Shown piece by piece: positions 1-49,191 of a DNA stretch of 49,191 nt (position 1 is the stretch's first letter; the number at the start of each line of letters is the position of its first letter). This DNA is from a virus: positions 1 to 49,191 of the IMG/VR virus record IMGVR_UViG_3300001683_000172. One strand, 5' to 3'. A program made the position numbers and the translations under genes. The notes beneath the pieces are model-generated. The model saw only the letters and a list, made by a program, of their open reading frames with translations, searched no databases and was not told where the DNA came from.

Positions 1-355
1 TTTCAACACCCAATCTCTTATCAACTGCCTTACCAATATTCATAGCCTTTGGAAAACCTGTTGCATATGCCCAATAGATAGGTGAGAAACTCACATCAAA
101 TCCTACTTCCTCTAACATCTTTACCATTCTGGATTGTACATCACTTCTTGGTGCAGACATAACAAATGCAAATGAACCTGGTTTCAGAACTCTCAAACAT
201 TCCTCAAATATCTCTCGTGGTGGAAGTGTCTGATCCCAATCTTTACCCATAAATCCATATCCATACGGTGGGTCTGTGCAAAGTAAATCTATGGAGTTTT
301 CATCATAATCTTTTAAAACTTCTAAACTTTCTCCATTGATTAGTTTACTCTCCAT
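1..355 (-). CDS. DNA adenine methyltransferase, 3' end outside window
   Basis: This is the N-terminal 118 codons of a protein that continues past the left edge. Near residue 33 it has the TDPPYGYGF motif, the DPPY catalytic loop (motif IV) of amino-methyltransferases, and DPPY favours N6-adenine. It continues with a 'CLRVLKPGSFAFVMSAPRSD' segment typical of the strand after that loop. DPPY near the N-terminus with the SAM-binding FxGxG motif expected later fits the beta-type order. Likely roles are protecting phage DNA from host restriction or marking it. The target-recognition part is not visible, so specificity cannot be judged. The start ATG overlaps the end of the upstream 59-aa gene by 11 nt. 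Confidence 0.85.
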   Translation of the reverse strand, partial: MESKLINGESLEVLKDYDENSIDLLCTDPPYGYGFMGKDWDQTLPPREIFEECLRVLKPGSFAFVMSAPRSDVQSRMVKMLEEVGFDVSFSPIYWAYATGFPKAMNIGKAVDKRLGVE

Positions 356-524
356 ATAATTGCTTTCTACGTTCTTCCGTTATTTCGTCTCGTCTTTTCT
401 TTCTATACCTATCCCTTGCAACTTTACGTAAAGCTTCCTTATTACGCTCATAGTGTTCCATTTGCCATTTTCGCTGAGCTACCTGTTGTTGTTTTTCTGT
501 AAAATATTTACGCTTTCTTCCCAT
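345..524 (-). CDS. Small very basic protein, 59 aa, unknown function
   Basis: A 59-codon frame starts with ATG and reads MGRKRKYFTEKQQQVAQRKW at its N-terminus. It is rich in Arg/Lys and likely helical. It overlaps the end of the 5'-nuclease gene (17 nt) and the start of the methyltransferase gene (11 nt), so it fills the space between two clear genes in the same operon, which supports its being real. The composition suggests nucleic-acid binding, for example a small DNA-binding partner. I do not recognise a family. Confidence 0.6.
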   Translation of the reverse strand: MGRKRKYFTEKQQQVAQRKWQMEHYERNKEALRKVARDRYRKKRRDEITEERRKQLYGE

Positions 525-1587
525 GACTCATCCTTGCGTATCTATTCAATTGTGTAAAATTTTGAGTTAACCAACCCTGTAAATTCGGTAATGCTGTAAA
601 TAATTTATCTTGAACAAACTTAGTTTCAAACTTAAATTTTATTAATTCTGTTATATGACTTTCAACTATATCCATAATTTTCATTTTATTGCTAGGTGTG
701 ATATCTACGTTAAATAATTGCATTAATTTTCTATTTAGAAATAATTGTTCTTTACAAATACCTACACTTTCATATAACTTTAATTCATCTTTCTTTTCTT
801 CTGAAATTTTTATACATTCTTCTAATGTATAATATGGTTCATCTCTATCTGTTATTTTAGGAAATCTTTTTATGATAGTTTTAAGTCCAGCGCCCCGTAC
901 ACCAGGAATATTATCAGATTTATCTCCTTCTAATATTCTATAAGTTAAAAAGTTTTTTGATGGTATTCCATATTCATCATATATTGCATCCCTATCATAT
1001 ATTTTCTTTTTAGTAGGGCTATATACTTTGATTCTATGATTTATAAGTTGAAGAAAATCTTTATCTGTAGATGTAATTACTACTTTACTTTCATTAAAAA
1101 TTTGTTTAGATAAATGAGCTATAACATCATCTGCTTCAATATTATCCATAGCTAAAATTGTAACTGGCAACAATTGTAAATACTCAATTACAGATTGTAA
1201 TTGTTTCATCATATTCTTTCGCTCATCGTCCTCGCTAGCAAAATCATATGCGCGCACTAATCTACTCTTTGGTTTCCTACCAGCTTTATATTCAGGAAAT
1301 AACTTACGGCGGCGGGTGCTCCCACCCTTACCATCAAATACTATAATGGCTCGGGTGGGATTGAAAAGATGGATTGCATAACCTATACTTTTTAGAAAGC
1401 CAACTATTCCCCCAATGTGAATTCCATCATCATTGAGAGTTGGCATAACGCTGAATACTCTTATAAAGGTATTCAGTCCATCTACAATAAGTACCTTATC
1501 ATTGAAGTGACCACCATCTAAACTACCGCCTTTTTTCTTAATTTCTTCAAGTATACTGACATATCTTTTATTCATTATCCGCCCCAT
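508..1587 (-). CDS. rnh: 5'-3' exonuclease / flap endonuclease (T4 RNase H type)
   Basis: PIN/FEN-type 5' nuclease that would remove RNA primers and flaps during phage replication. The acidic metal-binding residues of the family are visible: VLIVDGLNTF with D36, IIVFDGKGG with D85, NIEADDVIAHL with E151/D153/D154, TSTDKDF with D175/D177, and GDKSDNIPGVRGAGLKT (D222/D225 plus the helix-hairpin-helix). RRRKLFPEYKAGRKP (residues 92-106) is the helical-arch Arg/Lys segment. At 359 aa it is somewhat longer than T4 RNase H (about 305). A second in-frame ATG 12 nt downstream (1575) is an equally possible start. The gene overlaps the recombinase gene by 20 nt, so the two are probably co-transcribed. 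Confidence 0.93.
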   Translation of the reverse strand: MGRIMNKRYVSILEEIKKKGGSLDGGHFNDKVLIVDGLNTFIRVFSVMPTLNDDGIHIGGIVGFLKSIGYAIHLFNPTRAIIVFDGKGGSTRRRKLFPEYKAGRKPKSRLVRAYDFASEDDERKNMMKQLQSVIEYLQLLPVTILAMDNIEADDVIAHLSKQIFNESKVVITSTDKDFLQLINHRIKVYSPTKKKIYDRDAIYDEYGIPSKNFLTYRILEGDKSDNIPGVRGAGLKTIIKRFPKITDRDEPYYTLEECIKISEEKKDELKLYESVGICKEQLFLNRKLMQLFNVDITPSNKMKIMDIVESHITELIKFKFETKFVQDKLFTALPNLQGWLTQNFTQLNRYARMSHGKKA

Positions 1588-2683
1588 CTGTAATTTCTAC
1601 ATCGTCAATTCCTAAAGCACTTTTATCATACTTTAGAATAACTTTATCACAGATGAGTTTATAGATATATTCTTTTAGATCTTCATCTTTTAACATATCA
1701 GCAAAATCTTTAGATTGAAATTTCTTTACTTCTATTTCTTTCCCAGTTTCCAAATCAATTATTGGCAAGGAGTACCAAGCTCCAGCAACTTTAGCTATAC
1801 CATGTTCTTTCATTATAGTTAGCCAACTACCTTCATCATCGATACCACTCTCAAAATAAAGAGGAAACTCCGCTTTTCTTAGTGGAGGTCCCAATCTATT
1901 TTTTACAACTTGCGCTAGAATCGTCATCCCAATAACATTCTTCTTAGAATCTTTTATTTGACCTTTGTTTTTTAACCTAATTCTAGTCGACGCATGAAAT
2001 GGTAATGCCTTTCCACCACTTGTTGTCCAAGGGTCTCCAAACATTACTCCAAGTTTTTGTCTAAGTTGATTTGTAAACACAAGAGCAACTTTCTGTCGCC
2101 CTATCATTTGAGTAATTTTTCTTAATGCTTTAGAAACAATAATTGCTTTTGCAGTAGCCCAACCATCTTTATCAAAGTCGGCTTCCATTTCTACTTTCGT
2201 AGTAGCCGCTGCAAGTGAATCTACTAATATTGTCACCAATCTATCTTTATCCGAACTTCTAACTTGTAAAACTATTTCTTCAATAGCTTCAAATATATCT
2301 TCAACTGTTTCCAAATGTAAGTATAACATACTGCTTACATCTACACCAATAACTTCTAAAAAATCATGACTTACTGACGTTTCTGTATCAATATAAACTG
2401 CTACACCATTCTTCTTTTGGGTTTCAGCGAGAATATGAGCTCCAACTAAAGATTTACCACTAGATTCCAATCCATTGAGTTCTGTAATTCTACCTACTGC
2501 AATACCACCGTTTGGCTTATTTGATATTGCTAAATCCAACACAGTTGAACCAGTAGAAATAAACTCTTTTATATCTGTTGGCGTACTATCAGACCCATCC
2601 AAAAAATACGCCACTTTCATGTCCTTAAACTTCTTATTTAAAGTATCAGCAAGGACATCAGCTAACTCATCCCGTACAGACAT
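1568..2683 (-). CDS. uvsX: RecA/UvsX-family recombinase
   Basis: ATP-dependent strand-exchange protein for recombination-dependent replication and repair. Walker A is GLESSGKS (residues 71-78), which matches RecA GPESSGKT closely. YIDTETS at 97-103 carries the catalytic glutamate, LVDSLAAA near 153-160 is Walker B, and TNQLRQKLGVMFG at 204-216 includes the ATP-sensing Gln before loop L2. TSGGKALPFHASTRIRL matches the RecA 'GGNALKFYASVRL' segment. At 371 aa it is close to T4 UvsX (about 390) and RecA (about 350). The C-terminus is acidic, as in RecA. It lies between the ssDNA-binding protein and the 5' nuclease, forming a recombination/replication operon. Confidence 0.95.
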   Translation of the reverse strand: MSVRDELADVLADTLNKKFKDMKVAYFLDGSDSTPTDIKEFISTGSTVLDLAISNKPNGGIAVGRITELNGLESSGKSLVGAHILAETQKKNGVAVYIDTETSVSHDFLEVIGVDVSSMLYLHLETVEDIFEAIEEIVLQVRSSDKDRLVTILVDSLAAATTKVEMEADFDKDGWATAKAIIVSKALRKITQMIGRQKVALVFTNQLRQKLGVMFGDPWTTSGGKALPFHASTRIRLKNKGQIKDSKKNVIGMTILAQVVKNRLGPPLRKAEFPLYFESGIDDEGSWLTIMKEHGIAKVAGAWYSLPIIDLETGKEIEVKKFQSKDFADMLKDEDLKEYIYKLICDKVILKYDKSALGIDDVEITDGADNE

Positions 2684-2699
2684 CTGTATATCCTATTCT

Positions 2700-3470
2700 T
2701 TAAGCGTTTTGATTAAATAATTCATCAAAAGCTGATGATACAGATTCTACAGTTTTTGTAGTTTCTGCAACTTTATCTGAAGTGACTGATTCACCTTTTT
2801 TAGTGTCATCAGTTTCTTCACTCTTACCTTCAAGCCAATCATTTAAAATCTCAGTAAGTTCATCATAAGTCTTTTCCTGATAAATTTCTGTGAGTTCACG
2901 TTGTGAATCTGATACCAATTCAAGAATATTTTTATCCTCTGAAATCGGAGCCGTTACTGGCTTAACTCTAATAGCAGTAGATGGGAAAGTAGCCCCTGTT
3001 TCTTCTGCAGTCTTAAATTCAACATTAACATCTCGTCCATTTAATGGATCTGTAATATCACCATAATCTGGATCTGAAATAACTGAAAGAAGTTCCTGGT
3101 AAACGGTTTTTCCGAATCCCCAGAATTTAACACCTTCTTTTTCCTCACCTCGTACAACTACAGGTGCAAAAGTTCTCATTTTGGCTTCGAGTTTCTTTCC
3201 AAGACGATAATCATCACGATTACCAGAAGTTTTCAACTTCTGAGCAAATTCTTCTATTGGGTCTGGTCGACCGAAAGAAATTGGTGATAGATAAGATTTT
3301 CCACCTAAATTATAATGGAAAAATAATTCTATAAAAGGATTGTCCTTATTAAATTTATAAGGTACAATTCTTATAATTTGTGTTCCTGGTTGTGGTTTCC
3401 AAAGAACGGATGTTCTTTGATTTGTTGCTTGTAACTGGTTTAAACGTCGTTTTACTAGATCTAAATCCAT
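2700..3470 (-). CDS. 32: Single-stranded DNA-binding protein (gp32-like)
   Basis: 256-aa protein with the layout of T4 gp32. It has a basic N-terminal arm (LVKRRLNQLQATNQR) for cooperative self-interaction, then an OB-fold-like core with IIRIVPYKFNKDNPFIELFFHYN and SYLSPISFGRPDPIEEFAQKL. It ends in an acidic, Ser/Thr-rich C-terminal tail (after about residue 200) closing with SAFDELFNQNA, resembling the acidic tip through which phage and bacterial SSBs recruit partners. Unlike T4 gp32 it has no cysteines, so the structural zinc site is absent. The gene directly precedes uvsX. The upstream 95-nt gap is very AT-rich and ends in an AGGAG ribosome-binding site. Confidence 0.85.
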   Translation of the reverse strand: MDLDLVKRRLNQLQATNQRTSVLWKPQPGTQIIRIVPYKFNKDNPFIELFFHYNLGGKSYLSPISFGRPDPIEEFAQKLKTSGNRDDYRLGKKLEAKMRTFAPVVVRGEEKEGVKFWGFGKTVYQELLSVISDPDYGDITDPLNGRDVNVEFKTAEETGATFPSTAIRVKPVTAPISEDKNILELVSDSQRELTEIYQEKTYDELTEILNDWLEGKSEETDDTKKGESVTSDKVAETTKTVESVSSAFDELFNQNA

Positions 3471-3565
3471 TTTTTAATCTCCTATATGTATATTTTAATT
3501 ATTAATTATTAATTGTAAATGGTTAATCAATTTAAGAACCATTCACATATAAGTATCATGTAGTT
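3471..3565 (-). promoter_or_regulatory. AT-rich leader before the ssDNA-binding protein gene
   Basis: This 95-nt spacer is one of the longer gaps in the replication block. On the coding strand it has a TTGATT element followed about 17 nt later by A/T repeats (tandem ATTAATT units), then TATAGGAG just before the ATG. This is compatible with a host-sigma70-like early or middle promoter, but the -10 match is not distinct. The structural-gene motif TATATTTATA is absent here, which fits a different expression class. Confidence 0.35.
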
Positions 3566-4417
3566 TTACAAACTACCATTCTTTTTTGAATTTTCTATAA
3601 CTTTCAAAGCATACTCATAATAAAATCTACCTGCTTTAGGTCCACCGTTTCTTTTTCCATCCGATTCACCTATAGGTTTAATCCATAAAAATGCGTCACA
3701 TAATTCATTAGTAGTTTCTGTAGTTGGAAAAGTACCTATCACTGCGGTTGATGGATTACACCAATCCCCTGTATATCCAAACCCATTTCTAGAAGTATCT
3801 ATCACATAATGCTTATCTATTTTATTAGATATTTTATCTCCATAAATCATACATTGTTCCGTAGAAACAAAATTTGAAGTATTTAAAGCAAACCCTTCAT
3901 AAGACTCTTTATCAAATTTACTCAAAATATTTATAACTTCATCCACTTTTAACCAATATGGATGCCCAACATCTAAATATATCTTAGCATTACATCCTTT
4001 ATGTAAAAATTTTAAAGCTTTTCTAATTAATCTAATTCTTTTCTGTTTTTCTTCATATTTCATATCAAATGACTGTGCTAAAGCATCTGGTTCATATATT
4101 ACTATTGGAGATTTATCTTCTATCCCCTTTGATACATCCTTTATAAAATCTATATAGGCTACTTGATTAATTTCTCCACCCTTAGCATAATGACCCAAAT
4201 CTCTATCTGGTATAGAATATATAACTATATAAGGTAAATACGGATCCGCTCTATCAAATAATCTTTTAATTCGTTTTTGGATATTCCTTACCTTTTTATA
4301 CGGTGATGAACCATACCAAAATGCTATAGGTTGTCCAAATATTTTATTTAATTCTTTGGATTTTACTGTATGTTCTTTATGTATTCTAAAATCTGGATAA
4401 TAAAACCTGTATTCCAT
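3566..4417 (-). CDS. Glycoside hydrolase family 6 (beta-1,4-glucanase/cellulase), no signal peptide
   Basis: 283-aa protein carrying the GH6 signatures in the correct order. These are VIYSIPDRDLGHYAKGGE (residues 65-82, the 'PDRDC...GE' loop), IVIYEPDALA (105-114), AKIYLDVGHPYWL (144-156), GFALNTSNF (175-183), YVIDTSRNG (204-212), DWCNP (218-222) and FLWIKPIGESDG (243-254). By comparison with Cel6A enzymes, D111 in EPDALA would be the catalytic acid, D71/D73 the assisting aspartates, and D253 the aspartate of the GESDG loop. Length matches a minimal bacterial GH6 catalytic domain. There is no carbohydrate-binding module, linker, signal peptide or membrane segment. The Cys of the usual 'DRDC' is Leu74, suggesting no disulfide there and a cytoplasmic enzyme released at lysis. 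The ATG lies about 21 nt after an AGGAG that overlaps the upstream stop, a long spacing. Confidence 0.9.
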   Translation of the reverse strand: MEYRFYYPDFRIHKEHTVKSKELNKIFGQPIAFWYGSSPYKKVRNIQKRIKRLFDRADPYLPYIVIYSIPDRDLGHYAKGGEINQVAYIDFIKDVSKGIEDKSPIVIYEPDALAQSFDMKYEEKQKRIRLIRKALKFLHKGCNAKIYLDVGHPYWLKVDEVINILSKFDKESYEGFALNTSNFVSTEQCMIYGDKISNKIDKHYVIDTSRNGFGYTGDWCNPSTAVIGTFPTTETTNELCDAFLWIKPIGESDGKRNGGPKAGRFYYEYALKVIENSKKNGSL

Positions 4418-4433
4418 ATAACTTGAATCTAAC

Positions 4434-4847
4434 CTAATCTCCTATTCCCCACTCTGAAACTAATATTACTTTATGAATTTTTGTTTTTATCTCTACCAAC
4501 TTATCATCATTATATAATAAAATACAATTACGATAATCATCCCAGGGTATTGGGAATTTTTTATCAAGTATTCCATTGTTTAACTGTAATATAATTTTAT
4601 TTAATGCATTTATTGTATATAAAGTATTGGTATGTTTTTTTCTATGCAGAGAAATTGTATTTGGTATACCTTCCATAAAATCTGTTTCAAACTCAACATT
4701 ATATGTACAAATCAAATTAGTAGGTTCATTAGTATTATTAAAAACATATATTTTATCAAACAAAATTTTATTACAACTAATAATAATATCAATTATCTCA
4801 TTTAAATTATTCTTTTTTGCGAAAGTACAAAGTAATTGGGTTTTCAT
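4434..4847 (-). CDS. Unknown 137-aa protein upstream of the GH6 gene
   Basis: Starts at the ATG that overlaps the stop of the preceding gene as TAATG, giving MKTQLLCTFAKKNNLNEIID at the N-terminus. A TTG three codons earlier is less likely. The protein is soluble-looking, mixed alpha/beta, rich in Asn, Ile and Lys, with FPIPWDDYRNCILLYNDDKL near the C-terminus. No catalytic motif or transmembrane segment is evident and I do not recognise a family. It is translationally coupled to the 762-aa gene and is followed 16 nt later by the GH6 gene. Confidence 0.7.
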   Translation of the reverse strand: MKTQLLCTFAKKNNLNEIIDIIISCNKILFDKIYVFNNTNEPTNLICTYNVEFETDFMEGIPNTISLHRKKHTNTLYTINALNKIILQLNNGILDKKFPIPWDDYRNCILLYNDDKLVEIKTKIHKVILVSEWGIGD

Positions 4848-7135
4848 TATCCGCAAAGTCCTAGTTTTTTAGTTGCTATAGCCATACACTTCTGATATTC
4901 TTGTCCCCATTTCATAGAGTCTTGTACCATACCACCTGGACCAGATTTTGACCTACAAGTTTGTGTTGCTATTACTCTATTTTTATGGTCATAAATTATT
5001 GCTTTTATTTGGTCACTACCATCTTCCATCTTATATGGTTCATATGTGACTGTCATACCATCTTCAATTGACTGTCCCTCTTTCAAACCAAGACAATCTC
5101 TATGTACAGCTGGATCTCCAACTACAGCACAATCAAACTCTTCCAGTTTTTCTAATCTTGGGTCGCCCTTTTTAATTGGGTTACCAGTTGGTTCACCATT
5201 TTTATCTAAAAGATACCAACCATCCTTTTCATTGGCATACATATTACCTTTAGCATCTTGTTTCAACCCCAGTGCCACTAAATTTTTATATTCACCATGT
5301 ATCAAATCAAAATTACCATTTGGTATACCTGGGTGTTTTGGTGGTCCATCTGAAGCCCCTGCTCGGTGTCCCTCTGCAATATTTAAATGCATCCTATTCA
5401 TTAAATCTTGGATAAAAGTTTTATCACCCAGATCTGGAATTGGTGGTTTTTGTCCAGCACCAAGTTTATTTAATTCTTCTCTTTGTTTATTTAGTGCATC
5501 TGTTTGTTTTACATAATAACTTCTTAAATCTGCATCTGTCATCGCTGGGTCTATTGGGTCATCTCCAGTTATCATCTTCTCTTCTACTAATAGTCTTGAT
5601 ATTATTGAAATATCCTCGGCTGCCATACCTTTTTCTTTATCATCTCTTAGGGAAAGACCTGGTGTTTTATCTTTTAATGATTGTAAATATGTTTTAAGAT
5701 GTTTCTTAAGTTCTGCTTCATTTGGTGGTGGCCCCATCAACGCCTTTCTTTCCTCTGGTGACAAACCAACTCTTTTTAACGCAATCTTTAAATATTTTTC
5801 TGGCGTTCCACTTATTCCTGGCGGAGTTCCAGTTTTATCATTCATAAGTCTTTTATATATCAAATCAAGTGTAGCATTGTCATCAGCAAAATCACTAAGT
5901 CTTTGTGTATATCCACCAACATACTCTGCTTGCTCCGTTCTTTGTTTGGCTATTTCATCTGTAGTATCTTTAGCAATTTTATCTGCTTTATCGTGTTCTT
6001 CTGGTGGTAAACTCTCTTTTGCTCTTTCATTATTATTATTTGCTGTTTTCTTAGGCCCACTATTTGATTGTTGGTCTTCTGTAGTCATCTTATTTGAGGT
6101 GTGATTTATAGCCGCCTTGATTGGTTTACCATTATCATCATACTCAATCATAAAAACTATAGTATCCGTTGGGTCTTCTCCGCCACCACCGTGTTTTATT
6201 ATTGACTTATATCCATATTCTATAACATTCCCATCTTTATCCAATGTATCGGCAATCTTAACACCATTCGGCGGGGGACCAGGTATATGGGTTATTCCTG
6301 CTTTTTCTAATTCTTCTAATCTTGTAACGGCATCGTCTAAAGAACCTTGAGAACCACCAATGTGTGAAACCTTTGTATTTTCAGCACTCATTCCCTCTCT
6401 TTCTAAGGTTTCATTTACTCTCTGTTTCTCTCTACGAGCACTTCGTATCATCTGTTTTCTTTTTGTCTCATTATTATTTTTAGAAGAACTACCAAGTTCA
6501 GTCGTATCTAATTTATCCTTTAAACACCCATCTACATCATTTGGATGTGTATCTAAACACGCCATAGCATATCCAGTTCCTATCTCACTTACTGCCGATG
6601 ATTTAGTTCCTGGTGGTTGTTCTTCCCCATTCATTACTGCAAGTTTTGAATCACCATCTATATCATCTATTTCTGCTTCTGATATTGGTTTATTTGGTGC
6701 AGGTTTTTTCTTCTTTTTCTTTTTAGGTACTGCGCCCCTCTCTGGCTCAGTCTCTCTTTCAAAATCTCCTGCTCCTAATTCACCAGATGGTTCTTCTTTA
6801 TCACCTTTTCCTGATGGATTAGCATACTTGTCAGCTGCTTCTTTATCATCACCAAAGGAATCTGTATTACCTTCAGGATTCATAGCTTTCCACTGGCCAG
6901 TTGGTTTATCTGGTTTGTCATCTTTCTTATGAGCTTGCCAAACTTCACCTGGATTATGTTTTTTAGAGGTAGGAGCTTCCAACAATAAAACAAATTTATT
7001 AATAGCATCCCAAGTCCACCCCTCTTCTAACAATACATTTTCTAAATGAAAAATATGATGCTTATTTTTAGAATTTGGACCTAACTTACCAATCTTTTGT
7101 GACCATTTTTTTACTATCTTTTTAAAATAGCTCAT
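4847..7135 (-). CDS. Large hydrophilic protein of unknown function, 762 aa
   Basis: The N-terminal about 50 residues are basic and helical (MSYFKKIVKKWSQKIGKLGP, then LLEEGWTWDAINKFVLLLEA). A long low-complexity region follows, rich in Lys, Asp, Glu, Gly and Pro, including a run of seven lysines near residue 140. The rest is a charged segment with few hydrophobics. The C-terminal about 120 residues look globular, with three cysteines in CAVVGDPAVHRDCLGLKEGQ, and end in CMAIATKKLGLCG. There is no transmembrane region or recognisable enzyme motif. Its start overlaps the polymerase stop by 4 nt (ATGA). It could be a virion-packaged or ejected protein, but nothing in the sequence proves this. Confidence 0.75.
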   Translation of the reverse strand: MSYFKKIVKKWSQKIGKLGPNSKNKHHIFHLENVLLEEGWTWDAINKFVLLLEAPTSKKHNPGEVWQAHKKDDKPDKPTGQWKAMNPEGNTDSFGDDKEAADKYANPSGKGDKEEPSGELGAGDFERETEPERGAVPKKKKKKKPAPNKPISEAEIDDIDGDSKLAVMNGEEQPPGTKSSAVSEIGTGYAMACLDTHPNDVDGCLKDKLDTTELGSSSKNNNETKRKQMIRSARREKQRVNETLEREGMSAENTKVSHIGGSQGSLDDAVTRLEELEKAGITHIPGPPPNGVKIADTLDKDGNVIEYGYKSIIKHGGGGEDPTDTIVFMIEYDDNGKPIKAAINHTSNKMTTEDQQSNSGPKKTANNNNERAKESLPPEEHDKADKIAKDTTDEIAKQRTEQAEYVGGYTQRLSDFADDNATLDLIYKRLMNDKTGTPPGISGTPEKYLKIALKRVGLSPEERKALMGPPPNEAELKKHLKTYLQSLKDKTPGLSLRDDKEKGMAAEDISIISRLLVEEKMITGDDPIDPAMTDADLRSYYVKQTDALNKQREELNKLGAGQKPPIPDLGDKTFIQDLMNRMHLNIAEGHRAGASDGPPKHPGIPNGNFDLIHGEYKNLVALGLKQDAKGNMYANEKDGWYLLDKNGEPTGNPIKKGDPRLEKLEEFDCAVVGDPAVHRDCLGLKEGQSIEDGMTVTYEPYKMEDGSDQIKAIIYDHKNRVIATQTCRSKSGPGGMVQDSMKWGQEYQKCMAIATKKLGLCG

Positions 7136-8409
7136 GCTATAAATTTCTCCGTTATATCTTCCATCTCGTGATAATTATCTCCCCTATGTACCGTAACTGG
7201 ATACTTTCCAGTATGTTCCAATATAGATTTAATTGATTGTAAACACTCCAAACCATCTTCGATGTAAAAATCAAATAAAAATGAATCATAATTATACAAT
7301 ACCAATTTACTCTTATACTTTTTTATTCTAGGTAATAAATTATTTAACATTTCCATATTTCTCTCTGTTTCTAAATTTTGAATAAAGTAATTAAACAATT
7401 TATTTTTATTCATATCACTCATATTACTACTATATATCTTCTTTCTATAAATATAAGATTCTATATATTTATTCCTTAGATAAAACTTCCAAAGCTTCTT
7501 TACAAACACTTTTACCTTACCAAAAAATTCTATATTTTTACCAATATCAAAAGGTACTCCACCATATAAATATTTAAAACTCAATACTTTAGCCTCTTTA
7601 TAAGTAATTCCATATAGTTCTGCAAAATATTCATGTACTGAAGTTTTTGGTAACTCAAAATCTAAAACATCTGCAATCAATCGTAAATGGTATGCATCAT
7701 AATCAAACTCAACCAATTTACCTTTACTACCAAATCTACTTATATATGGTTTTCTACTACCATCTGTTTTATTTAATGCTGCAAAATTAATTCCACCAAA
7801 TCTATTAGATGGACGACCTGTTGATGTAAAATTATTATACTGTGTATAAACCAATTGATCGTTTTTTAGTATTCCATTTTTTTCTATATTGTATAATAAT
7901 CTAGTCATATAATCATATCTTGAATTTGTAAACTCTTCTTTGAAAATATTATCATCCATGTGTTTTTTAATATATTCATAATGCTTTAATAATGGAATAT
8001 AATCATTAAGATTTTTTTGATTTGGAAATTTATAATCCCAAAATGATATATAATTATCATCTTCATCAATATAATTATAATCTTTATTAGTTTCTAAATA
8101 TAATAGTGTAGATATATCTACCGTATGTTTAAAATCAATTTGATGTAAAAGATTCTTTTTATTCCACACATACTTTTTATTCTCTGTTTTTAACTGTTTT
8201 AAATACTTGATAGGTAAATTTAGAGCATCATTATGATTGAACGGTAATATATAATCATCATCTAATCGTACACATAAAAATGATATCCTGTTCTGTGATG
8301 GATGTAAATGTATATCTGAAAATACATAATAGATTACTGGTCCAGCCTTTCTGCTTTGATACTTAGACCAAAAATAATCAAATTCTTTTTTTGACTCAAT
8401 TATTTCCAA
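7132..8409 (-). CDS. Divergent short family-A DNA polymerase
   Basis: The C-terminal half has the polymerase A landmarks. NFTSTGRPSNRFGGINFAAL (193-212) matches the 'TxTGRLSSxxPNLQNIP' segment. VEFDYDAYHLRLIAD (233-247) is motif A with D236. EAKVLSFKYLYGG (272-284) is motif B, keeping the Lys, Phe and Tyr equivalents of Pol I K758, F762 and Y766. NYFIQN (340-345) keeps the N..Q pair, and LVLYNYDSFLFDF (369-381) is motif C with D375. Both metal-binding aspartates are kept, but motif A Glu710 becomes His, motif B Arg754 becomes Tyr, and motif C HDE becomes YDS. The N-terminal about 190 aa resemble a degenerate 3'-5' exonuclease domain without the usual acidic set. At 425 aa it is much shorter than Pol I or T7 polymerase. 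It overlaps thyX by 10 nt. It may be a repair-type polymerase or a very reduced replicative one. Confidence 0.8.
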   Translation of the reverse strand: MEIIESKKEFDYFWSKYQSRKAGPVIYYVFSDIHLHPSQNRISFLCVRLDDDYILPFNHNDALNLPIKYLKQLKTENKKYVWNKKNLLHQIDFKHTVDISTLLYLETNKDYNYIDEDDNYISFWDYKFPNQKNLNDYIPLLKHYEYIKKHMDDNIFKEEFTNSRYDYMTRLLYNIEKNGILKNDQLVYTQYNNFTSTGRPSNRFGGINFAALNKTDGSRKPYISRFGSKGKLVEFDYDAYHLRLIADVLDFELPKTSVHEYFAELYGITYKEAKVLSFKYLYGGVPFDIGKNIEFFGKVKVFVKKLWKFYLRNKYIESYIYRKKIYSSNMSDMNKNKLFNYFIQNLETERNMEMLNNLLPRIKKYKSKLVLYNYDSFLFDFYIEDGLECLQSIKSILEHTGKYPVTVHRGDNYHEMEDITEKFIA

Positions 8410-9068
8410 TATACTTCACTCCATATTTTAACAGTTTCGGGATAAATGTCATACATCATTTCTTTTTGTGCAGTTTTCTCATCTCTCAAATCAATAAAAT
8501 TCATAATTGCTTGAAATGATGCCGTCCAATAAACTTCGGTGTATTGTGATAATGGTAATACTATTCTTGCTTGTTCCTTCGCCATACCTGTTTGCACCAT
8601 AGTTTCATAAACTCTCTCAACCTCTAATAAATATCTATCATATAAATGTCTCATTCTTTTTTGTTGTAAATCATCTAACTCACCTTCGGATGCTTGTTTG
8701 TTATCTTGAGATTGTTTTCTCCAAACTTCTGGAATATAATAATCTGACACAGGAGTGTATCTACCACTAATCTCGTTCCAAGCGTGGTCTTTGGTGGGAT
8801 ATGATGATGTGGTTTCTATTCCAACTACGTGTTTATACCATTGTCGCATTACAAACTCTGGTGCTTTGAGATGAAATTGAACCATCATATGTCTAAATGG
8901 GGAGAAGTGTTTATGTTTGGCAAGAAATTTTACAAGTGCTCTATCTGACTTATCATATACTTCTTTTCTTTTACCAAAAGAAACTCTAGCTGAATTGACT
9001 ACCGTTAGGTCTGATCCTAATGTATCTATAACTTCAACAAATCCCTTATCGAGAACCTGTTTTTTCAT
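8400..9068 (-). CDS. thyX: FAD-dependent thymidylate synthase ThyX
   Basis: Makes dTMP from dUMP using methylene-tetrahydrofolate and reduced FAD, supplying thymidine for replication. Family features are HFSPFRHMMVQFHLKAPEFV (54-73), then RQWYKH (75-80) and, after an insertion, NEISGRYTP (98-106). These form the ThyX signature RHRxxSxNExSxRY in the split form common in phages. EQARIVLPLSQYTEVYWTAS (near 165-185) holds the conserved Arg and Leu of the substrate site, and NFIDLRDEKTAQKEM is the C-terminal helix motif. At 222 aa the length is normal. Upstream lie 72 AT-rich nt with TTATATATAAT on the coding strand, a probable promoter -10 region. Confidence 0.95.
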   Translation of the reverse strand: MKKQVLDKGFVEVIDTLGSDLTVVNSARVSFGKRKEVYDKSDRALVKFLAKHKHFSPFRHMMVQFHLKAPEFVMRQWYKHVVGIETTSSYPTKDHAWNEISGRYTPVSDYYIPEVWRKQSQDNKQASEGELDDLQQKRMRHLYDRYLLEVERVYETMVQTGMAKEQARIVLPLSQYTEVYWTASFQAIMNFIDLRDEKTAQKEMMYDIYPETVKIWSEVYWK

Positions 9069-9140
9069 TTTATAACCTTTTATTATATATAAGTATTAAA
9101 CTAATTTTCAATAATTTATTTTTTATTTAGATTAATGTTA

Positions 9141-12100
9141 TTATGGCTTTTTAATTCTATATTCACAATCTAGTGCATACTCAAATACTTTTTCTGAACT
9201 GATATACAGCTCGGCTGAACCAAGAGATTTAGCTATAAGTGTATCAAACTTGGACCAAGATCCTATACCATATTCATTTCTTAATATTGTCATAAATACA
9301 TTTTCCAATAATTTTAAGTCTTCAGTGGCGGGGTATTCAGGTATGTCCCCACCTCTTTGCCAAACAGTATGAGGTAATAACCTTGATCCTTCAGGAGTGA
9401 ATCTGGATGGACCTATTAACCATACTTTATTAGACACTTCGTCCTTATTCTCTTTGTCTTCTGAAAAATGTTCCTTTTTTTGCCATATAAAAGGTGTTAT
9501 TGGTTCGTAATAATAAAACGAAGTTTCATATCCGTCAATAGTGAAATTAGTACTATTTTTTTGTTGTAAGTTCAGATCAATTTCTCCATGAGGTACAGTT
9601 GAAAAATAGACTTCTGATGCTGGTGATTTATCTTCACCTATTTCACTTTTAGAAATCAAACGTGATAGAGTATCATCTCCTACCTTACGCAATAACGATG
9701 GTCTAAAAGATTCAAAGTTATTATCAGCCAACATATTATTATAAAAAGCTTTATCTATACTTTCATTTCCTAATCCATAATATGTCAATCCACTAATAAT
9801 CATTGACATTTGTAAAAATAATAACAATTCTACATTTGAAATAAAATCAGACTCGGTAATTGTAAAAGCTTTATCTTGGATGAACCATATCTTATCTTTG
9901 CCAAGGGCTTGGAGCGCGATGTCTTTCCAACTCTCTTTTGGTGCAGTTTGTCCACTTTCTTTACCTGGAATTTTATTTTCTTCAAAATTTAGTTTTTCAA
10001 GTACCGTACTAAAATCTGCATATAAATTTGCACGTCCATCTTCAAATTGCATGTCTCCACCTCGCATAGCACTTTTTTCGCCTCCTAGATATGTCAATTG
10101 GTTAAAAGCTTGAACCATACCCATAGCCTTAAAAGAACCTATGCTAAACGATACGTCTGTATTAATACCTTCTAGAATAGGAGAGTTTACTCGAATCGAT
10201 GGTAGACATTGATTAGCAAATTCATAATTTAAATTAAAAAAGTTATAATATTCAGATATTGCTTTACCTGCTGTACGTGGAATAAAGGGATCCTGATTCC
10301 TGTCATTATCTTCTATCTTAGCATATTTATATGGAAATGCATTAGAATTCATTCTTGGCATTCCTGTGAGCGTCGTACTCCAACCATCACTACTTATCTC
10401 ATGAGCAACATCTGTTGTTTGAAATAATACAGGATATTCACCAGGACCTTGACCAGTAATTCTTGCTTGCCAAGCTTTTGGTAAATATTTTGATATATAT
10501 GAATTACCTGGAAAAATTCCAGCAGTCCCATCAATAGTTAAAGATAAATCCAAAAGTCCATTTATAGTTGGATAATTATTTTGCACTGCACCTTTTTCAG
10601 TATACTGTAATTCATATTCCATAATCCTTCTCATATTATATGGATTATTTTCTTCTAAGGTTCCCTTATTATTATAATATCCTTTTAAACGGGACCGTCC
10701 CTTCATATATGCAATATCTATATTATGAGCTGTATTTTGAGATTTACGTTTGTTGGCATCTTCTTCTTCTGATAGTTTAATTGGTGTAGCGTTGATTGGA
10801 TTTTTTCCAAGTGATCTTTTTAATTCTGCATTCAAAAGTGGTAAAAATGAATCTTTATAATTATACTTATGTTTTCCAACTTCATTCTCACCATCTCCAG
10901 AAACAGTTAAATTTTTAGAAGTTACAATTGGTGTTAATCCTTGATTATTATTAGAAACTGATTCTCCAGCTATATCTTTTCCTTTATCATCCAATCTAAG
11001 AAATTTTGATAATTTTTGGGCCTCTACTGAACCTCTACTTTCATCATATATCCCGAAATTCCTAATATGTTCATTTCCAGAATATAATGCAGTAAGTGCC
11101 ATTTCAGATGGTATAGTAACTTTTAAATCTTGAGATTTTACTATTGATTCTTTTTCCCAAGCTGGAAATTCAAATACGTTAATTTGGTTAGCTTCATCTT
11201 TTAAATTAGATGAAATTTGTTTATCTCGGTCAGTTTTCCAAATAGCTTTATCATAAATTAAATTTGTATCCACTATTCCTATCATATTATCATCTCTACC
11301 TTGCTGTACCTCTAATTGATGAATTTTTCCAAAATTATTATACATTATTGAAATAAATCTATCAAGACCTTCTTTTAATGTTCCTATATTAAGAAAAGCT
11401 TCTTGTAATGTGGTCGCTTCTACATATAAATTTCTAAGGTATCCAACTTTATATTTTTCAGTTTGTCCATCTTTTCCAGGTGAAGATTCGGATGTTTCAT
11501 CTTTCGGTTGTGCGGCGATTTCTACGTTAGGGATACTTGTGCCCACTTCTCCTTGTAAAAACTTACCTAAACTCGCATAAAAATTATGAAAGTTTCCCTC
11601 GACTGTCGGCTCTTTAGTATTTTCTAAAGTTTCAATTCTATCAGGTATTATTATCTGGTTTACATCGGTTGTAAGTAAAGGACCTGGTAATCCTATTTTA
11701 TTAGATTCATATCCTGCAATAATCTCACCTTTAAGATTAATTTTAGGTTCTACTGATTTAAAAAGTGAAATTGGAGCTCCACCCGCATCAACATCCGTCA
11801 TATATCCCAAATATCTTGTCAATATATTATCTTCAAACCACCCCCATCGTATCCAAATTTTTGGTGGAACTTTTCCGGATGGGTCTACAAATTCCAAAAA
11901 TTCATCAGATGCATCTGTTGGTCCTGTTCCTGATTCCAGGTTAGCTGCAGCATCTGCAGTTGACAGATATCGATTATCTTCATCTTCTGCCAGACTCTGC
12001 CATGCTGGATGAACCCCAAATTTGCTCATGATATCATTGACAATTCTACCATACATGTCCCATCCGGCATTTTTTGCGGACTCCTCGCTAAGTACACCAA

Positions 12101-14051
12101 AACCGTATGTTTCGGAAGCTACTTTTGCTTCTGCTCTTGCTTTTCCAATAGGTATTAAATTATCTCTATAGGTTTCCTTAGCATATATTTGTGATAACGT
12201 ATCAAAATCTTTTTTTGATTTACCCCAATTAAATCCAGTAAAAATTTGTATAATATCCTTTTGTTTATATGTAGTAAAAATAGTCATATTTTTTACTGAT
12301 TCATAAGATTCCGGGGCCCCTGACGCTCCACTATCCACCTCTGTTACACTCTTGCCACTGGCCATAGGAATATAAAATTTAGACTCTATTGATAGTGGTA
12401 TATCCAGTTCTTCTACATTTGAAACAGAATCTTCTTGGGATGTTAAATACTTCGGTGATACGTTATTATATTTTTTACGTCTTGAATCTGTTAAAGATGT
12501 TCCTGTACTCAAAAACTCAATAGAGTCTTCTGTAACTTTTACATTAGACTTAAAGGTATCTTTATTATGGATATCTTTTCTTATCTTATCCATCCTTGTA
12601 AACCAAAAATCTATGTCTCCCTCTGGCACCTGCCGAAAATACTTGGCCATCGCCTTTTTGCCTGAATCGGGTCCTATAGAGAAATCTTGTTTTGTTACTT
12701 TGATAAAATCTTCTGGGTATTCTACTCCGCCTTTATTAAATTTATTAAAAAAATCCATCCCAGCTTTCTGAGTTTCACTCATTGATCCGTCTTTTCTTAT
12801 CATACTACCATCTGGTCCGAATGCTGGAAGATCATGACCTTGTTCCATTAATGCTTCTTGATATACTGATACTAAAGATTTATTTTTTGTCCAATGTTGC
12901 TGTGTTGTTAATCCTGCAGCCCAAGTCAACCATATCAAAGCAAACTGTTGGGTCTCTTTATGTAAAAAATGATCTGACGGACTACTGCCTCCCATTAAAT
13001 ACCATGCCGCAGCTATAGTATTTATTCCGTTATTCGGAGTAGATTTTGTTGGTGTTGGTTTTTTATCTTTATCTGGATCTGGGGGTTTCTTATTGTGTGT
13101 ATCTCCATACCCCTGTATAAGAGACCCATAAACAATTTCTGGTAAATTATGCATCATTTGAAAAAATTCATCTGATACGTCATCTGGGGATGTAAACTCA
13201 ATTTTACTTTCTTCGTTTTCCCTATCTCCTGCACTTATTACTGATGGAGAATACTCTCTATCTACTTTTGTATCCAATAAACTCATTCCAACGGTTTGAA
13301 CCTTTACTACACAATCAAATCCACCATCAGATCTTAACGAATATTCAAAGTTAGAAATTTGTCCTAAAACATATTCATAATCCCCGTTATGTTTTAAAAT
13401 TTCTTCTTCATAATTTTTTGCAGTATTATCTTTTAATAAATCTATTACTCCACCATCACTCTTTATTCCCTTTACTCCTTTATTATGATATATATCAATA
13501 ATTTTATGTCCTAATGAAGTATTAAACATTGATGAAGCTGTATCAGTTCCTACATTCCATCCAAATTCTACTAAAACTTCTGACCCAACTCTAAAAAAAT
13601 ATGGAGAAAGTCTATCGAGGTCTTCTAATGAAAATACAGTAAAATTAACAGTACATTCCCTACGAGATTTTAAAGTTCCTTCATATCTAGTTGAAATTGA
13701 TTTTATTCCTGAAATTGGTCTGTAAAGTGTATTACTATAAATTGAATCAAATGAACTTTTCATTAAGTCTAAAGGTTCATTAGCAACACCTTCCGGATTT
13801 CCTGGTTCTTGATTTAACTCTCCTGCTCCAATAATTGCTATTCTATCTTTTTTATCTCTTTTTATAACTGTCAACCCTATCATATGTGCCCAAGTAGCTC
13901 TATTATAAAAATTAAGGAAATCATCACCTAATTCTATGGGTTCATTAGCAGAAGATGCTTTTCCAATACTTTGACGTGAGAATGCCTTTTGCTTTTGTAA
14001 AAGTTTATAACGAATTTCTTTTGGTATAGGTCTAAGATTGAAATTAGACAT
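9141..14051 (-). CDS. Very large virion/baseplate structural protein, 1636 aa
   Basis: The longest gene in the window, separated by 1 nt from the LysM/gp53-like gene and so part of the baseplate operon. The N-terminal 250 aa contain a dense beta-rich segment (ECTVNFTVFSLEDLDRLSPY, then VGSEVLVEFGWN) of a kind I associate with large tail proteins of marine myoviruses. The rest is a mosaic of beta-rich stretches and polar linkers, with ITGQGPGEYPVLFQTTDVAH near residue 1220 and a C-terminus with several Trp/Tyr-rich patches. There is no signal peptide or clear transmembrane helix. Its position after gp53-like and tube-junction-like genes suggests a hub or wedge component. I cannot assign it to a specific T4 gene product. 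Confidence 0.75.
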   Translation of the reverse strand: MSNFNLRPIPKEIRYKLLQKQKAFSRQSIGKASSANEPIELGDDFLNFYNRATWAHMIGLTVIKRDKKDRIAIIGAGELNQEPGNPEGVANEPLDLMKSSFDSIYSNTLYRPISGIKSISTRYEGTLKSRRECTVNFTVFSLEDLDRLSPYFFRVGSEVLVEFGWNVGTDTASSMFNTSLGHKIIDIYHNKGVKGIKSDGGVIDLLKDNTAKNYEEEILKHNGDYEYVLGQISNFEYSLRSDGGFDCVVKVQTVGMSLLDTKVDREYSPSVISAGDRENEESKIEFTSPDDVSDEFFQMMHNLPEIVYGSLIQGYGDTHNKKPPDPDKDKKPTPTKSTPNNGINTIAAAWYLMGGSSPSDHFLHKETQQFALIWLTWAAGLTTQQHWTKNKSLVSVYQEALMEQGHDLPAFGPDGSMIRKDGSMSETQKAGMDFFNKFNKGGVEYPEDFIKVTKQDFSIGPDSGKKAMAKYFRQVPEGDIDFWFTRMDKIRKDIHNKDTFKSNVKVTEDSIEFLSTGTSLTDSRRKKYNNVSPKYLTSQEDSVSNVEELDIPLSIESKFYIPMASGKSVTEVDSGASGAPESYESVKNMTIFTTYKQKDIIQIFTGFNWGKSKKDFDTLSQIYAKETYRDNLIPIGKARAEAKVASETYGFGVLSEESAKNAGWDMYGRIVNDIMSKFGVHPAWQSLAEDEDNRYLSTADAAANLESGTGPTDASDEFLEFVDPSGKVPPKIWIRWGWFEDNILTRYLGYMTDVDAGGAPISLFKSVEPKINLKGEIIAGYESNKIGLPGPLLTTDVNQIIIPDRIETLENTKEPTVEGNFHNFYASLGKFLQGEVGTSIPNVEIAAQPKDETSESSPGKDGQTEKYKVGYLRNLYVEATTLQEAFLNIGTLKEGLDRFISIMYNNFGKIHQLEVQQGRDDNMIGIVDTNLIYDKAIWKTDRDKQISSNLKDEANQINVFEFPAWEKESIVKSQDLKVTIPSEMALTALYSGNEHIRNFGIYDESRGSVEAQKLSKFLRLDDKGKDIAGESVSNNNQGLTPIVTSKNLTVSGDGENEVGKHKYNYKDSFLPLLNAELKRSLGKNPINATPIKLSEEEDANKRKSQNTAHNIDIAYMKGRSRLKGYYNNKGTLEENNPYNMRRIMEYELQYTEKGAVQNNYPTINGLLDLSLTIDGTAGIFPGNSYISKYLPKAWQARITGQGPGEYPVLFQTTDVAHEISSDGWSTTLTGMPRMNSNAFPYKYAKIEDNDRNQDPFIPRTAGKAISEYYNFFNLNYEFANQCLPSIRVNSPILEGINTDVSFSIGSFKAMGMVQAFNQLTYLGGEKSAMRGGDMQFEDGRANLYADFSTVLEKLNFEENKIPGKESGQTAPKESWKDIALQALGKDKIWFIQDKAFTITESDFISNVELLLFLQMSMIISGLTYYGLGNESIDKAFYNNMLADNNFESFRPSLLRKVGDDTLSRLISKSEIGEDKSPASEVYFSTVPHGEIDLNLQQKNSTNFTIDGYETSFYYYEPITPFIWQKKEHFSEDKENKDEVSNKVWLIGPSRFTPEGSRLLPHTVWQRGGDIPEYPATEDLKLLENVFMTILRNEYGIGSWSKFDTLIAKSLGSAELYISSEKVFEYALDCEYRIKKP

Positions 14052-14052
14052 A

Positions 14053-14355
14053 TTAGAATAACCTATTTATGTTTTCCAAATCGATCAGTACCCCACTTAT
14101 ATTAACTGGAACTCTTATCTGTTTACTTGTATCTAAATAAATAGAACCATCAAATATATTATTTGCCTGTGCGATAATCCACCATAAAGATTGATCACCG
14201 TAAAACTTGAATGCTAAATGTTCACATCTTTCTAAATCATTTGGAAACATATATACATCATCATCTCTTAAAGGTATTTTTGGATATATGGTTGGCTTTA
14301 AAACTTTCTGTTTTAATCTCTTGTCCATTTTTTGATCTGTAAATTTATATCTCAT
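14053..14355 (-). CDS. 53: Baseplate wedge protein gp53-like (LysM-type fold)
   Basis: 100-aa protein with a LysM-like module in the middle: MFPNDLERCEHLAFKFYGDQ, then SLWWIIAQANNIFDGSIYLD. This is the pattern 'D-x-x-x-LA-x-x-x-YG-D-xx-WW-x-IA-x-AN' of T4 gp53 and related tail proteins, in which the fold binds other baseplate subunits rather than cell wall. A basic N-terminus (MRYKFTDQKMDKRLKQK) precedes it. T4 gp53 is longer (about 196 aa), so this is a minimal version. No strong ribosome-binding site is seen; translation may be coupled to the preceding gene, which ends 18 nt upstream. Confidence 0.75.
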   Translation of the reverse strand: MRYKFTDQKMDKRLKQKVLKPTIYPKIPLRDDDVYMFPNDLERCEHLAFKFYGDQSLWWIIAQANNIFDGSIYLDTSKQIRVPVNISGVLIDLENINRLF

Positions 14356-14373
14356 TTAATTTATCAATTCCCA

Positions 14374-16503
14374 TCAAATTCCAAAAGGATTTAATGCAGT
14401 TAGAGTTTCCTTTTGTTTAGCGCCCCCGAATTTATACAGTTCAGCTTCTTTTGCCTCTTTAGATAGTTGTTCTGGTGACTTATTATTCCAAGCAGCGTTT
14501 CCTATTGCAGTCTGTGCTTGGAGATCCATCGATATCTTCGCGGCAGCTGGTGTCGGTAATGCACCAAGCTTATAGGGCTTCCAGACTGAGGGGTTCTGTC
14601 GTAACGGATCTAATGATATTTTGGTAATATTTTTTAAATGAGGATCTCGATGTACGAAATCATCTGCTCTTTCCGCTGATGTTGGTGCGGGATCCACTCG
14701 TCTAAACCAACCTTGATCATATCCTAAATGCTGCCCGTATTTACTTGGTAATTGATTACCAATATATCTAAAATCACAACTTACATTTATAAACTTAGGT
14801 AATTGCATTCCCCTTTTTATTTCCCAAGGACTACTTTCTTCTACTGTATAACTCAAGGAATTTAAAAATCCTGGAGCCTCATCTAAAATACTTCCAATTG
14901 TCAATTGTGTCATTGGTGGAACCATTCTATTGCCATTATTTTCATCGTATTCTGGATAACACAATCCAATTAAATAATTTAATTTTTCCATCAAGAATGG
15001 GAATTCAGTTATTGATTTTGGTGCAATAGAAAAGTTAAAACTTATATTTCTGTCTGCTCCTTTATAAACATGAACTTGATCTGCTCTACCAATATATCTT
15101 TCTGATACCCACTCTGGAGTTATATTATCATTTATACCAGATAAAATTGCTCTAAAAACTATATTACTTCCCCTTACCATATCCTTAAATCTAAATTTTA
15201 CGAAATCACGTTCGTCATTAAACTCATTATTAGTTTCCTCTGGTAGTGGATCACCATATCTATGTGCATTTATCTTATCTATTTGATCGGAATCTTTAGG
15301 ATGAATCCATCCCAACCTTTTGTGCCATTCAAGTCCAGCTAATGAATTGAGTCCATCCATATTACCCCGAAGTTTTCCTTGATCTCCAACATCATCTACT
15401 ACTTTTTGTCCCCATTGGCGTTCAAGAGCATTACCATATCCATAACTCATACCCCCCAACTTATTTTTCAGCTTTGAATACTCTTTAACTTTCCAACTTT
15501 GCTTACCCTTTTGCTGAGTTCCCTCATGTATTGGCTTCTTATCTAAAGTTTTTTGTGAATCTACATATCTAGAAGGTGGATCTGGATCTTTATCGAGGTT
15601 AACCCCCAAAAGTGAAGATGCCATAGATGTAAGTGCTTCCGTTCCACTTCTTATGATAGCACTACCAAGTCTTCCCAGAAGGCCTTCTTCTTCAGATTTT
15701 TCTGGAATTCCTGGAAAACTTTTCACAGCCCATTTCGCTAATTTATTCTTCTTCCCTCGTCTGTTTTTCTCACCCCAATCATAACCTTCATATCTCTCAT
15801 ACAATCCTAGAGTAACAGGAGATACTGAACCTGGATCAAGCCAATTCTGTATAGGATTAAGAAAACTTGTCACTAATGTATTCAAAACTCCCTCTGCACT
15901 AATATGTCTTTGAAGTTTTACTACTCTTAAAGCGTTCATTTCAAAGCTCACGGGATTAAATACTCTCGTTTCCTTTCGTGGATTTAATGCCTGTAAAAGA
16001 AATTGTTTTCCTAATATAAGATTTCCAGTATTACCACTATTATGTAAAAGTGTTTTTAATCTATGTTGATCTGCTTTTATTCTATTTATAGAAGTTATTA
16101 CACCGCCTCGTATAAATTCTATAGTTTGTCTAGAACCTTGAGTTCTATCAGTATCTCCACTATAACGAAAAGTTTCTTTGTTTTCACCTTCCATATCTAT
16201 CAAAGTTTTATAAATAATAGGATGAATTCTATCTTTTTCCATTTTGCCTGGAGCAGCTTCTTCCCTAATGTCGTATACGTCTTTCCATCTCCAATAATGA
16301 TCAACATAAGAAAATTTATTTTCGCGATTTTCTACGGCGGTTGGATGTAAAAATTTTCTTGCAAGCTCAGAACCTATTTTTGGAACTTTATATGTAGATG
16401 CTCCTATCAAAGTATTAAGTTTAGTAATATTTTCACTGTCTTCATTTATATTTAAACTTTCGGAAGCTTTTTTGGCTGTTTCTTTAGTTGCTTCTAAATT
16501 CAT
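14374..16503 (-). CDS. Baseplate / tail-tube junction-like protein, probably longer than the ATG-started frame
   Basis: From the first ATG this is 709 aa. The C-terminal 250 residues look like the tube-initiator type found in gp48/gp54-like proteins: RNISFNFSIAPKSITEFPFL, MVPPMTQLTIGSILDEAPGF, LNSLSYTVEESSPWEIKRGM, then QLPKFINVSCDFRYIGNQLP. The same frame stays open for 81 codons upstream of the ATG (to 16746) with no ATG, GTG or TTG. That upstream part has protein-like sequence (FPFPGQGSWHIAKHWRRRHF). It joins the 3' end of the 420-aa gene exactly at a GGGAAAA heptamer, so the natural product may be a frameshift fusion of about 1210 aa. The ATG at 16503 may therefore not be a true start. 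The specific gp48/gp54 assignment is inference from motif style. Confidence 0.7.
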   Translation of the reverse strand: MNLEATKETAKKASESLNINEDSENITKLNTLIGASTYKVPKIGSELARKFLHPTAVENRENKFSYVDHYWRWKDVYDIREEAAPGKMEKDRIHPIIYKTLIDMEGENKETFRYSGDTDRTQGSRQTIEFIRGGVITSINRIKADQHRLKTLLHNSGNTGNLILGKQFLLQALNPRKETRVFNPVSFEMNALRVVKLQRHISAEGVLNTLVTSFLNPIQNWLDPGSVSPVTLGLYERYEGYDWGEKNRRGKKNKLAKWAVKSFPGIPEKSEEEGLLGRLGSAIIRSGTEALTSMASSLLGVNLDKDPDPPSRYVDSQKTLDKKPIHEGTQQKGKQSWKVKEYSKLKNKLGGMSYGYGNALERQWGQKVVDDVGDQGKLRGNMDGLNSLAGLEWHKRLGWIHPKDSDQIDKINAHRYGDPLPEETNNEFNDERDFVKFRFKDMVRGSNIVFRAILSGINDNITPEWVSERYIGRADQVHVYKGADRNISFNFSIAPKSITEFPFLMEKLNYLIGLCYPEYDENNGNRMVPPMTQLTIGSILDEAPGFLNSLSYTVEESSPWEIKRGMQLPKFINVSCDFRYIGNQLPSKYGQHLGYDQGWFRRVDPAPTSAERADDFVHRDPHLKNITKISLDPLRQNPSVWKPYKLGALPTPAAAKISMDLQAQTAIGNAAWNNKSPEQLSKEAKEAELYKFGGAKQKETLTALNPFGI

Positions 16504-16742
16504 ATTTGACCAAATTGGATAATCTGCCTGTGAATCTGGAACATTCAGATCATAAAATCCCTCTGCAACGTGTCCTGACTTATTCTTCGGTGGAAAATGT
16601 CTCCTACGCCAATGCTTTGCTATATGCCAACTACCTTGACCTGGAAAAGGAAAATCATATCCATCCAGTCCATCTAAATTTGCTGATATTTTTATCTTAG
16701 ATCTATCACCGTTTTCATCTATAGGAATTGCTAATCTTGAAG

Positions 16743-18005
16743 CTATTTTCCCATATTTGTAGTAAATCCAGCTGGATGTAAATCATCTTCTGGATTAAAA
16801 GTTTTACCTTTTTTAGTTCCAGCCATAAAATTAACACCTTTAGACTGTAGACTTGGTTGATTAGACGCGGCCCAGGGATATTCACCCATTTGGTCCCACA
16901 TAGTTTGACCTCTTACATCCCAAGTATTTGGAACGTCTGGAATTATAGATTTAGAACTAAGTTGCCACATATGTGGACTATCAGGTGCCATATCTGATGT
17001 GGGAGGACCAAAACCAAAGACATACTTACCAGCCAGGTCACCTGCCGTAACCATATAGGATAGTTGAGACCTAGAATTAAATGGCAATTCTGTTTTATCT
17101 TTACCAATATTCTTCCAAAATCCTAACGGTAAGGTATGAATATCATCTGCACCTACTCTCGGATTTCCACTAAAATAATCAACACCTTCCTTTAGAGAAG
17201 AATCTACATTACCTAAACCTTCAACCGTACGGGAATATCCAAGTCTAAAAGTTCCCTGGTGAAATCCTTCTACTACTGGATATTTATATGATTTTCCATC
17301 TTTAGAAATTCCTACAAATTGAGACTTTGTCTTATCTATAAAAAATTTGGTAAATCCAGTTGCATGTAACTCTTCTGAACCCATAGGTCCTGGAAAATAA
17401 CTTTTTGCAAGTATATCATCGTTAGTATTACCTGGCATTCCTAAATTTAACTTTAAAGTATTTGGATACTTATAGTTTTTCCCATCTTCAGAAATTCCTA
17501 TAAATTTACTTTCACGAAGTTGCATATTTTTGGTAAATCCCATAGCATCTAAATCTGTAACTCCGCCTGGGTTTGGAAAATAATTAACAACAACTGGTTT
17601 ATGACGTTTCGGAACATTAATAATTGTTATATTTGAATCAAAAAATGTATTACCAATCTTACTAAATTTTTCTGATAATTTTTGTCTAAATCCACCAAGT
17701 TCACCTACTCTCATTTTCCGTGGATTTACATCGTTGGAAGTGTTACTACCAAATTCATTGGAAGTTTTACTACCAAATCCACCTCGTTCAGATTGTAATT
17801 CAAGTGTCCCACCTAATCTGTCACCAATATTTTGCAATTGACTACCAAAAAACATACCACCAGTAGTTGTGTTTGTGTACTGGGTTGGACCGCTTTGTTT
17901 GAGGGATACTCCGGAATCTTCTGTTTCATGAGTAAATACGCCAGGACTTACAATTCTTGATGAATATTTTATTAATTTTGGTCTGTTTAAGTCTGTTAAT
18001 GCCAT
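16743..18005 (-). CDS. Baseplate-associated protein with a tail-sheath-like N-terminal arm, 420 aa
   Basis: Residues 17-31 (RIVSPGVFTHETEDS) closely match the N-terminus of the sheath protein (RIVSPGVFTQETDLS). In contractile tails that arm links neighbouring sheath subunits. The body has at least three copies of a module with GFTKNMQLRESKFIGISEDG or GFTKFFIDKTKSQFVGISKD followed by KYP; the last copy, HPAGFTTNMGK, is cut by the stop. It lies between the tape measure and the tube-junction-like gene, where T4-like phages encode baseplate/tube-initiation proteins. I infer a protein that docks the first sheath ring to the baseplate. Ending in the middle of a repeat, right after a slippery heptamer, suggests a longer frameshifted form exists. 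Confidence 0.75.
   Translation of the reverse strand: MALTDLNRPKLIKYSSRIVSPGVFTHETEDSGVSLKQSGPTQYTNTTTGGMFFGSQLQNIGDRLGGTLELQSERGGFGSKTSNEFGSNTSNDVNPRKMRVGELGGFRQKLSEKFSKIGNTFFDSNITIINVPKRHKPVVVNYFPNPGGVTDLDAMGFTKNMQLRESKFIGISEDGKNYKYPNTLKLNLGMPGNTNDDILAKSYFPGPMGSEELHATGFTKFFIDKTKSQFVGISKDGKSYKYPVVEGFHQGTFRLGYSRTVEGLGNVDSSLKEGVDYFSGNPRVGADDIHTLPLGFWKNIGKDKTELPFNSRSQLSYMVTAGDLAGKYVFGFGPPTSDMAPDSPHMWQLSSKSIIPDVPNTWDVRGQTMWDQMGEYPWAASNQPSLQSKGVNFMAGTKKGKTFNPEDDLHPAGFTTNMGK
16746..16752 (-). other. Slippery heptamer G-GGA-AAA directly before a stop: candidate -1 ribosomal frameshift site
   Basis: On the coding strand the end of the 420-aa gene reads ATG GGA AAA TAG. The heptamer GGGAAAA is in the X-XXY-YYZ phase required for tandem -1 slippage and differs only in the last base from the GGGAAAG used by phage lambda G-GT. 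Slipping gives GGG AAA ATA GCT and enters the open frame that runs into the 14374-16503 gene. I see no strong downstream stem-loop or upstream Shine-Dalgarno stimulator. A single missing A in this short A run would give the same picture. Confidence 0.55.
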
Positions 18006-18011
18006 CTTTAC

Positions 18012-20006
18012 CTATTCTGTTATTCCTCTATAAACTTTTTCTTGACCCTTTGTAGTTGCATCAATCAAGCTTTGCCTTTGTTTAGATGATTGTATTTGTC
18101 CATTACGGAGAGTATTACCAAATACTTTCATTTCACGCGATAAATCAGTAATTGCCACCACGAGCTGGGGATCACTATTCTGTAATTGACTTTGTTGTAT
18201 TTCAGTTAATACGGCCTCTCCATTATTAACTTCAATATTGGCACCGTCGTGTGCTTTTGGTGGTGCGGATCCTCCATATGCAGAACCCAATCCCGTTCCT
18301 ATCAAACCCCCAATAGTTGCCCCAGTTGCCATTCCGGCCAATCCCTTCATGGAAAAAATTGTTCCAACACCCGGTATTGCCGCCATAGCACCAATCATAG
18401 CACCTACTAAACCCAACACTATTCCCCCTATAGCAACCCACTTATTTTTTTGGTTTTCTACTGCCGCGGCTGCTTTCTCCTCTTCTGTTATCAACTTAGC
18501 TAAATTAGTAACATCAGTGCCAATTGATTTAGAAAGTAATTCTCTCTCTAGTCTATTTAATTTTTGAAATGCTGCTTCACCGCCAACCTGTCGTTTAATT
18601 TCTTCCATCATTCCTGTCAAGTCATCCTGCATCATCAATCGTCTGGCAGTATCAAAATTCATCGACCTACCAAGTACAGCATTAGCTTCAAATTGTGCAT
18701 TTATAGAGCCTTCTATATCTAATAAATGTGTTGCTATTTGATCAGCAACATCCAATCCTACTCCCATAGCTCTTATTTCAACAGCTGCTCTCATAAATTC
18801 TTCAGCAGATCCGTGCGCATGTTTTGCCATCAATTCAGTAGAGCCAGCTATATCTTCAAATACTTTTGAAGGTAATACTCCTTTCATCCTAGCAAATTGA
18901 GCAACAGAATTCTGTACATTAATTAATTGTTCATGACTACTATCCGATAAAGCAGTTTGTATTCTTAATATCTTTACTGCTTGATCTGCTGATATTCCAT
19001 AATATAATGATTGTTTTTTAAGTTGCCATGCTATATCGAAATTAACATCATTGATGGTTCCAAACTCTTCCGCCATCGCTGAAACATATTTTTGATTAAT
19101 TGCTAATGCTGGACCCATTTTGATCATCTGTCCTAGAGAAAGCCCAGTTTCAAATGCAAACTTAACCATAGAAGCTGCCATTGCAGCTACAGCAGCGCCA
19201 ATTCCCAAACCTAACATCTTCAGCTTACCCCACTTCTTTTTAACTTTACCTGATGTTTTATCTACTTTTTCTTCATTTTGCCCCACTTTTGCAGTTGCTT
19301 CCGCTGCTTCTTCAGCTTTACGAGCATCAACCTTATCTTCGGCGGTCATTTGCCACCCAGGCTTGGGTTCACTGGCGGCGGCGGCTGTAGCATCGGCAGC
19401 AACATCACCAGTACCAACATCACTTGTCCCTGTAATTCCAGAAACTACGTCGGCTCCAACATTTCCGAGCGTTGTTGTCCATGCATCTCCCAGTATGCCT
19501 CCTGATACTTCGGCTGTCCCTCTTAATGTCTTTGCCATATTTTTGGATATATCACCAAAATTTATAAAATCTGCTAGAAACTCACCTATTACCGGAATTT
19601 CACGAACTAGATTCTCTACACCACCCACCATTTTCTCTACAGAATTAACTCCTGCATTTACCAAATTATTATAACCTTTTTGTACTTTCTGGATTCTTCC
19701 CAACTGTTTATATTGTCTTACTAGTTGCTTATCTCCAGCTTGTTGAGCTTCAAGAATTTTTTCACTAATATCTGCCCATTCTACAGTTTCTTTATGAATA
19801 TCTCCCGTAGTTGATAAAACCTGTTTTGCTATACCTACAAAAGCTTTTTCTTCTTTTACTAAATCTCCAGTAGAATCCACAGAATCCGTTATTGATTTAT
19901 TTATAGATTCCCAAATACCTGAAATAGATTTAAGTAATGCAGGTTGTGCTTTATATAGCTTATCTAATTCTTCATTATCTTTTTTTTGTTGTTTTGTTGC
20001 TGCCAT
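18012..20006 (-). CDS. 29: Tail tape measure protein
   Basis: 664-aa protein, mostly helical and charged, with Ala/Gly-rich hydrophobic stretches: GLGIGAAVAAMAASMVKFAF near 270-290 and GGIVLGLVGAMIGAMAAIPG near 530-550, followed by GMATGATIGGLIGTGLGSAYGG. These are typical of tape measures, which end up in the membrane during DNA ejection. The N-terminal half is coiled-coil-like (Q/K/E-rich). The C-terminal DGANIEVNNGEAVLTEIQQS followed by a helical tail is a common tape-measure ending. It lies between the chaperone genes and the baseplate genes, as expected. At about 0.15 nm per residue it would set a tail of roughly 100 nm. Confidence 0.8.
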   Translation of the reverse strand: MAATKQQKKDNEELDKLYKAQPALLKSISGIWESINKSITDSVDSTGDLVKEEKAFVGIAKQVLSTTGDIHKETVEWADISEKILEAQQAGDKQLVRQYKQLGRIQKVQKGYNNLVNAGVNSVEKMVGGVENLVREIPVIGEFLADFINFGDISKNMAKTLRGTAEVSGGILGDAWTTTLGNVGADVVSGITGTSDVGTGDVAADATAAAASEPKPGWQMTAEDKVDARKAEEAAEATAKVGQNEEKVDKTSGKVKKKWGKLKMLGLGIGAAVAAMAASMVKFAFETGLSLGQMIKMGPALAINQKYVSAMAEEFGTINDVNFDIAWQLKKQSLYYGISADQAVKILRIQTALSDSSHEQLINVQNSVAQFARMKGVLPSKVFEDIAGSTELMAKHAHGSAEEFMRAAVEIRAMGVGLDVADQIATHLLDIEGSINAQFEANAVLGRSMNFDTARRLMMQDDLTGMMEEIKRQVGGEAAFQKLNRLERELLSKSIGTDVTNLAKLITEEEKAAAAVENQKNKWVAIGGIVLGLVGAMIGAMAAIPGVGTIFSMKGLAGMATGATIGGLIGTGLGSAYGGSAPPKAHDGANIEVNNGEAVLTEIQQSQLQNSDPQLVVAITDLSREMKVFGNTLRNGQIQSSKQRQSLIDATTKGQEKVYRGITE

Positions 20007-20029
20007 AAGTTTTATTTTCTTTTAATTGA

Positions 20030-20048
20030 ATAGTGTAGAATACACTAT
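20030..20048. repeat. Perfect 8-bp inverted repeat in the tape-measure leader
   Basis: ATAGTGTA and TACACTAT are separated by three bases between the stop of the 82-aa gene and the start of the tape measure. No T run follows on the coding strand, so an intrinsic terminator is unlikely. An RNA processing or stability element, or a protein-binding site, is more plausible. The 11-nt sequence TACACTATATG from one arm recurs in the leader of the scaffold gene at 47625-47635. Confidence 0.5.
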
Positions 20049-20055
20049 ATGTAAA

Positions 20056-20304
20056 TTATCTTCCGACCAACTTATTAAGTTCCGCCGATGTAGCTGCAAA
20101 TTCAGGGTCATCTTTTTTCCTTTTCTCAATATGCTGTATAATCTCTTTACCAAGTTTATCAGCAGCCGCTATATGTCTTTTCATAACTGGATCTCTTGCT
20201 AAAACTTTTAAAAGTTTTGAAGATTTTCTTTTTGCGATTGCTTTAAAAAGACCACCGAGAAATTCTGTAATTATTTTATTTTCTTTTATGATATACTTAG
20301 CCAA
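20056..20304 (-). CDS. Small helical, basic protein between chaperone and tape measure, 82 aa
   Basis: Starts with TTG, placed 5 nt after a good AGGAGTTA ribosome-binding site. The sequence is MAKYIIKENKIITEFLGGLF, continuing with an Ala/Lys-rich amphipathic helix (KRKSSKLLKVLARDP, HIAAADKLGKEIIQHIEKRK). No known motif is present. The tail-module position suggests a tail-assembly accessory or minor virion protein; this is inference from position only. A TATATTTATA promoter-like motif lies 37 nt upstream. Confidence 0.75.
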   Translation of the reverse strand: MAKYIIKENKIITEFLGGLFKAIAKRKSSKLLKVLARDPVMKRHIAAADKLGKEIIQHIEKRKKDDPEFAATSAELNKLVGR

Positions 20305-20340
20305 GATTAACTCCTAAAAACTTAAATTGAGGGATTCATA

Positions 20341-20350
20341 TATAAATATA
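20341..20350 (-). promoter_or_regulatory. Promoter-like motif TATATTTATA
   Basis: On the coding strand TATATTTATA lies 37 nt before the TTG start of the 82-aa gene, leaving room for a leader of about 30 nt with its ribosome-binding site. The same motif with similar spacing precedes several other structural genes in this window. Confidence 0.5.
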
Positions 20351-20357
20351 CAGATAA

Positions 20358-20579
20358 TCATTTTTTAATTTTGGAAAAATTTGGTTGGGAGGATTTTCTT
20401 TGAGATTTTTCTATAGCTTCTTTTTCTTCCGTATAAGCCTTGTCTAATCTTTGAATATACCATCTTCTTAAATAAACCGGCATATTATAGGCTTGTTCAA
20501 AAGGTATTGAACCTCTAGAATTAAATGTTAGTTGAAATATCTGTTCGTGGATCTGAGCTTTATACTCAGGAGGAAGGCC
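20358..20579 (-). CDS. Tail-assembly chaperone C-terminal extension, likely reached by frameshift
   Basis: A frame of 73 codons plus stop reads GLPPEYKAQIHEQIFQLTF and later YNMPVYLRRWYIQRLDKAYT, then a Lys/Glu/Ser tail. It lacks a start codon before an internal ATG at 20483 (which would give 41 aa). Its coding-like part begins within the last codons of the gp26-like gene, in the +1 (equivalently -2) frame. 'Short second frame with LP..Y...Q and MPVYLRRWY' is the style of the frameshifted T part of tail-assembly chaperone pairs. The T7 tract at 20580-20586 could mediate the shift. Translation from the internal ATG alone is the alternative. Confidence 0.6.
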   Translation of the reverse strand, partial: GLPPEYKAQIHEQIFQLTFNSRGSIPFEQAYNMPVYLRRWYIQRLDKAYTEEKEAIEKSQRKSSQPNFSKIKK

Positions 20580-21318
20580 AAAAAAACTGTACCGTCATCG
20601 GTACCGTAATATCTACCTCCTCTCCATCCACATCAATTGATATTTCTAAATCGATATCTGGGGTGTTGTCTGAAATATATTCTCTAAATGATCTACTATC
20701 TACTGCAAAAAATTCATTATCTACAAAATTATTAACAACTGATCGTTCAGAATTACCATCAACTTCAAGTATCATGTGTTTTAATCTAGTCGTAAGAGAT
20801 CTATCTATATCACTTACTTTACTTAATGATTTAGCACGTTTTTCAATAGCATCAACATCACCACTAGTTAAAAGTTTATACTTAATAACTCTATCAGTAG
20901 TCGGTAGAGTAAATTCAAATTCATTTAGTCCTTTAGTCACTTTACTAAAATCTACTGAAATGTCCTTCAATGAAGTTAAATCCAAATTATGTGTTGTAGG
21001 TTCTCCAGTAACGGGTGACGTAACGTCAAACTCATATTGTTTACCATAAGCTAACACTCTTGCAGCTATCAATAAAGCATTTTTATCACCAATCAATAAA
21101 TCATCAACTTTGACTTTTTTATCAACTATCAAATTATCTAAAAGTACATCTAAAACAACACCTTTAGCAATAAGATTTTGTGATGTCAAAATATCTTCAT
21201 CTTTCGCAGTCATGTATTTTAATTCGATCTGGCCACTTGATAATGGGCTTTTTTCAGGATAAAAATATCCTTTAGACGGTAGATCGATAACTTCCGTCGG
21301 AAACGTAGTTTCGGGCAT
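20566..21318 (-). CDS. 26: gp26-like baseplate-hub / tail-assembly chaperone protein, 250 aa
   Basis: The N-terminus EVIDLPSKGYFYPEKSPLSS followed by GQIELKYMTAKDEDILTSQN and VDDLLIGDKNALLIAARVLA is the pattern of the T4 gp26 family (T4 baseplate protein), which also serves as the G part of tail-assembly chaperones in related phages. The C-terminus ends VTVPMTVQFFWPSS-like (ITVPMTVQFFWPSS), typical of the family. The reading frame stops about 14 nt after a run of seven Ts, and another frame continues with coding-like sequence. The start ATG follows AAGGAG at good spacing. The gene sits between the tube and tape-measure genes, the classical location of tail chaperones. Confidence 0.8.
   Translation of the reverse strand: MPETTFPTEVIDLPSKGYFYPEKSPLSSGQIELKYMTAKDEDILTSQNLIAKGVVLDVLLDNLIVDKKVKVDDLLIGDKNALLIAARVLAYGKQYEFDVTSPVTGEPTTHNLDLTSLKDISVDFSKVTKGLNEFEFTLPTTDRVIKYKLLTSGDVDAIEKRAKSLSKVSDIDRSLTTRLKHMILEVDGNSERSVVNNFVDNEFFAVDSRSFREYISDNTPDIDLEISIDVDGEEVDITVPMTVQFFWPSS
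20580..20586 (-). other. T7 tract: candidate programmed frameshift site of the tail chaperone
   Basis: The coding strand reads CAG TTT TTT TGG CCT TCC TCC TGA. A +1 (or -2) slip of tRNA-Phe on the run gives TTT GGC CTT CCT CCT GAG and enters the 73-codon extension that ends at 20358. Frameshifting at this place is a conserved habit of tailed phages. A one-base error in a 7-base homopolymer is the competing explanation. Confidence 0.5.
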
Positions 21319-21380
21319 GTTATTCTCCTTAATAAGATTTATAACTAATTGTAAATATAACTAAAATTTTTCAAATTAAA

Positions 21381-21497
21381 TTATTTTTTTGGTGCAAATT
21401 TCTCTTTGATTGGTTTAAGAATCATATCGAAAAGAATATCGTCATATTTTGTTGGGGTAAGTTTCACAATTTTTTCAATTGCGTAAATGCTATCCAT
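21381..21497 (-). CDS. 38-aa small protein between tube and chaperone genes
   Basis: The reading frame MDSIYAIEKIVKLTPTKYDD followed by ILFDMILKPIKEKFAPKK lies in the 213-nt space between the tube gene and the gp26-like gene. A GGAGAT ribosome-binding site lies about 14 nt upstream, nearer to an earlier out-of-frame ATG that opens only 13 codons. The sequence has a realistic amphipathic composition. I believe it is a genuine small tail-module gene of unknown function. Confidence 0.5.
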   Translation of the reverse strand: MDSIYAIEKIVKLTPTKYDDILFDMILKPIKEKFAPKK

Positions 21498-21531
21498 TCA
21501 CTCATTTTTAATCTCCGTTATTAATTTTTAA

Positions 21532-22023
21532 TTAGAATTGTAATATTGCGTAATCGTATCTAAGTGATAACTCAATATCTACTGGATCCCCACCATTTGC
21601 AAAATCCAAATCATTAAAGTTTGCATCTTGTACCCATGCTCCTTTTAATGTCCATTCTTCAACCACATCACCAACTGGTCCTAATAAATTAAAAGATACA
21701 TCTTTTTTATAAAAATCTGAATAACCATCTCTACCTGTTACGGATTCGTGTGATAATCTAACCCATTCCATTACTGCTTGTGCTGCAGAAGGTACAACTG
21801 GGTCATATAAAGTAACTCCTAAAGGTTGCCATTCTCCTTTACCTTTAATGTATCTCTTTACATTAATATGGTCTAATACTATTTCTTCAAATGTAATCTG
21901 TGGTCTACTAGCAGTCTTAATCAAGTATGCAGGAATACCTTCTATATACATGACATACCGATTTTTCGTTTTCGGTTCAAATGGGGTAAACATTATTTCA
22001 GTTGCGTCAATTAACTCAGGCAT
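21532..22023 (-). CDS. 19: Tail tube protein (gp19-like)
   Basis: 163 aa, the normal size for T4 gp19. RYVMYIEGIPAYLIKTASRP followed by ITFEEIVLDHINVKRYIKGK is the tube-fold N-terminal beta hairpin and helix region. WQPLGVTLYDPVVPSAAQAV and MEWVRLSHESVTGRDGYSDF match the conserved tube core, and WTLKGAWVQDANFNDLDFAN followed by VDIELSLRYDYAIL is the C-terminal strand set. It forms the inner tube of the contractile tail. It lies directly downstream of the sheath gene, as in T4 (18-19), but a terminator and a separate promoter-like motif allow higher, independent expression. The ribosome-binding site is TAGGAGAA. Confidence 0.93.
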   Translation of the reverse strand: MPELIDATEIMFTPFEPKTKNRYVMYIEGIPAYLIKTASRPQITFEEIVLDHINVKRYIKGKGEWQPLGVTLYDPVVPSAAQAVMEWVRLSHESVTGRDGYSDFYKKDVSFNLLGPVGDVVEEWTLKGAWVQDANFNDLDFANGGDPVDIELSLRYDYAILQF

Positions 22024-22056
22024 CTTTTCTTCTCCTAAATAAGATTTCTTTTCAGT

Positions 22057-22066
22057 AATAAATATA
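22057..22066 (-). promoter_or_regulatory. Promoter-like motif TATATTTATT before the tube gene
   Basis: The coding strand reads GTTATATTTATTACTG, 34-43 nt before the tube ATG and just downstream of the sheath-gene terminator. Terminator then promoter is a coherent arrangement for separate tube transcription. Confidence 0.5.
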
Positions 22067-22130
22067 ACGGTAATGAAAAATTGCGCTTATATTAATAATA
22101 TCCTTTTGAAGTTTTTTTGAAGTTATTATA

Positions 22131-22166
22131 AAAACAAAAAACCCCAGTATAAAACTGGGGCTTTTT
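22131..22166 (-). terminator. Rho-independent terminator after the sheath gene
   Basis: The 7-bp stem CCCCAGT/ACTGGGG (22142-22148 with 22154-22160) with a 5-nt loop is extended by flanking A/T pairs. On the coding strand it is followed by TTTTTTGTTTTTAT. It lies 24 nt after the sheath stop and is the clearest intrinsic terminator in the window. The plus strand also has a T5 after the stem, so it may be weakly bidirectional. Confidence 0.9.
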
Positions 22167-22189
22167 AGTTATCTTATTGAGATAATTTG

Positions 22190-25177
22190 TTATTCTGGAA
22201 AGGTTGCTCCAGTAGGTTGAACAACAAAGTCCAATACAATGAACTCAGCAGTTCTTGTAGGTTGAACAAATATCTGTCCAACTAACCTATTTCTATCTAT
22301 TTCATCTGGTGTATTGTTTGATTCATCCATCACTACCCTAAAAGCATTCAAACCACTATTAGCTTGTACATTTTCAAGATATGGATTAACAGTATTCAAG
22401 AAACGATTTCTTGTTGCTGTTGTGTTCTGTTCAAACACCAAGAATTTAGATGTAGAAGCAATAAACTTCTTCAGATTAATTAACAATCTACGAACATTAA
22501 TCCTATCAAGTGCTGATGGTTTGGATTGTAATGTTTTTTGTCCAAACACCGTCGGTCCTTGACCTGGGAATGTTGCAATTGGATTAATTCTTTCTTCATA
22601 AAGCTTATCCCTCTCTGCATGATTTAACTTAAACTTAGCTCTAGATGTTATAGTCAATCCACCTCTATTTAATCCTGCAGGTGCAAACCATTCTTGACCT
22701 ATTCTGTCATTAAAAGCAAATACTCCTGCTAAAGCGACTGAAGGTGGTATCCATACTGGCTCCACATTGCCGCCTTCTATGGAATAATTTACTTGTACCC
22801 AGGGATAATATGTAGCTGCATAATTGGTATCTAGTGATCCAAGAGCACTTGCTGCTTGTGAAATAGTATCTGCCCAATGGAATCCGTCCATTATATAGAA
22901 ACAATCTGCTCTTTCTTCCACCTTAGTTATAGCATGTTCGGTAATATTATTATGACAATTACCACCATCTTTACTATGAATTATTCCAGGAATTACCAAC
23001 ATATTAATATCGAATTCATCTGGATTAGATATTGTATTAATAGCTCGTTTGTATAATGTAGTACCACTAGTAGTTGGAGTTGAACAATCAAATCCCATTA
23101 CATTAGTAGTAGTTACATCATTAGCCATAGATGGTTTTGAAGCTGGATCTACACCGTCGAATCCCCATTGAAAAGGAACTGCAAACCGTCTCTGACCTAT
23201 ATCAGAATTAGCTAATGTTATTTTTATTCTATTAGCAGTGGTTCCATCTGCAAAAGTTGAAGGACTTCCAGGTAATGTATTTGCATTAGCATGTCCAGTG
23301 CAATTATTTAAACTAAATGCTTTATTAGAACCATTTCCTGTTCCACTTGGAATAGGTGAAAGATAAGCTGCTGCATCATTATCATATTTGCCTCTTATTC
23401 TATTCGATGTTCCAATGTCCATGAAATCTAATCCATGATACGCACTTGCTTGAAAGGTTTGTTCATTAGTATTATCTACTTGTTGAAGCTTCATTGAAGC
23501 GGAAGGTACTATAGTACCACCTGGAATTGGATTCTCTAAAGCTGCATATCCATACGGTACTACCGATTTTGGATAATTTTCTATATTTTGAAAATCACCA
23601 ACTCTACACCATTTAGATCTATTTGGAAAGCCTCCATGATAGGACAACCTACCATTAGCATCTACTACTACATGAGCATCACCTATTTGTTTTGCAAAAT
23701 AGCTTGGTGAAGCTGGATTAAAATCACAATTTTCCCAAGTTTCTGGTGCTCTACCATCTAGAGGTATAATAGAAATACTAAAATCTCCATAATCAGATCC
23801 TGGAATTGATCCAGCTGCTCTAATATTAGAAATACCTACTTTATATTCAGTATTCATATTACTGCCATGACCTAATGTATATACTCTGAATAGGTTCTTA
23901 GTAACATCAGTTGATGATCCATCCCAATCCGTTGTTCCCTGGTCTATAATATAAGGTGTTCTTGCAACACAATAATCAACATTTCCACCCCAAGTAGCTG
24001 AATCACCTACTGCATCATATTGAGCAGTATAAGCTCCATTAGTTCCACCAGCAAAATTTAATCCAGCGGATGATGAAGCACTACCAGTAACTTGTAATCC
24101 ACCTAAAGATGCTCCTACCATATCTGATCTAGTATGAAAAGCTTTATAAAGATACACATAATCAGTATTACTTAACGGATCTGATGAGATCTTTTTAGCA
24201 AAATAATTTGCACTACCACTATCAAAACTCAAATCAGTAATAGTTTGATGTATTCCCCCTGAACCACTTATTTTTAAATCAAACAGGTTATCAATATCAT
24301 CTATTGTTGTTACCTTAGCTGAAGCTGCAATTCCAACACTCTGTCCAAGTCTTGTATTAGCTAGAGTAAAAATCACCGAATCAGGAAGTGGTCCGACACC
24401 TCCAGCAAAATCTCCTGCAGTTAATTGACTTATATTTGTAGTTGTTACAGTATTACCATCATTACCTATAGTTGCCTGTGTAAAAACAATTGACTGATTT
24501 CCATCAGTTGCTACCAAATCAGCACCGGCTGTAATTAAACCATTATGTCCATTAGCATGTACTATGGCTGCTTTAAGTTCAGTTAAAACCGCCGCCTGTG
24601 TGTGAGTATTCAAGTTATTAGCTACAGCGACACAAGTGCCGAGATCAGTAGTACTAGACGGAATTGTTCCAGCGCCTATATCTGCGCCTGTTGCTAAAAC
24701 AGTACCTGTTGCCGAAGCTCCACTTTCGGAATTGTCGCTAAGTACATACACTCTTTTTGTACCATTGCTGGACGTAATTACGACATATTCACCTTCTGTA
24801 AATTGACCTGATGTAGCATCATCGCCGTCCGCAACAGTTAGTGTTGCAGTTGCCGCCGCGTCAGCTGCATCCGACCCTGTACAGGCTACATTCACATAAT
24901 CTGCTCTATATCCACCTGTATGCATTACCCGAACTACCGTTACGCTAGATGCGGATTTTAAGTATTCTTGTACTGCGAAGGGAACATACGATGTTTTTAT
25001 ATTTTGACCAAATCTTTCTTCAAATTCTCCACCACTCGTTATAATAGTTGGAACGAACGCTGGACCTTTTTGAGTTGGTCCAATCATTGCTGCTCCAATA
25101 TTAGCAACACCTTGTGGGAGATAAGAAAGATCTGTTTCCTGGGTAAATACGCCAGGACTTACAATTCTCTCGGCCAT
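22190..25177 (-). CDS. 18: Tail sheath protein (gp18-like), enlarged
   Basis: The N-terminus RIVSPGVFTQETDLS followed by IGPTQKGPAFVPTIITSGGE and FEERFG, then YVPFAVQEYLKSASSVTVVR, is the conserved start of myovirus sheath proteins. The C-terminal third has RINVRRLLINLKKFIASTSK, FEQNTTATRNRFLNTVNPYL, then RLVGQIFVQPTRTAEFIVLD, the conserved sheath C-domain and arm. At 995 aa it is far larger than T4 gp18 (659). Roughly residues 110-400 are a Ser/Thr/Ala/Gly-rich beta insertion and residues 590-750 another variable block, probably surface-exposed domains. The ribosome-binding site TAGGAGAA is well placed and a strong terminator follows. The first codons share 35 of 37 nt with the 420-aa baseplate gene. 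Confidence 0.95.
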   Translation of the reverse strand: MAERIVSPGVFTQETDLSYLPQGVANIGAAMIGPTQKGPAFVPTIITSGGEFEERFGQNIKTSYVPFAVQEYLKSASSVTVVRVMHTGGYRADYVNVACTGSDAADAAATATLTVADGDDATSGQFTEGEYVVITSSNGTKRVYVLSDNSESGASATGTVLATGADIGAGTIPSSTTDLGTCVAVANNLNTHTQAAVLTELKAAIVHANGHNGLITAGADLVATDGNQSIVFTQATIGNDGNTVTTTNISQLTAGDFAGGVGPLPDSVIFTLANTRLGQSVGIAASAKVTTIDDIDNLFDLKISGSGGIHQTITDLSFDSGSANYFAKKISSDPLSNTDYVYLYKAFHTRSDMVGASLGGLQVTGSASSSAGLNFAGGTNGAYTAQYDAVGDSATWGGNVDYCVARTPYIIDQGTTDWDGSSTDVTKNLFRVYTLGHGSNMNTEYKVGISNIRAAGSIPGSDYGDFSISIIPLDGRAPETWENCDFNPASPSYFAKQIGDAHVVVDANGRLSYHGGFPNRSKWCRVGDFQNIENYPKSVVPYGYAALENPIPGGTIVPSASMKLQQVDNTNEQTFQASAYHGLDFMDIGTSNRIRGKYDNDAAAYLSPIPSGTGNGSNKAFSLNNCTGHANANTLPGSPSTFADGTTANRIKITLANSDIGQRRFAVPFQWGFDGVDPASKPSMANDVTTTNVMGFDCSTPTTSGTTLYKRAINTISNPDEFDINMLVIPGIIHSKDGGNCHNNITEHAITKVEERADCFYIMDGFHWADTISQAASALGSLDTNYAATYYPWVQVNYSIEGGNVEPVWIPPSVALAGVFAFNDRIGQEWFAPAGLNRGGLTITSRAKFKLNHAERDKLYEERINPIATFPGQGPTVFGQKTLQSKPSALDRINVRRLLINLKKFIASTSKFLVFEQNTTATRNRFLNTVNPYLENVQANSGLNAFRVVMDESNNTPDEIDRNRLVGQIFVQPTRTAEFIVLDFVVQPTGATFPE

Positions 25178-25234
25178 TTAAATTCTCCTAGATTTTAGAT
25201 TAAAAATTAGTTATAATAGTTAAATATTATTTAA

Positions 25235-25244
25235 TATAAATATA
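25235..25244 (-). promoter_or_regulatory. Promoter-like motif TATATTTATA before the sheath gene
   Basis: The coding strand reads TTTTATATTTATATTAAA, 58 nt upstream of the sheath ATG, in an AT-rich 85-nt intergenic space. It is the same motif as before the tube, MCP-neck and scaffold genes. Confidence 0.5.
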
Positions 25245-25262
25245 AAATTAAAATCCCAAAAG

Positions 25263-25556
25263 TTACTCATTCGGCGTAAAAATACCAGTATCTAGGTCTA
25301 AATTTCCAATTCCATACTTAGCAGTTAGGTCGTCAACAAGTTTTCTCTCATCTTCTTGAGCAGTTGCATGTTGCGCTAACAATTCTTCTTTTTGAGTATC
25401 CAAAGAATCCAAATTTTCTTGCAATCTCTCAGATGCAATTGAAACTTGTCCAAGATTTACTGTAACTTGAGTATAACGACTTTGTAATTCTCTAATTTTT
25501 GTAGTTTCTTCTTCAGCAATCTTAACTTCTTTAGTTTTAGTTTCCGTTTCAGGCAT
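25263..25556 (-). CDS. Coiled-coil protein, 97 aa, unknown function
   Basis: Almost the whole protein is a predicted heptad coiled coil (KIAEEETTKIRELQSRYTQV, then IASERLQENLDSLDTQKEEL). A short C-terminal segment, KYGIGNLDLDTGIFTPNE, could be a docking tail. No cysteine or catalytic motif is present. It lies between the S74 chaperone gene and the sheath gene with its own AGGAG ribosome-binding site. Possible roles are a fibre-attachment trimer or an assembly factor; the sequence does not decide. Confidence 0.75.
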   Translation of the reverse strand: MPETETKTKEVKIAEEETTKIRELQSRYTQVTVNLGQVSIASERLQENLDSLDTQKEELLAQHATAQEDERKLVDDLTAKYGIGNLDLDTGIFTPNE

Positions 25557-25639
25557 GTTTATAACTCCTATTTTGTCTTAGTTAATAGTTAATTTATTTA
25601 TCAAGTATATATATCGTTAAATTTATTCAAATAACAATT

Positions 25640-25897
25640 TTAATTCTTGATTAACTTCATTTCATCAATTTCGTTTTTCAATTCTTTAATGGATTCTATC
25701 AAAACGGGAACTAATTTATTATAATCCACTGCTTTAAATGTTCCACTTCCCTTCAAACCATCGTATTCTTTCACAATTTCAGGAATGACTGCTTCAACTT
25801 CTTGTGCTAATACACCAACGTCATGTCCCATATCTTCTCGTTTCCAATCATACTCAACACCACGAAGTTGCATCACAGTATCTAAACCATATTTCAT
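25640..25897 (-). CDS. Stand-alone peptidase S74-type intramolecular chaperone domain
   Basis: 85 aa that match the body of the S74 (endosialidase-type) C-terminal chaperone: [20 protein letters not shown], then [20 protein letters not shown] and [20 protein letters not shown] with a helical end. S74 domains trimerise fibre proteins and normally cut themselves off at a Ser in an 'S-D-x-R-x-K-x-N-I' segment just before this region. Here the coding frame begins after that segment, and the codons upstream in frame read [13 protein letters not shown], so the Ser/Lys pair is not preserved. The ATG overlaps the stop of the 1155-aa fibre as ATGA, giving translational coupling. Either the chaperone acts in trans or a small deletion has split the gene. 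Confidence 0.85.
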
Positions 25898-28800
25898 ATC
25901 TGTAATATTCTGACTATATCTGCGTCTGCATGAAATGTACCACCAGCAGAGAATCTAAATTCATCATCAACTGCATTAACCGAAACCATTATTTGATTAT
26001 CTGTTGAGAAATCAAATTCATTATGTGAATCTCTACCAATTTGAAGTGCGGCGTTGTGTATACCTGTAATAGTTGTTTGTGCCGCATCAATATCTATGTC
26101 TGCGGTATTTAAAGTTAAACCATCACCTGCTGTAATTGCACTTGTAATTGTTACTGCATCAGCACTTACTGCAGTAGTAATTCCTGTTCCACCCAATATT
26201 GAAAGTGCATCTCCTGTGGCATCTGCAGTTGCAGTTCCACTATCCGATACTACAGTCAAGAATGTATTTTGGTCACCAGTATTTGTACCACTTGTGGCGG
26301 AAATATTATCAGCAATCGTCTTAGTAATAGCAGTTCCACCAATTGTTAATGAGGTGGCGTCAACTTCAACCTTACTTGCTGATATATAAGTAATTGAAGC
26401 ACTTGTTGCTGACAATGTTGCTGTACTAGGATTGTATGTTAATGTTCCAGTATCATCTAATAAAGCATTTGATCCATCGTGAAAAGGAACTGCAAAGGCT
26501 GTATCTGTTGTACTATCTGTAACAGTTACAGTAGCTGCCAATGTTGCATTACCTGATGTTAAACTTGCAGCCGTTCCTGTTACATTTGTCATCACACCAC
26601 TTGCGGGTGTTCCCAAAGCTGGTGCTACCAAAACCATTCCACTTGCCATTGTTCCTTGAGCTACTTGAGCCGCTGGTAGTGCTGTACAGTTAGTTAATAC
26701 TCCACTTGCTGGTGTTCCTAATGCAGGTGCCACTAAAACCATACCAGAAGCCATCGTACCTTGAGCTACTTGAGCCGCGGGTAATGCTGTACAATTAGTC
26801 AATACACCACTTGCTGGTGTTCCTAATGCTGGTGTGGTTAATGTTGGTGAAGTTAAAGTTTTATTTGTTAATGTCTGTGTTTCTGTTAATTGTACAATAT
26901 TACTATTTGTAATCGATGCAATTTTAGTAGATGTATCAGCATTACCAGTAACATCTCCAGTTATATCACCTACAAACGCAGTTGATGTAATAGATGATGC
27001 TCCTGTTATTACACTACCATCTATACTAATATTGCCATCTATTAAAACAGCAGAACCTGCTGCTGGTTCAAGATTAATTGCTGCTCCAGAATCTAATGTT
27101 ATTACTCCTGCTGAAGCAATCTCAGCAGTACCATCTACTGTAAATAAAAGATTTGCTGCTGCGGCTGCTGTATCAACCGTAGTGAAAGTCAAAGCACCAT
27201 TGGCAGATGCTGCCATAGTAGCCGTATCACCAGATGATGGAGTCATCACAATTGAATCGTCTGTAATTACAGTAGAACCTACTGTAAAATCAGTAGTAGC
27301 ATCTAATGTAGTTGCATTAACGGTTGTAAATGTAGCTGCGGCTGCTGCAGCTGCCCCAATAATAACACCATCCATTGCTCCATCTCCACCCGAATCATCA
27401 ATATCAATGTTTGCAGTAGCAGTTAAATCTGTAAATGTACCAGCTGCGGGTGTAGTGCCACCAATGGCTCCTGGTATTGCCATAGTTTTACCAGCAACAG
27501 TAGCTGCGTTAAGATTAGCAACTACAGTTGTTGATTGAACTGTTAATGGTGCAGTACCTGTTGTAGTACTTGAATGGAATTGAGGTGCTCCTAAATCTAC
27601 ACTTGAGGTTAAAGTTGTATCACTATGTCGATACGCTAACTGAGCTACAGATGCATCAAGACCAAAATTTAATCCTGCTCCATCCATTGTTGCAGAACTT
27701 GTACTTCCACTAGCAATCGTAATATTTTTGTCTGCTACATTTAATGTAGTGGCATCAACCGTTACAGTAGAGCCATTTACGGTAAAATCTCCTCCGACCG
27801 TCACTCCACCAGCAAATGAACTATTTCCAGTTGATGTAATTGCTCCACAACCAACTGTTCCGATAGTAGCTATGTTTTTACTACCATCTAGTACTAATGC
27901 TTTACTCGCCGCGGCGGTTCCAGCAGTCACACTATCCAAAACACCTAACTCTGCAGTTGTTAAAGTCGTAGTATCAAGTGTTAATGAAGTATCTCCTGTA
28001 ATTGTTCCTGTTACTGCTAAATTACCTGATGTAGTTATTGCTCCACATCCAATCGTTCCGATAGTAGCTATGTTTTTACTACCATCTAGTACTAATGCTT
28101 TACTCGCCGCGGCGGTTCCAGCAGTTACACCATCCAAAACCCCTAACTCAGCGGTTGTCCAAGTCGTAGAATCAAGTGTTAATGAAGTATCTCCTGTGAT
28201 TGTACCTGTTACTGCTAAATTGCCAGTTGAAGTTATTGCTCCACAACCAATTGTAGTAGCAGTAATTGCACGGGCTGTGTCAGCACCAAGTATACCATCA
28301 ATGTTAGTACCAATTAAATCTGTCGATGTAATAGATGTTGCTCCTGTTACTACACCAGCATCTACAACAATCGCTCCATCAAGAACAATTTGTTGTCCTG
28401 CTAATGGTGTAATATTTAAATCTGTTCCAGCAGTTGAAGATATGGTATTTCCATTTATAGTAATATTGTCAACAGATAAGGTAGTTAAAGTTCCAAGTGA
28501 AGTAATTGCAGATTGTGCTGCTTGTGTAACTGTTAATGCTGTTCCACTTGTATTACCAGTAACATCACCTGTTATATCACCTACAAAAGCGGTAGATGTA
28601 ATAGATGTTGCTCCTGTTACTACACCAGAATCAACTTGAATGACATCATCGAGTTTGATGTGAGAACCCCCGGCTGGTTCAAGAGCAATATTACCACCTG
28701 AATCTAATGTCATTAGTCCTGCTGAATTAATATCTACTGTACCATCTGCTGTAATTGTTATGTTTGCTGCTGCGGCTGCATCATCAACTGTAGTAATAGC

Positions 28801-29361
28801 CAATGCACCATTGGTAGCTCCACTAAAAGTAATCGTATCACTTGTTGATGGTGTCATCACAATTGAGTCGTCTGTAATAACCGTTGAACCTATTGTAAAA
28901 TCTGTTGTGGCGTCAATTGTTGTACCAGTTATAGCAGCTGCGGCAAAAGTACCGCCTGCAACTGTAATTGTATTAGCACTATGTGTAAGAGTTACATCAC
29001 CACCATCTAAATTAATAACTCCCCCACTACCTAAATGTAAATCATTCCATCCTTGAGCAGTTGAACCTAAATCATAAGTAGCGTCTGCGTTTGGTATTAA
29101 ATGTGAAGTTAAATCAGCAGTTATAGAAACTGAATCTGATGCCGAATCTCCAAAAGTCATGTTTCCACCAAATGATACCGAACCACTAAAATGTGAGTCT
29201 CCAGATCCTTCAAACCTACCAAATGATGCAGTTGATGCTGCACTTGCACTTAAAATATTTGTAGATTGGCTGATAGTCATAAAGTTAGCAGAAGTCTCTA
29301 CTCCTATACCTTTATTATCATGTAAATCTGCGCCTGTTAAACTACTATGTGTTTTTGCCAT
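25894..29361 (-). CDS. Long repetitive tail fibre, 1155 aa
   Basis: Ser/Thr/Ala/Gly/Asp-rich beta-repeat protein typical of trimeric phage fibres. It has recurrent modules: [20 protein letters not shown], several '[19 protein letters not shown]' units, and two long internal duplications (period 66 aa, and period 35 aa with [20 protein letters not shown]). The N-terminal region [20 protein letters not shown] could be the attachment part. The C-terminus ([33 protein letters not shown]) is the usual lead-in to an S74 chaperone. Here the frame ends and the chaperone continues in another frame with an ATGA overlap. It is the most downstream gene of the fibre cluster. Host receptor binding is the likely role. 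Confidence 0.85.
26595..26830 (-). repeat. 35-aa (105-nt) tandem repeat in the 1155-aa fibre
   Basis: Two full copies and a partial third of a module beginning [20 protein letters not shown] and continuing [15 protein letters not shown]. The copies are nearly identical in protein but differ at many third codon positions. The duplication is therefore old enough to have diverged, with the protein sequence maintained. Confidence 0.8.
27857..28125 (-). repeat. 198-nt period repeat with 71 identical bases in the fibre gene
   Basis: Bases 27857-27927 and 28055-28125 are identical, offset by 198 nt (66 codons). They encode the segment around [20 protein letters not shown]. The perfect stretch includes a GC-rich GCCGCGGCGG core that is unusual in this AT-rich sequence. 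Identity at all wobble positions indicates a recent duplication or gene conversion inside the fibre. Confidence 0.85.
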
Positions 29362-29373
29362 TGTTCTTTCCCT

Positions 29374-29748
29374 TTAATTAGCTACTAATAATTCGCCATC
29401 ATCATTTGTTATAGTTGTAAAATCTATTATTGAGGTACTAGAACTATCCACCACCATCTTCTCTATCAATCCTGGAATTGTAAATCCTGCTTCCTGAATT
29501 GTGCCATCTACACTTAAAGACCCAGTAACCTGTACTGTATTTGTGGTAGCTTGGATTGAACCTGTTGCTGCAAATATACCAGCTTCGATTCCAGTCAAAT
29601 TACTTCCATCACCTTGATAAGACCCTGTAAAGGATCCTGTTAAATGTGAAGCTCCTACTGCCGATGCATTTGAAATCGTCCCACTTGTAGATAAAGACGA
29701 AACAATAGCATCTGAACCAGAGATTATGACTTTTTTCCAATTTGGCAT
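29374..29748 (-). CDS. Short tail-fibre/adaptor protein, 124 aa
   Basis: Begins MPNWKKVIISGSDAIVSSL, the N-terminal arm also found at 30145-32337 (MAQWRKVLVSGSAAVLST) and 33779-34021 (MANWKKVIVSGSEAKLSS). This is followed by HLTGSFTGSYQGDGSNLTGI, a beta-repeat element shared across this locus. The C-terminal half (FTIPGLIEKMVVDSSSTSII) is distinct. The shared arm is probably the part that docks on the virion, with the rest a fibre segment. The ATG directly abuts the stop of a 24-codon frame upstream. Confidence 0.75.
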   Translation of the reverse strand: MPNWKKVIISGSDAIVSSLSTSGTISNASAVGASHLTGSFTGSYQGDGSNLTGIEAGIFAATGSIQATTNTVQVTGSLSVDGTIQEAGFTIPGLIEKMVVDSSSTSIIDFTTITNDDGELLVAN

Positions 29749-29823
29749 TTATTCTTCCCTCAATCGCGGTTGGTTACTCTTTCGAGCCCACTTCCCATCA
29801 TCTGCCAAGAGACGGGCCAACCA
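29749..29823 (-). other. In-frame 24-codon extension after a TAA, GC-rich, with hairpin potential
   Basis: After the TAA of the 98-aa gene the same frame stays open as WLARLLADDGKWARKSNQPR LREE and stops immediately before the next gene's ATG, filling the gap exactly. A TTG at 29820 could start a 23-aa peptide, or TAA readthrough could extend the 98-aa protein. The stretch is much richer in G+C than its surroundings. It can also fold with GGTTGG/CCAACC (29768-29773 with 29817-29822) and an inner CTCTT/AAGAG pair. Confidence 0.4.
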
Positions 29824-30120
29824 TTAAGCGTCATCTTCTTTATTTCTTATCCAAAGCTCTCCCTCTTTTTCTTTGAGGGCCGATTTGGCTCTTTCTTTTA
29901 CTTCTTCTTCAATCGACATTGTTTTCTTGACATCCCATATAGGTTTATCAATTAATTTATATTGATTTCTCAATTTAATCACAACATCCATTGCCTGTTG
30001 TAAAAATTTACCTGGAATCATTGATTCTTGTATTAAAGTTAACAAAAATTCAATTTCCGTTTTACCGAACTTGGCTGCTTCATCAACCAATACTCGGGTT
30101 TTACCTGATTTGAACGCCAT
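29824..30120 (-). CDS. Helical basic protein between fibre genes, 98 aa
   Basis: The sequence MAFKSGKTRVLVDEAAKFGK continues with a helical region (EIEFLLTLIQESMIPGKFLQ, then MDVVIKLRNQYKLIDKPIWD). It ends in a Lys/Glu-rich segment (IEEEVKERAKSALKEKEGEL). It is not fibre-like and differs in composition from its neighbours. No known motif is recognised. The location inside the fibre locus suggests an assembly chaperone or connector, by position only. Confidence 0.7.
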   Translation of the reverse strand: MAFKSGKTRVLVDEAAKFGKTEIEFLLTLIQESMIPGKFLQQAMDVVIKLRNQYKLIDKPIWDVKKTMSIEEEVKERAKSALKEKEGELWIRNKEDDA

Positions 30121-30144
30121 TTATGACCTCTATTTTATATAATT

Positions 30145-32337
30145 TTAACTAAAAATCCAAATAGTTCCATCTGTATTTATTGCCATTTCTCCAGCTCCAT
30201 ACTCTTTATCACCTGATACTGGATCATCATTATCACCTAACTGTTTAACAGTAACTACATGTTCTAATGCGGTTACTGCGGTAGCAGAAGATGCAATACC
30301 TTTAGCTACTGACCATCTGTTATCTCCAGTATCATGATATATCGCTGAACCACTATCGACTGAAGCACCTTCTTGTACAATCAAACCACCATCTACATTT
30401 GAAGCCGCTGAACCAGTTGCCGTGAATATAAAAGCATCTTGTACTGCCAAATTCGTAGTTGCTAATGTTGTAGTTGTACCATTTACGGTTAAATCACCCT
30501 CTATCGTTGCATTTGCACTTACAGTCAATGTGCCTGCTGCTACTGTTCCTGATGTTGTAATACCGGAAGCACCATTATTAATAGCTCCAAAATTAGTTGT
30601 AATCGAACCCGCATCTAATGCGCCTGCGGTAGTTAGATTCGCTAATGTTGTCAAACTAGTGTTAGTTGCTGCTAGAGTTAATGCTCCACCTCCTGCTATT
30701 GAAGCTTCACTAGAAACATTTCCAAAAATTGCATCTTCGAAATTACTTGTGGTTATGCCAGCAATTGCTGTTCCGGATGTATCATATAGAAACACCTTAT
30801 CATCTTGAGCAAAATCGGTAAGTGTAATTCCTTCTGTTGTCCAAGACAGTTTATCAAGATCAATTGCTGCACCTGATGCTACTGAAGCATTAACAACTGC
30901 ATTAGCTGCTAATTCATCTGCTCCAATTGCGTCATCTGCCATTAATGCATTTGTAATTTGTTGATTACCAATATGTGCTGTATCTATTGAAGCATCTACA
31001 TAAGAATCACTATCAATAGAATTTGCTGACATATGAGCTGCATCTACTGCACCAGCTGCCAATTCATCACTATCTACTGCATCGTCTGCTAACATAGAAT
31101 TTTCAACTGATCCTGCTTGTATAGTTGCTGCACCACCACCTGCTATTGCTATATCACCAGTAATATCTGCAAAAATACTATCTTGCATATTACTAAATGT
31201 AATACTCTTTTCAGTTCCATTATCAGATATTAAGAATTTATCTTGTGTTTGATGTATTGTTGCTGCACCATAAGCATTTAAACTATCAATATCTTGAGAA
31301 ACTCCTGTCAAATTACTACCATCTCCAACAAATGAACCAGTAAATGAACCAGTTAAATGTGAAGATCCTACTTCAGAATAATTTGTTAAAGTAGTTGTGG
31401 TTGTCGCAGCTAGTCTTGCCGATGCTGAAACGGTAGCACCAATGGATGTTCCATCAATATTTCCACCATTAATATCTACTGTAGTAAGTGTAGAAGTTCC
31501 TGTAGCAGTAATTGCATCTATATACCCTGCATCAATATGAGCTTCTGCGAATTGTAATGCAGAAGTTCCTAAATCAATAGCACTGTCAGACTTGGGAACA
31601 AAATCTCCAACCCATCTACCAGTATTTGTAATATCATCACCTGTAGCATTTCCAAGAGTAACTGCTCCATTAAGAGTTGTCGCACCTGACACATCCAACG
31701 CAGCATTAACATCAAGCGTTGTAGCATTGATATTAACATCGGTTGTGGCAGCTATATCTAAATCTGCGGCACTTGAAGCACCAATATATTGTGAAGAATC
31801 ATTAAATTGTATTCTGTTTGTGGAATTCAAAAGAACTCCTGTATCAGCAACGTGAGTTAATGTAACATCTTGGTCTGCACCAAGATTAATAACTGCACCG
31901 TCTGCTAAAAATAAATCTGAAAATTCTAAAGCTGATGTTCCTAAAGCTGCACCGTCCGATGCATCAGGAGCAAAAGCTGTTGTTGCTGTAATAGTTGTAC
32001 CTTGAACTGTTCCTGTAGAGGTAATATTACCAGAACCAATTGTTCCTAATCCTGTTACATTTCCACTCGTATCAAAGGTATAATTACCATCGGAAAGTGT
32101 TCCTGTTATTGTTATATTTCGTACTCCGGAAGCAATATCTGCATTTCCATCAAGAACAAGTGCTTTATTAGCGGCACCCGCTCCATTAGTTATACCATCT
32201 ATTTTTTCAAAATCGGCTTCATTAATATCCGCACTTCCAATTACAAAACTAGTTCCTGCGGTTATGGCTGCATCACTAGTTACAGTTGATAATACTGCTG
32301 CGCTTCCTGATACTAGTACTTTTCTCCATTGTGCCAT
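30145..32337 (-). CDS. Tail fibre protein, 730 aa
   Basis: The N-terminal arm MAQWRKVLVSGSAAVLSTVT is shared with two shorter genes of the locus. The body is Ser/Thr/Ala/Gly/Asp-rich with the usual elements: LGTSALEFSDLFLADGAVIN, HLTGSFTGSFVGDGSNLTGV, and repeated 'ADDAVDSDELAAGAVDAAHM / DDAIGADELAANAVVNASVA' units. These last are a common fibre repeat forming beta-prism or coiled segments. The C-terminus (DNRWSVAKGIASSATAVTAL, then EYGAGEMAINTDGTIWIFS) looks like a distinct tip domain. Receptor binding or fibre-shaft function is likely. The ATG has a TAGGAGAA site and a TATATTTATT promoter-like motif 41 nt upstream. Confidence 0.85.
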   Translation of the reverse strand: MAQWRKVLVSGSAAVLSTVTSDAAITAGTSFVIGSADINEADFEKIDGITNGAGAANKALVLDGNADIASGVRNITITGTLSDGNYTFDTSGNVTGLGTIGSGNITSTGTVQGTTITATTAFAPDASDGAALGTSALEFSDLFLADGAVINLGADQDVTLTHVADTGVLLNSTNRIQFNDSSQYIGASSAADLDIAATTDVNINATTLDVNAALDVSGATTLNGAVTLGNATGDDITNTGRWVGDFVPKSDSAIDLGTSALQFAEAHIDAGYIDAITATGTSTLTTVDINGGNIDGTSIGATVSASARLAATTTTTLTNYSEVGSSHLTGSFTGSFVGDGSNLTGVSQDIDSLNAYGAATIHQTQDKFLISDNGTEKSITFSNMQDSIFADITGDIAIAGGGAATIQAGSVENSMLADDAVDSDELAAGAVDAAHMSANSIDSDSYVDASIDTAHIGNQQITNALMADDAIGADELAANAVVNASVASGAAIDLDKLSWTTEGITLTDFAQDDKVFLYDTSGTAIAGITTSNFEDAIFGNVSSEASIAGGGALTLAATNTSLTTLANLTTAGALDAGSITTNFGAINNGASGITTSGTVAAGTLTVSANATIEGDLTVNGTTTTLATTNLAVQDAFIFTATGSAASNVDGGLIVQEGASVDSGSAIYHDTGDNRWSVAKGIASSATAVTALEHVVTVKQLGDNDDPVSGDKEYGAGEMAINTDGTIWIFS

Positions 32338-32377
32338 TTAATTTCTCCTATATAAACTTTACAGTTTATTGTTCATT

Positions 32378-32387
32378 AATAAATATA
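32378..32387 (-). promoter_or_regulatory. Promoter-like motif TATATTTATT before the 730-aa fibre gene
   Basis: The coding strand reads GATTATATTTATTAATG, 41-50 nt before the ATG, within the 99-nt gap between two fibre genes. It matches the motif seen before the tube and other structural genes. Confidence 0.5.
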
Positions 32388-32436
32388 ATCTTTTTAAATA
32401 TTCTTTTCTTCTATTCCACTTTTCTTTTACTAACAT

Positions 32437-33150
32437 CTAACTTGCACTCCCAAAAGTCTCATATCCAAGAAACCATTGGTCAGATCCTGAATAAAACAGT
32501 CCACCTGTTACTGCAGTTGGTGTTGTATCTCTAGCTGCCATAATAACTACTGAATCTTGTACTCTAAACACTATATCATCATCAGTATTAGTTATAGAAA
32601 ATAAATCACCTGAGCCTGAAGTTGCTTTAAAAGACCAACTCGACCCTGTAAGTTCATTTGCTCCTAATGTCTCAGTCCAAGTTGTACTTCCATATGTAAA
32701 TGCATCTGTAACTGCTAATGTATCTATATTTGCAGTTCCATCCACATATAAATCTTTCCATTCTTTTGTGCTGCTACCCAAATCATATGCATCATCTGAT
32801 GTTGGTACAGTATCGTTCAATGTTAATGTAGCAGATAAATTTCCGTCAATCGTCGCATCACCTGTAATTTTTAAAGATGAACCACTTACTGGAAACATTG
32901 AATGGTCAGATGAATCTGCATCAAATATAATTGCTTCTCCAGCATCAGTAGTTAAAGCATTTGACCCTAGAACGTTATAAGAATCTGAATGTACTACAAG
33001 ACCTTCTAATATTGTTGGTATAAGGGAATTTAATCTCTCTTTTATAATACCATCTACATCAATTGATCCTGTTATTTCTGAGCCACCACTTGTGATAGTG
33101 ACTTTACTATCAAATCGTTCCTGACCAATATATTTTATTCCACCAGCCAT
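32437..33150 (-). CDS. Tail fibre-like protein, 237 aa
   Basis: The N-terminus MAGGIKYIGQERFDSKVTIT is a different arm from the WKK family. The middle carries DDAYDLGSSTKEWKDLYVDG, the 'DLGS...W..LY' beta-repeat shared with the 1155-aa and 589-aa fibres. The C-terminus ends in a compact segment with GGLFYSGSDQWFLGYETFGS. LEGLVVHSDSYNVLG resembles the second half of the 124-aa protein at 29374 (LIEKMVVDSSSTSI). It is likely a fibre or fibre-tip component. Confidence 0.75.
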   Translation of the reverse strand: MAGGIKYIGQERFDSKVTITSGGSEITGSIDVDGIIKERLNSLIPTILEGLVVHSDSYNVLGSNALTTDAGEAIIFDADSSDHSMFPVSGSSLKITGDATIDGNLSATLTLNDTVPTSDDAYDLGSSTKEWKDLYVDGTANIDTLAVTDAFTYGSTTWTETLGANELTGSSWSFKATSGSGDLFSITNTDDDIVFRVQDSVVIMAARDTTPTAVTGGLFYSGSDQWFLGYETFGSAS

Positions 33151-33151
33151 A

Positions 33152-33478
33152 TTATGTTATCTCCAAAACACTCGCAAACGCTTCAATATCTCCGTTTGCT
33201 GATGCTTGTGTTTCTAATTTATCTCCAGCTCCTAAATTGATTGGTTTTTCAATTATTACAGTTGAGTCTGCAGGTATATTTACAGTCTTTAACAAATATA
33301 CTCTACCTTCAAAATTAGCACTTCCACTAACACTTAAATTTATAGTTGCAGAATTTGTACCATCAATATTACTTAAATACATTGCATGTATTACTGCTGT
33401 TGTCGCTGATGGACAAGTATACATCGCTTGTAATGTTGTACTTGAGCCAGTTGCTGCATTTTTAAATGTATTAGCCAT
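33152..33478 (-). CDS. Small beta-rich virion protein in the fibre locus, 108 aa
   Basis: The sequence MANTFKNAATGSSTTLQAMY continues with PSATTAVIHAMYLSNIDGTN and VYLLKTVNIPADSTVIIEKP. This pattern of alternating strands is typical of small head- or tail-decorating or fibre-accessory proteins in marine phages. The C-terminus GDKLETQASANGDIEAFASV completes a beta sandwich-like layout. It lacks the repeats of its neighbours, so it may be a connector. It has its own AGGAG site, and the next gene starts 2 nt after its stop. Confidence 0.7.
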   Translation of the reverse strand: MANTFKNAATGSSTTLQAMYTCPSATTAVIHAMYLSNIDGTNSATINLSVSGSANFEGRVYLLKTVNIPADSTVIIEKPINLGAGDKLETQASANGDIEAFASVLEIT

Positions 33479-33491
33479 TTATAATCTCCTA

Positions 33492-33779
33492 TTATCCAAA
33501 AACTATTCCAAACACTACCGCATTTGGATCTGACACGTTTGTTAATGCTGATCCATCACCACTAAATTTTGATGCGGTAACATCGCCTGTTAATTCTATC
33601 GATCCTGTTGTTTGTGAACTTGTTGTTAATATTGTTTGTATTGTTGCAGATCCATCATTTTTTTCAAAAAAAAGCTTTCCATCAGCAGTATTCATAGCAA
33701 GTTCACCTAATTCTAAATTGCCTGTAGAAGGAACTGCCTTTGAAGTGGAGCTTCTTTTTAGTTTTATCACCTGTGCCAT
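33492..33779 (-). CDS. Short fibre/adaptor protein with Mtd-N-like start, 95 aa
   Basis: MAQVIKLKRSSTSKAVPSTG followed by LELGELAMNTADGKLFFEKN is the pattern 'IKxRRSxxxxxxP..L..GELAxNxxDGKLF...DG' found at the N-termini of many phage fibre/tropism proteins. FSGDGSALTNVSD near the C-terminus is the recurrent GDGS.LT module. It is short, perhaps an adaptor on which longer fibres sit. Its start overlaps the stop of the 80-aa gene by one base. Confidence 0.75.
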   Translation of the reverse strand: MAQVIKLKRSSTSKAVPSTGNLELGELAMNTADGKLFFEKNDGSATIQTILTTSSQTTGSIELTGDVTASKFSGDGSALTNVSDPNAVVFGIVFG

Positions 33780-34021
33780 TAATAAGATCCTCCATCTATT
33801 AAAGTACTTACAATTAAGTTTCCACTTGTATCATACCCTGGTATTCCAGTTATTTCTGTTGCCGCGGTACTCGAAGATAAATATCCAAACTCTTTATCAG
33901 AGTTATTAGCAAACACAAATAAACTTCCACTTGATGCTACTTTAGTAGCTCCCTGTTGGACAAACAAAGAAGATAGTTTAGCTTCGCTTCCAGATACTAT
34001 GACTTTTTTCCAATTAGCCAT
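33779..34021 (-). CDS. Short fibre protein with WKK arm, 80 aa
   Basis: Starts MANWKKVIVSGSEAKLSSLF, the arm shared with the 124-aa and 730-aa proteins, and ends with YLSSSTAATEITGIPGYDTS, then SGNLIVSTLIDGGSY. That ending resembles the last residues of the 589-aa fibre upstream (NASNGNLTVSSVIDGGTF), so the two proteins share a C-terminal cap. Stop/start overlaps of one base on both sides give strong translational coupling. Confidence 0.75.
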   Translation of the reverse strand: MANWKKVIVSGSEAKLSSLFVQQGATKVASSGSLFVFANNSDKEFGYLSSSTAATEITGIPGYDTSGNLIVSTLIDGGSY

Positions 34022-35790
34022 TAGAATGTACCTCCATCAATTACTGAACTAACGGTTAAATTTCCATTACTTGCGTTATATCCAACTAATCCAGTAGTTA
34101 CTGCTGATGTATCAGCAGATGACATATATCCCACTTGAGTACTTGAAGGAACCTGAAAAGCTACAGAACTACCTGATGCTACACTTGCTCCAGTACTTAC
34201 AAAAACTGAACCAGTTACATGAGTAGATACACTCATATTTACTGTCGAACCATCATCTGTAATATTTGCTGAAGATTCTAATCTACCATTACCATCCACA
34301 ATTACAGGTCTATTTTCTGTTAAATCTGAAAGTCCCGATTGTACTGGGTGTCTATAATGTGTTGAACCACTAATTCCACTATACCAATAATCATTGGTTG
34401 CGTTCCATAATAATGATCCTGTATGTGCTGTACTTACTGCGTCTATAACTTGTATACCACTATCTACCGCTCCTCCAGCTGCGTTTAATGTTATTATATT
34501 GTCCCCAATATTAACTACTGTAGAGTCAACCGTTGTCGTAGTTCCTGACACGGTTAAATTGCCTGTGATCGAAGCGTTTCCTCCGACATTTAAATTTTCA
34601 ACTATACCTACACCACCATCAACAACCAAAGCACCTGTACTAGTTGTTGTTGAAGTTGTTGTATTGGCTACTTCTACTTGTCCATCGTGTCTAACATAAC
34701 CATCAAATTCTACATCTGGGTCTCCTGTTGATCCCCCAGTTGATGCAAACAAAGTATCTCGCGCGGTATCAATAGTAATAACTGAAGTACCATTTTCTTT
34801 TAAATCTACCCCAGTTAAACCTTCTAATGTTAATGCTCCTGCAGAAGTTGTAAAACTAGACGCTGCTCCAGCATCAATCGTAACTCCACTAGCTCCAGCA
34901 TTAATATCTACTAAAATTGCATTTAATTCTACTTCAGTTCTAGTACCAGTATCTCCACCTACTGTAATCTTTTGTCCAACTGAATCACCACCAATACTAA
35001 TTGCTGCTGCTGAAGAATCTATTGTAACTGCTCCACCAGCATCTACATCTACTGTACTAGATGGTGTCATTGAAATAGTTGTCATTCCTGTTTCAGATAA
35101 TGCTCCACCGCCAGAAAATTCCCAGGTTCCAGTATCATCACCGAATGATGCTCCTGCATTACCTTTTGCACTTAAAGTTGTAGTAGCAGTAATTGCAGTT
35201 GTAGTAGTACTATTAAATATATTTGTTGTAGTACTCTCAATAATATGCGGACCACCACTTGCTGATATAGAACCACTTAAATATAATGTATCCCACCTTT
35301 GACTATCACTACCTAAATTATATGTATCACTTGCATTAGGTACAATATTTGAAGTTACATCTGCGGCAAAAGATACTGAATCAGTAGCCGCATCTCCAAG
35401 TGTTAGATTTCCACCAACTGTAAGATTTCCTGTAATCTCTAAAGAACCTGTAATAGCTCTGCCAGCTATAGCCCCAGTTAAATCTAAATCTGTATTTCCA
35501 GCGGAATTTAATCTATAAAGTTTATAATTATCTGAATCGTAATGAATCAAATCATTAAAATTTGATCCACCAGTAATTCCACCTAAATTTGGTACGGCGG
35601 TACCATAAGATAACCTAGAAACGGGCAATCTATTAGTACCATCAGTATGTCCTACTACTAATGCAGATTTTAATGCTGCGTCACCAATATTAGCTACTGA
35701 ACTAGTAACTACACCAATTTCACCATTATTTAGATTCACACCGCTTAAATTTGCCAGTGTTCCTCTTCGATGTTTAATGATCTGTGCCAT
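34021..35790 (-). CDS. Tail fibre protein, 589 aa
   Basis: The N-terminus MAQIIKHRRGTLANLSGVNL NNGEIGVV is a second member of the Mtd-N-like 'IKxRRGT...GEIG' start. The body has SDTYNLGSDSQRWDTLYLSG and many Thr/Ser/Gly beta repeats (VTIDSSAAAISIGGDSVGQK). The C-terminus holds ASNGNLTVSSVIDGGTF, similar to the end of the 80-aa gene that follows. It is probably the first shaft gene of an operon of four coupled fibre genes (35790 to 33492). The ribosome-binding site is TAGGAGAA. Confidence 0.8.
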   Translation of the reverse strand: MAQIIKHRRGTLANLSGVNLNNGEIGVVTSSVANIGDAALKSALVVGHTDGTNRLPVSRLSYGTAVPNLGGITGGSNFNDLIHYDSDNYKLYRLNSAGNTDLDLTGAIAGRAITGSLEITGNLTVGGNLTLGDAATDSVSFAADVTSNIVPNASDTYNLGSDSQRWDTLYLSGSISASGGPHIIESTTTNIFNSTTTTAITATTTLSAKGNAGASFGDDTGTWEFSGGGALSETGMTTISMTPSSTVDVDAGGAVTIDSSAAAISIGGDSVGQKITVGGDTGTRTEVELNAILVDINAGASGVTIDAGAASSFTTSAGALTLEGLTGVDLKENGTSVITIDTARDTLFASTGGSTGDPDVEFDGYVRHDGQVEVANTTTSTTTSTGALVVDGGVGIVENLNVGGNASITGNLTVSGTTTTVDSTVVNIGDNIITLNAAGGAVDSGIQVIDAVSTAHTGSLLWNATNDYWYSGISGSTHYRHPVQSGLSDLTENRPVIVDGNGRLESSANITDDGSTVNMSVSTHVTGSVFVSTGASVASGSSVAFQVPSSTQVGYMSSADTSAVTTGLVGYNASNGNLTVSSVIDGGTF

Positions 35791-35824
35791 TAAATTTTTC
35801 TCCTAGAAAGTACTTTTCTTCTAC

Positions 35825-35834
35825 TATAAATATG
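35825..35834 (-). promoter_or_regulatory. Promoter-like motif CATATTTATA before the 589-aa fibre gene
   Basis: The coding strand reads GTCATATTTATAGTAGAAG, 35 nt before the ATG, in the 71-nt gap after the short gp15-like gene. It is the same core (ATATTTAT) as the other structural promoter-like sites. Confidence 0.45.
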
Positions 35835-35861
35835 ACATTTATTTAATTTTAGTGTGTTCAT

Positions 35862-36629
35862 TTAAATTAATTCTTCTTTCATTATCATTCTTTTTGGACT
35901 AAGATATTTTTGAGTTGTAATTAAATCATTATAAGACTTCGGTAATAAATATCCATTTAAAATCACACTAAATTCAGTTTTTACTAATCGTTCATTATCT
36001 GCCACTTCTGTAGCATCTGTAAAAGTCTCTATAATAGTTTTAAATTTCATTTTTCCGGGTTCTCCCCAATATGCTCCTGCACTAAAATTTATTTTTTCTA
36101 TAAGTTTATTCATTTGATTCATAAAAGAAGTCCAAATAATAAAATCATAATTTAATATCATATAATCTGGAACTGCTACATTATAAAATTCGTTCTGTGG
36201 TATTAAATTTTGTTGAACAGTTAACTTATCATACCTATTCTTTTTGCTCCATTTAGTTCCAAATGTATAATGTAATTTAGGATCATTTGCATCCAATTTA
36301 TCAACTGGAATACTTGTATTTTTTTCCATTCCAGTTCGTTGAAATACAATCAGTGGAGTCATTAATTGTCTTTTTTTATCTCTCAAATACCCTGTCTTTC
36401 TAATAGAATTCCATCTCTCTGGATTAGCATATAAGACAGGCACTTTAACTTGTTCTCCAGATTCCTCTACTGTTGGTTGTATTACATTATTAAAATAATA
36501 CATAATAGCCGAATCCATATCCATAATCTCAACAGATATATTTTTTACATTATCATCTCTTTTATATTCCCTACCTCTATTAATATCTTTCTTTTGTATT
36601 TTAGGTGTAGGTTTTTTTCTTGCCATCAA
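35862..36629 (-). CDS. 15: Tail sheath completion/stabilising protein gp15-like, short paralogue
   Basis: 255 aa. The order and spacing match T4 gp15: SAIMYYFNNVIQPTVEESGE and QVKVPVLYANPERW (T4 'IRVPITYAS'), RQLMTPLIVFQRTG (T4 'LPRINLHLVD'), MILNYDFIIWTSFMNQMNKL (T4 'MIYELSIFTRYEDDMFQIV'), and ERLVKTEFSVILNGYLLP (T4 'RRRIEWSLTFEVNGWMYP'). It caps the sheath next to the neck. It is clearly a paralogue of residues 1-260 of the 457-aa protein at 41581-42954 (identical VKVPVLYANPERW and GAYWGEPGK segments) but lacks that protein's C-terminal domain. Having two copies is unusual. Confidence 0.8.
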   Translation of the reverse strand: MMARKKPTPKIQKKDINRGREYKRDDNVKNISVEIMDMDSAIMYYFNNVIQPTVEESGEQVKVPVLYANPERWNSIRKTGYLRDKKRQLMTPLIVFQRTGMEKNTSIPVDKLDANDPKLHYTFGTKWSKKNRYDKLTVQQNLIPQNEFYNVAVPDYMILNYDFIIWTSFMNQMNKLIEKINFSAGAYWGEPGKMKFKTIIETFTDATEVADNERLVKTEFSVILNGYLLPKSYNDLITTQKYLSPKRMIMKEELI

Positions 36630-36635
36630 TTACTC

Positions 36636-37421
36636 CTAATTAAACGCATCGCCCAAATCTAATGTACCAGAATCATCTCTATTGGTTAAAGTTCCTAAAT
36701 TTTCTACTGTCAATCCACCTTTAAGGTATAATGATCCTGTTATTTTATGTGTATCATCAGCACTATCACCAAATATAGTTGAACCACGTACTTCAAGTCC
36801 TGTTGCTAAAGTTTTACCCACATATTGATAAACTGACATATAAAGATAATCACTATTAGATGGGTCTACTGAAGAATTCATAAACTGTAATACTCCAGTT
36901 TTATAATCAAACTGATAATCATTAGTTGAAACTATATCATCTCCATCTAATGAACCAGTCTGTAAACTATGACTAACTGCTGAAGATTTATATAAAGCTG
37001 CTAAATATCCAGGAGTTGTATCCTCAGTTGTAGAAGTTGCTAACGCAGATGTTGAATATTTTGGTGATATAAAATTTGTTTGTTGGTTAGAATCAATCAA
37101 CTGTGCACCAATTCCACTATCGCTTCCCGATGGATTCAAGAAAAACCAAACCTCATTATTAGTATTTGATTTTGTTAATTTTTGTCTATACCAATACTTC
37201 ATTACACTTGATCCAGAAACAGTATGTGTTGCACTAATTTGAGAACTTCCACTAAAAGGTAATCCCGAAGATGGTAAATATCCTGCTTCAGTATAAATCT
37301 CAGATGCTTGTAAATCAAGTACATTTGTAAATGCTTCTTGTGCAGCGGTAAGAGTATCGTGAGTATATCTTCTCGACGCTAATAATCTACTTGATTTTGA
37401 CCCTGAATCTAAAGTTGCCAT
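36636..37421 (-). CDS. Virion structural protein in the fibre/neck locus, 261 aa
   Basis: A Ser/Thr-rich beta protein with MATLDSGSKSSRLLASRRYT at the start. The middle, MKYWYRQKLTKSNTNNEVWF followed by FLNPSG, is folded rather than repetitive, and the C-terminus DDTHKITGSLYLKGGLTVEN resembles fibre-shaft repeats. It ends 6 nt before the start of the short gp15-like gene, so the two are coupled. Function is uncertain; a fibre base or neck-appendage protein is possible. Confidence 0.7.
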   Translation of the reverse strand: MATLDSGSKSSRLLASRRYTHDTLTAAQEAFTNVLDLQASEIYTEAGYLPSSGLPFSGSSQISATHTVSGSSVMKYWYRQKLTKSNTNNEVWFFLNPSGSDSGIGAQLIDSNQQTNFISPKYSTSALATSTTEDTTPGYLAALYKSSAVSHSLQTGSLDGDDIVSTNDYQFDYKTGVLQFMNSSVDPSNSDYLYMSVYQYVGKTLATGLEVRGSTIFGDSADDTHKITGSLYLKGGLTVENLGTLTNRDDSGTLDLGDAFN

Positions 37422-37430
37422 TTCTTATTC

Positions 37431-37565
37431 CTAACTATAACTTAATGTTATTGAAGTTACAGGAGATGGATCTCCCTTATATCTAATTATCACATAAAGT
37501 TCATTATCACTTGCATCTAAATACATTCCGTCTGCATTTCTTATTGGTATTGTATATTCTGTAAA
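37431..37565 (-). pseudogene. 3' terminal fragment of the broken fibre gene (third frame)
   Basis: Without a start codon, the frame reads FTEYTIPIRNADGMYLDASD followed by NELYVIIRYKGDPSPVTSIT and LSYS before a TAG at 37431. This is convincing coding sequence in a third frame, continuing directly where the 98-aa middle fragment runs out (QNIQYQ stop). One extra T in the TTT at 37563-37565 would restore the frame. Confidence 0.65.
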
Positions 37566-37837
37566 CTAATTGATGTAGTGAATGGATTTTTAAAATTATC
37601 TGATGCCATATCTGCTTCAATCAAGTTATTTGTTAATTTTGTTGGGTCATATATTCTTGCAACACCTAAAGAAGCATTATTACCACTACCGTTTCCTGAA
37701 CTTTCAAATAATATTGCCGCCGCTACACTATCTGCTGTAGTTGCTGCCCAATTAACTAATGTCTTACCCACATCAAGAGTCATACTTGAATATGTACTTC
37801 CAGGTGTTTGAAATCTTCTGATATAATTGCAAACCAA
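37541..37837 (-). pseudogene. Middle fragment of the broken fibre gene (second frame)
   Basis: Opens only with TTG (98 aa). The meaningful part is TPGSTYSSMTLDVGKTLVNW, then AAAILFESSGNGSGNNASLG and ARIYDPTKLTNNLIEADMAS. This follows on from the 651-aa frame (GGTYRYWFAIISEDFK) if one A is added to the AAA at about 37816, giving ...ISEDFK-TPGSTYSS. No ribosome-binding site precedes the TTG. I read it as part of the same fibre, not a separate gene. Confidence 0.6.
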
Positions 37838-39735
37838 TATCTATAAGTTCCACCTGGCTCTACCAAATATCCTGGTTTTACCTGTAAATCATAATTACCT
37901 AATACACTATTCCCCGCATCATTAGTTTGAAAACTATCTGTTGTAAAATATGCTCCATTAAATGAAGTTACATTATCTGCTATTACTATTCTAAAATCTT
38001 CACCTGTAAATGTTTCAGTCAAATCTTGTAAGGTATTTGAATCATATCCTTGTGCTCTACCATATACTCCTAAACTACCACTAGCTGCTAGTTGACTAAA
38101 ATCTCCTGCAGTATGATATGAAATAGTTTGAGTATCTAATGTGGATTGTGTACTATCTCTATTTCTTGCTTTTGTAGCTACTGTAAAAGATGAATCCCCT
38201 AGTCCTGTTTGATTTATATTTTCATTATTTCCACTATCAAAACTAACTGAAGCAGTAACTATAGCAATATCATTATATCTTGGAACACCACTATCTACAG
38301 CAGTAGTTCCATCACTTTGGAATAATTTACCACTTGTTTGTACCGTTCCACCATTTGTGGAAATTACATCTCCACTTATTGAAACACTACCTGCGCCGAC
38401 TGAAGCTGCTGACATATCTACTAATGTAGTTGATGCGGCATACATTGGATTAAACAATCCTGTAATCTTTGTAGATACTTCATACGTTGTATCTAATAAA
38501 TATGGAGCTCCACTTAAACTTCTTGATGTAGCAGTTAATGCTTTCTGTGCTGTACCCACATCTGCTAAAGTATTAGTTCCAATATCACTATCTATTTGAT
38601 CAATCGGAGCCCAAAAATTATTTTTTGTAGTTCCATTAACTTCTTGATACGTTGTACTTGACCCACTTGCTATTCCAACTACCAAATCATGAAATCTATA
38701 ATATCCACTCGCAGATACAGAAGTCCAATCAGCATTAGAAGCATGATATTTTCTTGTCAATGAACCACTTAACAAAGTCCCACCTACATCTGCAAACTTA
38801 CCATCTTGATATGCTGATGGTATAACTGCTGGTTGTGTTGTTACCAACTTAGTTATATTTAATCCATTTGATGTTCCAAATGAACTTAATGTTAAATCTA
38901 ACCTTGATTGTGTAGTATAAGTATTAGAACTTTCATCTGGTGCTGCTATACTACCAGAATCACTAAATGAGTGTGTAGCATGTGCCCTAAGTTTAAAATT
39001 AGCAGCCGCTCCACTTGATAATCCACCCAATCCAAATAATTCTGTATCATTAGAAGAACTAATTGCAGTGGACCCACCAGAATTTGAATCAAAATCTATA
39101 TAATAACTTGGCCCATTATCATGATATACTGAAATACCACTAAAAATTGTTGAACCTACACTAGCCCAATCTCTTGATACTAAATAATTTAATGTTGCGT
39201 TACTTAATGAAGTATAATTTGTAGGTACATATCCACCAATTGAATCTACAAGTCCCAAACTATTTTCATTTGTATCTACACTTGCAAATGTTTTAGTATT
39301 TGGTGCCGCATCTGCTACATCTAATGATGAACTTAATACTCCTGACATAAATCTTAAAATTTCACTTACATGAGTTGTATTATCAAAATTATTAAAATAA
39401 CTTCCCTCTAAACTTGTACCCCATGCATTAGAAGTTGGATATCCATTAGTTATATTATTTGATGTAATTGCAGTTGATGCTGATGCCACCGCATTAACTT
39501 TTAATGAACCAGTAACTTGTAAATCATTTGTAGTAGAATACGCCGATCCAGTTGTATTAAAAATTCCTAACTCACCGGTTATACCAGCAGTCGGAATATT
39601 AGTTATAGAACTTCCATCTCCCGCAAATTTGGAAGCACTAATTGTTCCTACTCCTCCAGTAGCAATTAATGAACCAGATAAGGTAAAAGAACCTGTAAGT
39701 TTAGGATTTAACTGTCGGCTGTGTATAAGTGCCAT
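37780..39735 (-). CDS. Tail fibre protein, N-terminal 651 aa of a frame-broken gene
   Basis: MALIHSRQLNPKLTGSFTLS followed by FAGDGSSITNIPTAGITGEL gives a fibre N-terminus and the GDGS.(I/L)TN module seen throughout the locus. The body is Ser/Thr/Asn-rich beta structure with VQTSGKLFQSDGTTAVDSGV and KPGYLVEPGGTYRYWFAIIS. The frame then runs into an unlikely end (EDFKHLEVHIQV) while coding sequence continues in another frame, and then in a third down to 37431. A restored product would be about 768 aa. The two breaks fall in short A and T runs, which points to sequence errors or recent loss-of-function mutations. Confidence 0.75.
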   Translation of the reverse strand: MALIHSRQLNPKLTGSFTLSGSLIATGGVGTISASKFAGDGSSITNIPTAGITGELGIFNTTGSAYSTTNDLQVTGSLKVNAVASASTAITSNNITNGYPTSNAWGTSLEGSYFNNFDNTTHVSEILRFMSGVLSSSLDVADAAPNTKTFASVDTNENSLGLVDSIGGYVPTNYTSLSNATLNYLVSRDWASVGSTIFSGISVYHDNGPSYYIDFDSNSGGSTAISSSNDTELFGLGGLSSGAAANFKLRAHATHSFSDSGSIAAPDESSNTYTTQSRLDLTLSSFGTSNGLNITKLVTTQPAVIPSAYQDGKFADVGGTLLSGSLTRKYHASNADWTSVSASGYYRFHDLVVGIASGSSTTYQEVNGTTKNNFWAPIDQIDSDIGTNTLADVGTAQKALTATSRSLSGAPYLLDTTYEVSTKITGLFNPMYAASTTLVDMSAASVGAGSVSISGDVISTNGGTVQTSGKLFQSDGTTAVDSGVPRYNDIAIVTASVSFDSGNNENINQTGLGDSSFTVATKARNRDSTQSTLDTQTISYHTAGDFSQLAASGSLGVYGRAQGYDSNTLQDLTETFTGEDFRIVIADNVTSFNGAYFTTDSFQTNDAGNSVLGNYDLQVKPGYLVEPGGTYRYWFAIISEDFKHLEVHIQV

Positions 39736-39988
39736 TCTCTTCTCGTTTTAAATTTTCCCAATAAATTTTCATACTTTTAGAAATACGTTTTTTATGCATA
39801 TTGGTCTTAGGTTGTTTCAATTTCTCAATAGTATCCATTGAAACTTTTCTGTCCATTTGAGCGCAAGATTTGCATACAGTATTATTTCCAACTGCTCTAT
39901 CAAAAGTATCTTTTCTTGTATAGGTTATCATCCTATTACAATCAGGACACCTTCTATTTTTTCTATTTTTCCAATGACGTTTTCTCAT
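39701..39988 (-). CDS. Small zinc-ribbon protein with NUMOD-like tail, 95 aa
   Basis: Contains CPDCNRMITYTRKDTFDRAV then CKSCAQM, a CxxC...CxxC zinc ribbon (residues 14-17 and 39-42). A basic helical segment, KLKQPKTNMHKKRISKSMKI followed by YWENLKRE, resembles the NUMOD3-type DNA-binding helix of homing endonucleases ('..kkiSksmkk.w'). No HNH, GIY-YIG or LAGLIDADG nuclease motif is present. It may be a remnant of a homing endonuclease or a small DNA-binding regulator. It is out of place among fibre genes and overlaps the following fibre gene by 35 nt. The leader is only a few nt after a promoter-like motif. Confidence 0.7.
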   Translation of the reverse strand: MRKRHWKNRKNRRCPDCNRMITYTRKDTFDRAVGNNTVCKSCAQMDRKVSMDTIEKLKQPKTNMHKKRISKSMKIYWENLKREENGTYTQPTVKS

Positions 39989-39994
39989 ATCAAT

Positions 39995-40003
39995 TATAAA
40001 TAT
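39995..40003 (-). promoter_or_regulatory. Promoter-like motif ATATTTATA before the zinc-ribbon gene
   Basis: The coding strand reads TTAGATATTTATAATTG, ending only 7 nt before the zinc-ribbon ATG. That is too close for a normal leader. It may instead serve the fibre gene that starts at 39735, or the zinc-ribbon protein starts later. Confidence 0.35.
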
Positions 40004-40045
40004 CTAAAAGTAGTAAAAGAAAAGTGGAAGTTAAAAATTAATGTA

Positions 40046-41047
40046 TTACGAATCAAATTTTCCGTGAGCAATAATCTCATCATCAGATTCTAATACATAA
40101 CCTATTGAAGAAGTATTAACCTTTAAAAGAAAATTACTACCATTTTGTTGTATTTCTAACGCATCATGTTCCATATATTGTCCATTTAAGAAAAATACAA
40201 AATCATTTTCACCTACCGATGTTAATCCACTTGGTGCAGATGCCATCGTAGCAGTAAAACTTGCTGTCTCATATCCAGATATATCATTTAAACTTACAGC
40301 TCCACTAAAAGACGCAGCTTTCTTTACATAAGATTTTCTTAAAAATTCATTTCTATGGTCTACATAAAGTTTTGAAGTAGCTGATGTATTTAAACTTGCA
40401 GTAGCTGGTAAACCCAATACCTCACCATCACCACTAAAAGTAAGATTACCCGCACTTGCCATTGTAGAGGTTGCTAATGAGGTAATTGTTTTGTTGGTTA
40501 ATGTATCGGTTGTAGAAACACCAACTATATTGATATTACTACCAGCGGCATTATCTATAGCCCATCTTGTTTCACTATGATCAAATACTAATTGTGCATT
40601 TGTTCCACCACTTCTACCAACTCTTAATCCAGCGTCTGCAGAACTTAATGCAGTAGAACCTGTAAAATTTAAATCTATAATTGGATCTTCTACTTGCATT
40701 GTAGCAACATTTGCTACACTTTGACTACCCTCTACAATTAAATCGCCATAAATTTTCAATGATCCAGTCATATAACCCGCTGGATTTAAAGTCATTATTA
40801 ACTGACTACCATAACTTCCAGAAGTATATATATTACCACCAGTATCATCATATAAATAATAATTTGCACCTTGTACAATCCCTGTAAGACCTGCATCTAG
40901 AGAACCAGTTCCTAAATCATCTTGAGTAAAGTCATCCCAAATTACATCATATAATCCCGTAGCTGGGTTTATAGCACTACCAACTCTCAAAACTTGTTTT
41001 GCAATTGTTGAAGCTTGTGCTTGTCTTGTTAAATCAATTAATGCCAT
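40046..41047 (-). CDS. Fibre/appendage structural protein, 333 aa
   Basis: MALIDLTRQAQASTIAKQVL is a helical N-terminal arm. MQVEDPIIDLNFTGSTALSS, then AGLRVGRSGGTNAQLVFDHS and RWAIDN, is a fibre module seen in many marine phages. VSTTDTLTNKTITS is the common 'TDTLTNKT' repeat. The C-terminal about 70 aa (ENDFVFFLNGQYMEHDALEI, then SSIGYVLESDDEIIAHGKF) resemble the C-terminal end of the 457-aa gp15-like protein, suggesting a shared beta domain. It is coupled with the preceding gene (3-nt gap). Confidence 0.75.
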   Translation of the reverse strand: MALIDLTRQAQASTIAKQVLRVGSAINPATGLYDVIWDDFTQDDLGTGSLDAGLTGIVQGANYYLYDDTGGNIYTSGSYGSQLIMTLNPAGYMTGSLKIYGDLIVEGSQSVANVATMQVEDPIIDLNFTGSTALSSADAGLRVGRSGGTNAQLVFDHSETRWAIDNAAGSNINIVGVSTTDTLTNKTITSLATSTMASAGNLTFSGDGEVLGLPATASLNTSATSKLYVDHRNEFLRKSYVKKAASFSGAVSLNDISGYETASFTATMASAPSGLTSVGENDFVFFLNGQYMEHDALEIQQNGSNFLLKVNTSSIGYVLESDDEIIAHGKFDS

Positions 41048-41050
41048 AAT

Positions 41051-41584
41051 TTAATCCAAATCTATTGGTTGTATTTTATATCTAAAAATAATTTGATCTC
41101 CACTTTTTAAAGTTATACCCTTAATAGTCCCCGCTACTCCACTGGTGTCATTAGTTTTTTTTCTAAGCCTTACTTTTTTATAATTATCAGCAAAATAAAA
41201 GTCTGTGCCTATTGCAGTTGTCCATGGCGGTTTACTAATTTGTTGAATTTGGTTAACTGAAAACTTGAAAGAACTAGGTCTAGGTTGATATTTCGAAACA
41301 GAATGTAATACACTCAAATCAAACTCCTGATAATCTGAAGTAGATGTAGATATATCAGTAAATCCTAATTCCCTTACTCTTACCCTACTAAAATCTCGCA
41401 TCGCCCCCAAAGACAAAATATCATATTTAATAGTTGGAGCTCCGTCTAAATTATTCATTCTATAAGGTAAATTTGAACCTGACTCATCAGTAAATTCAAT
41501 TTTATCAGCATTAAATATTGATTCGCTTACTGGTGAAACAAATTTCCTTAAATTTCCCTTATATCCTTCTAATTGTGTTATCAT
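41051..41584 (-). CDS. Virion protein of unknown function, 177 aa
   Basis: The sequence begins MITQLEGYKGNLRKFVSPVS with ESIFNADKIEFTDESG. It ends VAGTIKGITLKSGDQIIFRY, a beta-rich ending similar in kind to those of the neighbouring proteins. It overlaps the gp15-like gene by 4 nt (ATGA), so it is translationally coupled. Its position between neck and fibre genes suggests a connector or appendage protein. No family recognised. Confidence 0.7.
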   Translation of the reverse strand: MITQLEGYKGNLRKFVSPVSESIFNADKIEFTDESGSNLPYRMNNLDGAPTIKYDILSLGAMRDFSRVRVRELGFTDISTSTSDYQEFDLSVLHSVSKYQPRPSSFKFSVNQIQQISKPPWTTAIGTDFYFADNYKKVRLRKKTNDTSGVAGTIKGITLKSGDQIIFRYKIQPIDLD

Positions 41585-42954
41585 ACTATTATCAAACTAT
41601 AGTTTATTGTAATATTATCATTCTCATCTAAATCAATACCCTGCACTGTATTTGCGATACTATGTTTTTTATTTATACTAATAAATCCAGCACTTGATGA
41701 AGACATAAAAAAATCTCTGGAACTTGAAGTATCCTCTTGATTAGCTGGACTAGTTAAAATTTGACCATTTACTCCAACTGAAACAGACCCATTTCTTATT
41801 TTATGTCCTGTAGGTACCGATATAGTATAATTTTGTCTATCTGGTGTCGGCGCAGTATCTAATGATGAGGATTGTGACCCAGACAAATATGAAAAGTTTT
41901 CCAAAAACGAAGCACTTACATATCCAAGAGTCAAAACAGCTTTAGTATCTTCTGAACTAGTAGGCTCTCCACCATATCTCATTATATATCTAGTATCTCC
42001 ACCAAAAATATTAGTAAATTGTAAATCTTGTATTTCTTGACCTGATGAAGGTGACACTCCTCTAATAAAATCTGTTGCGCCCGCCAGTCCACTTGGTAAA
42101 TTCGATCCCAATGATGTTCCTAAAATCCTAACTGTTTCTGTTTTAGTATCTGGTCTATACATTGTAGAAAAACTTCCATCTGTTTCATCAAAAATATCTA
42201 TTCTTGATGGACTAAAATATTTTGTAGTAGTAACATAATCATTAAATGATTCTGGAACCAAATATCCCCTAAAACTAAAAGAAAAGGTAGTTTTAATAAG
42301 ACGCTCATTATCCGCCATCTCTGTATTGTTTTCAAAACTATCTATATTTACTTTAAATTTAAATTTTCCAGGTTCTCCCCAATATGCACCATCAGAATAA
42401 TTAATTTTTTCAACTATCGCATTCATTTGTTCAATAAACGGTGTCCAAATTATACATTCGTATGTCATTGTCATATAATCTGGCATTGCTACAGTATAAT
42501 ATTCTTTAGATTTTAACAATCCTTTTTGAACATTAAACTTATCATACCTATTTTTACTTGTATATTTTCTTTCAAAAGTATAAAATAACTTTGGATCATT
42601 GGCATCTAACTTATCTATAGGTAAGGATTCATCTTTTTGTATTGACGACCTTCTAAAAACAATCAAAGGAGTAATTAATTGTCTTTTACTATCCCTCAAA
42701 TGACCAGATTTACGAATAGATTGCCATCTTTCAGGATTTGCATATAAAACTGGTACCTTCACAACTTCCCCAGCTTCCATAATTGTAGGTTGTATCACAT
42801 TAGTAAAATAATACATAATAGCCGCATCATGATCCATCAATGTAACTTCTACATTTTTTACATTATCACCACGCTTTTTGGCAAGTCCACGACTCATCGG
42901 GGGAGTAGTAAAGCTTTGTCTAATATTTCTTGGTATAGGTTTTGATCTAGCCAC
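41581..42954 (-). CDS. 15: gp15-like sheath completion protein with C-terminal appendage domain
   Basis: Residues 1-260 carry the gp15 pattern: IQPTIMEAGEVVKVPVLYAN, RQLITPLIVFRRSS, MTMTYECIIWTPFIEQMNAI and ERLIKTTFSFSFRGYLVPES. They are paralogous to the 255-aa gene at 35862. From about residue 265 a second, beta-rich region follows (FGGDTRYIMRYGGEPTSSED, then YTISVPTGHKIRNGSVSVGV and NGQILTS), ending ENDNITINYSLIIV. T4 gp15 is 272 aa and lacks this. The extension may anchor a collar or whisker-like appendage. The stop and start overlap the flanking genes, directly next to gp14 and gp13, the normal neck order. Confidence 0.85.
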   Translation of the reverse strand: MARSKPIPRNIRQSFTTPPMSRGLAKKRGDNVKNVEVTLMDHDAAIMYYFTNVIQPTIMEAGEVVKVPVLYANPERWQSIRKSGHLRDSKRQLITPLIVFRRSSIQKDESLPIDKLDANDPKLFYTFERKYTSKNRYDKFNVQKGLLKSKEYYTVAMPDYMTMTYECIIWTPFIEQMNAIVEKINYSDGAYWGEPGKFKFKVNIDSFENNTEMADNERLIKTTFSFSFRGYLVPESFNDYVTTTKYFSPSRIDIFDETDGSFSTMYRPDTKTETVRILGTSLGSNLPSGLAGATDFIRGVSPSSGQEIQDLQFTNIFGGDTRYIMRYGGEPTSSEDTKAVLTLGYVSASFLENFSYLSGSQSSSLDTAPTPDRQNYTISVPTGHKIRNGSVSVGVNGQILTSPANQEDTSSSRDFFMSSSSAGFISINKKHSIANTVQGIDLDENDNITINYSLIIV

Positions 42955-43439
42955 TAAATACCCCTTTGCCTTTCAATTTGTAAATTAGAACGTCTTATTA
43001 AGAATGAATTACATACAATAGACCAATTACTATCAACTTGCCCACCAACAAGTTGATTCTCATTCATAGTTCCGACTTCAAAATGTGCATAATTCCAATC
43101 GAAGATATCACCTGGTTCAATAACTAAACTCAATTCTGTAAGATATTCTCTTTCAAACCAAAATTGAGCAGTTTGTCTTAAATCAACTCCAAATTCTTCT
43201 GTATTAAAATCAAAGTCGTCCGCTTGTATTAAGCAAGGTAATTTAACACCATCTAAATATGTTTTACCAGCAGACGCTTCACCATACAGATTTGTCATAG
43301 TATCTGCTGCTGATATTCTATATAATACACAAGTTTGATTGATAATTCCATCTTTTTCATTTTTTAAATTACCAACCAATTCGCGATTTATAGAACTAAA
43401 AAAATTTCTATCTGTTTGACTTAAAAAACGACTTGGCAT
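42954..43439 (-). CDS. 14: Neck protein gp14-like
   Basis: 161 aa. It begins MPSRFLSQTDRNFFSSINRE and has VLYRISAADTMTNLYGEASA, then GVDLRQTAQFWFEREYLTEL, EPGDIFDWNYAHFEVGTMNE, and FLIRRSNLQIERQ at the end. These follow the 'YG(E/D)...K.Y..G..L' and 'PGD...WN...FEV' pattern of T4-like neck proteins that seal the head after packaging. T4 gp14 is longer (256 aa), so this is a compact version. It lies between gp13-like and gp15-like genes, the classical order 13-14-15. Confidence 0.8.
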   Translation of the reverse strand: MPSRFLSQTDRNFFSSINRELVGNLKNEKDGIINQTCVLYRISAADTMTNLYGEASAGKTYLDGVKLPCLIQADDFDFNTEEFGVDLRQTAQFWFEREYLTELSLVIEPGDIFDWNYAHFEVGTMNENQLVGGQVDSNWSIVCNSFLIRRSNLQIERQRGI

Positions 43440-43448
43440 ATTTTAATC

Positions 43449-44624
43449 CTATTTTACATAAATTGGCAAAGGTACTTTTTGCAATTTTTCTAGTAACATA
43501 TCTGATTCATCTTTATCTCTTTCCATCAATGATCTACGAGTTGAGTCCTCTAACATTTCACGCAACTGAGTAATTAAAATTTCTTTTTCTGTAGATGCTT
43601 CACTTCGTAATGAATCTCCATCTAAAGTAGTTTCAGAATTTGGAATTGGAATACTAGTATATTTACCTCTAATTGCTCCTAACAGTTCTTTAGCTAATGC
43701 TAATCCATACTTTCTAATCCATTGTTTTCCAACATCATTAATTTGACTATATACCATATTATTATATGGCACATTAGAAAAATCTGATATAGAGGCCAAT
43801 GAAGATCCACCGTGATCAGAGCTAGTTGAATCGTCCTTTTCACTTGTTAGATAATATTCAAACCATATTTTAAAATTAGTTCCTGGAGCTGGAAATATTC
43901 TCACTCTATTATTCACCAAATGAAATGAATATGCTGATTTTCTAATTTGATCATTCATTTCAATAGCCTGCAATCTTAATAAATCTTCAAATATAGGCAT
44001 TAATGTGAAGGTTACTGCAGGTGACATTCCTCCAAATCCGAATCCTTCTATCATTTTATGAGTTCCATATCCAGTAGTTGCATATGGGTCAAAATATCTT
44101 TGAATTGCTGGAGTTGGTCCATGAAAAAGTCGTCTAACTTCTATAGCTTTACCACTTTCTGATATATTTGCCCATAATGCATTTAAATCATAAACTTGTG
44201 AACCACTATCAACATTAATAGAACCACTTCTTAAAGTTACATTACCACCAACAGGGGTAGTAGCTTCTGTCCCATATCTATTAGATAATTTAACCGTTCT
44301 ACCAAGTGTAGGCGTAACATTTCTATGTGTCAAATTTGACCCAGTAGATTGTCCTTGTAAATTAAACAAATTATCTTTAATATTAAATTGATTTACTTGA
44401 GCTGAATATTCTGTAACAGATTCTTCGTAAACCGCATAAAACGAGCCAGATTGCATTTCGACATCCATAATTGGGTATCCTAATCTTTTAGCACACCAAT
44501 CTGAAAATCTATCAACCGAATTAATTCCAGTTCCAGAAAATTGAGTATCATTATCGTAAATCCCAAACGGAGTTTGAGATGCTGAAAATGAACTACTTCC
44601 TGGCCATATTGCTGTTTGTGGCAT
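43449..44624 (-). CDS. 13: Neck protein gp13-like
   Basis: 391 aa. DRFSDWCAKRLGYPIMDVEM, MIEGFGFGGMSPAVTFTLMP and WIRKYGLALAKELLGAIRGK followed by YTSIPIPNSETTLDGDSLRS are characteristic of T4-like gp13. The C-terminal helical part (EKEILITQLREMLEDSTRRS) is also typical. It joins portal and tail with gp14. It is preceded by an AGGAG site and a pair of promoter-like motifs, and comes immediately after the capsid gene. T4 gp13 is 309 aa, so there are extra loops, perhaps residues 90-150. Confidence 0.85.
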   Translation of the reverse strand: MPQTAIWPGSSSFSASQTPFGIYDNDTQFSGTGINSVDRFSDWCAKRLGYPIMDVEMQSGSFYAVYEESVTEYSAQVNQFNIKDNLFNLQGQSTGSNLTHRNVTPTLGRTVKLSNRYGTEATTPVGGNVTLRSGSINVDSGSQVYDLNALWANISESGKAIEVRRLFHGPTPAIQRYFDPYATTGYGTHKMIEGFGFGGMSPAVTFTLMPIFEDLLRLQAIEMNDQIRKSAYSFHLVNNRVRIFPAPGTNFKIWFEYYLTSEKDDSTSSDHGGSSLASISDFSNVPYNNMVYSQINDVGKQWIRKYGLALAKELLGAIRGKYTSIPIPNSETTLDGDSLRSEASTEKEILITQLREMLEDSTRRSLMERDKDESDMLLEKLQKVPLPIYVK

Positions 44625-44657
44625 TATAATCTCCTAAAATAAATATATTTCTTCATC

Positions 44658-44683
44658 TATAAATATAACACCCCCTATAAATA
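44658..44683 (-). promoter_or_regulatory. Promoter-like motif pair before the neck operon
   Basis: TATATTTATA (44658-44667) on the coding strand is followed upstream by a second TATTTATA copy (44676-44683) inside the palindrome CCTATTTATAGG. The first lies 34 nt before the gp13-like ATG. It probably drives the neck and appendage genes separately from the capsid gene. Confidence 0.5.
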
Positions 44684-44691
44684 GGTTTATT

Positions 44692-44706
44692 TGAGATTAA
44701 ATCTCA
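44692..44706. repeat. Short inverted repeat after the capsid gene
   Basis: TGAGAT and ATCTCA are separated by three bases, 17 nt after the major capsid protein stop on the coding strand. No T tract follows, so it is at best a weak terminator or an RNA 3'-end stabiliser for the capsid message. Confidence 0.35.
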
Positions 44707-44722
44707 GAATGACTAACTACGA

Positions 44723-46351
44723 TTAAACGTAATTAACGTCTGCTACGACTACTTGACCATAAAACTCGGGTCTGACCATTTTCTTAGCATAACGGGTCAT
44801 TACCCCTTTCCTCGGGGTGAAGTTAGCTGGATCATAAACAAGAGGTGTCATGATCAAAGGAACGTATGGAGCATAAACCGCACCAGTTTCTAAGAAGTTA
44901 GATCCACGGAATCCAATAAGGACTACGTTTTCTAACATATAAGGATTCTTATAAACTGTATATCGACTATTCAACATACCGACCTTCTGTACACCCATTG
45001 CAAATGAGCTATTTGATGCATTACCATCAGTGTCTGCTGCATATCCAGGAATACTCTCTATGATTGTTGCTGTTTCAGGTGAAACCACCATCCAGTTAGC
45101 ACCACCACGTAGAGTTTTCTGATGAATTGCATTACTTACACTTTGGACTTTGTTTCCAAGAGTCTGGAACCATTCGCCTTTTGTATAAGCGTTAGATGGT
45201 CCAGATGATTCTGCGAAAGTTCCGCCACTGTACTCATATCCAACTCTTGCTGACCAATATTCGGTTTTTGCGTCTGCATTTGCTCTAAGCATGTCTATGA
45301 TTTCCAAATCGATTTCCATCGAAACGTATTCACTTAACATTGCTGTAAGCTCTGCTTCTGCATCAACACTATGGTAAGCGTTAAGATCTTGAGCTAGCTC
45401 AGGAGTCCAGACTGCTTTCAGTTTACGAGTTTTAGCAACGATGCTAACTTGTCTTAACTGAATATCAATTTCTGGAATTCCGACATCGCCAGTATCTCCT
45501 GCCCAGTCTTCACTTGTGCTGACTTCAAAGTCACCACGAGTAGAGTCTGTAGGTTGCTGACTATAATTAACAGTCAGGTCACCTAATGTGCCAGCTGCTG
45601 ATTGTCTAACAATGAAGACTACTTCAGTATTAGCTGAACCAGACAGTTTTGTATATGCAGGGAAATACTCATCAAATCCCGTACCAGATATTACCATTGA
45701 ACGAACTGCTTCTACATCGGGACGAGTCATACCTGCGGTAGATACTGTCACTTTATTAAGTGAGTTATCTGCGCCTGCTGTTCCAATAGTTAAGTTGGGT
45801 TCATGATCAATATCTCTTGCTGCTACAGAACCAGTAATATAGGTTCCGCTTGCTACTGCGGATGCGTGAATGGACTGTGCGGCAGTTACCTGCTGCTTGG
45901 TTGAGTAAGCGAACTTACCTGCACCATAAAGACCACCACTTGCATCACCAGATGCTGATGTGTTACCATAAACATCTTCACCAACGCTAAAGCCTTGATT
46001 GGCTGTACCGTATTTAAAGTCTAGATAGAAAATCAGACCTGATGGAAGGTTCATAGGCTGAACAGAAACGAATTCCTGTGCTGCCAATTCACCAAAGATA
46101 CGTCTAACTAGAGGAAGTGCAACTCCACTCCATTCTTCTGTACCTGGTCCACCAACTCTTGAAGATTCATCAATAAGCTGACGTGCTTGATTTTCAAGCA
46201 ACTGTGCCATTGTATGAACTTTATTTTCGTCTCCGAGACCTTCTAACAGACCGGTAGCTTCCCACTTTTCTATGAGCTTCTTCGTTTCATTCCGACGCTC
46301 AATATGCGGATTATAGCCATCCATAATTTCTGCTATTGCCTTACTTGACAT
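44723..46351 (-). CDS. 23: Major capsid protein (gp23-like)
   Basis: 542 aa, T4 gp23 size (521). LLENQARQLIDESSRVGGPG followed by ALPLVRRIFGELAAQEFVSV QPMNLPSG and LIFYLDFKYG is the conserved HK97-fold N-arm of gp23. IDIQLRQVSIVAKTRKLKAV and WTPELAQDLNAYHSVDAEAE LTAML match the spine/P-domain. YAPYVPLIMTPLVYDPANFT PRKGVMTRYAKKMVRPEFYG is the conserved C-terminus. The first about 60 residues probably form the prohead-targeting piece removed by the maturation protease. GGAG precedes the ATG. The gene lies 15 nt after the scaffold gene. Confidence 0.97.
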   Translation of the reverse strand: MSSKAIAEIMDGYNPHIERRNETKKLIEKWEATGLLEGLGDENKVHTMAQLLENQARQLIDESSRVGGPGTEEWSGVALPLVRRIFGELAAQEFVSVQPMNLPSGLIFYLDFKYGTANQGFSVGEDVYGNTSASGDASGGLYGAGKFAYSTKQQVTAAQSIHASAVASGTYITGSVAARDIDHEPNLTIGTAGADNSLNKVTVSTAGMTRPDVEAVRSMVISGTGFDEYFPAYTKLSGSANTEVVFIVRQSAAGTLGDLTVNYSQQPTDSTRGDFEVSTSEDWAGDTGDVGIPEIDIQLRQVSIVAKTRKLKAVWTPELAQDLNAYHSVDAEAELTAMLSEYVSMEIDLEIIDMLRANADAKTEYWSARVGYEYSGGTFAESSGPSNAYTKGEWFQTLGNKVQSVSNAIHQKTLRGGANWMVVSPETATIIESIPGYAADTDGNASNSSFAMGVQKVGMLNSRYTVYKNPYMLENVVLIGFRGSNFLETGAVYAPYVPLIMTPLVYDPANFTPRKGVMTRYAKKMVRPEFYGQVVVADVNYV

Positions 46352-46366
46352 AATAATTCTCCAGTT

Positions 46367-47581
46367 TTAAAGGATATTAGCCAACTTCTTAAAACGCTGC
46401 TTCATTACATCTGATTCAGTAATAATTTCTTGTTCCTGTTTTTCAGATTTCGTGCTAGCAACTGGTTTTGAAGCTGACCCCTTTTTTGATTCTTTAACAA
46501 TTTCTTCTCTGGTAGAGCCATTAACAAAAGATTCTGCCATAGTTGCATAAACCAACTTGACTTCTCTAAGGTTCTTTGCTCTATCAAACGTTTCAACTAC
46601 TTTCATTTTTTGATCATTAGACAAACCGTACGACCTGAACAGTTTATTTGTGAACAAAAGTTTTGCATTAAGTAAGTTGACTTCGTTCAACTTAGAACGA
46701 AGATATTTTACGACATCGCGATGCTCGTCGAGTTCTGTTTGAAGATTTTCCATATCTTCAGAGGTAGTATCTTCTTCATCTTCTTCTTGAAGTGCTCTTA
46801 ATACTTCTTCTAAATCAATTTCTTCTTCTACTTCATCATCATCAGGATCATCATCACCTTCAGTTATTTCAACTGATTCGTGTTTTGCTTTTCCTGGAAC
46901 GCCTATTTTAGAAGTTTCGTCAGATTCGCCTTTGTGATTATCAGATTTACCGATACCAGAAGATTTGTCAACTTCTTCGTCAACATCTTCTTTTTCGTCA
47001 TCTTCATCATCTTCATCAGCTTCATCTACTGTGTCAGATTCATCAGTTTCAGATTCTTCGTTAAAATCAGCATCTTCATCTTCTTCCAATTCTGATTCTA
47101 ATTCTCTCAGAACGGCTTCTAGATCAAGATCCTCACCTTCACCCATATCATCTTCAACTTCTTCATCATCTTCAGGGGCGAATTCTTCACCCTCTTCATC
47201 TTCTTCTTCAGAAACAACTGGTGCATATTTTACACCATTAATCTCGATAACGCCTTCTTCTTCCATACCATCTTCTGGCATTTCTTCTTCGGGAGCTTCT
47301 TCTTCATCAGCTTCTTCTTCAGAATATTCATCAGAAGGATCTTCATCATCTTCATAGACACCTTCATCTTGAACTTCTTCATCTTCTTCATCTTCTTCTT
47401 CATCCTGCTCTGTTACTTCATCTTCAGTACTTTCTTCTTCAATCTCGGATTGAATTTTCTTAGAAAGCATAGATTTCAAGCGGGGTGTAAAAGCTTCTTC
47501 CAAAGCTATTTTAGCGTTTTCAAGAGCTGTTTCACGAACTGCTTTTGCATCTGCAATGGCTTCTTTTAAAAGATCATCCAT
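46367..47581 (-). CDS. 22: Prohead core scaffolding protein (gp22-like), strongly acidic
   Basis: 404 aa. The C-terminal about 130 residues match gp22: NLQTELDEHRDVVKYLRSKL NEVNLLNAKLLFTNKLFRSY, then MKVVETFDRAKNLREVKLVY. The N-terminus MDDLLKEAIADAKAVRETAL is helical. Between them lies a roughly 220-residue Asp/Glu-rich region, much larger than in T4 gp22 (269 aa), with an embedded small motif EINGVKYAPVVSEEE. The acidic region probably mimics DNA or fills the prohead core before cleavage. A TAGGAG site lies 7 nt before the ATG. Confidence 0.9.
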   Translation of the reverse strand: MDDLLKEAIADAKAVRETALENAKIALEEAFTPRLKSMLSKKIQSEIEEESTEDEVTEQDEEEDEEDEEVQDEGVYEDDEDPSDEYSEEEADEEEAPEEEMPEDGMEEEGVIEINGVKYAPVVSEEEDEEGEEFAPEDDEEVEDDMGEGEDLDLEAVLRELESELEEDEDADFNEESETDESDTVDEADEDDEDDEKEDVDEEVDKSSGIGKSDNHKGESDETSKIGVPGKAKHESVEITEGDDDPDDDEVEEEIDLEEVLRALQEEDEEDTTSEDMENLQTELDEHRDVVKYLRSKLNEVNLLNAKLLFTNKLFRSYGLSNDQKMKVVETFDRAKNLREVKLVYATMAESFVNGSTREEIVKESKKGSASKPVASTKSEKQEQEIITESDVMKQRFKKLANIL

Positions 47582-47624
47582 TACTTTTCTCCTATAATGA
47601 ACTATTATATGACATATTCATTGG

Positions 47625-47660
47625 TACACTATATGATGGGAAGGTTTTCCCCATAGTGTA
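47625..47660. ncRNA. Strong hairpin in the 5' leader of the scaffold/capsid transcript
   Basis: An 8-bp stem TACACTAT/ATAGTGTA (47625-47632 with 47653-47660) encloses a second stem GGGAA/TTCCC (47638-47642 with 47647-47651). It lies just downstream of the TATATTTATA motif at 47671-47680 and 44 nt before the gp22 ATG. If transcription begins about 10 nt after that motif, the hairpin sits at the very 5' end of the message. No T run follows in the sense direction, so it is not a terminator for the operon. A 5'-stabilising structure or regulator-binding site is likely. Confidence 0.5.
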
Positions 47661-47670
47661 TTTGTTTTTA

Positions 47671-47680
47671 TATAAATATA
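47671..47680 (-). promoter_or_regulatory. Promoter-like motif TATATTTATA before the scaffold gene
   Basis: The coding strand reads GTTTATATTTATATAAA in the 128-nt gap between bS21 and gp22. It is a full match to the motif shared by the structural genes and would drive scaffold and capsid expression. Confidence 0.55.
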
Positions 47681-47709
47681 AACTTTTTTAACAAAAAGGT
47701 CTAAAATTA

Positions 47710-47907
47710 TCAAGAATTATTGATTTTTTCTGTATTTTGCTTCATTCTGAGCTTAGCTCTTAGCTTTTGTCGCCTATTTTTAACAGATGGCTTAGTATAA
47801 TAACTATTTTCAGACAATTCTAGCATTAATTTAGAGTCTTTAACCTTTCTCTTAAATTCTCGTAACGCCTTTTCAATGTTATTCTTTTTAACCTTAACTT
47901 CTATCAA
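47710..47907 (-). CDS. rpsU: Ribosomal protein bS21 (phage-encoded)
   Basis: 65 aa with bacterial S21 features: MIEVKVKKNNIEKALREFKR at the N-terminus, ELSENSYYTKPSVKNRRQKL in the middle (bacterial 'REFYEKPSxxRKRK'), and a basic C-terminus. Size is normal for bS21. In bacteria bS21 sits on the 30S platform beside the anti-Shine-Dalgarno helix and affects initiation. Phage copies have been reported from marine tailed phages and are thought to swap into host ribosomes to favour phage messages. It is immediately upstream of scaffold and capsid genes here, with 50 nt to the preceding gene. Confidence 0.92.
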   Translation of the reverse strand: MIEVKVKKNNIEKALREFKRKVKDSKLMLELSENSYYTKPSVKNRRQKLRAKLRMKQNTEKINNS

Positions 47908-47957
47908 TTATAACCTCTATCTATCTTTCATTTTTATAATATCTTTTAATTTAATCA

Positions 47958-48962
47958 TTAATTAAACCCATTCATATTTTTTAAAGTAATAAAAGAATAA
48001 TTTTCAACTGGTTCATAACCTCTTTTTTGTTTATCCTTTTTCTTTCTTCTCTGAATTCCACCTTTATTCGTATACCAATTATCATCAAAATCATAGGTAG
48101 CATGTTCTGCTCCTTGACCTGTTATATGTGGGCCACTATGAACTTTGTGATGTGATATAAATTCTTTTCCCCGTTTAGCATCAGATGGTGGTTTTGCTTT
48201 TTTTAATTTCGGTGAATTGACTTGTTTTACCGTTGTAGGTAAACTACCTTCCTTTTTTAATAATTTAATCAATTCAAGAATTTGAGCTCTTGTAATTCCT
48301 TCCTTTAATCCCTCTTTCTTAGGATCATATTGTCCTAACATTTTATAAATGTACATTTTATCTAAATCACGTACAACACTCACACCGCCCTTTTGTACTT
48401 GTCTATATCCAGTTGGACTTCCTAACTTTTTTGAACCTGGTTCTGGAGTAGGTGGTATCTCATTACCATGTGAAAGGTTTCCCTCAGGTGGTGTAGTGGG
48501 TTTTACTAAAATATCTTCTTCATTAGGCCCACCTGTAAATACACCATCGGCAGATTCCATCGGTATTGTATACTCAGGTGATTTACCAAATGCCCTTCTA
48601 CCATAAAGTCTTTGTTTAGGTGAAAGTGGTGGTTCATCTGACCTAAGATCTTTATGTGGGTCTAAAACCGCGCTACTTTTTACTAATGCTGGAGTAATTT
48701 TTGTTCTTTTCATCACACCATCTCTCTCCATAGCAGTTCTATCTCTTAGACTGCCATCACCACCATAAATTGCATCTGACGCTGGAGCTACAATCTGTTT
48801 CATTCCTCGCGGCATTCCACCAGGCCCCATAATTCGTCTTTCACCATATCTAGAAAATATACCATCTGGCCATGCATCGCCTGGAACTAACCCATGCTTC
48901 TTTCCAGACATTCCTGGGGATGTTACCGATGTTTCTTTTAATAAATCTCTTAATTTAATCAT
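47958..48962 (-). CDS. Unknown protein, 334 aa, head-gene region
   Basis: MIKLRDLLKETSVTSPGMSG at the N-terminus is followed by a Pro/Gly/Lys-rich, largely disordered chain with PNEEDILVKPTTPPEGNLSH and TRAQILELIKLLKKEGSLPT as the only predicted helix. It ends in a basic, Lys/Arg-rich region (NKGGIQRRKKKDKQKRGYEP). No enzyme motif or membrane segment is seen. Its position before bS21 and the prohead genes suggests a head or internal protein. The prohead protease expected near gp22 in T4-like phages is not visible in this protein. Confidence 0.65.
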   Translation of the reverse strand: MIKLRDLLKETSVTSPGMSGKKHGLVPGDAWPDGIFSRYGERRIMGPGGMPRGMKQIVAPASDAIYGGDGSLRDRTAMERDGVMKRTKITPALVKSSAVLDPHKDLRSDEPPLSPKQRLYGRRAFGKSPEYTIPMESADGVFTGGPNEEDILVKPTTPPEGNLSHGNEIPPTPEPGSKKLGSPTGYRQVQKGGVSVVRDLDKMYIYKMLGQYDPKKEGLKEGITRAQILELIKLLKKEGSLPTTVKQVNSPKLKKAKPPSDAKRGKEFISHHKVHSGPHITGQGAEHATYDFDDNWYTNKGGIQRRKKKDKQKRGYEPVENYSFITLKNMNGFN

Positions 48963-49191
48963 TTCCCTATCATCCTACTATATAGACCACCAAGTTGTTT
49001 TTTTGCTTCTTTATGTGGATCAAATATTGTAGGGTCTACGGATTCAGAAATTCTTGTGTATTGTTTACCATTAATTGTAATTGATTCTTCTTTATCTTCT
49101 GGTTCACTACCACCAGGTAAGTCATCAATATCATCAGGGTCAACAGGAAATTGTTCATCACCATAATCTGCCGCCTGTCTAAACAAATCCA
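48959..49191 (-). CDS. Acidic protein, 5' end outside window
   Basis: The frame is open to the right edge. A TTG at 49186 could start it, but the codons before it (GAT, preceded by a partial codon) are also open, so the gene is probably truncated by the window. The visible part is acidic (DYGDEQFPVDPDDIDDLPGG SEPEDKEES) and ends ITINGKQYTRISESVDPTIF DPHKEAKKQLGGLYSRMIGK. The INGKQY segment after an acidic stretch recalls INGVKY in the scaffold protein. It overlaps the 334-aa gene by 4 nt. Possibly a small core protein; unassigned. Confidence 0.55.
   Translation of the reverse strand, partial: DLFRQAADYGDEQFPVDPDDIDDLPGGSEPEDKEESITINGKQYTRISESVDPTIFDPHKEAKKQLGGLYSRMIGK

Follow-up and report, generated by a model that had tools for sequence, protein, structure and literature searches.

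A GH6 cellulase-family gene in the replication block of a T4-like phage and its relatives among viral contigs

The GH6 gene and its neighbours

The window, by which we mean the whole stretch of 49,191 bases that was analysed, is an IMG/VR virus record and represents a fragment of a genome. Its minus strand carries, at positions 3566..4417, an intact open reading frame (ORF) of 283 amino acids for a GH6 catalytic domain protein with no signal peptide, an assignment drawn from PF01341, the PDB, an AlphaFold (AF2) model, Foldseek and the catalytic residues. Textbooks describe GH6 as a family of secreted cellulases. The coordinates given in a first-pass annotation were exact, the strand being minus; the plus-strand reading of the same interval has no ORF and many stops. 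In a Pfam profile search the protein matched PF01341 at 152.6 bits, where the cut-off is 27 (E=2.9e-44), with residues 18-257 aligned to profile positions 13-298 of 305, and chance is a negligible explanation of such a match. The nearest protein in the PDB by phmmer is M. tuberculosis Cel6 (1up0/1uoz; E about 2e-46), with T. fusca Cel6A and a GH6 enzyme from compost as further closest solved relatives, while searches of PHROGs and NCBIfam gave no usable match. The motifs PDRD (D73), EPDALA (D111) and GESDG (D253) are present, together with D149, so that the GH6 signature segments and three aspartates reported earlier were found in order and the GH6 identity held up in the profile search. The stop-to-stop frame around the gene is 291 amino acids, only 8 codons beyond the ORF, which leaves no room for a signal peptide, linker or binding module and agrees with the earlier description of a bare 283-aa domain. 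The gene is confirmed as a real, intact and selected GH6 gene with a complete catalytic domain.

All of the neighbouring genes described here lie on the minus strand. On one side, beyond an intergenic stretch of 95 nt (3471..3565; about 96-102 nt in close relatives and up to 6.8 kb in others), are a gp32-like ssDNA-binding protein (2700..3470; PF08804 E=1.2e-13, phrog_1192), a RecA/UvsX-like recombinase (1568..2683; PF00154 E=2.7e-57, phrog_97) and a 5'-3' exonuclease (508..1587; PF02739 E=7.3e-34). On the other side is hyp140 (4434..4847), a gene of a 140-aa class with no function assigned, followed by a gene for a 762-aa protein (4847..7135) which occupies the same position in clade A contigs (see below) and had no convincing family match in Pfam or PHROGs. 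Next come a probable family A DNA polymerase-like protein (7132..8409), which had no strong Pfam match and is proposed from its sequence and from the polymerase annotated at that position in phage immuto, and a ThyX thymidylate synthase (8400..9068; PF02511 E=3.1e-35). The gp23 major capsid protein is encoded at 44723..46351 (PF07068 E=1.3e-76). The setting in a T4-like replication block claimed by the first-pass annotation is therefore correct, and the phage is T4-like, with gp23, gp32 and UvsX-like genes all present. In some clade A contigs, genes for a NagB-like glucosamine-6-phosphate isomerase and a PIG-L-type deacetylase lie between thyX and the polymerase-like gene (L060:3094-3762, L077:3764-4321).

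The nearest relatives of the window's gp23 are those of LR756508, an uncultured phage of 484 kb (54.7% identity), Microcystis phage Mel-JY01, recorded from a cyanobacterium (52%), and Flavobacterium phage immuto (51%). Since immuto is among these neighbours, a Bacteroidota host is possible. No psbA-type gene, a sign of cyanophages, was found in 38 records, although the fragments among them weaken this result.

Viral relatives and the cargo slot

A scan of IMG/VR with the window protein recovered at least 55 viral loci at 41-96% identity, and a scan with an alignment recovered at least 133 contigs with confirmed relatives, of which the best 80 of 133 were kept; these pattern-scan counts are lower bounds, and some of the contigs are near-copies. 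An IQ-TREE analysis of 64 sequences separated 47 viral representatives from 17 cellular GH6 proteins with support of 100/100, and clade A, to which the window belongs, had support of 99/100. Clade B was monophyletic in 47% of bootstrap trees, hence clade A may nest within it. The nearest cellular GH6 proteins are about 40% identical and come from Patescibacteria MAGs, Streptomyces and mycobacteria; those from Patescibacteria include proteins with long N-terminal regions in Adlerbacteria, Kaiserbacteria and Saccharibacteria (L104, L105, L106, L114, L172). The tree names no donor, and its join to Streptomyces is flagged as long branches meeting.

Some viral cellulases have been described before. 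Erwinia amylovora phage S6 depends on host cellulose as its first receptor, and its genes include those for a GH5 cellulase that has been verified (gp095) and a GH48 protein (gp094) (PMC9544554). These resemble the viral GH6 proteins in being phage-encoded and, as proposed for GH6, directed against cellulose (PMC9544554), but they belong to GH5 and GH48, are multi-domain and possibly particle-bound, and come from a member of the Schitoviridae; no S6 record was among the matches to the window protein. Streptomyces phage Gilgamesh gp72 (L189:5362-6696) and its relatives L194-L199 share a phage GH6 catalytic domain with the window, but gp72 has an N-terminal extra domain, lies in a tail gene block and takes a separate place in the GH6 tree. 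There are six related loci in IMG/VR. In a quick tree including divergent phage rows, the GH6 proteins of Gilgamesh and of a faecal phage contig fell elsewhere, on long branches. Viral GH6 auxiliary genes have also been listed in the Mariana Trench and Aral Sea viromes (PMC8725595, PMC9948696), where each appeared as an isolated annotation and was interpreted as a metabolic gene acquired from the host; they may belong to the present clade. The suggestion in the first-pass annotation that there was no known established phage family of GH6 is thus overtaken by the many viral contigs found here, by Gilgamesh and the faecal phage contig, and by these virome reports. We found no description of a GH6 family in T4-like phages in the open-access papers searched. 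Phage GH5 and GH48 cellulases and single viral GH6 annotations were therefore already known, and what appears to be new is a dedicated phage clade of GH6, apparently undescribed.

Within clade A, the gene immediately upstream of GH6 is hyp140 in 41/41 loci where hyp140 was called, which places homologues at the same locus in other phage contigs, and between about 96 nt and 6.8 kb separate GH6 from gp32. Clade B GH6 mostly follows a peptide deformylase gene (PF01327), which is its direct upstream neighbour in 33 loci. One clade B carrier, G005 (L020), is an uncultured T4-like jumbo phage of 339,794 bases with T4-type gp23 and gp20, the former sharing 70% identity with the gp23 of PA5oct-like Pseudomonas jumbo phages. 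Searches for gp23, gp20 and sheath proteins in the other clade B records searched gave no match, probably because these are mostly fragments. Related GH6 genes occupy two different positions in two lineages, and the isolates closest to these lineages have hosts from different phyla; the simplest account would be transfer from phage to phage.

Flavobacterium phage immuto, Mel-JY01 and LR756508 share with the window the order hyp140, gp32 and recombinase; unlike the window, they carry no GH6, and the slot is empty or filled with other genes. The presence of hyp140 in these GH6-less phages marks it as belonging to the core gene set of the lineage and not as a partner of GH6. Among the matches listed in a scan with a hyp140 alignment, GH6 lay between hyp140 and gp32 in 1/73 sampled loci having both genes; the other 72 had no GH6 there, and 29 of those listed had a bare junction of 66-139 nt. 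The slot is empty in LR756508 and holds an S-adenosylmethionine lyase-family gene in Mel-JY01, and elsewhere its cargo includes a ConA-like lectin/glucanase-superfamily domain protein, a nucleotide-sugar epimerase, a methyltransferase, thioredoxin-like proteins and PhoH. The interval between hyp140 (its left edge) and gp32 (its right edge) is therefore a variable cargo slot and, as most sampled relatives have this slot without GH6 or filled otherwise, GH6 is optional cargo and not a core replication gene. The ConA-like protein, of ~430 aa, is encoded in the slot of a GH6-less relative at L213:815-2113.

Active site, disulphides and export

An AF2 model of the window protein, built from 27 viral sequences, had a mean pLDDT of 83.4 and a pTM of 0.86, with low-confidence loops at residues 76-78, 212-220 and 255-259. 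Its top Foldseek match is 1uoz (E 2e-25, query-normalised TM 0.87), and every Foldseek match listed is either a GH6 structure or a scaffold derived from one, so that the distorted barrel of GH6 is recovered in the prediction. The paired TM values are 0.87/0.82 for 1uoz and 0.85/0.84 for 1tml, both endoglucanases, and structural alignments to solved GH6 endoglucanases give 27-34% identity. The tunnel-type cellobiohydrolases of fungi and bacteria score lower, with target-normalised TM of about 0.5-0.64, as would be expected of a short endoglucanase-type domain without long tunnel loops; the model thus suggests an endo mode of action.

The catalytic aspartates appear, from the alignment, to correspond to those of solved GH6 enzymes. 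Against T. fusca Cel6A, D111 aligns with D117, D73 with D79, D149 with D156, D253 with D265, S181 with S189 and K247 with K259. In Cel6A, D117 is the catalytic acid, and hence D111 presumably has that role in the phage protein. Eleven positions (D73, E109, D111, D149, W155, R210, N211, K247, E251, S252 and D253) are identical in 47/47 viral representatives, and most glucan-binding positions are likewise identical across the 47, as in extracellular cellulases. Trp219 is replaced by His in one clade A subgroup, where the details of the substrate may differ. Pairwise dN/dS (NG86) among close clade A copies is 0.09-0.26, values which indicate purifying selection.

M. tuberculosis Cel6 and T. fusca Cel6A are secreted enzymes with two disulphides. 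They share with the window protein the fold, the full set of catalytic residues and a short catalytic domain, but a signal peptide is absent from the phage proteins, all of which have lost the first disulphide. A signal peptide, an upstream leader or a hydrophobic N-terminus was found in 0/47 viral GH6 proteins, whereas the cellular relatives examined have at least 61 in-frame residues ahead of the matching region, and in several of them this part contains signal-like or lipoprotein-like stretches. Cysteines were compared, and counted per position, with a set of 19 cellular and 3 other phage sequences. At position 74 (numbered as in the window protein), cysteine occurs in 0/47 viral proteins against 20/21 of the comparison set, at 118 in 0/47 against 18/20, and at 256 in 8/47 against 22/22. 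Neither cysteine of the first GH6 disulphide (74 and 118) is present in any of the 47 viral proteins; the second (220 and 256) is lost in 39/47, and the 8 viral proteins that retain it in full all belong to clade B, as against 22/22 of the comparison set. Nearly all cellular relatives keep both. The window protein has L74, D118, C220 and R256 at these positions, and hence lacks the features of a secreted GH6, namely the signal peptide and the two disulphides. The clearest new result is that the viral clade, judged from these substitutions, looks shaped for folding in a reducing cytoplasm. The first-pass annotation had noted that the cysteine of 'DRDC' is replaced by leucine, which is Leu74, and its suggestion of a cytosolic enzyme is strengthened by the loss of disulphide cysteines across the viral family.

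Possible roles of the enzyme

Our best guess, held with about even confidence, is that the GH6 protein is an endo-beta-1,4-glucanase which is made in the host cytoplasm, released at lysis and cuts a cellulose-like matrix. The phage would make an inverting, active enzyme in the cytoplasm of its bacterial host, where it would fold without the disulphides used by exported relatives and be retained until lysis. Once released, it would attack the cellulose, or some related beta-1,4-glucan, that surrounds the lysed cell and neighbouring cells, which would free progeny and help them reach new cells. Membership of the family, the predicted fold, the invariance of the catalytic residues, purifying selection, the lack of an export signal, the lost disulphide cysteines and the cargo slot are what the analysis shows. 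The activity, the substrate, the release at lysis and the benefit are the parts of this explanation that we infer, and matrix cutting after lysis is plausible as a role. Phage S6, with its dependence on host cellulose and its GH5 enzyme, offers a precedent. Against this explanation, GH6 lies in the replication block and not beside holin/lysin or tail genes, and a freely diffusing enzyme would bring little private benefit in open water.

An export-less, disulphide-poor GH6 is compatible alike with release at lysis, virion assembly and intracellular action. The enzyme could instead be carried in or on the capsid or tail and digest matrix glucan during entry, as tail-borne depolymerases do. The extra domains of the S6 cellulases have been proposed to attach to the particle (PMC9544554), the GH6 protein of Gilgamesh, of 444 aa, has an N-terminal extra domain and is encoded among minor tail genes, and loss of disulphides would also suit assembly in the cytoplasm. 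We nevertheless consider a virion enzyme unlikely here, as the proteins of clades A and B consist of the catalytic domain by itself and lack an attachment domain, clade A GH6 is not beside tail genes, and a T4 prohead-protease-like site ([IL]xE[AGS]) was found in the first 40 residues of 0/47. Action within the infected cell, where the substrate would be a beta-1,4-glucan in the cytoplasm or associated with the membrane, or some other intracellular glycan, would account for the uniform absence of an export signal and the loss of disulphides, and is in keeping with the position of clade A GH6 among replication genes, with the NagB-like and PIG-L-like sugar genes nearby in some contigs and with the nucleotide-sugar epimerase among the slot cargo. 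However, the glucan-binding residues are conserved as in extracellular cellulases and, to our knowledge, a free cytosolic beta-1,4-glucan polymer is not well established in bacteria, and we rate this reading as rather unlikely. Quite unlikely, in our judgement, is that a cytosol-adapted, phage-specific GH6 acting inside the infected cell, for example on nascent membrane glucan or a defence glycan, is common to T4-like phages of different bacterial phyla.

The authors of the Mariana Trench study read viral GH6 as auxiliary metabolism (PMC8725595), in which the living infected host would feed on algal or plant cellulose. The lack of an export signal and the loss of disulphides argue against this, since an enzyme that is not exported has no access to external cellulose until the cell lyses, and none of the genes beside GH6 was recognised as a sugar transporter or cellobiose gene; we consider it very unlikely. 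Hardly credible is a protein that has given up hydrolysis for glucan binding or moonlighting, given that none of the 47 viral proteins departs from the others at the catalytic aspartates or at the active-site residues next to them, and that selection on close copies is purifying. A phage family of intact, selected, export-less and disulphide-poor GH6 in at least two lineages would imply an advantage to phages in cleaving beta-1,4-glucan, and would suggest that, in water, a cellulose-like matrix stands in their way.

The timing of expression bears on release at lysis. The T4 late promoter motif TATAAATA occurs 17 times in the window against 9.7 expected, and no T4-type late promoter motif lies within 100 nt upstream of GH6 or of its upstream neighbours, so that early or middle expression fits as well as late. 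On the coding strand, TATTTATA, the reverse complement of the T4 late promoter core, is found 14-97 nt upstream of several structural genes (window positions 20341, 25235, 35825, 39995, 44658, 44676 and 47671), and is a possible candidate for the late promoter of this phage's lineage. Between 25894 and 41047, the minus strand of the window holds a long run of repetitive, Ser/Thr/Gly-rich, fibre-like ORFs.
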